Below are positions 1 through 39,765 of a DNA stretch of 39,765 bases, piece after piece (the stretch's first letter is position 1; every line of letters starts with the position of its first letter). The stretch lies in the NCBI GenBank assembly GCA_902620455.1, contig CACNIG010000010.1, positions 1-39,765 of the forward strand, read 5' to 3'. Made by a program: the position numbers and the translations under genes. Origin of the DNA: an uncultured Bacteroidota bacterium (lineage in GTDB: Bacteria; Bacteroidota; Bacteroidia; Flavobacteriales; Flavobacteriaceae). The notes under the pieces were generated by a model, which worked only from the letters and a program-made list of their open reading frames with translations, made no database searches and was not told the DNA's origin.

Positions 1-963
1 AGGAAGTAGTACTATGTATACTTCAGGGTGACCTAAAAACCAAAACAGATGCTCAAAAAGTACTGGTGACCCTCCTTGATAGTGAAGAACCTCACCTTGA
101 ATAAAAATATCTGAGAGGAAAAAGGATGTTCCAAAACTCCTGTCCATTATTAAAAGAAGTGCCGCAGATAATAAAACTGGGAATGATACAACTCCGATTA
201 TTGCGGTCACTAAAAAAGCCCAGACTGTTAAAGGTAACCTAGTCATTGTCATTCCTTCTGTTCTTAAATTAAGAACTGTAACTATATAATTCAATGCTGC
301 TAAAAGTGAGGATGCAATGAAAAATGCCATTGACACTAACCATAGAGTCATTCCAGCTGCAGATCCAGGTTGAGCTTGAGGTAGTGCACTTAAGGGGGGA
401 TATATTGTCCAACCAGCTGCAGCAGGTCCAGCCTCAACAAAAAGTGAAGCAATCATTAATGCAGATGATATAAAAAATAACCAATAAGAAATCATATTAA
501 GGAAACCTGAAGCCATATCTCTTGCTCCAATTTGCAATGGTATTAATAGGTTACTAAATGTCCCACTTAATCCTGCAGTTAAAACAAAGAAAACCATAAT
601 TGTACCATGAATGGTAACTAAAGCTAAATAAACATTTGGGTCCATAACTCCATCTGTAGCCCACTTTCCAAGAAGGACATCAAAAATGCCAAAAGACTCT
701 TCTGGCCAAGCCAATTGAAGTCTAAATAATAGAGACATAGCTATACCTACTATACCCATAATTAAACCTGTTATTAGGTATTGTTTCGAAATCATTTTAT
801 GATCTATACTAAAGATGTATTTAGTTATAAAAGTTTCTTTATGGTGATGATCATGATCGTGGTCATCATCATGAGATTCTACGATAACTTCTTCCTTTTC
901 AGTTATGTCCAGTTCGATATCCGTTCCGACTATTTTTGCTCTTCTATTTTGTTTTTGTGCCAT
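1..963 (-). CDS. ctaD: Cytochrome c oxidase subunit I, N-terminal part (runs off the window)
   Basis: Open reading frame of 321 codons from ATG at 963 to the window edge, so the 3' part of the gene is missing. It encodes the haem a/haem a3-CuB catalytic subunit of an aa3-type cytochrome c oxidase in the inner membrane. Seen: a His-rich N-terminal tail (six His between residues 31 and 41), then the family sequence FSIDHKMISKQYL, several hydrophobic helices, TIHGTIMVFF with the low-spin haem His, and HPEVYIVLLP at the edge, which holds the CuB His and the His-Tyr cross-link motif. It is the last visible gene of the act-cta operon, 13 nt after ctaC. Identity is firm; only completeness is unknown. 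Confidence 0.96.
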   Translation of the reverse strand, partial: MAQKQNRRAKIVGTDIELDITEKEEVIVESHDDDHDHDHHHKETFITKYIFSIDHKMISKQYLITGLIMGIVGIAMSLLFRLQLAWPEESFGIFDVLLGKWATDGVMDPNVYLALVTIHGTIMVFFVLTAGLSGTFSNLLIPLQIGARDMASGFLNMISYWLFFISSALMIASLFVEAGPAAAGWTIYPPLSALPQAQPGSAAGMTLWLVSMAFFIASSLLAALNYIVTVLNLRTEGMTMTRLPLTVWAFLVTAIIGVVSFPVLLSAALLLIMDRSFGTSFFLSDIFIQGEVLHYQGGSPVLFEHLFWFLGHPEVYIVLLP

Positions 964-976
964 AGATAAGTTTAAT

Positions 977-2044
977 TTATTGAACAAATTCTTTAAATGT
1001 TAATTGATTATCGAGCCATTCATTAAAATCTTCTTCTGACTCAACTATTATTTTCATCTGCATGTTATAATGAGAAGCACCACAAATTTTATTACATAAA
1101 AGTAAGAAATCAAATTCATATGGATCAAGAGGAAATTCACCTTCAGCAACTAATTTTTCACTTTTATCAAATCTAATTTTATTAATTTTTCTAACCTTTT
1201 CTACAATTTCAGGTCTCATCCTCATTTCTTCAGTTGTAACATTTGGAATAAAAGCAAATTGATTAATCATACCAGGTACTGCATTCATTTGAGCTCTAAA
1301 ATGAGGCATGTAAGCAGAGTGAAGAACATCCTGAGATCTAATCCTAAATACTACCTCACGATTAACAGGTAAGTGTAATTCTTGAACTACAATATCATCA
1401 TCACCGTTTCTATCAGTTGGATCAATACCAACTAAATTTTTTCCATCAAAATCTTGAAGGAACCTAACATTTGCATCACCTAGAACACCATCCTCTCCAG
1501 CATATCTAGCTTTCCAGTTAAATTGTTGAGCATATAATTCAACAACAAGTGCTTCATCATTCTCCTCAATTGTCATAATATCAACCCATGTGAACAAGCC
1601 ATAAAGAATTAATCCTGCCAATGCAATTGTAGGGATTATTGTCCATACACCCTCAAGAAAATTACTGTCAGCAAAAAATAAGGCTTTTCTTTTTTTGTTA
1701 CCTCTATATTTAAATGCAAAGTAATGTAACAATGCCTGAGTTATAGTTTGGACAAAGAATATTACAGCAAATGAAAACCATAAGAGACTATCATAATTTT
1801 CTCCGTGAACAGATGCAGACTCTGGAAGAATAACATCACCATATTGAAAAAAGGAAAATATTGTTAATGCATAAATAAAAATTAAGAAAAAGAACATTAG
1901 CTTTCCTTGAAAATCATTGTCTTTGTCACTAGCTATTTCATCATTATTATAATCAACTGGCTTCGAAAGCTCAAGAATTTTAGTTAATTGCCATACTGCA
2001 ATTGAAATTAAAATTAATGATGTTAAAACAAGTAATAATGTCAT
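977..2044 (-). CDS. ctaC: Cytochrome c oxidase subunit II
   Basis: 355 residues. This subunit takes electrons from cytochrome c through its binuclear CuA centre and passes them to subunit I. Four hydrophobic segments are visible (about residues 1-20, 49-66, 88-112 and 136-156), followed by a periplasmic cupredoxin domain. CuA ligands can be read: His242 in VLHSAYMPHF, then Cys317, Cys321, His325 and Met328 in CNKICGASHYNM. The segment between the first His and the Cys pair is long (about 75 residues), which I associate with Bacteroidota homologues. It starts 1 nt after the actF stop, so translation is probably coupled to the ACIII genes. Confidence 0.96.
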   Translation of the reverse strand: MTLLLVLTSLILISIAVWQLTKILELSKPVDYNNDEIASDKDNDFQGKLMFFFLIFIYALTIFSFFQYGDVILPESASVHGENYDSLLWFSFAVIFFVQTITQALLHYFAFKYRGNKKRKALFFADSNFLEGVWTIIPTIALAGLILYGLFTWVDIMTIEENDEALVVELYAQQFNWKARYAGEDGVLGDANVRFLQDFDGKNLVGIDPTDRNGDDDIVVQELHLPVNREVVFRIRSQDVLHSAYMPHFRAQMNAVPGMINQFAFIPNVTTEEMRMRPEIVEKVRKINKIRFDKSEKLVAEGEFPLDPYEFDFLLLCNKICGASHYNMQMKIIVESEEDFNEWLDNQLTFKEFVQ

Positions 2045-2045
2045 T

Positions 2046-3383
2046 TTAGTCTAGATTATAATATTGAAACGTTTTACTTTCCTCTATAAATGGATCTCCT
2101 TTAGCAAGAATTGGTGCTTTTGAAATTTCCTTAAATACAACATAGGTAAATATCCCCAAGAAGAATAAAAACCCTCCAATCTCAGCAGGTCCAAAGGACC
2201 ACATATCTCCTACAGCAGATGGCATTATCATATTGTATACATCAAGGTAATGACCAATTATAATCACAATTCCTGTTAAAATTACAATAAAGTTAGTCTT
2301 CTTAAAATCACTATTCATAAGAACAATTAATGGGAATATAAGATTTAATACTACCATACCAAAAAATAAAAAATTATAGTCTTCAATTCTAGTAATGAAG
2401 TAAGTTACTTCCTCTGGTATATTTGAATACCAAATAAGCATAAACTGAGAAAACCATAAATAAGCCCAGAAAACACTTACACCAAACATGAACTTAGCCA
2501 AGTCATGAATGTGACTATCGTTAACAAAACTTAGATAATTTTGAGATTTAAGATATATTGTAATTATGGCTAAAGTTGTTATACCTGATACAAACATACC
2601 TGCAAAAACATACCACCCAAATAAAGTACTAAACCAATGAGGATCTATTGACATTATCCAATCCCATGACATCATAGATTCTGAAATTAAAAAGAATACT
2701 AAAAAACCAGCAGAAAATTTAAATAATTTTTTATGAATGCTCATATCATTATTAGTATCCTGCTCAAGAGATAGTTTTCGAGTAATATTTCTATACAGAA
2801 CCCAACCGGATATATATATTATTGCCCTTGCAAAAAAGAAAGGTATGTTTAAATATCCAACTTTATTTCTAATTATTTCATCATGTGCAACCACATCAGG
2901 ATCCATCCATAAGAAAAGATGATTGAACTTTAATGCAGAAAATACAAGTATAATGATTACAAATATTGAACCTGGAAGAAGATATCCTGTAACCCCTTCC
3001 ATTAATCTATATAATACTATTGACCAGCCTGCTTGAGAAGCTCTTTGAATTGCATAAAATGCTAGGACACCAAGAGAAATCATCATGAAAAATAAAGCTG
3101 GCACATAGATTGCGGCCCATGGCTTATTTTGTAATTGATGAAAAACATGCTTATCATGATCGTACTCATGACCCGAAGCTCCATGACTATCCTCCCCATA
3201 TCCATCTGCATGACTATCACTATGATCCCCGTATCCATCATGGCTCATTTTAGCAACAATTTCCTTTGATTCTTCTACATTAGAAGGTGCATTATAGAAT
3301 CCAAACGCAATACCAATAGCTCCAATAATTGTCAAAATTATGGAGAATCTTTTGATTTGTTTTGAAAACTTATAATCTGTCAT
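2046..3383 (-). CDS. actF: Alternative complex III membrane subunit ActF
   Basis: 445 residues, about ten hydrophobic helices. In alternative complex III (ACIII), ActF is one of two related NrfD/PsrC-like integral membrane subunits; ActC is the other. Seen: an N-terminal helix (about 13-30), then a His/Asp/Gly-rich loop (residues 48-82, eight His), then the helical bundle ending in HYLDVYNMIMPSAVG and a last helix. Its length and place in the order actE-actF-ctaC fit the family. It lies 3 nt after actE and 1 nt before ctaC. The His-rich loop may bind metal, but that is only inference. Confidence 0.92.
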   Translation of the reverse strand: MTDYKFSKQIKRFSIILTIIGAIGIAFGFYNAPSNVEESKEIVAKMSHDGYGDHSDSHADGYGEDSHGASGHEYDHDKHVFHQLQNKPWAAIYVPALFFMMISLGVLAFYAIQRASQAGWSIVLYRLMEGVTGYLLPGSIFVIIILVFSALKFNHLFLWMDPDVVAHDEIIRNKVGYLNIPFFFARAIIYISGWVLYRNITRKLSLEQDTNNDMSIHKKLFKFSAGFLVFFLISESMMSWDWIMSIDPHWFSTLFGWYVFAGMFVSGITTLAIITIYLKSQNYLSFVNDSHIHDLAKFMFGVSVFWAYLWFSQFMLIWYSNIPEEVTYFITRIEDYNFLFFGMVVLNLIFPLIVLMNSDFKKTNFIVILTGIVIIIGHYLDVYNMIMPSAVGDMWSFGPAEIGGFLFFLGIFTYVVFKEISKAPILAKGDPFIEESKTFQYYNLD

Positions 3384-3386
3384 TTA

Positions 3387-3932
3387 TTATTTTTTTGATT
3401 CTTCTCTTAATTTCATTACATATTGTGCAATTTGCCATCTTTCCTCCTCATTAACCTGTCCAGAATGAGAACCCATTGCATTTATTCCATACATTAAAAC
3501 ATGATAAATACTTCCTGGTGTAATTTCTCTATCTATATATGCAGGTATACCAAGAAATTTTTCTCTTTGTGCTAAAATTCCCATACCATCTCCTTTGTCT
3601 CCATGACATACTGAACAATATATCTCATATAGTTCTTTACCCTGACTTATATTAAAATCAGTTATCTCGATTGGTGACAAAAGATTTGCCTTAGCCATTT
3701 CATATCCTTCATTTGAATCAGGATAGTCATAGGGTTCCCATCCTCTTGGTATTGTTCCTTCAACTGGTATTTGAGCTTCAATTCCATTCGAGAATCCATC
3801 AGACTCAGCATAAGTTTCGTAAGCCAAAGATTCATACATATCTGGAAAATACTGAAAGTTTGGTTTTGATGGGTCAAAACATGAAGTAAGCATAAGGCTT
3901 GTTAATAATATTAAAATTAGATTATTTCTCAC
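3387..3932 (-). CDS. actE: Alternative complex III monohaem cytochrome c lipoprotein ActE
   Basis: 181 residues. A lipoprotein signal peptide ends in the lipobox LTSC with Cys18, so the mature protein should be anchored to the periplasmic face of the inner membrane. A single haem c site CSVCH lies at residues 106-110, and Met153 in NAMGSH is a plausible sixth haem ligand. The region RGWEPYDYPDSNEGYEMAKA ahead of the cytochrome domain is typical of ActE. In ACIII this subunit passes electrons towards the terminal oxidase or a soluble cytochrome. The start overlaps the 3' end of actD by 11 nt, indicating a shared transcript and coupled translation. Confidence 0.94.
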   Translation of the reverse strand: MRNNLILILLTSLMLTSCFDPSKPNFQYFPDMYESLAYETYAESDGFSNGIEAQIPVEGTIPRGWEPYDYPDSNEGYEMAKANLLSPIEITDFNISQGKELYEIYCSVCHGDKGDGMGILAQREKFLGIPAYIDREITPGSIYHVLMYGINAMGSHSGQVNEEERWQIAQYVMKLREESKK

Positions 3933-4455
3933 TTTCTTCTTTTACTTCTTTAATTGATACTGCACCCATTTTTTTTAGCATGGTTTTCGTTTTTGATAAA
4001 TTTGAGCCTGACTCCATATCAACTAAAAATTTGTCATCTGTTGTTGCTGGTTCTGGATTTTCTGCTTTTTTAAATGGCCATAATTTACTTTTCATGTAAA
4101 AAGTAATCACCATTAAATGTGCTGCAAAAAAAACTGTCATCTCAAAAATTATAGGCACAAAGGAAGGTATATTCTCGATTAAAGTAAAACTAGGTTTACC
4201 TCCAATGTCTTGTGGCCAATCAACAATCATTATATAATACATCATTAAAACAGCCACAGTGAATCCTATACATCCATAAATAAATGTTGCAATAGATATG
4301 TTTGTTGGCTTGAGTTTCATGGCTTTGTCTAATCCATGAACAGGAAAAGGTGTATAAACTTCATATATATAAATCTTATTTTTTACAATTTCTTTAATTG
4401 CATCTAATAAGATGTCGTCATCATCAAACATTACATGTAGTCTCTTAGCACTCAT
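3922..4455 (-). CDS. actD: Alternative complex III subunit ActD (DUF3341 type)
   Basis: 177 residues. An N-terminal soluble part with HVMFDDDDILLDAI and VYTPFPVHGLDKAM (both ActD hallmarks) is followed by two hydrophobic helices at about 56-78 and 101-122, then a charged tail. It is a structural membrane subunit of ACIII without visible cofactor ligands. The ATG overlaps the actC stop by 1 nt and the end overlaps actE by 11 nt, placing it firmly in the operon. A role in assembly or stabilising the membrane arm is inferred from the family, not from motifs. Confidence 0.93.
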   Translation of the reverse strand: MSAKRLHVMFDDDDILLDAIKEIVKNKIYIYEVYTPFPVHGLDKAMKLKPTNISIATFIYGCIGFTVAVLMMYYIMIVDWPQDIGGKPSFTLIENIPSFVPIIFEMTVFFAAHLMVITFYMKSKLWPFKKAENPEPATTDDKFLVDMESGSNLSKTKTMLKKMGAVSIKEVKEESEK

Positions 4456-5837
4456 TACTTATCTCTATTTTTTTTATAAATTTCACCTGATGATTTTAAT
4501 ATAGTCTTGATTTCTGCTTGAGCAACCACAGGAAAACTTCTTGCATATAATAAAAATAATACAAAGAAGAAGCCAATTGTCCCAAGGAATATTCCAATAT
4601 CTACAAAAGTTGGAGAGAACATTGTCCATGAAGATGGAAGATAGTCTCTATGTAAAGATGTGACAATTATTACAAATCTTTCAAACCACATCCCAATATT
4701 TACAACAATTGATATTATGAATGACCAAATAATATTTGTTCTAATCTTTTTAATCCACATAACCTGAGGGGATACAACATTACATGACATCATTAAAAAG
4801 TATGCCCACCAATATGGTCCAGTTGCCCTATTTAAAAATGCATATTGCTCATACTCAACCCCCGAATACCAAGCTATAAATAGCTCTGTAATATACGCGC
4901 ATCCTACAATTGAACCAGTAATCATAATTACAATATTCATCATCTCAATATGTTGAAGTGTAATATAACTTTCAAGTCTTGAAACCTTTCTCATTATAAT
5001 AAGTAATGTTTGAACCATTGCAAATCCAGAGAAAATTGCACCTGCAACAAAGTAAGGTGGAAATATTGTTGTATGCCATCCAGGAATTACTGAAGTGGCA
5101 AAATCAAAGGAGACTATTGTGTGAACCGATAATACAAGAGGAGTTGCTAGTCCTGCAAGTACTAATGAAACCTCTTCAAACCTTTGCCAGTCTTTTGCTC
5201 TTCCAGACCAACCGAAACTTAATAAGCTATATATTTTCTTTCTAAAAGGTTTGACAGCTCTATCTCTAATCATGGCAAAATCTGGGAGTAATCCAGTCCA
5301 CCAAAATACAAGAGAAACAGTTAAATATGTAGAGATAGCAAATACATCCCAAAGAAGAGGGGAGTTAAAATTAACCCACAAAGACCCAAACTGATTAGGT
5401 ATAGGGAAAAACCAATAAATTAGCCACGGTCTACCCATGTGAATAACTGGAAATAAACCTGCTTGAATAACAGAAAAAATTGTCATAGCCTCGGCAGATC
5501 TATTAATTCCCATTCTCCATTTTTGTCTAAAAAGTAGTAATACAGCAGAAATTAATGTCCCAGCATGACCAATACCTACCCACCAAACAAAATTTGTAAT
5601 ATCCCAAGCCCAACCTACAGTTTTATTCAAGCCCCATGTTCCAATACCTGTTCCTATAGTGTATGCTATACACCCAAGTCCCCATAAAAATATTATCATC
5701 GAAATTGAGAAGGCAATCCACCAATCACGGTCTGGAGGTGTTTCAACAGGTCTTGCAATATCATTTGAAATATCAGCATAAGATTTATCACCAAGTACAA
5801 GAGGTTTTCTAATAGGAGCTTCGTAGTGGGACGACAT
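4455..5837 (-). CDS. actC: Alternative complex III NrfD/PsrC-like quinol-oxidising subunit ActC
   Basis: 460 residues with about ten hydrophobic helices. This is the polysulfide reductase NrfD family subunit of ACIII, thought to form the quinol-oxidation site next to the iron-sulfur subunit ActB. Seen: an N-terminal soluble stretch (APIRKPLVLGDKSYADISND), then helices including VWWVGIGHAGTLISAVLLLF and HMGRPWLIYW, sequences characteristic of this family. It follows actB by 2 nt and overlaps actD by 1 nt. The start at 5837 gives the expected N-terminus. Confidence 0.95.
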   Translation of the reverse strand: MSSHYEAPIRKPLVLGDKSYADISNDIARPVETPPDRDWWIAFSISMIIFLWGLGCIAYTIGTGIGTWGLNKTVGWAWDITNFVWWVGIGHAGTLISAVLLLFRQKWRMGINRSAEAMTIFSVIQAGLFPVIHMGRPWLIYWFFPIPNQFGSLWVNFNSPLLWDVFAISTYLTVSLVFWWTGLLPDFAMIRDRAVKPFRKKIYSLLSFGWSGRAKDWQRFEEVSLVLAGLATPLVLSVHTIVSFDFATSVIPGWHTTIFPPYFVAGAIFSGFAMVQTLLIIMRKVSRLESYITLQHIEMMNIVIMITGSIVGCAYITELFIAWYSGVEYEQYAFLNRATGPYWWAYFLMMSCNVVSPQVMWIKKIRTNIIWSFIISIVVNIGMWFERFVIIVTSLHRDYLPSSWTMFSPTFVDIGIFLGTIGFFFVLFLLYARSFPVVAQAEIKTILKSSGEIYKKNRDK

Positions 5838-5839
5838 AT

Positions 5840-8800
5840 CTATATTTTTTTAGTATTTCTAATCTTAACTTGATAAATAACATTTGGTTTCGTACCAATA
5901 CTTTCCAAGACTCTATAAGTTCTATCACCATCTTTTACCTTAAGAATTTCACTTTCTTTATCATTAATATCTCCAAATACCATTGCATTATCATCACAAG
6001 ATTCAGAACAAGCAGTTTTAAATTCTCCATCTTTTACTCTACGACCTTCTTTTTTTGCATCAAGGATAGTTTTTTGTGTCATTTGAATGCATAACGAGCA
6101 TTTTTCCATCACACCTCTTGATCTGACATTAACATCTGGGTTAATTACCATTCGCCCTAGATCATTATTCATATTATAATCGAATTCATCATTCTGTGAG
6201 TATTGGAACCAATTAAATCGTCTAACCTTATATGGACAGTTGTTAGCACAGTATCTGGTACCTACACACCTATTATAAGCCATCTGATTTTGACCCTGCC
6301 TTCCATGAGATGTAGCAGCGACAGGACAAACTGTTTCACATGGCGCATGATTACAATGCATACATGACACAGGTTGGAATACAACTTGAGGGTTTGCAGA
6401 TGCTTTTTCTAAATTTGATGAAGTTGATTTATACTCAGAAAAACCTTTAGTAGAATCTTTAGCCTCAACATCTCCTTGAATTGTATCTTGAGATGAATAG
6501 TATCTATCGATCCTGATCCAGTGCATATCTCTTGACTTTCTAACTTCTTCCTTTCCTACAACAGGAACATTATTCTCAGCATGACAAGCAATTACACAAG
6601 CACCACATCCATTACATTTATTTAAATCAATAGATAAATTAAAGTGATGACCAGTAGACCTGTCAAATTCTCTCCATATATCAACTTCTTTTGATGTAAC
6701 CTTAGTCTCAATGTGATTTTTTGATACCATCACTGTAGGGTTCCATATGGACTTATCTTTTTCAATGAATTCCTCCAGTGTGGTTTCTTTGATAATTTCA
6801 TCTCTACCCATCATTGTGTTGTGAAGTTGGATACATGCAAATTCATGATCACCTTTAATTTTGGATATATTTACTTTCTGGGTCTTTTTAAAATCATTAT
6901 AAAATTTATAGGCATTAACTCCAATATTCATATGCTCGCTCATTGCTTGAGTTTTTCCATAACCAAGAGCTAATCCAACAGTTCCAGGTGTTTGACCTGG
7001 TTGAATAATTACAGGAACTTTTATGCTATTTTTTTCATTACTAACATTAACATAACTACCATTTAGTGCACCATTAGAAACATTATAATTTTTGAGACCA
7101 AGTCTTTCAGCATCCTTGTATGATACAGTTAGATAATTATCCCATGTTACTCTAGTAATTGGATCTGGAAACTCTTGCAACCAAGGGTTTGAAGATTGTT
7201 GACCATCTCCTAGTCCAACTTTTGTGTATAGAATAAGATCTAGCTCATCAGTGTTTTGAATAGGAAGATTAACAAGATTTGCAGATGTTTTGATTCTCCT
7301 TGGAATATTATTTTCATAGGAATAATAAAAACCATCTTGAAGAGATTTCCCCCAAGTCTTTCCTTTTAAAATGTTAGATCTCCAGTTGTTTTTAATTTCA
7401 TCATAAAAATTATTGTTTGACCCTGAAAGTGTAAGTATTACATCTTGGAACTGGTTAGTATCAAAAAGAGGTTTTATAGTCGGTTGACTTAAATAATAAT
7501 GTCCAGTTTTAAACTCATAGTCTCCCCAAGATTCAAGATAATGAGGTGTTGCTGCAACATACTTACAACTATTAGCTGTCTCATCTTCTTTCATACTAAA
7601 GCATAATGAAAACTCTAATTTATTAACGAGATTTAAAAACTCCTCAGCATTTGGAAGTGTATATCCAGGATTTACTCCTGCCGTTATAATTCCACTAATA
7701 TTTCCTGATTTTAGTTCAGAAATTGTATTTAAAAGTTCGGAATCACTACCCTGATATATTAATCTTGGGGAAGATATATCAAAAGCATCACTATTAATAA
7801 ATTCGTTGATCATTAAAACAATCTCCTGAGAGTCAACATCATCAAGACCAGATATAACAACTGCTTTTTTTCCAGATTTTTTTATTGATTCAACAGCTAG
7901 TTTTACATATCTATCAAGATAGGGGCCAAGCGCTGGACCTGAATATTTCTGGTTTGTTAAATTAAGATAGATACTTTGAAGAACATATCTAAGCTCACTT
8001 GGATTTGCCATAACCCTATTATCAGCATTTGCTCCAGTCAAGGTCATATTTGATTCAAATTGAAGATGGTATGACATAGAATATTCATTCTCTTTATTTG
8101 GAACACGATTTTTAGACCATCCAGATGAATAATTTCCACCCTGCCAATCAGACATAAAATCAGCATCAATTGAGATTATTGTATTGGATAATGAAAAGTC
8201 ATAGTCAGCTAAAGCTCTCTGACCGTATGAATTCTCAAATGCGTCTAAAGCTGAACTATTAGATATAGAATCATATATAACATGTTGAACGTTTGGATAC
8301 TTCTGAATAAATTCAGAAATTATTTTTTCTGTAGTTGGACTTGCAAAGGACTGGGTGAGCAAAACCACTTTTTTGTTTTGACTTGAAAGCCTTTCTAACT
8401 CAGATATCACAGATAAGTTGAAATCATTCCAGCTAATGTTTTGACCCTCAACTTTAGGCCCCTGAAGCCTATATATATCATACATTGAAAGAACAGATGC
8501 ATTAATTCTTGCATTTGTGCAATTCATTGAATTAGCATCTTTATTCCCTTTAATAAAAATTGGGCGACCTTCCCTTGTTTTAACTAAAATACTGCTAAAG
8601 TCAAATCCATCTGCAATGGTTGTGGCATAGTAGTTTGCAATACCAGGAATAATTCTATCAGGCTGAACCACATATGGAACAGATTTAATTACGGGTCCTT
8701 CACAACCAACAATAGCTGCAGCAGCCGTGCTAAAGCCAGCATATTTTAAAAAGTCTCTTCTGTTAGGGTTATTATCTTTGTCTCCCTCACCAACAGGAAT

Positions 8801-8896
8801 CTTTTCAACAAATTCATTTTGTTCTAGCTTTTCAACAATCTCACTATTCTTGTTTAGCTCCTCAAAACCTTTCCAATAAATATTCTTCTTTCCCAT
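5840..8896 (-). CDS. actB: Alternative complex III iron-sulfur subunit ActB
   Basis: 1018 residues, the large periplasmic subunit of ACIII. It combines a molybdopterin-oxidoreductase-like domain (about residues 80-740; no molybdopterin is expected in this family) with a C-terminal ferredoxin-like domain. Seen: a twin-arginine motif RRDFLK at 46-51 followed by an Ala-rich stretch and Cys65 in AIVGC, compatible with Tat export and possible lipidation. Four cysteine clusters follow: CNGCGACVIAC from 761, CMHCNHAPCETVC from 845, CVGTRYCANNC from 877, and CSLC plus CSESC at about 933-967. These hold the Fe-S wire that carries electrons from quinol to the ActA haems. It starts 6 nt after actA. Confidence 0.96.
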   Translation of the reverse strand: MGKKNIYWKGFEELNKNSEIVEKLEQNEFVEKIPVGEGDKDNNPNRRDFLKYAGFSTAAAAIVGCEGPVIKSVPYVVQPDRIIPGIANYYATTIADGFDFSSILVKTREGRPIFIKGNKDANSMNCTNARINASVLSMYDIYRLQGPKVEGQNISWNDFNLSVISELERLSSQNKKVVLLTQSFASPTTEKIISEFIQKYPNVQHVIYDSISNSSALDAFENSYGQRALADYDFSLSNTIISIDADFMSDWQGGNYSSGWSKNRVPNKENEYSMSYHLQFESNMTLTGANADNRVMANPSELRYVLQSIYLNLTNQKYSGPALGPYLDRYVKLAVESIKKSGKKAVVISGLDDVDSQEIVLMINEFINSDAFDISSPRLIYQGSDSELLNTISELKSGNISGIITAGVNPGYTLPNAEEFLNLVNKLEFSLCFSMKEDETANSCKYVAATPHYLESWGDYEFKTGHYYLSQPTIKPLFDTNQFQDVILTLSGSNNNFYDEIKNNWRSNILKGKTWGKSLQDGFYYSYENNIPRRIKTSANLVNLPIQNTDELDLILYTKVGLGDGQQSSNPWLQEFPDPITRVTWDNYLTVSYKDAERLGLKNYNVSNGALNGSYVNVSNEKNSIKVPVIIQPGQTPGTVGLALGYGKTQAMSEHMNIGVNAYKFYNDFKKTQKVNISKIKGDHEFACIQLHNTMMGRDEIIKETTLEEFIEKDKSIWNPTVMVSKNHIETKVTSKEVDIWREFDRSTGHHFNLSIDLNKCNGCGACVIACHAENNVPVVGKEEVRKSRDMHWIRIDRYYSSQDTIQGDVEAKDSTKGFSEYKSTSSNLEKASANPQVVFQPVSCMHCNHAPCETVCPVAATSHGRQGQNQMAYNRCVGTRYCANNCPYKVRRFNWFQYSQNDEFDYNMNNDLGRMVINPDVNVRSRGVMEKCSLCIQMTQKTILDAKKEGRRVKDGEFKTACSESCDDNAMVFGDINDKESEILKVKDGDRTYRVLESIGTKPNVIYQVKIRNTKKI

Positions 8897-8902
8897 TTTA
8901 AA

Positions 8903-10147
8903 CTAGTAATGACATTTAGCACATTCAATACCACCAAGCTGAGCAACAGTAAGTTGCTCAACTCCATATTTTTTTGATAGTTCCTCATGAACTTTTTGAT
9001 AATACTCATTATCCTTGTCAACATTGCTCTCTCTGTGACAATCTATACACCAGCCCATAGTTAATGGAGAATACTGGTACATTATTTCCATTTCCTCAAC
9101 AGGACCATGACATGTTTGACATTCAATTTGTGCAACTTGAGCATGTTGAGCGTGATTAAAATATACAAAGTCAGGAAGGTTATGAATTCTTATCCATTTT
9201 ACTGGCTGAGTATTTCCAGTGTAAACTTGATTTTCTTCATCCCATCCAACAGCGTTATATAATTTTTTAATCTCATTTGTATAAAAGTCTTTTGTGTAAC
9301 CATTTTCTAAATCTTCTTCACCATTATATTCACCAATATACTCGTGACAATTCATACAAACATTAAGTGATGGAATTCCAGAGTGTTTAGAAACTCTTGC
9401 AGAAGAATGACAATATTTGCATTCAATTTGATTTGCCCCAGCATGAATTTTATGAGAATAATGAATTGGCTGTATAGGGGCGTAACCCTGGTCAATTCCA
9501 ATCTGCATTAAATAACCATATGTGAAGTAAGCGCTTGATAATAAAAACCCAATTACCAAAACAAACATTATAAATTGATTTTCTACGACAGCTTTCCACA
9601 GAGGCCTTATATTTCTTTTTGGTTCTGGTTCAATTTTTACTCCACTAGCATTAGCAATTTTAATAAGTGTTCTTTGAACTAGAAACAACATTACTATCAA
9701 GATTGTAAAAATCACAATACTAACTGCTAAGATTATATTAACTGATATGTCAGAGCCTTGACTAACAGTCTCAGCAGTAGCTACAGCGGGTGCAGGTGCT
9801 GGTGGTGTGTAATTGGTATATGCTAATATATTGTCGATCTGCTCATTTGAAAATTGAGGATAATTTGTCATAACCGCACGATTGTATTCCTCCCAGATTG
9901 CAACGGCTTGTGGATCACCATCTTTAATCATCTGGGTCCCATTCTTAATCCAGCTGTATAACCACTCTTTATCATACTTTTCAGTTACACCTCTTAATGC
10001 AGGGCCAACTGCTTTTCTGTTTAACTGATGACAAGCAGCACAGTTTGAATTAAATAAAGCTTTACCCGCCTGAATATCTGCCTCTTGAGAAAGCCCCAAA
10101 GAAGGGAAAAGAAGTGTTACTAAAAGAATCCTTTTTAAGTGTAACAT
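8903..10147 (-). CDS. actA: Alternative complex III multihaem cytochrome c ActA with N-terminal monohaem domain
   Basis: 414 residues, first gene of the operon. Signal peptide at 1-20. Six CxxCH haem c sites are visible, starting at residues 36, 243, 264, 343, 367 and 409. The first lies in a separate class I cytochrome domain (LFNSNCAACHQLNRKAVGPA), followed by a Pro/Ala linker, a membrane helix at about 135-157, a second hydrophobic segment at about 190-210, then the five-haem ActA core ending at residue 413. The core is the usual ActA; the N-terminal cytochrome is an added domain that I associate with flavobacterial versions. It receives electrons from ActB and relays them to ActE or the oxidase. 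Confidence 0.95.
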   Translation of the reverse strand: MLHLKRILLVTLLFPSLGLSQEADIQAGKALFNSNCAACHQLNRKAVGPALRGVTEKYDKEWLYSWIKNGTQMIKDGDPQAVAIWEEYNRAVMTNYPQFSNEQIDNILAYTNYTPPAPAPAVATAETVSQGSDISVNIILAVSIVIFTILIVMLFLVQRTLIKIANASGVKIEPEPKRNIRPLWKAVVENQFIMFVLVIGFLLSSAYFTYGYLMQIGIDQGYAPIQPIHYSHKIHAGANQIECKYCHSSARVSKHSGIPSLNVCMNCHEYIGEYNGEEDLENGYTKDFYTNEIKKLYNAVGWDEENQVYTGNTQPVKWIRIHNLPDFVYFNHAQHAQVAQIECQTCHGPVEEMEIMYQYSPLTMGWCIDCHRESNVDKDNEYYQKVHEELSKKYGVEQLTVAQLGGIECAKCHY

Positions 10148-10213
10148 TAGTTGGGGGCTATAAAGATTTTCTCCATGATAACAAAAGTGAATTTAGACAC
10201 TTTTTCAACGTAG

Positions 10214-10221
10214 CAAATTTA
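10214..10221 (-). promoter_or_regulatory. Candidate -7 box of the act-cta operon promoter
   Basis: The minus strand reads TAAATTTG, an exact match to the Bacteroidetes -7 consensus TAnnTTTG, about 67 nt upstream of the actA start. It would give a leader of roughly 60 nt. I found no clear TTG (-33 element) at the usual distance, and such boxes are not rare in AT-rich DNA, so this is tentative. Confidence 0.4.
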
Positions 10222-10316
10222 AGCCATAAACGTCATTTTAAAAACTCTAAAATCAACAAATATTTAATTTATATTTAATTTATAATCATTCTAAATAACA
10301 AGTTAAATCATTTTGT

Positions 10317-10324
10317 TAAATTTG
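10317..10324 (+). promoter_or_regulatory. Candidate -7 box for the SPOR-domain gene
   Basis: TAAATTTG matches TAnnTTTG and ends 12 nt before the preferred ATG at 10337. If used, the transcript would have a leader of only some 8 nt. It also argues against the upstream TTG start at 10313, which would lie ahead of the transcription start. No convincing -33 TTG was found. Confidence 0.4.
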
Positions 10325-10336
10325 AGAAATATATTT

Positions 10337-10717
10337 ATGTTAAAAATTCGATTTCTCCCTTTATTTATTGGTGTTTGCCTTTGTAGTTTTTCAGTTAATG
10401 GTCAAGAAAATTCTATAAGATATAATGATACCCTCACTAAGAAATTTTATAACTTAAAAAAAGAATATAGTAAGAGAGTTTTTGAGTCTACTTTTTACAC
10501 TATCCAGATCTATTATGGGGGTCTAGAGGAGGCAGATTCTATACTTGAAGATTTTAAAGAAAATTATCAAGAAATTAAATCAAATTTAATTTTCGAAACT
10601 CCGAATTATAAAGTTAGAATTGGAGAGTACAAAGACATAAATATTGCATCTCAAAAATTAGAGGAAATACGGAGAATTTATCCAAGCTCTTTTATAATAA
10701 AGCTTTCTAATTTATAG
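10337..10717 (+). CDS. Secreted SPOR-domain protein
   Basis: 126 residues from ATG 10337. A longer frame from TTG 10313 exists, but the signal peptide (LKIRFLPLFIGVCLCSFSVNG) begins right after the ATG, so I chose the shorter form. After cleavage near VNGQEN, residues about 45-126 form a SPOR-like domain: FYTIQIYYGGLEEADSILED, a central FETPNYKVRIGEYKD, then the second helix and strand. SPOR domains bind denuded glycan strands of peptidoglycan and often act near the division site. This gene converges on infB with a 6-nt overlap of the ends, an arrangement I believe is common in Flavobacteriia. The specific role is unknown. Confidence 0.85.
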   Translation: MLKIRFLPLFIGVCLCSFSVNGQENSIRYNDTLTKKFYNLKKEYSKRVFESTFYTIQIYYGGLEEADSILEDFKENYQEIKSNLIFETPNYKVRIGEYKDINIASQKLEEIRRIYPSSFIIKLSNL

Positions 10718-13213
10718 TTTTCTTTTAATTGCAACTTCTTGGTAGCATTGAATAATATCACCCTCAACTAAATCATTATACTCATCAATTTGAATTCCAC
10801 AATCATAGCCTTTTGCCACTTCTTTAACATCATCTTTGAATCTTTTCAGTGATAGTAATTTACCCTCAAAAATAATTTCATCTGATCTCACAACTCTTAC
10901 ATTTGAATTTCGGAATATTTTTCCCGAGGTAACCATACATCCTGCTATAGTTCCAATTCTTGAAATTTTAAATGTCTCCCTAACTTCAGCTTCCCCTGTA
11001 CTTTCTTCTTTCATTTCAAGAGAAAGCATTCCCTCCATTGCATCTTTCAAATCGTTAATAGCATCATATATAATTGAATAAAACCTTATGTCAATTTGTT
11101 CTTTTTCTGAAAGCTTTCTTGCACTATCAGTTGGCTTAACATTAAATCCTACAATTATAGCTTCAGATGCAGAAGCAAGTAAAACATCAGACTCTGTAAT
11201 TGCTCCAACACCTTTAAATATTATATTAACTTGAATTTCCTCAGTTGATAAATTTTCAAACGAATCTGTAAGCGCCTCAACAGATCCGTCAACATCTCCT
11301 TTAATTATTACATTTAATTCCTTGAAGTCACCAATTGCAATTCTTCTACCAATTTCGTCAAGGGTTAATTGTTTTTGAGTCCTGACATTTTGCTCTCTAA
11401 CTAATTGTGTTCTTTTTGAGGCAATTAATTTAGCTTCTTTCTCATCTTCAAGAACCTTAAATGGATCACCAGCTTGAGGAGCTCCATCAAGTCCGAGAAC
11501 AGACACAGGAGTTGATGGTGTGGCAATTTTTATTGTTTTTCCTGATTCATCAAACATTGCCTTTACCTTTCCACTTGTTTTTCCAGCTAATAAGTAATCA
11601 CCTATTTTAAGTGAACCATTCTGAACAAGCATTGTTGATACATAACCTCTCCCCTTGTCTAAATATGCCTCCAATACTGAACCTGATGAATTCTTATCTG
11701 GATTAGCCTTTAAATCCATAATCTCTGCCTCAAGTAAAACTTTTTCAAGAAGTGAGTCAACACCTTTACCATTGATAGCTGAAATATCTTGCGATTGAAT
11801 CTTTCCTCCCCAGTCCTCAACAACAAGATTCATTGATGCTAAAGATTCCTTAACCTTATCTGGGTTAGCTCCTTCCTTATCAATTTTATTAATCGCAAAT
11901 ATAATAGGGACACCACCTGCCTGAGCATGACTAATAGCCTCTTTTGTCTGAGGCATTATACTATCATCTGCAGCAATAACAATAATAACTATATCTGTTA
12001 TTTGAGCTCCTCTTGCTCTCATAGCAGTGAATGCCTCATGACCTGGTGTATCAAGAAAAGTTATTTTTTTTGAATTATTAACTAAGACAGAATAAGCACC
12101 AATGTGTTGGGTAATTCCACCTGATTCACCTTCAGTTACTGATGAGTTTCTTATATAGTCTAAAAGAGATGTTTTTCCATGATCAACATGACCCATGACA
12201 GTAACAATTGGTGGTCTTTCTTGTAATGATTTTGGATCATCTTCTTCTTCAACTTCATCCTTATCTTCCTCTATATCAGTTTTAATAAATTCTAATTGAT
12301 AACCAAACTCATCTGCAACTACAGAAAGAGTTTCAGCGTCTAGTCTTTGATTCATGGTAACCATTATACCCAATGTCATACAAGCAGAAATGATATCGTT
12401 TGTTGTTACATCCATTAAAGTGGCAATTTCACCAACTGTTATGAACTCAGTTATTTTTATAATCTTGCTTTCTTTCTCAAGTAAAGCTTCTTCCTCCTCA
12501 GATTGAATTTTTCTTTGATCTCTTTTGTCTTTTCTATATTTTGCCCCTTTAGATTTTGATGATTTTCCTTGAAGTTTTTCTAAAGTCTCTCTAATCTGTT
12601 TTTGAATTTCATCATCTGTAGGTTCAACTTTTTGGTTAACAGCTTGTTTTTTATTTTTGATAAACTTGTTTGAGGAGTCTTTTGGCTGAGAAACATCTTT
12701 ACTGATTCTTTTCCTTCTTCTCTTTTTTGATTCCTCTACTTTTTCTTCTTTTTTGTTTATTGACTCAAGATCAATCACCTCACCAGTCTTTTTTAAACCT
12801 GAAAGTTTTTTAAAATTAGTTTGAATTTTAGATGAGTCAACATCTTCTTTAGGATTCTCAATATTTAAGTCTTTAGTTTTTTTTGTATCAGCAGAGACTT
12901 TATCTGAAATTAATTCAGTAGCATCAGATCTTATGCCTTCACTCTCCACTGCCTGCTTCTCCTCTGCCTGCTTCTCCTCTGCCTGCTTCTCCTCTAATTC
13001 TCTTCTCTTTTTGGTATTTATTTCTTCTAATTTGTCTTTATCAGATTTATCTGTTTGAAACTCATCAAGCAATAGGTCATATACATCCTGATCAATTTTT
13101 GATGTTGGTCTTGCTTCAATATCAATTTTTTTTGAACTCAAAAACTCAACAGCTCTATCAAGAGATATATTTAACTCTTTAAGTACTTTATTTAACCTAA
13201 TTGGTGATGGCAT
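10712..13213 (-). CDS. infB: Translation initiation factor IF-2
   Basis: 833 residues. IF-2 is the GTPase that brings initiator fMet-tRNA to the 30S subunit. Seen: IF2_N-like start (IRLNKVLKELNISLDRAVEFL), a long charged, low-complexity linker (about 55-250) with a triple EEKQA repeat, a second IF2_N segment (about 255-310), and the G domain with GHVDHGKT at 341-348, DTPGH at 388-392 and NKID at 442-445. Domains II-IV run to the C-terminus, with the fMet-tRNA-binding end GKLLSLKRFKDDVKEVAKG. It follows nusA by 9 nt. The stop overlaps the convergent SPOR gene. Confidence 0.98.
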   Translation of the reverse strand: MPSPIRLNKVLKELNISLDRAVEFLSSKKIDIEARPTSKIDQDVYDLLLDEFQTDKSDKDKLEEINTKKRRELEEKQAEEKQAEEKQAVESEGIRSDATELISDKVSADTKKTKDLNIENPKEDVDSSKIQTNFKKLSGLKKTGEVIDLESINKKEEKVEESKKRRRKRISKDVSQPKDSSNKFIKNKKQAVNQKVEPTDDEIQKQIRETLEKLQGKSSKSKGAKYRKDKRDQRKIQSEEEEALLEKESKIIKITEFITVGEIATLMDVTTNDIISACMTLGIMVTMNQRLDAETLSVVADEFGYQLEFIKTDIEEDKDEVEEEDDPKSLQERPPIVTVMGHVDHGKTSLLDYIRNSSVTEGESGGITQHIGAYSVLVNNSKKITFLDTPGHEAFTAMRARGAQITDIVIIVIAADDSIMPQTKEAISHAQAGGVPIIFAINKIDKEGANPDKVKESLASMNLVVEDWGGKIQSQDISAINGKGVDSLLEKVLLEAEIMDLKANPDKNSSGSVLEAYLDKGRGYVSTMLVQNGSLKIGDYLLAGKTSGKVKAMFDESGKTIKIATPSTPVSVLGLDGAPQAGDPFKVLEDEKEAKLIASKRTQLVREQNVRTQKQLTLDEIGRRIAIGDFKELNVIIKGDVDGSVEALTDSFENLSTEEIQVNIIFKGVGAITESDVLLASASEAIIVGFNVKPTDSARKLSEKEQIDIRFYSIIYDAINDLKDAMEGMLSLEMKEESTGEAEVRETFKISRIGTIAGCMVTSGKIFRNSNVRVVRSDEIIFEGKLLSLKRFKDDVKEVAKGYDCGIQIDEYNDLVEGDIIQCYQEVAIKRKL
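12949..12993. repeat. Three tandem 15-nt repeats inside infB
   Basis: The unit CTGCCTGCTTCTCCT (plus strand) occurs three times in perfect tandem at 12949, 12964 and 12979. On the minus strand it encodes EEKQA three times, about residues 74-88 of the IF-2 linker. The unit is in frame, so copy-number changes would only lengthen or shorten the linker. It looks like a recent slippage expansion and is more GC-rich than the surrounding sequence. Confidence 0.95.
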
Positions 13214-13222
13214 ATTTTAAAT

Positions 13223-14455
13223 TTAATCTTCAAATTCCTCTTTTAAAATTTTTAAAACATCTGAAACTGTTTCTTCTTCAAGATCAGTTCTTTTTACAAG
13301 ATCCTCTTCACTTAATTCTAAAACACTCTTTGCAGTATCAAGTCCAACTTTTCTGAATTCTTCAATAACCCATGCATCAATTTCATCTTTGAATTCTGTA
13401 AGTTCAACATCTTCTTCAGCACCTTCTCTGTATACATCTATTTCATATCCAGTAAGTCTTCCAGCAAGTCGAATGTTGTGACCTCCTTTTCCTATAGCCC
13501 TTGAAACCTCATCTGGATTGAGATAAACCTGAACTGTTTTTTTCTCTTCATCAATGTTTAAAGAGTTTACTTTTGCTGGACTTAATGCTCTTGTAATGTA
13601 TAACTGAGTATTATTTGTATAGTTGATTACATCAATATTTTCATTTCCTAATTCCCTTACTATACCATGAATTCTAGATCCTTTCATTCCCACACATGCA
13701 CCTACAGGATCAATTCTATCATCATATGAATCAACTGCCACTTTTGCTTTTTCACCTGGAATTCTTACTGCTTTTTTGATTGTAATTAGTCCATCAAAAA
13801 CTTCTGGAATTTCTTGTTCAAATAGTTTTTCTAAGAAAAGAGGTGAGGTTCTTGAGAATATTATCCTTGGTTTATTTCCCCTTAACTCAACATTTTCAAT
13901 TACACCTCTTACGTTATCTCCCTTTCTAAAAAAATCTTTGGGGATTTGCCTATCTTTCGGCATTATTAATTCATTCCCATCGTCATCTAATAGAATTACT
14001 TCTCTTGCTCTTACATGATGAACTTCAGCAGTAAAGATTTCTCCAACCCTATCCTTGAACTGATTGAATATATTATTACTGTCGTGCTCAAAAACTTTAG
14101 CAACAAGGTTTTGTCTTAGAGATTGAATTGATCTCCGTCCAAGGTCTATTAACTTAAACTCCTCGGAAACTTCTTCTCCAACTTCAAAGTCTGGTTCAAT
14201 TTTAACTGCTTCCTTTAGCTCAATCTCTGCATTAGGATCTTCAACCTCACCATCTTTGACAACTATTCTATTTCTCCATATTTCAAGGTCTCCTTTGTCT
14301 GGATTAATAATAATATCGAAATTCTCATCAGTTCCAAATTTTCTAGTAAGAGTATTTCTAAATACTTCTTCTAGTATAACCATCAAGGTTACTCTATCAA
14401 TTAACTTTTCATCTTTGAATTCAGAAAAGGACTCTAGTAATGATATATTTTCCAT
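13223..14455 (-). CDS. nusA: Transcription termination/antitermination factor NusA
   Basis: 410 residues. NusA binds RNA polymerase and nascent RNA and promotes pausing and intrinsic termination. Seen: N-terminal domain (about 1-125), S1 domain (about 130-200, VGEIFTAEVHHVRAREVILL), then two KH domains with VRIPGEKAKVAVDS, VGACVGMKGSRI and ISRAIGKGGHNIRLA-like sequence (here PDEVSRAIGKGGHNIRLAGR). A short acidic C-terminus follows, without the repeated acidic domains of E. coli. It forms an operon with infB. rimP, normally directly upstream, is not here; instead the leader contains an intrinsic terminator and, further up, tRNA-Gln. Confidence 0.97.
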   Translation of the reverse strand: MENISLLESFSEFKDEKLIDRVTLMVILEEVFRNTLTRKFGTDENFDIIINPDKGDLEIWRNRIVVKDGEVEDPNAEIELKEAVKIEPDFEVGEEVSEEFKLIDLGRRSIQSLRQNLVAKVFEHDSNNIFNQFKDRVGEIFTAEVHHVRAREVILLDDDGNELIMPKDRQIPKDFFRKGDNVRGVIENVELRGNKPRIIFSRTSPLFLEKLFEQEIPEVFDGLITIKKAVRIPGEKAKVAVDSYDDRIDPVGACVGMKGSRIHGIVRELGNENIDVINYTNNTQLYITRALSPAKVNSLNIDEEKKTVQVYLNPDEVSRAIGKGGHNIRLAGRLTGYEIDVYREGAEEDVELTEFKDEIDAWVIEEFRKVGLDTAKSVLELSEEDLVKRTDLEEETVSDVLKILKEEFED

Positions 14456-14471
14456 TTACTTAACTTTATTT

Positions 14472-14501
14472 AAAAAAAAAGAGGGACATAATGTCGCCTC
14501 T
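14472..14501 (-). terminator. Intrinsic terminator in the tRNA-Gln/nusA leader (possible attenuator)
   Basis: On the minus strand a hairpin forms from AGAGG pairing with CCTCT (14497-14501 with 14480-14484) and GACA pairing with TGTC, with one bulged C (14496) and a 3-nt loop. It is followed directly by nine T residues (14472-14480). This is a textbook rho-independent terminator shape. It lies 55 nt after tRNA-Gln and the T-run ends 16 nt before the nusA ATG, leaving no room for a nusA promoter downstream of it. nusA transcription must therefore pass through it. Confidence 0.85.
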
Positions 14502-14520
14502 GAATTATCAAAATGCTTGG

Positions 14521-14528
14521 CAAATTTA
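14521..14528 (-). promoter_or_regulatory. Candidate -7 box for nusA, upstream of the leader terminator
   Basis: The minus strand reads TAAATTTG (TAnnTTTG consensus). A transcript from about 14516 would carry a leader of roughly 60 nt containing the whole terminator hairpin. No clear -33 TTG was found. The same box sequence occurs ahead of tRNA-Gln, the act operon and the SPOR gene. Confidence 0.4.
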
Positions 14529-14555
14529 TTATAAATTATTGATATAATAAAATTG

Positions 14556-14628
14556 TTGGCCTACTAGGGATCGAACCTAGACTCTTCTGGACCAAAACCA
14601 GACGTGTTGCCAGTTACACCATAGGCCA
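14556..14628 (-). tRNA. tRNA-Gln (anticodon TTG)
   Basis: 73-nt cloverleaf on the minus strand. The acceptor stem TGGCCTA pairs with TAGGCCA (14557-14563) with discriminator A at 14556. The anticodon stem TCTGG/CCAGA encloses the loop TTTTGGT with anticodon TTG, which reads CAA glutamine codons (and CAG by wobble). The T arm contains GGTTCGATCCC. CCA is not encoded. It precedes nusA on the same strand, separated by a terminator. Confidence 0.95.
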
Positions 14629-14636
14629 ATTAGCTG

Positions 14637-14644
14637 CAAATTTA
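14637..14644 (-). promoter_or_regulatory. Candidate -7 box for tRNA-Gln
   Basis: The minus strand reads TAAATTTG, ending 9 nt before the first base of the mature tRNA. Transcription would begin about 4-5 nt upstream of the tRNA, a sensible distance for RNase P processing. The -33 element is not obvious. Confidence 0.5.
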
Positions 14645-14682
14645 AATTTTTTTTTCTTAAAAAAATATATTTGTGAATTTTA

Positions 14683-15930
14683 TTAATTATTACGATCAGG
14701 AATTGATCTTAGTATCAATAAATTCAATACTGCTGAGACTATTAAATAGCATGATAAGAACATAGTCATTGATGAGTTATTTGTAAGAAATAGCTCTGAT
14801 TGAAAATATAGAACAAGCATTCCTAAAAATATCCTTAAGAACTCAAAATTTATTGACCATTTATATCCATCCATTACTGATGAAAAGCTAAATATTGTTG
14901 AGAATATCAATAAGAAATAACCTGTTTTATCTGAAAATGATAAATCAGTAAATGAGCTTAAAAATATAAACAGCACTATATTTAAGGTCAGGAAATGGAA
15001 TCCAACAAAAACTTTGTGTATGAAAGTATATTCAAACTTATATTTTTCTTGATCAAATACATTTTTAATTTTACTTCGAGGGATTTTTTTTACGACATCT
15101 TTTGGTCTCCAACCAGTCGGCATAAACCATATTTTTAGCTTATCTTTAATACTGCTTGTATACCATGCATCCTGAGTCAAGAACCATAAATGTTGGAAGT
15201 TAATTAAAATAGGGTTCCAAGTTCTTACAGGTTTTAATGTTCCATACACGCATGGCACATCATCTAGCTCTTCTTGAAATGTGCCAAATGCTCTGTCCCA
15301 AATACAGAAAATTGCGGCTAAATTCTTGTCGATATATTCTTTATTAATTGCATGATGAACTCTATGCTGAGATGGAGTAACTAAAATATATTCCAGCCAT
15401 CCAAGCTTACCTATGTGTCTAGTGTGATACCAAAACTGACCAAAAAGGTGGAGTGGTCCAAGAACACTAATCATTTTTGGCGGTACTCCTAAAAGAGCTG
15501 CTGGAACCAAAAATAGAATACCAATACCAAGGTTATTTGTTATGCTTTGTCTGAGTGCACAAGCAAGATTAAATTCTTCACTACTGTGATGAATTACATG
15601 CATATTCCAAAAAATATTAATTGAATGCTTCAGTCTATGATGACAATAACTTGCAAAATCTACACAAACAAAAGCAATAAAATAGAGAAGGATACTCTCT
15701 TCAAGCTCTATAACTTTTAATCTTTCATAAAAGAAAGGATAAGAGAATATTATTATACCAAGACCTAATATGTCAACCATTAAATTTGTGAATCCTGAAC
15801 TTAGACTTGAGATAGTATCCATATATGAATGTTTCAGATCATTTTTCCAGATACCATAGGATATTTCAATAAAAATCAAAACAAGAAAAATTGGTATTGT
15901 AATTAATAAGATGTTTGCGTAGGTATCCAT
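14683..15930 (-). CDS. Fatty acid hydroxylase / sterol desaturase family membrane protein
   Basis: 415 residues, with at least six hydrophobic segments. The di-iron His-box pattern of the fatty acid hydroxylase superfamily is present: HHRLKH at 97-102, HVIHH at 111-115 and HRVHH at 189-193, with further His in YHTRHIG (about 168-172). Such proteins use O2 and two irons to hydroxylate or desaturate lipids. The C-terminal third (about 290-415) adds several helices beyond the catalytic core. The substrate cannot be told; carotenoid, fatty acid or ether lipid are possible. It stands alone on the minus strand, divergent from the Asp-box gene. Confidence 0.9.
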   Translation of the reverse strand: MDTYANILLITIPIFLVLIFIEISYGIWKNDLKHSYMDTISSLSSGFTNLMVDILGLGIIIFSYPFFYERLKVIELEESILLYFIAFVCVDFASYCHHRLKHSINIFWNMHVIHHSSEEFNLACALRQSITNNLGIGILFLVPAALLGVPPKMISVLGPLHLFGQFWYHTRHIGKLGWLEYILVTPSQHRVHHAINKEYIDKNLAAIFCIWDRAFGTFQEELDDVPCVYGTLKPVRTWNPILINFQHLWFLTQDAWYTSSIKDKLKIWFMPTGWRPKDVVKKIPRSKIKNVFDQEKYKFEYTFIHKVFVGFHFLTLNIVLFIFLSSFTDLSFSDKTGYFLLIFSTIFSFSSVMDGYKWSINFEFLRIFLGMLVLYFQSELFLTNNSSMTMFLSCYLIVSAVLNLLILRSIPDRNN

Positions 15931-16014
15931 AAATATTAATTAAAGTATAATCGTATTATATATATATGATATTCAAATATTTTATTTTATTTTGGATCTG
16001 TAAATATATCAATT

Positions 16015-19000
16015 ATGAAAATAAAAAAAATATTTAATCTAATAATGATTGTTGGACTTGCTGTTTTATTTTCAAACACAAATGTCTACTCTCAAAAAAA
16101 ATCAAAAAAAAATTCAGTAACATTTGAAAAAGTTCTTCATGAATCAGTTGAGTACAGGGAGATAGGTCCTTTTAGAGGGGGACGTTCTGCAGCAGTAGTT
16201 GGAGTTCCAGGTAATCCAAAACTATTTTATTTTGGTGCAACAGGTGGAGGTGTTTGGAAAACTGAAGATGGTGGTGAAACCTACGAGAATATTTCTGATG
16301 GATACTTTGGAGGAAGCATTGGTTCAATTGCAATTGCTAAAAATGATCCAAATGTAATTTATGTTGGAGGTGGGGAAGTAACAATTAGAGGGAATGTTTC
16401 ATCAGGGTATGGAGTTTTTAAAAGTGTAGATGCTGGAAAGACATGGACCTTCTCAGGTCTTCCGAATTCAAGACATATTCCAAGAATAGTTATTGACCCT
16501 AACAATAATGATATAGTTTATGCAGCTGTACTTGGAAACTTATATAAGCCTACTCAGGATAGAGGTGTTTACAAATCTATTGATGGAGGAACCACTTGGA
16601 AAAAAGTACTTTATGCTAATGATTTATCAGGTGCATTTGAAATCGTTCTTGACCCAAATAACTCAAGAGTGCTTTATGCATCAACTTGGAGAGTACAGAG
16701 AACACCTTCGAGTTTAAGCAGTGGAGGAGATGGATCAGATCTTTGGAAAAGTATAGACAGTGGTGAGAGCTGGACAAAGATTACTGGTAACTCAGGTTTC
16801 CCTACAGGCATAATTGGTGTAATCGGAGTCACTGTGTCACCTGTTAACTCAGAAAGAGTCTGGGCTATAGTTGAAAATCAAGACAAGGGTGGAGTATACA
16901 GATCTGATGATGGTGGTAAAAGTTGGACATACACAAATAGTAGCAGGTCTCTTAGACAAAGAGCTTGGTATTATTCAAAGATATATGCTGATACTCAAGA
17001 TATAGATGGTGTTTATGTTATGAATGTATCTTATCATTTCTCAGATGATGGTGGTAAAACTTTTGAGTCTCGTCGCGCCCCTCATGGAGATCATCATGAT
17101 CTTTGGATAGCTCCTGAGGATAATAACAGACTAATTATTGCTGATGATGGAGGTGCTCAAGTTTCATATGATAAAGGAAAAACTTGGAGTACCTATTATA
17201 ATCAGCCAACTGCACAGTATTATAGAGTAACAACAGATAACTCTTTTCCTTACAGAATTTATGTTGCACAACAAGATAATTCAACTCAGAGAGTAATGCA
17301 CAGAAGCCTCGGATATAGTATAGGTGAGAACGACTGGGAAAGTACTGCAGGTGGAGAATCTGGACACATAGCTATTGATCCAAATAATAATGATATTGTT
17401 TATGGTGGAAGTTATTTAGGTTTTCTAGAAAGAAAAAATCATGAAAAACAGACATCAAGAATAATTAATGTATGGCCAATTACTACTCTTGGAGAAGGAG
17501 CTGAAGCTATGAAGTATAGATTTAATTGGAATTTTCCAATAGCTTTTAGTAAGCACGATTCATCAAAGCTTTATACATATTCGAATCATGTACACCTATC
17601 AACTGACGAGGGACATAGCTGGGAAACAATTAGTCCGGATTTAACTCGAAATGATAAATCTAAACTTGTCTCTTCTGGTGGACCTATAACTCAAGATAAT
17701 ACTGGTGTCGAATACTATGCAACAATTTTTGCGGTTGATGAATCTCCACTTCAAGAAGGACTTATTTGGGTAGGAAGCGATGACGGATTAATTCATTTAA
17801 CAAAAGATGGAGGGGCTACTTGGGAAAATGTAACTCCAAAGAAAATGCCCGATTGGATGATGATAAATAGTATTGACGCTTCATCTTTTGACTCAGGAAC
17901 AGCATACATAGCTGGGACTAGATATAAACTTGGTGACTTTACACCATATCTATATGTAACTGATGATTATGGAAAAAATTGGAAACTCATAACTGATGGA
18001 ATTAAAGATGAACATTTTACTAGAGTTTTAAGATCAGATAAAGTGAATAAAAACATATTATATGCTGGAACCGAAACAGGAATGTATATTTCTTATGACA
18101 GAGGAAACAGTTGGAATGAATTTCAAAAAAATCTTCCAATTGTTCCAATTACAGATCTTACAATTAAAGATAACTCTTTAATTGTAGCAACCCAGGGAAG
18201 AAGTATATGGATGATTGATGACTTGACTGTATTTCATCAGCTAACTCCATCTACAGATCAGATAAAATTATACAAACCAAAGGACTCCTACAGAATGGGG
18301 GGTGCTGGAGGTAGAAAGTCTTTGAAAGCTGGAACAAATCTTCCAAATGGAGCAATTATTCATTATTTCATTCCAAATTATGATAAAGAAAACGATCAAG
18401 TGAGTCTTTCAATTCATTCATCAGATGGGACCCTTATAAAGGAATTTTCAAACAAGACTAAAGAGAATTTATTAAAAGTTAAAAATGGTGGTAATTCGTT
18501 CGTATGGAATATGAAATATCCTGGAGCAAAACGACTAGACAATATGGTTCTATGGGGAGCAGATTTTACAGGAGCTAAAGCAGTACCTGGAAATTACATC
18601 GTAAAATTAAAAGTCAATGACACTGAAATGACTCAAGAATTTACAATCCATAAAGACCCAACATCTGAGGGTTCTATTGATGACATTAAAGCGCAATTTG
18701 AATTTGTTAATGAAATAAACGGAGTGGTTGATAAAGCTCACAAAGCTATTGAGAACATCAGAAGTATGAAGACAAATCTAAAAAAGTTTCAATCAAATTA
18801 TGCTGATAATGAATTTGCAAAAGACTTGATTGAAGAATCAAAGTCTATCGTAGAGTCAATAGATAAAATTGAAAATGAACTTTATCAAACAAAGAATCAA
18901 AGTAATCAAGATCCTCTTAATTATGGAGTTAAGTTAACTAATAATTTAGGGAACTTAAACTCTGCTTTTAGAGGTAGTGATTTTGGACCAACAGTTCAAG

Positions 19001-19137
19001 ATGTTCAAGTTAAAAATGAGTTAATTGAGAAAGTGAATGCTCAATTAACAAAGTATGACAAAATTATTACAGAGGATATTCCTAATTTTAACTCAAGCTT
19101 CAAAAAACTTGAATTAGATTATTTAAATGTTTTATAG
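16015..19137 (+). CDS. Secreted Asp-box (BNR/VPS10-like) beta-propeller protein
   Basis: 1040 residues. Signal peptide at about 1-26 (ends NVYSQ). I count eleven Asp-box-type repeats of the form S/T-x-D-x-G-x-x-W/F, for example VWKTEDGGETYENI, VFKSVDAGKTWTF, VYKSIDGGTTWKK, LWKSIDSGESWTK, VYRSDDGGKSWTY and HLTKDGGATWENV, spread over about residues 75-700, consistent with one or two beta-propellers as in VPS10/sortilin-like proteins. The C-terminal 200 residues are charged and partly helical (from about 850), with no T9SS sorting domain visible. Often annotated 'glycosyl hydrolase', but no catalytic site is evident. The DUF2723 gene follows after about 30 nt, so co-transcription is likely. Confidence 0.9.
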   Translation: MKIKKIFNLIMIVGLAVLFSNTNVYSQKKSKKNSVTFEKVLHESVEYREIGPFRGGRSAAVVGVPGNPKLFYFGATGGGVWKTEDGGETYENISDGYFGGSIGSIAIAKNDPNVIYVGGGEVTIRGNVSSGYGVFKSVDAGKTWTFSGLPNSRHIPRIVIDPNNNDIVYAAVLGNLYKPTQDRGVYKSIDGGTTWKKVLYANDLSGAFEIVLDPNNSRVLYASTWRVQRTPSSLSSGGDGSDLWKSIDSGESWTKITGNSGFPTGIIGVIGVTVSPVNSERVWAIVENQDKGGVYRSDDGGKSWTYTNSSRSLRQRAWYYSKIYADTQDIDGVYVMNVSYHFSDDGGKTFESRRAPHGDHHDLWIAPEDNNRLIIADDGGAQVSYDKGKTWSTYYNQPTAQYYRVTTDNSFPYRIYVAQQDNSTQRVMHRSLGYSIGENDWESTAGGESGHIAIDPNNNDIVYGGSYLGFLERKNHEKQTSRIINVWPITTLGEGAEAMKYRFNWNFPIAFSKHDSSKLYTYSNHVHLSTDEGHSWETISPDLTRNDKSKLVSSGGPITQDNTGVEYYATIFAVDESPLQEGLIWVGSDDGLIHLTKDGGATWENVTPKKMPDWMMINSIDASSFDSGTAYIAGTRYKLGDFTPYLYVTDDYGKNWKLITDGIKDEHFTRVLRSDKVNKNILYAGTETGMYISYDRGNSWNEFQKNLPIVPITDLTIKDNSLIVATQGRSIWMIDDLTVFHQLTPSTDQIKLYKPKDSYRMGGAGGRKSLKAGTNLPNGAIIHYFIPNYDKENDQVSLSIHSSDGTLIKEFSNKTKENLLKVKNGGNSFVWNMKYPGAKRLDNMVLWGADFTGAKAVPGNYIVKLKVNDTEMTQEFTIHKDPTSEGSIDDIKAQFEFVNEINGVVDKAHKAIENIRSMKTNLKKFQSNYADNEFAKDLIEESKSIVESIDKIENELYQTKNQSNQDPLNYGVKLTNNLGNLNSAFRGSDFGPTVQDVQVKNELIEKVNAQLTKYDKIITEDIPNFNSSFKKLELDYLNVL

Positions 19138-19167
19138 TCATTAAATAATTTTTAATAATTGACTGAT

Positions 19168-22100
19168 ATGCCCGAAACGAAGTTTCGAAAAATCAATAAT
19201 TTAATTGGATGGCTCCTTTTTTCAGTAGCCCTGATTACTTACGGGCTAACCGTTGAGCCAACTGCAAGTTATTGGGACGCTGGAGAGTATATTTCTACAT
19301 CAGCAAAGCTACAAGTGGGTCATCCACCTGGTGCACCATTCTTTCAGATGATGGGAGCAGTTTTCTCTATGTTTGCCGCAAATAATGAGTCTATTGCAAT
19401 TGCTGTAAACTTTTTGTCAGTTGTATCTAGTGCGTTTGTAATCCTTTTTCTTTTTTGGTCGACCACATTATTTCTAAAAAAAATATCTAAGAAAAATAAT
19501 TTTAAAAATGACACAAATATTTTACTTAGTTCATCAATTGGTGCTTTAGCATTTACATTCTCTGACAGCTTCTGGTTCAATGCTGTTGAGACTGAAGTAT
19601 ATGCACTAGCCATGCTTTTTTTATCTGCTACATTTTGGTGTGGTCTTAGATGGGAAAAAGATTTTGATAATAAAAGAGGTGATAAGTGGTTATTACTTAT
19701 CTGTTTTTTGATTGGGCTCTCATTTGGAGTTCATTTCATGGCAATACTTACTATTCCTGCAATAGGGATGATTTATTTCTTTAAAAAGTATGAAAAAATA
19801 ACTATTAAAAATTTTGTTTTAGCTAACATAATATCAGTTTCAATACTACTCTTTATTTTCAAACTTTTACTTCCCTCTACCCTATCTCTATTTGGCCAAC
19901 TAGAAGTATTCTTTGTAAACTCAATTGGTCTGCCGTTTAATTCTGGGACAATTATTGCGGCTTTTTTAATAGTCTTCTTTTTCTACAAATCTCTAAGTTA
20001 CACTAGGTTAAAGGGGATGGTTCAGGCTAATACACTAATATTATGTGTCCTGTTTATTTTTATTGGATTCTCATCTTGGCTGATGCTTCCGATTAGATCA
20101 AATGCTAATACTGTAATTAATGAAAATTCTCCTTCTGATGCTAGAACTCTTTTAGCATATTATAGACTTGAGCAATATCCAAAAACATATCTGTTTTATG
20201 GACCAATGTTCTCAGACATATATGCTCCACAGGATGAAAAGGAACCATATGTAGATGGAAAACCAAAATATGAAAGAGACTATAAAACAAATAAATATAA
20301 AATTGTTAATTACTGGAAAGATTCTGAGATAAATTCAAACTCTAATCACAGAGGACTTATACCTAGACTTTGGAGTTCAAGTCATGCAGGAAATTATATG
20401 AATTTTACAAATCCCTTAAAATTTGAAATACTGGATAGATATAAATCTGAAGAGGTTATTGTAGAGAGTGTCAATGAATTTAAAAGTAGAGAACTTTCTG
20501 GAGAACTTTCTGGAGATGATTATAATGAGTTCTTCAGATCTCTTGGTCCATACCTTAATATTAGCAAGCCTTCACTTTTTGATAATCTTAATTTTCTATT
20601 CTCATATCAAATTAATTACATGTACTGGCGATATTTTTTATGGAATTTTGCAGGTAGACAAAATGATGTTCAGGGAGAATACAATATCCTTAACGGAAAC
20701 TGGATAAGTGGAATAAATTTTATAGATCAGCTAAGACTGGGTAATCAATCAGAACTTAGTGAAGACCAGAAAAATAACAAGGCCAGAAATACATATTTTT
20801 TCCTCCCTCTAATACTGGGAATAATTGGTTTGTTGTATTGCTACAAGTATGACATCAAGTCTTTTTGGACATTACTTTTACTGTTTCTTTTTACAGGACT
20901 TGCATTAAAATTTTATTTAAACGAAAGGCCCTTTGAACCAAGAGAAAGAGATTATGCATTAGTTGGATCCTTTTATATTTTTTCTATTTGGATAGGTATG
21001 GGATTCACTGCAATCATGAACTATATCAAAAAATATGAAAACAAAGTATCAAGATCCATTATATATGTATTATGTATTGCTGCTGTTCCTTTTCTTATGG
21101 GATATAATAACTGGGACGATCATGATAGGTCAGACAGGTATACAGCTCAATCAATTTCGAAAGCATATCTACAATCTATAGATGAAGATAAAGATGCAAT
21201 GATTTTTACTATCGGTGACAATGATACTTTTGCGCTATGGTATGCTCAAGAAATTGAGGAGTTTAGAACAGATGTTAGAACTATAAATACTAGCCTTTTA
21301 GCAACAGACTGGTATATTGATCAAATGAAAAGAAGAGCATATGAGAGCAGTCCGATTCCATCACAAATGGAACATGCACAATATGCTTTTGGAGTAAGAG
21401 ATTATATAAGATATGAGAACTTATTAGATTCTATTAGGTGGGATATAAATGATTTTGTTGATTGGGTAGCAAGTGATAATCCAAGAACAAAATATAGAAA
21501 TTTAATTACTCAATCAGGAGGAGATACAAGCGATTATCCAGAAAATGCACTTGAGACAGTATTCTATCCAACTAATAAGATCAGACTCCCCGTAAATAAG
21601 GAAAACGTAATTAAAAGTGGGCTAGTTAAAGAAAAAGATAGTGATCTAATCCTAGATTACATTGACATAGATTTACCTGAGACTATTATTACAAAAAATC
21701 AAATAATGATGTTAGACATCCTCGCTAACAACAATTGGGAAAGACCAATTTATTTTACCGGAGGTAGCTATGAGGAGTCTGAATATATTTGGATGAAAGA
21801 TTATCTTCAACTCGATGGACTTGTCTATAAATTGGTTCCTATAAAAACTTCAATTGAAAATAACCCATATGAAATGGGGAGGATTGACTCAGATTTAATG
21901 TATAATATTGTGAAAAAATGGTCTTGGGGTAATTCTGAAAGTGATGAGATATATCACGATCCTGAAACAAGAAAAAATAGTATTTCTTTTAGAGGTAATC
22001 TATCTAGATTGTCTGAAAAGTTAATTTCAGAGGGAGAATACGAAAAAGCTGAAGAGATATTAGATTTGGCTTTTTCTAAAATGCCAATTGATTATTATGG

Positions 22101-22677
22101 ATATTACAGTCTTTGGACACCACTAGTCAAATCCTATTATGATATAGGAAAGAGTGAGAAAGTAAAAGAAATAGTTCAAAAATTATCTTTTAAATATTCC
22201 GATAGATTAAGTTATTTTTCTTCGCTTGAGATATTTAATCAGTATGATGTAGGTGAGGAAATTATTTCAGATATCGAGAGGTTTAGAAACTTAATTGAAA
22301 CAATTCAAGAATCTGGTGAGAGAGAGATTCTAGCTGATCAAATAAAAAGTTTTATATCAAGCTCTGAGCAGTTTAACTATATATATGGTGAATATGATTA
22401 TTATATTTCTCTATCAAACTTTTTAGTTTCACTTCTAGAATTAAATGAATTTGAATACTCAATGAGTGTGATAGATAAGATTGAAGAGCAATTGATTAGA
22501 AGAGTCTCTGTTTTCTCAAATATTGATGAGGATGAACAGGTCTATTACTTGGAGGGCATAACATCTGATATCAACCAGTACAGTAGGCTAATAAATCAAA
22601 TAGAAGTATATGATATTGATGCATACAATAAATATGATAAGAATCTAAAAGATATGTTAGCTAGGATGATTGAATAA
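19168..22677 (+). CDS. DUF2723 multispanning membrane protein (putative GT117 / protein O-glycosyltransferase)
   Basis: About 1169 residues from ATG 19168; a TTG at 19161-frame position 19159 would add three residues, but the ATG is preferred. The N-terminal half is a multi-helix membrane domain with SYWDAGEYI (about 35-42) and GHPPGAP (51-57), the conserved start of DUF2723. These are GT-C-like enzymes related to TMEM260, placed in family GT117. The acidic residues in WDAGEY are in the right place for catalysis. A second region, KFYLNERPFEPRERDYALVG, is also typical. The C-terminal ~180 residues are soluble and helical, TPR-like. A role in periplasmic protein O-glycosylation is plausible from the family but not shown here. 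Confidence 0.88.
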   Translation: MPETKFRKINNLIGWLLFSVALITYGLTVEPTASYWDAGEYISTSAKLQVGHPPGAPFFQMMGAVFSMFAANNESIAIAVNFLSVVSSAFVILFLFWSTTLFLKKISKKNNFKNDTNILLSSSIGALAFTFSDSFWFNAVETEVYALAMLFLSATFWCGLRWEKDFDNKRGDKWLLLICFLIGLSFGVHFMAILTIPAIGMIYFFKKYEKITIKNFVLANIISVSILLFIFKLLLPSTLSLFGQLEVFFVNSIGLPFNSGTIIAAFLIVFFFYKSLSYTRLKGMVQANTLILCVLFIFIGFSSWLMLPIRSNANTVINENSPSDARTLLAYYRLEQYPKTYLFYGPMFSDIYAPQDEKEPYVDGKPKYERDYKTNKYKIVNYWKDSEINSNSNHRGLIPRLWSSSHAGNYMNFTNPLKFEILDRYKSEEVIVESVNEFKSRELSGELSGDDYNEFFRSLGPYLNISKPSLFDNLNFLFSYQINYMYWRYFLWNFAGRQNDVQGEYNILNGNWISGINFIDQLRLGNQSELSEDQKNNKARNTYFFLPLILGIIGLLYCYKYDIKSFWTLLLLFLFTGLALKFYLNERPFEPRERDYALVGSFYIFSIWIGMGFTAIMNYIKKYENKVSRSIIYVLCIAAVPFLMGYNNWDDHDRSDRYTAQSISKAYLQSIDEDKDAMIFTIGDNDTFALWYAQEIEEFRTDVRTINTSLLATDWYIDQMKRRAYESSPIPSQMEHAQYAFGVRDYIRYENLLDSIRWDINDFVDWVASDNPRTKYRNLITQSGGDTSDYPENALETVFYPTNKIRLPVNKENVIKSGLVKEKDSDLILDYIDIDLPETIITKNQIMMLDILANNNWERPIYFTGGSYEESEYIWMKDYLQLDGLVYKLVPIKTSIENNPYEMGRIDSDLMYNIVKKWSWGNSESDEIYHDPETRKNSISFRGNLSRLSEKLISEGEYEKAEEILDLAFSKMPIDYYGYYSLWTPLVKSYYDIGKSEKVKEIVQKLSFKYSDRLSYFSSLEIFNQYDVGEEIISDIERFRNLIETIQESGEREILADQIKSFISSSEQFNYIYGEYDYYISLSNFLVSLLELNEFEYSMSVIDKIEEQLIRRVSVFSNIDEDEQVYYLEGITSDINQYSRLINQIEVYDIDAYNKYDKNLKDMLARMIE

Positions 22678-22698
22678 AAAAAGCTTAACTAACTCATA

Positions 22699-22719
22699 AA
22701 CATAAATTCAACAAAATAT
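22699..22719. repeat. 21-bp direct repeat, upstream copy
   Basis: Exact 21-nt match to 23219-23239, containing the core CATAAATTCAACAAAATAT. This copy lies in the 49-nt gap between the DUF2723 stop and the end of the convergent thioredoxin-like gene. Confidence 0.9.
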
Positions 22720-22726
22720 TTACAAT

Positions 22727-23026
22727 CTAGTTAAGCTGGTCTTTCATTAAACTTATTAGTGTGTTAGCATCTTGATCACCGCTTTGTCTCCATACCATTT
22801 CTCCAAATTTATAGATCATTAAAGTCGGGATGACTTTCACTCTTAATGCTTCCGAAAGTTTAATATTCTTTTCAGTATTTATTTTAATTACTTTTCCCTT
22901 ATCCCCAAGCGCAGCAGCAACATCCTTTAAAATAGGGTGTAGATTATTAGATAACTCATCAAACTCACTAAAAAAAACGAGTAGTAATGGCTTTTTCTCA
23001 TCTAATAACTCTCCAAACTTGGACAT
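22727..23026 (-). CDS. Thioredoxin-fold protein lacking the active-site cysteines
   Basis: 99 residues, thioredoxin length, no signal peptide. The fold markers are present: LLLVFF strand at 14-19, VIKINTEKN (second strand, where the family has VDVDxN), the cis-proline in VKVIPTLMIY (about 77), and the C-terminal MVWRQSGDQ typical of flavobacterial thioredoxins. At the place of WCGPCK the sequence is FDELSN (22-27), so both catalytic Cys are replaced (Asp23 and Ser26), and there is no Cys anywhere in the protein. A disulfide-reductase role is therefore excluded; it may be a chaperone-like or regulatory relative. It converges on DUF2723. Confidence 0.85.
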   Translation of the reverse strand: MSKFGELLDEKKPLLLVFFSEFDELSNNLHPILKDVAAALGDKGKVIKINTEKNIKLSEALRVKVIPTLMIYKFGEMVWRQSGDQDANTLISLMKDQLN

Positions 23027-23116
23027 ATTAACTGTAATTTATGGCGAAAGTATAAATTTTTTCTATTTAAATCCAAATATTCTTATCTCTATTATATTGG
23101 TTACTAAGAAGTTCAG

Positions 23117-23187
23117 TTAATATTAATTTAACATTAAGCACTTAACTGATAACATATTATTAATAATTATTTCATTATAAGTTAAGT
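23117..23187 (+). promoter_or_regulatory. TTAAC-rich upstream region of the lipoprotein gene
   Basis: Hexamers TTAATA (23117), TTAACA (23128), TTAACT (23142), ATAACA (23149), TTAATA (23160) and TTAAGT (23182) occur here. Some are 11 nt apart (117/128, 149/160), but the register is broken between 128 and 149. The same three hexamer forms (TTAACA, TTAACT, ATAACA) make up the clean 11-bp array upstream of 29471. The region is upstream of a -7 box at 23208. A shared operator is possible but weak, as the region is very AT-rich. Confidence 0.3.
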
Positions 23188-23207
23188 TAATTAGATGATT
23201 AAGAGGA

Positions 23208-23215
23208 TATATTTG
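23208..23215 (+). promoter_or_regulatory. Candidate -7 box for the lipoprotein-TonB-PiT unit
   Basis: TATATTTG matches TAnnTTTG, 29 nt before the ATG at 23245. The predicted transcript start near 23220 would make the leader coincide almost exactly with the 21-bp repeat copy at 23219-23239. No -33 TTG is evident. Confidence 0.45.
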
Positions 23216-23218
23216 GTC

Positions 23219-23239
23219 AACATAAATTCAACAAAATAT
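23219..23239. repeat. 21-bp direct repeat, copy in the lipoprotein leader
   Basis: Exact copy of 22699-22719, ending 5 nt before the ATG at 23245. It likely forms most of the 5' untranslated leader of the lipoprotein mRNA. Confidence 0.9.
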
Positions 23240-23244
23240 ATATA

Positions 23245-24555
23245 ATGAAAAATAAAATTTACTCTTTAATACTTACTTCAGGAATCTTATTTCTTTCTTG
23301 TGAAAAGGATCCTGAAACTGTATATGAAACAATTACAGTTACTGAAACTGTAGTTGTTACTGAAACTGAAACTGTAACTGTAGAGGTTCCAGCAACAGTT
23401 ACTATTCCTGAAACTCAAACTGTTGGTTCAGATAGTGGTATCTACTACATAAACGAGGATACAACTTGGACAAATGACAGGATTTGGATTATGGATGGAA
23501 AAATAGTAGTTCAAGATCAAGTAACTCTAACCATTCAACCAGGTACTATTATTAAATCTACTAGTTTGACAGGTGTAGATTCTACAGCTTTAATCGTTGC
23601 AAAAGGTGGAAAGATTCAAGCAGCTGGTACTGCTGATGCTCCAATTGTCTTTACTGACATTGGAGATCAACTTGATTATACTCATACTAATCGTGTTAGT
23701 CCAAATAGGGTTGCTACTGACACAGGTAAGTGGGGTGGAATTATAATATTAGGAAATGCAGTTGTAGGAGAAGATGGTGGTGAAGATGACATTGAAGGTA
23801 TTGCATCAGGATACCCATGGACGAAGTATGGAGGTACAAACAATACCGAAAACTCTGGAGTCATGAACTACGTTTCAATCAGACATAATGGTATAGCAAT
23901 TAGTGAGGGTAACGAGATTCAGGGTCTTACCATGGGAGGTGTTGGTTCTGGAACTACAATCTCTAACATTGAAGTTGTAGGAAGTGACGATGATGGTATC
24001 GAAATTTTTGGAGGTACTGTTAATGTAACTAATCTAGTTATTTATGCAAACACAGATGATGCAGTTGATTTAGATGAAGGTTATGCTGGAACTATAACAA
24101 ATGTTGTAGTTCAAACAAAAGCTGCTACAGATAATATTTTTGAAATTGATGGTACTGAAGATTCAACAGATGCAAACGATGGACAATTTACTATTAAAGA
24201 TGTTACATATATTGGAGTTGAAGGCAACACAACCAAGACAGATCAATTAGGTCACTGGAAGTCAGATGCAACTGGAACAACTGAAAATGTCCTCTACACA
24301 GTAATGGATGGTCAAGTAATTGAGGGGATTGACGCTGACACATATAGTGCAACAGCAACAACAAATGCAGTCAATACTTTAATTTTCAAAAATTTTCAGT
24401 TTCAAACAACAACAACATTAGCTGCTATTCTTGCTAATACAGCAGATACAACAACTGCAACTCCAGCATGGGCGTCTGTTGTCTCTAGTGGTAGTGTAGG
24501 AGCTGATACATCGGTATTTGGCTGGACAATGTGGTACCAAACAACACAACAATAA
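23245..24555 (+). CDS. Surface-type lipoprotein with Thr/Glu/Val stalk and beta-helix-like domain
   Basis: 436 residues. Lipoprotein signal with Cys19 in LFLSC. Residues about 25-60 are a low-complexity stalk of TVTET/TETETVTVEV repeats. The rest resembles a right-handed beta-helix: GKIVVQDQVTLTIQPGTII, LIVAKGGKIQAAGT, ISNIEVVGSDDDGIEIFGG, NLVIYANTDDAVDLDEG and so on. No catalytic motif was recognised; such proteins are often misnamed 'multidrug transporter'. It is followed by a hairpin and then a TonB receptor, so a ligand-capturing partner of that receptor is likely (inference, by analogy with SusD-like lipoproteins, although it is not SusD). Confidence 0.88.
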   Translation: MKNKIYSLILTSGILFLSCEKDPETVYETITVTETVVVTETETVTVEVPATVTIPETQTVGSDSGIYYINEDTTWTNDRIWIMDGKIVVQDQVTLTIQPGTIIKSTSLTGVDSTALIVAKGGKIQAAGTADAPIVFTDIGDQLDYTHTNRVSPNRVATDTGKWGGIIILGNAVVGEDGGEDDIEGIASGYPWTKYGGTNNTENSGVMNYVSIRHNGIAISEGNEIQGLTMGGVGSGTTISNIEVVGSDDDGIEIFGGTVNVTNLVIYANTDDAVDLDEGYAGTITNVVVQTKAATDNIFEIDGTEDSTDANDGQFTIKDVTYIGVEGNTTKTDQLGHWKSDATGTTENVLYTVMDGQVIEGIDADTYSATATTNAVNTLIFKNFQFQTTTTLAAILANTADTTTATPAWASVVSSGSVGADTSVFGWTMWYQTTQQ

Positions 24556-24614
24556 TATTAATATAGAGTAAATTCTTATTTCATATTATTGTTTAGTTTA
24601 TAACCTAAACCAAA

Positions 24615-24649
24615 AAAAGTTTCGCTAGATAAACTCTAGCGAAACTTTT
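24615..24649. terminator. Perfect 15-bp stem-loop between lipoprotein and TonB receptor genes
   Basis: The arms 24615-24629 (ends TTTCGCTAGA) and 24635-24649 (starts TCTAGCGAAA) are perfectly complementary over 15 bp with a 5-nt loop TAAAC. On the plus strand the stem ends in TTTT and is followed by AG, a weak T-tract; on the minus strand it is followed by a longer T-run. It ends 16 nt before the receptor ATG. It may act as a partial terminator or mRNA stabiliser that sets the lipoprotein-to-receptor ratio. Confidence 0.8.
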
Positions 24650-24665
24650 AGTTAAATTATATAAT

Positions 24666-27491
24666 ATGAAAAAGACTTTAATCGCTTCATTTCTTTTATT
24701 TACAAATTTTATTTTATCTCAATCCATAATTTCCGGTCAGGTAATTGATGGAGAGTTTAATGATCCTCTTCCATTTGCAAACGTACTTATAACTCTTTCA
24801 GATGGTTCCAATATTGGCGGAACATCAACTGATTTTGACGGCTCATATATTTTTGAAGTTCAACCTGGAATCTATTTTCTTGAATTTTCATTTGTTGGAT
24901 ATGATACTAAAAAAATCACTGAAATTAATGTAGGTGAGAATGAAGAAGTAACTGTTAATTCAATATTGCTTCCTGCATCGAACGCTCTAGAAGAAGTAAT
25001 TGTTACGACAACTGCAAGACAAAATACTGAAGCGGCAGTATTATCTATCCAGAAAAGGGCAATAAACCTAATCGATGGATTATCTGCACAAGCAATAAAG
25101 AAAACTGGTGATAGTGATCTTGCATCTGCAATCAAGAGGGTCCCAGGTGTTTCTATTCAAGATGGAAAATTTGTCTACGTAAGAGGACTAGGTGATAGAT
25201 ACTCAAAGACATTACTTGGCGGACTAGAGGTCCCTGGTCTTGATCCAGATAAAAATACTCTTCAACTAGATATTTTTCCAACTAATCTTCTAGATAATAT
25301 TTTGATTAGTAAGTCTGCAAGTGCTGAGTTAAATGCAGACTTTACTGGAGGTATTGTCGATATACTTTTAAAAGACTTTTCTGCATTACCAGAGTACAGT
25401 TTCTCTGTAAGCGGTTCATTTAATCCAGAGATGAACTTTAATAGTAATTTTATAGGAAACGAAAAAAGTGCTTTTAACTCTTTAGGATTTGATAATGGAT
25501 ATTTTGATCGCCCCTTGGCATCAAGTCAACCAATTCCAGATGTTGAAACATTTAATTTAAGTCAAACTACTCTAACCATGTTTCTTACAAATATGTTTCA
25601 AAAAACTATGTCAGTTTCTAGATTTGATAGCTTTTTAGACTTTAGTATTGGCGCTACTGCAAGTAATCAATACAATATCTCCAATGAAAAAACTATCGGA
25701 TTTATAGCAGCTTTAGGTTATAAAAGGGATTACGAATATTATGAAGATTTTTTTAATGGAACAGTTGAAAAAGAGAACATAAACAGACCATTAGAGCCAT
25801 ATGGTGAACAAAGAGGAGAACTCGGGACAGTTCAAAATTTAGCTAGTAGTTTACTTGGGGTTTCATACAAAACCAAAAATTCAAAATATAAATTAAACTT
25901 ACTTGCATTAAATTCAGGGGAGTCAACTGCAATAAAGGGTATTTATAAAGAGTTTATTGAAAACCCTTATGTTGGTCAAGCTGATATTTTAACCTATACA
26001 GAAAGAAATATTTTATCAATTCCTTTTTCATCTCTTCATACATTCAACAATGGGAATACTAATCTAGAGATAAAAATTTCGCCATCAATTGCTAGAGTTT
26101 ATGATAAAGACTTTAAAAAAACAATCTTTGAGGAAAATCCAACTGGTCTGCAAATTGCTCCCAATACTACTCAAAACCCTAGCAGATTGTGGAGAGATTT
26201 GGAAGAGGATGCATTGTCATCAAACATTATGTTAAGTTTTGATTTGAATAGCAAAAAAATTGATGGTAAAATAAAGATTGGAGGGGCTTACACAATAAAA
26301 GAAAGAATCTACAGAACAAATAACTATGAAATAAATTATCGTGTAAACCCGTTCAGCACTGTTGGAACACTCCCACTGGGAGGTAATGCAAATAATCTTC
26401 TTAATTCAACTTTTTTGTATGATATCAATACGAATGAAGGATCATATATAAAAGGATCATATCAGAGAACCAATCAATTTGATTCAGAAGGAAAAACAAT
26501 GGCAGGATTCCTTTCTGCTGAACTTATATTTTCTGAAAAATGGAAATCTACTTTTGGTTTAAGATTTGAAGAATATACAATTAGATATACCGGTGAAGAT
26601 ATTGAAGGAATAAAATTTAATAATCAACTTCTTGTTGATTCCAGTGATTTTTACCCATCCATTAACTTAATTAGAACAATAAATGAGGATATAAACCTAA
26701 GACTTTCTTACTCTAAATCAACTGCTAGGCCTAGTTTTAAAGAAGCTTCTGCAGCACAAATTTTTGATCCAATAACTGAAAGATATTTTCTAGGTAATCC
26801 AAATTTAAAACCAGCAATTATCAATAATTTTGATTTAAGATATGAGTCGTATGGAGACGGAAATCAAATATTTGCCATTAGTGGTTTTTACAAGATATTT
26901 AATGACCCCATTGAAATCGGTGCAAATGATGCTAATCAACCTAAAATTTTTATTGCAAGAAATAACAAAGAAGCGTCTGTTATTGGAGCTGAAATTGAAC
27001 TGAGAAAAGACATAATAGACACTACAAAAAATAAGTTTTCAATAAATCTTAACGCATCAGTAATTAGCTCTGATTTAACAATGAGTGAAGCTGAATTTAC
27101 TGGAAGAGTTATAAGTAATCCTGATAAAGAAATTGTAAGTTCAAGAGAATTACAAGGACAATCTCCATACCTTATTAATTCTGGTATAATATACAATTCA
27201 TTTGAAAATAATGTTGAAATCGGAGCATATTATAATGTTCAAGGAAAGACTTTAGAGGTAGTTGGGATTGGTAACCTACCGGATGTATACACTCTTCCTT
27301 TCCATAATTTAAATTTAAATATTTCAAAAAGTTTTGGGAAAAACTTGGATCAAAGTTTAACATTTAAGGCTGAAAACTTGTTGAATTCGAAAAGAGAGAG
27401 TGAATATGACTACTACAATATTGAGACAAGTCCTTTTTCAATATATAATCCAGGACAAAGTTTTTCTCTAGGTTATAGTATAAAGTTCTAA
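24666..27491 (+). CDS. TonB-dependent outer-membrane receptor with carboxypeptidase-regulatory-like domain
   Basis: 941 residues. Signal peptide at 1-19 (ends ILSQS), then a carboxypeptidase-D regulatory-like domain (about 21-105: SGQVIDGEFNDPLPFANVLI, TDFDGSYIFEVQPGIY), a linker LEEVIVTTTAR, a plug domain (about 125-240, with SAIKRVPGVSIQDGKFVYVR and GLGDRYSKTLL), and a 22-strand-type barrel ending in Phe941 (SLGYSIKF). It imports a ligand across the outer membrane using TonB energy. No SusC signature is obvious. It follows a lipoprotein gene and precedes the PiT transporter by 19 nt, so phosphate or a phosphorus compound is a candidate substrate, by context only. Confidence 0.94.
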   Translation: MKKTLIASFLLFTNFILSQSIISGQVIDGEFNDPLPFANVLITLSDGSNIGGTSTDFDGSYIFEVQPGIYFLEFSFVGYDTKKITEINVGENEEVTVNSILLPASNALEEVIVTTTARQNTEAAVLSIQKRAINLIDGLSAQAIKKTGDSDLASAIKRVPGVSIQDGKFVYVRGLGDRYSKTLLGGLEVPGLDPDKNTLQLDIFPTNLLDNILISKSASAELNADFTGGIVDILLKDFSALPEYSFSVSGSFNPEMNFNSNFIGNEKSAFNSLGFDNGYFDRPLASSQPIPDVETFNLSQTTLTMFLTNMFQKTMSVSRFDSFLDFSIGATASNQYNISNEKTIGFIAALGYKRDYEYYEDFFNGTVEKENINRPLEPYGEQRGELGTVQNLASSLLGVSYKTKNSKYKLNLLALNSGESTAIKGIYKEFIENPYVGQADILTYTERNILSIPFSSLHTFNNGNTNLEIKISPSIARVYDKDFKKTIFEENPTGLQIAPNTTQNPSRLWRDLEEDALSSNIMLSFDLNSKKIDGKIKIGGAYTIKERIYRTNNYEINYRVNPFSTVGTLPLGGNANNLLNSTFLYDINTNEGSYIKGSYQRTNQFDSEGKTMAGFLSAELIFSEKWKSTFGLRFEEYTIRYTGEDIEGIKFNNQLLVDSSDFYPSINLIRTINEDINLRLSYSKSTARPSFKEASAAQIFDPITERYFLGNPNLKPAIINNFDLRYESYGDGNQIFAISGFYKIFNDPIEIGANDANQPKIFIARNNKEASVIGAEIELRKDIIDTTKNKFSINLNASVISSDLTMSEAEFTGRVISNPDKEIVSSRELQGQSPYLINSGIIYNSFENNVEIGAYYNVQGKTLEVVGIGNLPDVYTLPFHNLNLNISKSFGKNLDQSLTFKAENLLNSKRESEYDYYNIETSPFSIYNPGQSFSLGYSIKF

Positions 27492-27510
27492 ATTTGAATA
27501 AATAATTCAA

Positions 27511-29118
27511 TTGGAAAGCGCTTATATATTTATAATTGGAATAATAATCTTTTTAGCAATTAGTGATTTAATTGTAGGTGTAAGCAATGATGCTGTTAAT
27601 TTTTTAAACTCTGCGATTGGGTCTAAAGTAATTTCTTTTAAAAACATAATGATTCTTGCAAGCGTAGGAGTTGCAATCGGTGCAATCTCATCGAGTGGGA
27701 TGATGGAAATTGCAAGGAAAGGAATCTTTAACCCTGAAGCTTTTTTCTTTAGTGATATCATAATCATTTTCCTTTCGGTAATGATTACAGATATATTAAT
27801 TCTGGATTTATTTAATTCATGGGGTCTGCCTACCTCTACAACTGTATCAATTGTTTTTGAGTTACTTGGAGCTGCAGTAATTATGTCTATTATAAAAATT
27901 ATGGGTTCAGATGGAAATATGGCAGAAATTGAAAATTATATTAACGTTCAAAAAGCCACAGAAATTGTAATAGGAATTCTCCTATCTGTTTTGGTTGCCT
28001 TTTCTATTGGTGCAATTATTCAATGGTTATCAAGATTAGTCTTAACGTTTGATTTTGAGTCAAAAAGCATCCTGCTGAATTCAATATTCGGTTCACTCTC
28101 TTTTACATCTATTATAAATTTTATTTTAATTAAAGGAATTAAGGGGACACCTTATTCCTCAGAGAGTTACTCCGCTTTAAATAATATGACGATAAATGAA
28201 TTTATTGACTCAAATATTATTTTGTTTTGGATTATAAGTTTAATCTTTTGGTTTCTTATATCTTTTTTAATCTGTAAACTGTTTAAGCTTGATATTTATA
28301 AAATTATAATTGCAATTGGCACCTTTTCATTAGCACTAGCATTTGCAGGAAATGATCTAGTAAATTTTATAGGAGTTCCAATTGCTGCAATAGAATCTTT
28401 TCAATCTTGGTCATCTTCATCTATAAGTGCTGCTGAGTTTTCTATGATATCATTATCAGAGAAAGTTAATACACCACCTATCTATCTTGTTATCTCTGGT
28501 TTAATTATGGTAGTTACTTTATGGTTTTCATCTAAAGCAAAGAATGTTGTTAAGACAAGCTTGGACTTATCAAATCAGAATGAAATAGATGAGAAATTTC
28601 AATCTAATTTTATTGGAAGACTACTTGTAAATTTTGGATTGAGTTTAAATAAAGTATTCATTAAAATTATCCCAGATAATATTTTACATAAGATTAATCA
28701 ATCTTTTAAATTTAATTCAAATCTAAATATTGAAAAATCTATTGATGGAACTAGGCCATCATTTGATAAATTAAGAGCAAGCTTAAACCTTGTAATTGCA
28801 GCAATTTTAATATCAGTTGCAACATCATATAAATTACCCCTTTCTACAACATATGTTACTTTTATGGTAGCAATGGGGACATCTTTATCTGACAGAGCTT
28901 GGACTAATAATAGTGCAGTTTACAGAGTATCAGGAGTAGTGAGTGTTATTGGTGGTTGGTTTTTTACAGCCTTTTCTGCTTTTTCAATTTGTGGATTAAT
29001 TGTTTTCATTATCCACTCAACTGGATTAATTGGTATTATAATTACCCTAGCCATTGTAGCTTTAATGATAGTAAGAAATCATATTAATTTTAAGAAAAAG
29101 GGTGAGATAAAAATCTAA
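27511..29118 (+). CDS. PiT-family inorganic phosphate transporter
   Basis: 535 residues, more than ten hydrophobic helices in two related halves. The PiT signatures are visible as SNDAVNFLNSAIGS (about 25-38) and FAGNDLVNFIGVP in the second half, plus PTSTTVSIVFELLGAAV and LPLSTTYVTFMVAMGTSLSD. It carries phosphate across the inner membrane with H+ or Na+. I kept the TTG start at 27511 because MESAYIFIIG matches the N-terminus expected for the family and the helix begins at once; the next ATG is far inside the helix bundle. It follows the TonB receptor by 19 nt, and its stop overlaps the convergent stop of the next gene by 4 nt. Confidence 0.93.
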   Translation: MESAYIFIIGIIIFLAISDLIVGVSNDAVNFLNSAIGSKVISFKNIMILASVGVAIGAISSSGMMEIARKGIFNPEAFFFSDIIIIFLSVMITDILILDLFNSWGLPTSTTVSIVFELLGAAVIMSIIKIMGSDGNMAEIENYINVQKATEIVIGILLSVLVAFSIGAIIQWLSRLVLTFDFESKSILLNSIFGSLSFTSIINFILIKGIKGTPYSSESYSALNNMTINEFIDSNIILFWIISLIFWFLISFLICKLFKLDIYKIIIAIGTFSLALAFAGNDLVNFIGVPIAAIESFQSWSSSSISAAEFSMISLSEKVNTPPIYLVISGLIMVVTLWFSSKAKNVVKTSLDLSNQNEIDEKFQSNFIGRLLVNFGLSLNKVFIKIIPDNILHKINQSFKFNSNLNIEKSIDGTRPSFDKLRASLNLVIAAILISVATSYKLPLSTTYVTFMVAMGTSLSDRAWTNNSAVYRVSGVVSVIGGWFFTAFSAFSICGLIVFIIHSTGLIGIIITLAIVALMIVRNHINFKKKGEIKI

Positions 29119-29471
29119 TCATTCACTGTACCAAGAGTTACTGGTGTATCCCAGTTAACTACATCAACAATTGTATTGTCAGAGTACTCTACTTCTTTAA
29201 TTTTTCCATTATTTCTGAAAATCCATCTTCCTACTTTTTTTCCTTTTTCATATTGACCAGAAATAATTTTAATTCCAGTTTTATTAAAACTAGACCATTT
29301 ACCGTGAAGTTTATTATTCTTTATAAAACCTTCTTGCATAATATTACCATCCTCATTTAAATAAACTACTTTAAAAGTATTGTTGCCTTCTTTAGTAATT
29401 ATCTTTTGCTCTTGCGCACAGAGGGATCCTGTAGTAAGTACAAGGGTAAGAATAAGCAATAAATGTCTCAT
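29115..29471 (-). CDS. Small secreted YwqK/MORN-like repeat protein
   Basis: 118 residues. Signal peptide at about 1-20 (LLLILTLVLTTGSLCAQ). The rest is MORN/YwqK-like beta-hairpin repeats: LNEDGNIMQEGFIKNNKLHG, KWSSFNKTGIKIISGQYEKG and KKVGRWIFRNNGKIKEVEYS. Homologues are called 'toxin-antitoxin system YwqK family antitoxin', but nothing here indicates a toxin partner. Stop overlaps that of the PiT gene (shared CTAA). A six-fold 11-bp repeat array lies in its upstream region, so it may be strongly regulated. Function unknown. Confidence 0.82.
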   Translation of the reverse strand: MRHLLLILTLVLTTGSLCAQEQKIITKEGNNTFKVVYLNEDGNIMQEGFIKNNKLHGKWSSFNKTGIKIISGQYEKGKKVGRWIFRNNGKIKEVEYSDNTIVDVVNWDTPVTLGTVND

Positions 29472-29484
29472 AATTGTCAGTTCT

Positions 29485-29550
29485 ATAACATAAAGTTAAC
29501 TATAAATTAACAATTATCAAACTTTTACATAACATTAAATTAACATTGGA
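29485..29550. promoter_or_regulatory. Six-fold 11-bp repeat array (Pho-box-like operator candidate)
   Basis: Six consecutive 11-nt units start at 29485, 29496, 29507, 29518, 29529 and 29540 with the hexamers ATAACA, TTAACT, TTAACA, CAAACT, ATAACA and TTAACA. AAC falls at unit positions 3-5 in all six. On the minus strand it reads TGTTA-N6-TGTTA, the spacing of the classical PhoB box (TGTCA-N6-TGTCA). It lies 14-79 nt upstream of the YwqK/MORN-like gene and just after nrdA. The fourth, divergent unit includes AAAGTTTG on the minus strand, one mismatch from TAnnTTTG, and might be the -7 box. Confidence 0.6.
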
Positions 29551-29575
29551 ATGTAAAGTACTGATTTAAAATGAA

Positions 29576-32053
29576 TTAAGAACCACACATAAGGCAGTCA
29601 TCATCCTCATTTTCTTTTGATTGCGACAGGATTTGCTTTAGTTCCTCCGGTGATAATGGCTCAACCGCAACAGGTTTTTCTTTAGATTTTGATGCTGCTG
29701 CTTTTTCTGTTCTTGTAATTTCAACCTCTCCTACTTCTTCTGCCTCAACTTCAACTTTTGGCTCTACAGGTTTTGCTTCTTTTTTCTTCAAAGTAAATTT
29801 GATAGCATCGACAGCAGACTTAGTCCTCAGATAATACATTCCAGTTTTTAAACCTGATTTCCATGCATAAAAATGCATTGATGTAAGTTTAGACATTGTA
29901 GCACCTTCCATAAATAAATTAAGTGATTGAGACTGATCAATAAAGAACCCTCTGTGTCTAGCCATATCAATTATATCCTTCATACTCATTTCCCAAACTG
30001 TTTTATATAATTCTTTAAGATCATCTGGTATACCTTCAATATCTTGAATTGATCCGTTTGCTGCCATAAGATCTTGTTTCATATCCTCATTCCATAGATT
30101 AAGCTCAACCAAGTCATTTAAAAGATGCTTGTTCACTATAATAAACTCTCCAGAAAGAACTCTTCTAGTATATATATTTGATGTATAAGGCTCAAAACAC
30201 TCATTGTTACCTAGAATTTGAGAAGTACTCGCAGTTGGCATTGGAGCTACCAGCAGAGAGTTTCTTACTCCATGTTTTAATACATCTTTTCTTAATTTTT
30301 TCCAATCCCATCTTCCACTAAGGTCTTCATCTTCAACGCCCCACATGTTATGCTGAAATTCTCCTTTTGAAATAGGTGAACCTTTGTAAGACTCATACAC
30401 GCCATCTTTCTTTGCTTCTTCAACTGAAGCATTTAAGGCTGCATAATATATTGTTTCAAAAATTTCTTGATTCAGCTCTTTTGCTTTATCAGAAGTAAAA
30501 GGAAGTCTTAGAAGAATAAACGCATCAGCTAATCCCTGAACTCCAAGACCAACAGGTCTGTGTCTAAAGTTTGAATTTTCTGCCTCTTTTACCGGGTAGT
30601 AATTCATATCAATAACCTTATTCAAATTCTTAGTTACTCTAACAGTAACATCATAAAGTTTTTGATGATTAAATTCCCCATCTTCTACAAACATAGGTAG
30701 AGCAATAGATGCAAGATTACAAACAGCTATTTCATCTTTTGATGTGTACTCCAATATCTCTGTACATAAATTTGAAGATCTGATTGTACCAAGATTTTTT
30801 TGATTAGATTTTCTGTTTGCAGAATCTTTATATAGCATGTAAGGTGTACCAGTCTCAATTTGAGATTCTAGAATCTTTTCCCAAAGCTCTCTTGCTTTAA
30901 TTGATTTTCTACCCTTAGATTTCTTTTCATATTTAACATATAGTTTATCAAACTCATCACCATGACAATCATATAAACCTGGACATTCATTCGGACACAT
31001 TAAAGTCCACTCTTCATTATTCTCTACTCTTTTCATAAATAGATCTGGGATCCACATTGCATAGAATAAGTCTCTGGCTCTCATTTCCTCTTTCCCATGG
31101 TTTTTCTTTAAGTCGAGGAAATCATAAATATCAGCATGCCATGGCTCAATGTAGATTGCGAATGAACCTTTTCTTTTTCCACCACCCTGATCAACATATC
31201 TTGCTGTGTCATTAAAAACTCTCAGCATAGGGACAATCCCATTAGAAGTTCCGTTAGTTCCTGATATGTATGAACCAGTAGATCTAATATTATGAATTGA
31301 AAGACCTATACCTCCTGCTGACTGAGATATTTTAGCAGTTTGTTTTAGTGTATCATATATTCCGTCAATACTATCATCTTGCATAGTCAAGAGGAAACAT
31401 GAAGACATTTGAGGTTTTGGTGTACCTGCGTTAAAAAGAGTTGGTGTAGCATGAGTAAAATATTTTTTAGACATCAACTCATAAGTATCGATAACTGCAT
31501 CAATGTCATTTAAGTGAATTCCAACTGAGACCCTCATCAACATATGTTGTGGTCTCTCAACTATTTTTCCGTTAATTTTAAGTAAATAAGATCTTTCAAG
31601 AGTTTTAAATCCAAAGTAGTCATATCCAAAATCCCTATTGTAAATAATTTTTGAATCTAAAAGCTCTGCGTTTTTCTTAATTACTTTATAAACTTCATCT
31701 GAAAGTAGAGGAGCTTTTTTTCCTGTGATTGGATTCACATATTCATGTAGATCCTTCATAGTGGATGAAAAAGACTTATTGGTATTTTTATGTAAGTTAG
31801 AGACAGAAATTCTAGCTGCAAGTGAAGCATAATCTGGATGAGTAGTTGTCATTGTTGCAGCAATTTCTGCAGCAAGATTATCTAACTCAGATGTAGTAAC
31901 TCCATCATAAAGACCTTCAATAACCCTCATGGCTACTCTGACAGGGTCGACTAGCTCATTGAAACCATAGCAAAGCTTTTTAATCCTTGCGGTTATTTTA
32001 TCAAACATTATGGGTTCCTTCTTCCCATCTCTTTTAATTACATACATACTCAT
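29576..32053 (-). CDS. nrdA: Ribonucleoside-diphosphate reductase class Ia, alpha subunit
   Basis: 825 residues. It reduces NDPs to dNDPs using a radical delivered by NrdB. Seen: N-terminal ATP-cone (about 1-90, [17 protein letters not shown]) for allosteric activity control; Cys219 in MSSCFLL and Cys445 in AVCNLAS (redox pair); and Asn428/Cys430/Glu432 in SSNLCTEI (radical cysteine and active site). A long Lys/Glu/Pro/Val-rich linker (about 756-810) leads to the C-terminal Cys820/Cys823 pair in DDDCLMCGS that accepts reducing equivalents. It follows nrdB by 43 nt on the same strand. An ATG two codons downstream (29 of family homologues start MYVIKRDG-like) is an alternative start. Confidence 0.97.
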
Positions 32054-32096
32054 TCCATTAGCATATTATATTATTTAAAAAATTTAAATGATTATT

Positions 32097-33074
32097 TTAA
32101 AAATCGTCGTCAAGACCAAAGTTTGACTCGTCTTTTTTATCATTATTTAAAACACCTGCTTTCTGATACTCTGAAACTCTTTTTTCAAAGAAGTTAGTCT
32201 TACCCTGAAGGTTGATCATATCCATAAAATCAAATGGATTTGAAACATTAAATTCTTTCTCACAACCAAATTGATCTAAGAGTCTGTCTGTAACAAACTC
32301 TAGATATTGAGTCATTAATTTAGCATTCATACCTATTAAACTAACAGGCAATGATTCTGTAATAAATTCTCTTTCAATATTAAGTGCATCAACTAATATT
32401 TCCTTAATTCTTTCCTTTGGAACTTTATTGATCATATGATTATTATGCAAGTGAACCGCAAAATCACAATGAACTCCTTCATCACGAGAGATTAACTCAT
32501 TGGAAAAAGTTAGACCTGGCATTAGACCTCTTTTCTTTAGCCAGAAAATTGAACAGAATGAGCCTGAAAAGAAAACTCCTTCAACACCTGCAAAAGCAAT
32601 AAGTCTTTCAGCAAAAGAATCTGACTCAATCCATTTTAAAGCCCAGTCAGCTTTCTTTTTAATTGCAGGGAAATTTTCAATTGCCTTAAATAATGTGTCT
32701 TTCTCCTTATCATCTTTAACATAAGTATCAATCAAAAGTGAGTATGTTTCTGAATGAATGTTCTCCATCATAATTTGAAAACCATAGAAAAATTTTGCCT
32801 CAGAATATTGAACTTCGTTTACGAAATTTTCTGCTAAGTTTTCATTTACAATACCGTCAGATGCAGCAAAAAAAGCAAGAATATGTTTTATAAAGTATCT
32901 CTCGTCATCATTTAATTTTGTATTCCAATCATTTAAATCTTGGTGTAAATCAATTTCTTCAGCTGTCCAAAAGCTTGCTTCACATTTTTTATACCATTCC
33001 CAAATGTCATGATGCTTAATTGGAAAAATTACAAATCTGTCTTTGTTTTCTTGTAAAAGGGGTTCTTGCTGCAT
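32097..33074 (-). CDS. nrdB: Ribonucleoside-diphosphate reductase class Ia, beta subunit
   Basis: 325 residues. This ferritin-like subunit makes and stores the tyrosyl radical for NrdA. Metal ligands can be read: Asp42 (WTAEEIDL), Glu104 and His107 (ENIHSETY), Glu165 ([11 protein letters not shown]), Glu199 and His202 (DEGVHCDF). The radical tyrosine is Tyr111, so this is a classical tyrosyl-radical R2 rather than a Phe-substituted type. The C-terminal tail FGLDDDF should dock to NrdA. First gene of nrdBA. Confidence 0.97.
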
Positions 33075-33325
33075 AATAAATAATTTTTGATTTACGATTT
33101 TTTTATTTCTTCAAATATTTAAAATTCTATTGAAAATTGAAAGAGGATTTTTCAAAGATTAACATAAAGTTTTTAACATTAAAAAATAATAACTTTTTTA
33201 GATGAAATTTTATGAATTTTTAAGAATACATTGAGCAAAAAAAAAAAATAAATTTTCTAAATTTCTTCAATATCTTTGGGCATTAAAATGAATTAAAAAA
33301 ATATTAATGATAGCTTTTTTTAGCT

Positions 33326-33333
33326 TATGTTTG
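33326..33333 (+). promoter_or_regulatory. Candidate -7 box for the 65-residue membrane protein
   Basis: TATGTTTG matches TAnnTTTG and ends 11 nt before the ATG at 33345, implying a leader of only about 7 nt. No -33 TTG was found at the expected spacing. Confidence 0.4.
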
Positions 33334-33344
33334 CATAACAAAAA

Positions 33345-33542
33345 ATGAAATATTTAGATAAAATTTTATTGTTTTTAACAATTTTGATTGTAGTATTTAA
33401 TTTAACTCAAATAAATATTTATAATTTTTTGGATGATGAAAACAGAATCGCACTAATATGTTTCATTCTTTCACTATGTGCTCTTATCCTTATCTTAATT
33501 TTAATGATTTCAAAAAAAATTAGGGATAAATACAAAAGTTAA
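33345..33542 (+). CDS. Small two-helix membrane protein of unknown function
   Basis: 65 residues. Two hydrophobic helices (about 6-24 and 35-56) are separated by a short polar loop NFLDDENR, with a basic C-terminal tail KKIRDKYKS. I do not recognise the family. Support for a real gene: a -7-like box just upstream, a proper membrane-protein composition, and an end that exactly overlaps the convergent dCMP deaminase stop (shared TTAA), the pattern seen for other convergent pairs here. Confidence 0.7.
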   Translation: MKYLDKILLFLTILIVVFNLTQINIYNFLDDENRIALICFILSLCALILILILMISKKIRDKYKS

Positions 33543-33958
33543 ATCTCAATAAAATCTACCTCTACACCTGACTTCAATAAAAATTCAATTCCTGATTGAT
33601 CTTTATATTTTTTTGAGTAAACAATCCTTTTTATACCAGATTGAAAAATAAGTTTACTGCATTCCCTACATGGAGATAATGTGATGTATAGTGTGGCTCC
33701 ATTTGTAGACTGTGTTGAGCCAGAGACTTTTGCTATTGCATTAGCCTCTGCATGCAGAACATACCATTTAGTATAACCTTCATCGTCTTCACAAGGATTT
33801 TCAAATCCAGTTGGGGTTCCATTGTATCCATCTGATATAATCATCTTATCTTTTACAATCAATGCGCCAACTTGTCTTCTTTTACAATGAGATAGTTTAG
33901 CCCATTCTTCAGCCATTTTAAGATAAGCAATATCATATTTTAACTGTTTGTTTTTCAA
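33539..33958 (-). CDS. Deoxycytidylate (dCMP) deaminase family protein
   Basis: 139 residues. Zinc-dependent deaminase: His69-Ala-Glu71 (LHAEANAIAKV, catalytic Glu71) and Cys97/Cys100 in PCREC are the zinc site. The N-terminal KLSHCKRRQVGALIVKD and ISDGYNGTPTGFENPCED match the dCMP deaminase/ComEB group. It turns dCMP into dUMP for dTTP synthesis, so it fits beside ribonucleotide reductase. Stop shared with the convergent 65-residue gene. Confidence 0.94.
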   Translation of the reverse strand: MKNKQLKYDIAYLKMAEEWAKLSHCKRRQVGALIVKDKMIISDGYNGTPTGFENPCEDDEGYTKWYVLHAEANAIAKVSGSTQSTNGATLYITLSPCRECSKLIFQSGIKRIVYSKKYKDQSGIEFLLKSGVEVDFIEI

Positions 33959-34023
33959 ATCTGATTATTCATTAATGATTGCTAAATATAAGTTAATCTG
34001 AATTTATTTTTTTACTTTCTTTA

Positions 34024-34031
34024 TATATTTG
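34024..34031 (+). promoter_or_regulatory. Candidate -7 box for the bacilliredoxin gene
   Basis: TATATTTG matches TAnnTTTG and ends 13 nt before the ATG at 34045, giving a leader of about 9 nt. A CTG at 33998 is the nearest thing to a -33 TTG. Confidence 0.4.
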
Positions 34032-34044
34032 TAAAAAAATAAAA

Positions 34045-34455
34045 ATGTATCCAGAAGAAATTGTAAAACCAATGAAACTTGAATTAACTAATTCAGGTTT
34101 TTCAGAACTAACTTCATCAGAAGATGTTAAATCAGCCTTGGAGAAAGAAGGAACAACACTTATAGTTGTAAATTCTGTATGTGGATGTGCAGCTAGAAAT
34201 GCTAGGCCTGGAGTAATTATGTCTTTATCAAACGAGTCTAAACCTGATAACCTTTGTACTGTATTTGCTGGATTTGATATTGAAGCAACCAATACGGCAA
34301 GAGAAGAAATGCTTCCATTTCCTCCTTCGTCTCCATCTATTGCTCTATTCAAAGATGGTGAGCTTGTTCATATGGTTGAAAGACATCACATCGAAGGAAG
34401 AGAAGCTGACTTAATTGCTGACAACCTTATTCAAGCCTACAACGAGTTTTGTTAA
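34045..34455 (+). CDS. BrxA/BrxB-family bacilliredoxin
   Basis: 136 residues, the YphP/YqiW (DUF1094) family. The thioredoxin-like fold carries the CGCA motif at Cys46-Gly-Cys48-Ala in NSVCGCAARNARPG, diagnostic of this family. In Firmicutes, bacilliredoxins remove bacillithiol from mixed disulfides; flavobacterial homologues are common, and bacillithiol is known in some Bacteroidota. Whether this organism makes bacillithiol cannot be told here. Its stop is immediately next to the convergent histidine kinase stop (no gap). Confidence 0.92.
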   Translation: MYPEEIVKPMKLELTNSGFSELTSSEDVKSALEKEGTTLIVVNSVCGCAARNARPGVIMSLSNESKPDNLCTVFAGFDIEATNTAREEMLPFPPSSPSIALFKDGELVHMVERHHIEGREADLIADNLIQAYNEFC

Positions 34456-35901
34456 TTACTTAGGTAGTGAAATTTTAAAGTCTGTACCTTTTTTACTTTT
34501 TGATTTGTAAGAAATTTTACCTCTGTGAGAATTAATAATACTTCTTACAATACCTAACCCAAGACCCATTCCATCAGATTTGGTGGTGAACTTCGGCTCA
34601 AATATTTTGTCTCTATTAATTTTTGAAACTCCAAGTCCATTGTCTGATACCATAACTTTTACTGTCTTTGAGTTCTCAGTAATTTTAACATTAATTAATG
34701 GTTCTCTGTCGTGAGGTATTGCCTGAATACTATTTTTTATCAAATTTGTCATTACTCTAATCCACTGCTCTTTATCTAGTTTGACGAATATATTTTCACT
34801 TGAAGTCTCAAGAGTGATATTATTTTGTTCAAAAATTTCAACAACCTTTTTTGTTGCGTCAACAATGTCTGTTTTTTCTAGCTGAGTCTTCGGAAGTGTT
34901 GCAAAATCAGAAAAAGATGTGGCAACATTACTCATTGTATCAATTTGTTCAATTAAAGTATCACAAAAATCATTCAATTTCCCATTCTGATCTGAACCTT
35001 TTAAACCGCTGTTTTTTTGAAAGCTTTGAACAGTTAACCTCATAGGTGTTAAAGGATTTTTTATTTCATGTGCAACTTGTTTAGCCATTTCCTGCCAAGC
35101 TTGTTCCCTCTCTGTTTTTGCCAATCTTTCTGCACTATCTTCAAGATCATCGATCATTTTATTATATGAGTTTACTAGACTATCTATTTCCTTTGTTGCA
35201 TTACTCAAATAAATCTTTTCATTTTTCTTAAGCAATCCTGCTTGTCCAATTTTTAGACGTATAGTCTCAATTGATCTAGTAACATATCTTGATATAAAAT
35301 ATGCAAGAACAATAGCAACTACTAGCATAATGAAATATATCTGGTAGAGAGTAGATAAGAAAACATTCAATTCACTCTCAGCAAAGGAAACATCTTGAAA
35401 ATATGGGAAGAAAAGAATTGCATATTTTTCACCAACATCATTTTTAAGAACACTATAAGAGGCTTGAAATTTTCCAACATCTGTAAAATTCTCCGATGTG
35501 AATTTTCCTTCATCAGTTGAAACTAACATATCTGCAAATTCCTCCTCTAAAGAATAATTATTAGATATAACGTCAAGAGGTAAATATGAATAAAAAAGTG
35601 GGCTGCCCCCTGTTGTAAAGATTGAGTACTCAACACTATGTATTTTAGTTATCTCCTCAAAATCTTTTTCGTACTCATCCCACAATTCGTACCTGTCTGA
35701 AATATCATATTTATTTACTATATAATTTATTTGTCTTTTTAATTGGTTTTCCTTTCTCTCTTGCCTGTATGAATTATATTGATCGGATTCTGTTCTATAC
35801 TGATAATAAGTTGAACCTAAAACCAAAAGTGTAGCTGTAAAAACTAATAATATCATTGAGATGAAGATTCTTAATCTCAAAGACATTTTATTTTTAAACA
35901 T
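34456..35901 (-). CDS. Membrane sensor histidine kinase
   Basis: 481 residues. Helix 1 (about 12-32), an extracytoplasmic sensor region (about 33-183, no known domain recognised), helix 2 (about 186-205), HAMP (about 206-260), then a dimerisation domain with phosphoacceptor His278 in VAHEIKNPLTPM, and an ATPase domain with N-box LIKNSIQAI, G1 DNGLGVS (about 420) and G2 GMGLGLGIV (444-452). The AHEIKNPLTPM form resembles NtrY-type kinases. No response regulator gene adjoins it, so it is an orphan kinase in this window. Signal unknown. Confidence 0.93.
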   Translation of the reverse strand: MFKNKMSLRLRIFISMILLVFTATLLVLGSTYYQYRTESDQYNSYRQERKENQLKRQINYIVNKYDISDRYELWDEYEKDFEEITKIHSVEYSIFTTGGSPLFYSYLPLDVISNNYSLEEEFADMLVSTDEGKFTSENFTDVGKFQASYSVLKNDVGEKYAILFFPYFQDVSFAESELNVFLSTLYQIYFIMLVVAIVLAYFISRYVTRSIETIRLKIGQAGLLKKNEKIYLSNATKEIDSLVNSYNKMIDDLEDSAERLAKTEREQAWQEMAKQVAHEIKNPLTPMRLTVQSFQKNSGLKGSDQNGKLNDFCDTLIEQIDTMSNVATSFSDFATLPKTQLEKTDIVDATKKVVEIFEQNNITLETSSENIFVKLDKEQWIRVMTNLIKNSIQAIPHDREPLINVKITENSKTVKVMVSDNGLGVSKINRDKIFEPKFTTKSDGMGLGLGIVRSIINSHRGKISYKSKSKKGTDFKISLPK

Positions 35902-36047
35902 AACTACTCAATTATTAAGTAAATATATTAAAGTTTTGGCCAAATGATTTAAGCCTTTGGTTTAAATGAATAGAAATAGTATGATGAATACCATTTTCAG
36001 GTAAATATAAAATTATAGAAGTATATAAATTGTGAAGAGTACTTATA

Positions 36048-36170
36048 CTATCCCTTTACTTGGTGGTCTCCACAAACGTTATTAGCCTCAACTTCAACAT
36101 TGTGTTTTGCACAAAGCAATGACTCTGTCATATTTGTACAATTTATACATGTATTAACTGTCTGAATCAT
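36048..36170 (-). CDS. 40-residue Cys/His-rich mini-protein (putative zinc-binding)
   Basis: ATG at 36170, TAG at 36048-36050. The translation has Cys8, Cys11, Cys20, His23, Cys33 and His36, a regular C-x2-C-x8-C-x2-H-x9-C-x2-H pattern (TCINC, LLCAKH, VCGDH). Random AT-rich sequence would rarely give three evenly spaced C/H pairs in 40 codons. It may bind zinc or an Fe-S cluster. It sits alone between the histidine kinase and fbpC. No convincing promoter was seen. I do not recognise a named family. Confidence 0.6.
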   Translation of the reverse strand: MIQTVNTCINCTNMTESLLCAKHNVEVEANNVCGDHQVKG

Positions 36171-36274
36171 TTTAAATAATTTTTGATAAAATTAAATCAA
36201 AAAACGTTTAGAATGATTTTAAATTACTCATTTACAGTAATTTATAATGATTATAAATAAAGATATTATTTGGT

Positions 36275-37237
36275 TTATGTAAAGAAGTTGCTACACCTTC
36301 TATCGAATTCCAAGAGATCACTTTTATTGAAATCAATAAACAAATTATTCGTATCCTTAATTGGTGCTGAATTATAAAAGTATATTTCATCTTTATTTAA
36401 GGTTCCTTTTATTTTGTATTCTTTTCCAATAAATGAGGTCTTTTCAACTTTTATTTTGTGCTTTGATTTATCTACAATCTTAATTTTCTCAGGCCTAATG
36501 TACAGTTCTTTTCCATCTATGTGGATTCTATTTAAATCTCCTAAAATTTTAGCACAATAGCAATTTACTGGATTACAATACATCTCCTCAGGCTTATCAT
36601 ATTGTTGGACTATTCCTGCTTTGAATACAAGTATTCTGTCAGAAATATCAAAGGTGTCTTTTATGTCATGAGTTACTAAAATTGTGGTAGTATCTGTACT
36701 TTTTAATATCTTATAAACTTCACTTTGAATTTTTGATTTAATACTAACATCCAGGTTGCTAAATGGTTCATCCATAAGAAGAAGATCTGGTTCTCTAATT
36801 AAAGCCCTTGTTATACAAACTCTTTGTTGTTCACCACCAGATAGCTCATGAGGGTATCGATTTAATAAGTTATCTAAGCCTGTCAGTTCAACATAATACT
36901 TGATATTTTTCTCATACTGTTCATCAAGATTTATTTTTAAATTTTCTAAAACACTTAAATGAGGGAAGAGAGGATAGTCCTGAAAAATAAAACCAATTTT
37001 TCTATGATTTGGCTTGACAAATGTTGTCTTATCATCTAATACTCGATTGTTTAAAGTAATTTTTCCAGAATTTATTTTTTCAAGACCTGCTAAACATTTC
37101 AAAAAAGTTGTTTTTCCAGATCCACTTTCCCCAATAAAGGAGACAAATTCACCTTTATTAACAGAAAAGTTTAAATCCTTAATCAATGGATCATCTTTAC
37201 TGTAAAACTTAATTAAATTTTCAATGCTAAGAAACAT
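36275..37237 (-). CDS. fbpC: Ferric iron ABC transporter ATP-binding protein, FbpC-like
   Basis: 320 residues. Walker A GESGSGKT (36-43), Q-loop Gln86, signature LSGGEQQR (132-139), Walker B DLLLMDEP (151-158) and His190 in VTHD. A shorter C-terminal region (about 240-320) with LYIRPEKIKIVDK resembles the TOBE-like domain of FbpC/PotA-type ATPases. It powers the FbpB permease; its start overlaps the fbpB end by 11 nt. Identification as an iron transporter rests on the neighbouring binding protein. Confidence 0.92.
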   Translation of the reverse strand: MFLSIENLIKFYSKDDPLIKDLNFSVNKGEFVSFIGESGSGKTTFLKCLAGLEKINSGKITLNNRVLDDKTTFVKPNHRKIGFIFQDYPLFPHLSVLENLKINLDEQYEKNIKYYVELTGLDNLLNRYPHELSGGEQQRVCITRALIREPDLLLMDEPFSNLDVSIKSKIQSEVYKILKSTDTTTILVTHDIKDTFDISDRILVFKAGIVQQYDKPEEMYCNPVNCYCAKILGDLNRIHIDGKELYIRPEKIKIVDKSKHKIKVEKTSFIGKEYKIKGTLNKDEIYFYNSAPIKDTNNLFIDFNKSDLLEFDRRCSNFFT

Positions 37238-38807
37238 TTACACCTTTGTTTATAATTTTTCTTAAAAATATCAATAATACTGCACCTAATAAAATAATAA
37301 TTAAAGAGTATATAGAAGATTTTGCAATCATTTCTTCTATTGCATATTCATATGTCCTTACAGCTAGGGTGTCAAAATTAAATGGTCTTAAAATTAATGT
37401 AATTGGCAACTCCTTGATTATATCAACAAAGCACAAAATAAATGCAATGTATATTGCACTAATGTTTATTGGCAGATGAATTTTCCTAAACAATTTAAAA
37501 TTTGTCATCCCCAAATTCTTTCCTGTATCATCAAATGTTTCTGGATGTTTATCAAAGCTTGATCGCAATGGAGAAATTCCAACTGCCATATATCTCATAA
37601 CGTAAGCATACACCAAAATTACCACTGATCCAAAGGCTATTGAAACTCCTATTAATTTTGTTAAAAATGCTAAAAAAATTATAAGTGACAGAGCAATTAC
37701 TGCGCCTGGCAAGGCATATGTAAGTGAGACTATCTCACTTAAGTAAAAAACAGTTTTACTTTTAGAAATCTTTTTTATATACTGAAACAAAATTGCTATA
37801 GCAACAATTATTAGAGATGAAACTGAAGCTAAAAAGAATGAGTTTAAAGAAAGATTTAATAGCTCACTAAAGTCTATAACATTTATAGTCTTAAAAACAT
37901 TATTTATTATGTAAATAACAGGAATAAAAAAGCCCAAGATAAATGGGAATAAACAGATCAAATAGATAACTATTCTTGAAAATTTATTCGTTGAATAGTT
38001 GCCAGATACTTTATCATTTGGTTTGTAGTTATATCTATATTTTGAAGTTGAATATCTCTCAAGTAAAAAGAAAATCGAAACAATAATAAGAAGGCAAACA
38101 GCCAAAATAGATGCCGTATTAATGTCTTCCATTGAATACCAAGATCTAAATATTCCACTTGTAAAAGTATTTACCCCGAAATACTTTACAGCACCATATT
38201 CATTTAACACCTCCATTATAATTAAGAACAAGCCTGAGAAAATCGATACTCTAGATATTGGTAGTATAATCTTAAAAAAAGTTTGAAACTGTGACATTCC
38301 AAGGTTCTTGGAAATATTAATATAATTTGAACCCAGCAGTGAAAAAGAAATTCTACATGCAGTATATAAATAAGGATATAAAACAAGCGCCATTAAAAAT
38401 GCCAGAATTTCAATTTGCAAATAATCATGATTTACATACTTGTATAAATCAGGGTAATTATTCCTTACTATACTTTGAATTGGACCAGTATAACTTAAAA
38501 GGTCACTGTATGTGAAAGCAATTATATAAGAAGGGATAGCCAAAGGCAAGAATAGTATAATATCAAAAAAGCTTTTCCCTTTAAAATTTGTTGTAGAAAC
38601 AAACCATGCAGGTATAATTCCTAGTATTAAAGAAAAAAAAACTGTAAGTAATAAAAGGTAAAGTGTGTTTAATGAATAACCCAATAAAAGATTATTCCAT
38701 AGATAAACAAACGTATCAAGACTAAGTCCAATTACACTATATAAAAGATAAATTAGTGGACATAATAAAAAGACAGAAATAAGTGATGTTAATAATTTAA
38801 CATTCAT
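37227..38807 (-). CDS. fbpB: Ferric iron ABC transporter permease, FbpB-like (two fused permease halves)
   Basis: 526 residues, about twelve hydrophobic helices in two homologous halves. Each half has an EAA-type loop that docks on the ATPase: ISKNLGMSQFQTFFKIILP (about 165-183) and TGKNLGMTNFKLFRKIHLP (about 428-446). This fused arrangement is typical of FbpB/SfuB/ThiP-like permeases. It lies 19 nt after fbpA and overlaps fbpC by 11 nt. Confidence 0.94.
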   Translation of the reverse strand: MNVKLLTSLISVFLLCPLIYLLYSVIGLSLDTFVYLWNNLLLGYSLNTLYLLLLTVFFSLILGIIPAWFVSTTNFKGKSFFDIILFLPLAIPSYIIAFTYSDLLSYTGPIQSIVRNNYPDLYKYVNHDYLQIEILAFLMALVLYPYLYTACRISFSLLGSNYINISKNLGMSQFQTFFKIILPISRVSIFSGLFLIIMEVLNEYGAVKYFGVNTFTSGIFRSWYSMEDINTASILAVCLLIIVSIFFLLERYSTSKYRYNYKPNDKVSGNYSTNKFSRIVIYLICLFPFILGFFIPVIYIINNVFKTINVIDFSELLNLSLNSFFLASVSSLIIVAIAILFQYIKKISKSKTVFYLSEIVSLTYALPGAVIALSLIIFLAFLTKLIGVSIAFGSVVILVYAYVMRYMAVGISPLRSSFDKHPETFDDTGKNLGMTNFKLFRKIHLPINISAIYIAFILCFVDIIKELPITLILRPFNFDTLAVRTYEYAIEEMIAKSSIYSLIIILLGAVLLIFLRKIINKGVNVS

Positions 38808-38826
38808 CTTTTGATACTTTTAGGTT

Positions 38827-39765
38827 CTACTTCCAACCCCCGGCATCAAATATACGAATTGCATCATTTCTTTTAGAGCCTAACATATTCAAATCAAGAG
38901 GGTCCTTTTTAAAAGTACCCCACTCTTTTACTATATCATTTGGCTCTATATTTGGTTTCACTGAATATTCATATGTATTATTTACATATATCTCTTGAGC
39001 CTCATCACTAGTTAAATATTCAATAAGCTTTAAAGCATTTGATTTGTTGGGAGCATTTTTTGCAAGAGCAACTCCAGAAACATTAATATGAGAACCTCTC
39101 TGTCCATCACCTTGATTTGGAAAAAAAACTGATATTGATTTACCAGCATTTACTTCCTCTTCATTTTCTGATGAAAGTAGAAGCCCAATATAATATGAGT
39201 TAACGATAGCAACATCTCCTTGACCAGCAGCAATTGCTTTTACTTGATCTCTATCATTTCCTTTTGGGTCTCTTGCAAAGTTTGAGACTACTGCTTCGGT
39301 CCAATTTTGAGTGGCCTCCTCTCCTAAGTTAGCAACAAGTGAAGATAGGAGCGCTTGATTATATGAGTTAGATGATGACCTGACTAAAAGTCTTCCTTTC
39401 CATTTTTCATTTGCTAGATCTTCATATGTAGATAGATCACTTTCTTCAACCCTCTCGTTACTGTAAACAAGAATTCTTGATCTATAAGTTACTGGAACCC
39501 AAAACCCATTTGGGTCTGTTAAGCTTTCTGTAATTCCATCAGTTAAACTTTCATCATTATACTTTTGAAGTAGATCCATATCAGATGCTTGCCATAATTT
39601 ACCAACATCAACTGTTATGAATAAATCTGCAGGACTGTTTTCTCCTTCATTTTTCATTCTTTGAATTAATTCATCAGCATTAGCCTTGATTACATTTACT
39701 TTAATTCCTGTAATTTTTTCAAAATTATCATATTGAAGCTGGTCAACATCATAATGTCTTTGACT
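38827..39765 (-). CDS. fbpA: Ferric iron ABC transporter substrate-binding protein, FbpA-like (5' end missing)
   Basis: 312 residues are visible; the frame is open to the window edge and continues 36 codons beyond the first internal ATG at 39657. The sequence at the edge, SQRHYDVDQLQYDNFEKITG, is the typical mature N-terminus of Fe3+-binding proteins, so only a signal peptide and a few residues should be missing. The tyrosine pair in IVNSYYIGLL matches the ferric-iron ligand tyrosines of FbpA. FFPNQGDGQRGSHINVSGVAL is also typical. It should capture Fe3+ in the periplasm for FbpBC. First gene of fbpABC. Confidence 0.95.
   Translation of the reverse strand, partial: SQRHYDVDQLQYDNFEKITGIKVNVIKANADELIQRMKNEGENSPADLFITVDVGKLWQASDMDLLQKYNDESLTDGITESLTDPNGFWVPVTYRSRILVYSNERVEESDLSTYEDLANEKWKGRLLVRSSSNSYNQALLSSLVANLGEEATQNWTEAVVSNFARDPKGNDRDQVKAIAAGQGDVAIVNSYYIGLLLSSENEEEVNAGKSISVFFPNQGDGQRGSHINVSGVALAKNAPNKSNALKLIEYLTSDEAQEIYVNNTYEYSVKPNIEPNDIVKEWGTFKKDPLDLNMLGSKRNDAIRIFDAGGWK

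Follow-up and report, generated by a model that had tools for sequence, protein, structure and literature searches.

A terminator-like leader directly ahead of nusA in a marine flavobacterium, apparently inherited from the rimP-nusA-infB operon leader of Bacteroidia

The rimP-leader, termed the most ubiquitous attenuator by Naville and Gautheret (2010, PMC2965389), consists of a short hairpin and a U-stretch that lie in the 5' UTR of rimP-nusA-infB operons, 4–130 nt before the gene, and NusA was proposed there as the best candidate for its effector; the main text of that paper contains neither the word Bacteroidetes nor Flavobacter. For Bacillus subtilis, autoregulation of NusA by NusA-stimulated intrinsic termination in the 5' leader is described (Mondal et al. 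2016, as covered in the review PMC12288461), and in Streptococcus agalactiae the rimP-nusA-infB leader gives rise to RNAs of two lengths, short and long, from a shared start site, with a stop 31 nt downstream and a suggested NusA feedback (PMC4448216). Closer to the organism considered here, a structured 5' element upstream of rimP, without an Rfam hit, has been listed for Flavobacterium psychrophilum and other Flavobacteriaceae in a study that also gives TAnnTTTG as the flavobacterial -7 consensus (PMC9723704). In the accessible parts of that source rimP is present and no mechanism, structure or link to NusA is given, and we liken the element to ours by its description. Among the accessible portions of the literature on NusA or rimP in Bacteroides, Bacteroidetes and Flavobacterium, and of that on premature termination in B. 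thetaiotaomicron, we found no description of a NusA-controlled leader, and the structured-RNA surveys, as far as accessible, do not mention rimP, nusA or infB. The original prediction for this locus knew of no such description for Bacteroidota; a structured 5' element before rimP was already in print (PMC9723704).

The stretch analysed here, termed the window, comprises 39,765 nt from a marine flavobacterium. Its minus strand carries, in this order, a -7 box read from the sequence (TAAATTTG; 14637–14644), a tRNA-Gln(TTG) gene (14555–14628), which is an upstream neighbour outside the element, a second -7 box (TAAATTTG; 14521–14528), assigned as promoter of the nusA leader from the sequence and the aligned rows of relatives, a hairpin (14481–14500), a T9 or U-tract (14472–14480) that abuts the stem, a gap of 16 nt, nusA with its ATG at 14455 (13223–14455; 410 aa; Pfam NusA_N and KH_5) and, starting 9 nt after nusA, infB (10712–13213; IF2, 833 aa; Pfam IF-2, IF2_N and GTP_EFTU), presumed to belong to the same operon. 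The boxes, the tRNA, the hairpin, the T9 and the 16-nt gap were all located where the original prediction had placed them. It had also held that nusA and infB are expressed only by readthrough. Indeed, no promoter fits in the 16 nt, but the word 'only' goes further than the layout itself, as readthrough from the tRNA promoter or internal promoters ahead of infB may also contribute.

The hairpin reads GAGG-C-GACATTATGTC-CCTC, i.e. GAGGcGAC-loop-GTCCCTC, and is defined by sequence, fold, covariation and invariance within the genus, the T9 by sequence, genus invariance and the T fraction in aligned relatives. The stem of 4+4 pairs contains a single bulged C and is capped by a loop of 3 nt (-8.1 kcal/mol for the hairpin on its own), and the 65-nt leader is more stable than its shuffles (z -2.42), 4 of 200 of which fold equally well. 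A strict consensus terminator scan of positions 9000–20000 returned two sites, none at the leader, against a shuffle mean of 4.8; the window hairpin is not listed because the scan demands a contiguous stem. The core GGCGAC-N3..6-GTCCC occurs a single time in the 1.24-Mb assembly and, with a spacer of 3–7, once in the window versus 0/100 shuffles. The entire leader (14467–14528) is matched by our covariance model R1 with 54.8 bits and an E-value of 4.7e-6, the sole match in its genome and one whose score is to be read with the window row being part of the R1 training set. A dispersed repeat or a general terminator family was dismissed as an identity of the hairpin, the core being unique in the genome and R1 never matching a family genome at more than one place (133 genomes matched).

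In its anatomy the window leader resembles the rimP-leader as described in PMC2965389, with a G-rich 5' arm, a C-rich 3' arm and a U-stretch (GAGGcGAC/GTCCCTC plus T9). It differs from the GGGc..gCCC motif given there, with GAGGcGAC..GTCCCTC in the window and GGGGAC..GTCCCC in many Bacteroidia, and it differs in setting, since the window leader precedes nusA with rimP absent from this place, whereas the leaders of its relatives precede rimP (131/133 R1 matches). That it stands directly before nusA is owed to the absence of rimP from its usual place. The leader-terminator plan is shared with the NusA attenuation of B. subtilis, a member of another phylum in which the mechanism is reported as established (PMC12288461) and not, as here, proposed. 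A promoter-proximal position is also common to the S. agalactiae leader, although RNA ends were mapped in that case, the organism belongs to the Firmicutes and rimP is present (PMC4448216). The window leader thus has the rimP-leader's place in operon history and its anatomy, with a different stem sequence and a position before nusA that came about through gene loss.

Relatives were gathered via NusA, and 77 of the best 80 out of at least 567 were usable, three having too little upstream sequence. All 77 of these have a -7 box together with a hairpin of G-rich and C-rich arms and a T-run, 76 as found by a rule that asked for at least three T and one (L076) by eye. The leader precedes an ORF identified as RimP by Pfam in 71 of the 77 (71/71 such ORFs confirmed), lies directly 5' of nusA in L002–L006 and stands ahead of a rimP remnant in L016. 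Together with the window these leaders make up alignment A1, with 78 rows cut at the -7 box, each starting with a TA-N2-TTTG-like box (TTCG in two). The distance from this box to the stem is 19–29 nt in 78/78 rows, which appears to leave too little RNA ahead of the stem to hold an antiterminator or a leader peptide; no antiterminator is visible in the window, in likeness to the rimP-leader (PMC2965389), with the fold search confined to the comparison of the leader with its shuffles. An alignment across relatives and a look for stem covariation had been proposed as a check of the original prediction, and both speak for a conserved leader: apart from the hairpin being retained in all usable relatives, seven of the eight stem pairs are altered on both sides (34 cells), none of 500 shuffles reached the observed value on any of the five measures used, and slid-structure controls score below the true stem. 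At one mid-stem column pair, 34 of the 77 distinct rows are unpaired by a bulge or mismatch, as in the window. The T fraction amounts to 0.91 over the 6 nt that follow the stem and to 0.28 over the 6 nt that precede it, to be read with the row-selection rule itself demanding at least three T. Of the predicted terminator in the nusA leader, a conserved terminator-like leader has thus been borne out by synteny, covariation and the U-tract, while feedback by NusA continues to be a proposal. On the grounds of comparative sequence data, a conserved leader of the nusA operon resembling a premature terminator is strongly supported.

Within the window's genus, R1 found the leader in 22 of 25 genomes, in 22/22 directly 5' of nusA; the other three also lack a NusA match, so that their data probably do not include the region. 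Pairwise differences among the 22 rows, none of which was dropped and all of which fitted the pattern used for cutting them, were 0.011 and 0 for the two hairpin arms and 0.017 for the T-run, as compared with 0.20 for the 5' UTR before the stem, 0.17 for the loop, 0.096 for the stretch from T-run to ATG and 0.38 at third codon positions of nusA. Conservation extends to the -7 box (0.011) and to the preceding 60 nt (0.034), roughly half of which is tRNA. These data bear on the idea that the hairpin near the start codon acts in translation or mRNA stability, being bound by a protein or protecting the mRNA, without any termination. The stem (up to A1 column 64) ends at a median of 11.5 nt (range 9–25) upstream of the start codon, as measured in 76 of 78 rows, which, given the size of the ribosome footprint, places its end inside or beside the latter and would suit such a role. 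However, a U-tract is retained next to the stem, almost unchanged in the genus and T-rich throughout A1, though the distance from stem to ATG varies, and we therefore consider a purely translational or stabilizing element unlikely.

The leader reaches well beyond the closest relatives. R1 matches 133 of 149 Flavobacteriaceae genomes, at one place each, and may thus serve as a tool that finds one leader per matched genome. Of these matches, 131 sit 30–152 nt upstream of a RimP domain match; the remaining two are in the window's genome and in G028, in neither of which rimP was detected. The 16 family genomes without an R1 match comprise seven with rimP, all seven of which have a hairpin and a T-run, eight without a NusA match, and G040, where a weak hairpin lies ahead of a divergent rimP. 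For eight of the nine family genomes lacking both the leader and a detected rimP, the region is probably missing, since the NusA match is absent as well. Losses of the leader in Flavobacteriaceae were thus discarded as apparent only, reducing to a missing region or, in G040, to the weak hairpin before a divergent rimP. As an observation aside, G064, a single contig listed as 100% complete, showed neither a NusA nor a RimP match at E 0.001, possibly due to missing sequence or divergence.

At the level of the class, rimP was found in 99 of 109 genomes, two of them in the window's family, which left 97 upstream regions. The strict terminator scan was passed by 86 of these versus 115 of 1940 shuffles (6%), and by 47/97 of the same regions on the opposite strand. 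The high rate on the opposite strand is perhaps due to an A-rich 5' flank; better guidance than from the opposite-strand control comes from the shuffles and from the strand bias of R1, which, trained on Flavobacteriaceae, matched 79 of the 97 regions on the rimP strand at E up to 0.1, with four matches on the other strand. Two of the 86 scan matches (L188 and L198) read as something other than the leader; L206 has a clear hairpin. GGGAC/GTCCC stems are present in 45 of the 86 scan matches, all outside the family, and GGGGGC..GCCCCC stems in a few; the T fraction after the stem, 0.77, is partly so by construction, because the strict scan asks for T's. When whole class genomes were searched with R1 at E up to 0.1, 62 genomes gave a total of 75 matches, 50 of them 27–94 nt upstream of rimP and 25 elsewhere, two of the latter upstream of nusA (in the window's genome and in G228). 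All matches with E < 0.001 are at rimP or, in the window's genome, at nusA. Covariation in the class is strong (7/8 pairs, 56 cells), as read from an alignment that was fitted to R1 and includes four wrong-strand rows. In sum, the window leader by all appearances descends from the leader of a rimP-nusA-infB operon found across Bacteroidia. The element had been put forward in the particular setting of tRNA-Gln and nusA; it turned out not to be special to the window, being a rimP-operon leader kept after rimP loss.

The Rfam family RF01770 (rimP) takes its name from the leader of the rimP-nusA-infB operon. Its gathering score of 47 bits was reached in none of the 109 class genomes, the window's included, and by eye none of the weaker matches listed falls at a rimP place; nor is there an RF01770 match at the window leader or the L046 leader. 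A known Rfam leader was accordingly rejected as an identity, with nothing at gathering level. Below that level, the strongest leader overlap was with sraA on L046, at 25.3 bits (gathering score 56) and an E of 0.023 for a search of 106 bases, and was taken as chance. Our findings would therefore extend the rimP-leader attenuator to a large class in which no Rfam model reached its threshold.

The gene rimP functions in 30S maturation. RimP was not detected in any of the 25 genomes of the window's genus, only two of which are at least 90% complete, using a search that was positive in 10 of 14 control genomes. In L016 (positions 2863–3001), apparently only the end of rimP remains between leader and nusA, which looks like a deletion; the L016 genome has no RimP match, and those of its relatives L015 and L020 have one each. 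G028 has tRNA-Gln, leader and nusA, again with rimP not detected. On the NusA tree, the window's genus, L016 and G028 represent three independent changes, as forced by the starred branches. In all three the usual rimP place is empty or holds a remnant, and a rimP that moved elsewhere and escaped the model is barely more than conceivable. Six class genomes in groups f17, f24 and f44 likewise have a leader-like hairpin upstream of nusA (least regular in f44) with rimP not detected; here the absence of rimP is less certain than in those three cases, because the six-frame PF02576 search misses some RimP proteins, NCBIfam recognizing rimP in G040 and in G256 (the latter below the curated cut-off). 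In G196 (L224), a reduced genome of 0.5 Mb, nusA is present, with no rimP detected and no leader seen. That the leader was retained upon loss of rimP speaks for an attenuator whose target is nusA, rather than one that works through RimP. This retention could in part be passive, since promoter and leader form one short unit.

The tRNA-Gln(TTG) gene recurs upstream of the operon in Flavobacteriaceae, in 24 of 60 scanned loci (e.g. L060, L074, L080, L202 and the window), at a position that varies from directly before the leader to often about 1 kb and up to about 2 kb away. It lies within about 200 nt of the leader in ten of the 60 loci, and 36 of the 60 have no tRNA in the fetched flank. A role of tRNA-Gln as a component of nusA control, as implied by the layout originally described, was abandoned on account of this count of ten in 60, leaving the tRNA as a mere neighbour. 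One might still argue that the hairpin simply terminates the upstream tRNA-Gln gene, which ends 54 nt upstream of it and needs a transcript end. Yet the second -7 box lies between the two, and the same hairpin stands before rimP in relatives whose tRNA is further off or absent from the fetched flank, making a plain tRNA terminator very improbable.

The explanation we consider probable is that the leader acts as a promoter-proximal transcription attenuator at which NusA raises termination, inherited from the rimP operon leader. RNA polymerase would start just past the -7 box at 14528–14521 and synthesize a leader RNA of about 40 nt, whose hairpin and U-tract are predicted to form an intrinsic terminator. 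Part of the polymerases would stop there and the remainder read through into nusA-infB. As NusA stimulates intrinsic termination, more NusA would enlarge the stopping fraction, so that nusA would limit its own expression; the ancestral rimP-nusA-infB leader would have stayed with nusA once rimP was lost in the genus. In this scheme we infer the start site, termination in vivo and the part of NusA as effector in Bacteroidota. Negative feedback by NusA, likewise conditional, gains strength from the loss of rimP in three lineages with the leader staying on nusA, and from the apparent lack of room for an antiterminator or leader peptide ahead of the stem. The simplest device fitting these features is most likely an intrinsic terminator with an efficiency set by an elongation factor, and in the window's genus the leader is followed first by the gene for NusA.

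An attenuator of this kind might respond to an effector other than NusA, such as RimP, IF2 or ribosome status, or NusG, or might be a constitutive brake. In keeping with such a possibility, the IF2 gene of the window comes directly after nusA, but RimP is an unlikely sensor where rimP was not detected, and NusA is the operon product reported to act in this manner in B. subtilis (PMC12288461). We regard a different effector as unlikely, and the proposed NusA-responsive attenuator in the window as a minimal and testable candidate for a NusA-controlled terminator in Bacteroidota. Repeated gene loss here separates two candidate feedback proteins, RimP and NusA. More tentatively, and without leaning towards it, one may conceive of NusA feedback via a promoter-proximal terminator as an ancient circuit retained in Bacteroidota as in Firmicutes and Proteobacteria, which in Bacteroidia would be minimal, spanning about 40 nt from start to stop without an RNA switch. 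Owing to this short distance, the leader would read the occupancy of polymerase by NusA just after promoter escape. Were this the case, the repeated loss of rimP with the leader kept would amount to a natural experiment pointing to nusA, and not RimP, as the controlled target.

Two minor observations concern the leader sequence itself. Stem strength and T-run length correlate with a raw r of 0.91, which stems mostly from two clades; independent contrasts gave r 0.38 (p 7e-4) and the ranks of the contrasts showed nothing. A trade-off between stem strength and U-tract was therefore dropped as proof of termination, the contrasts being weak and the rank test null. Finally, the first bases past the -7 box (A1 columns 9–25) look conserved by eye, being GCATTTTGA-like in the window's group and, again by eye, CGTTG-AAAG-like in many cultured genera.
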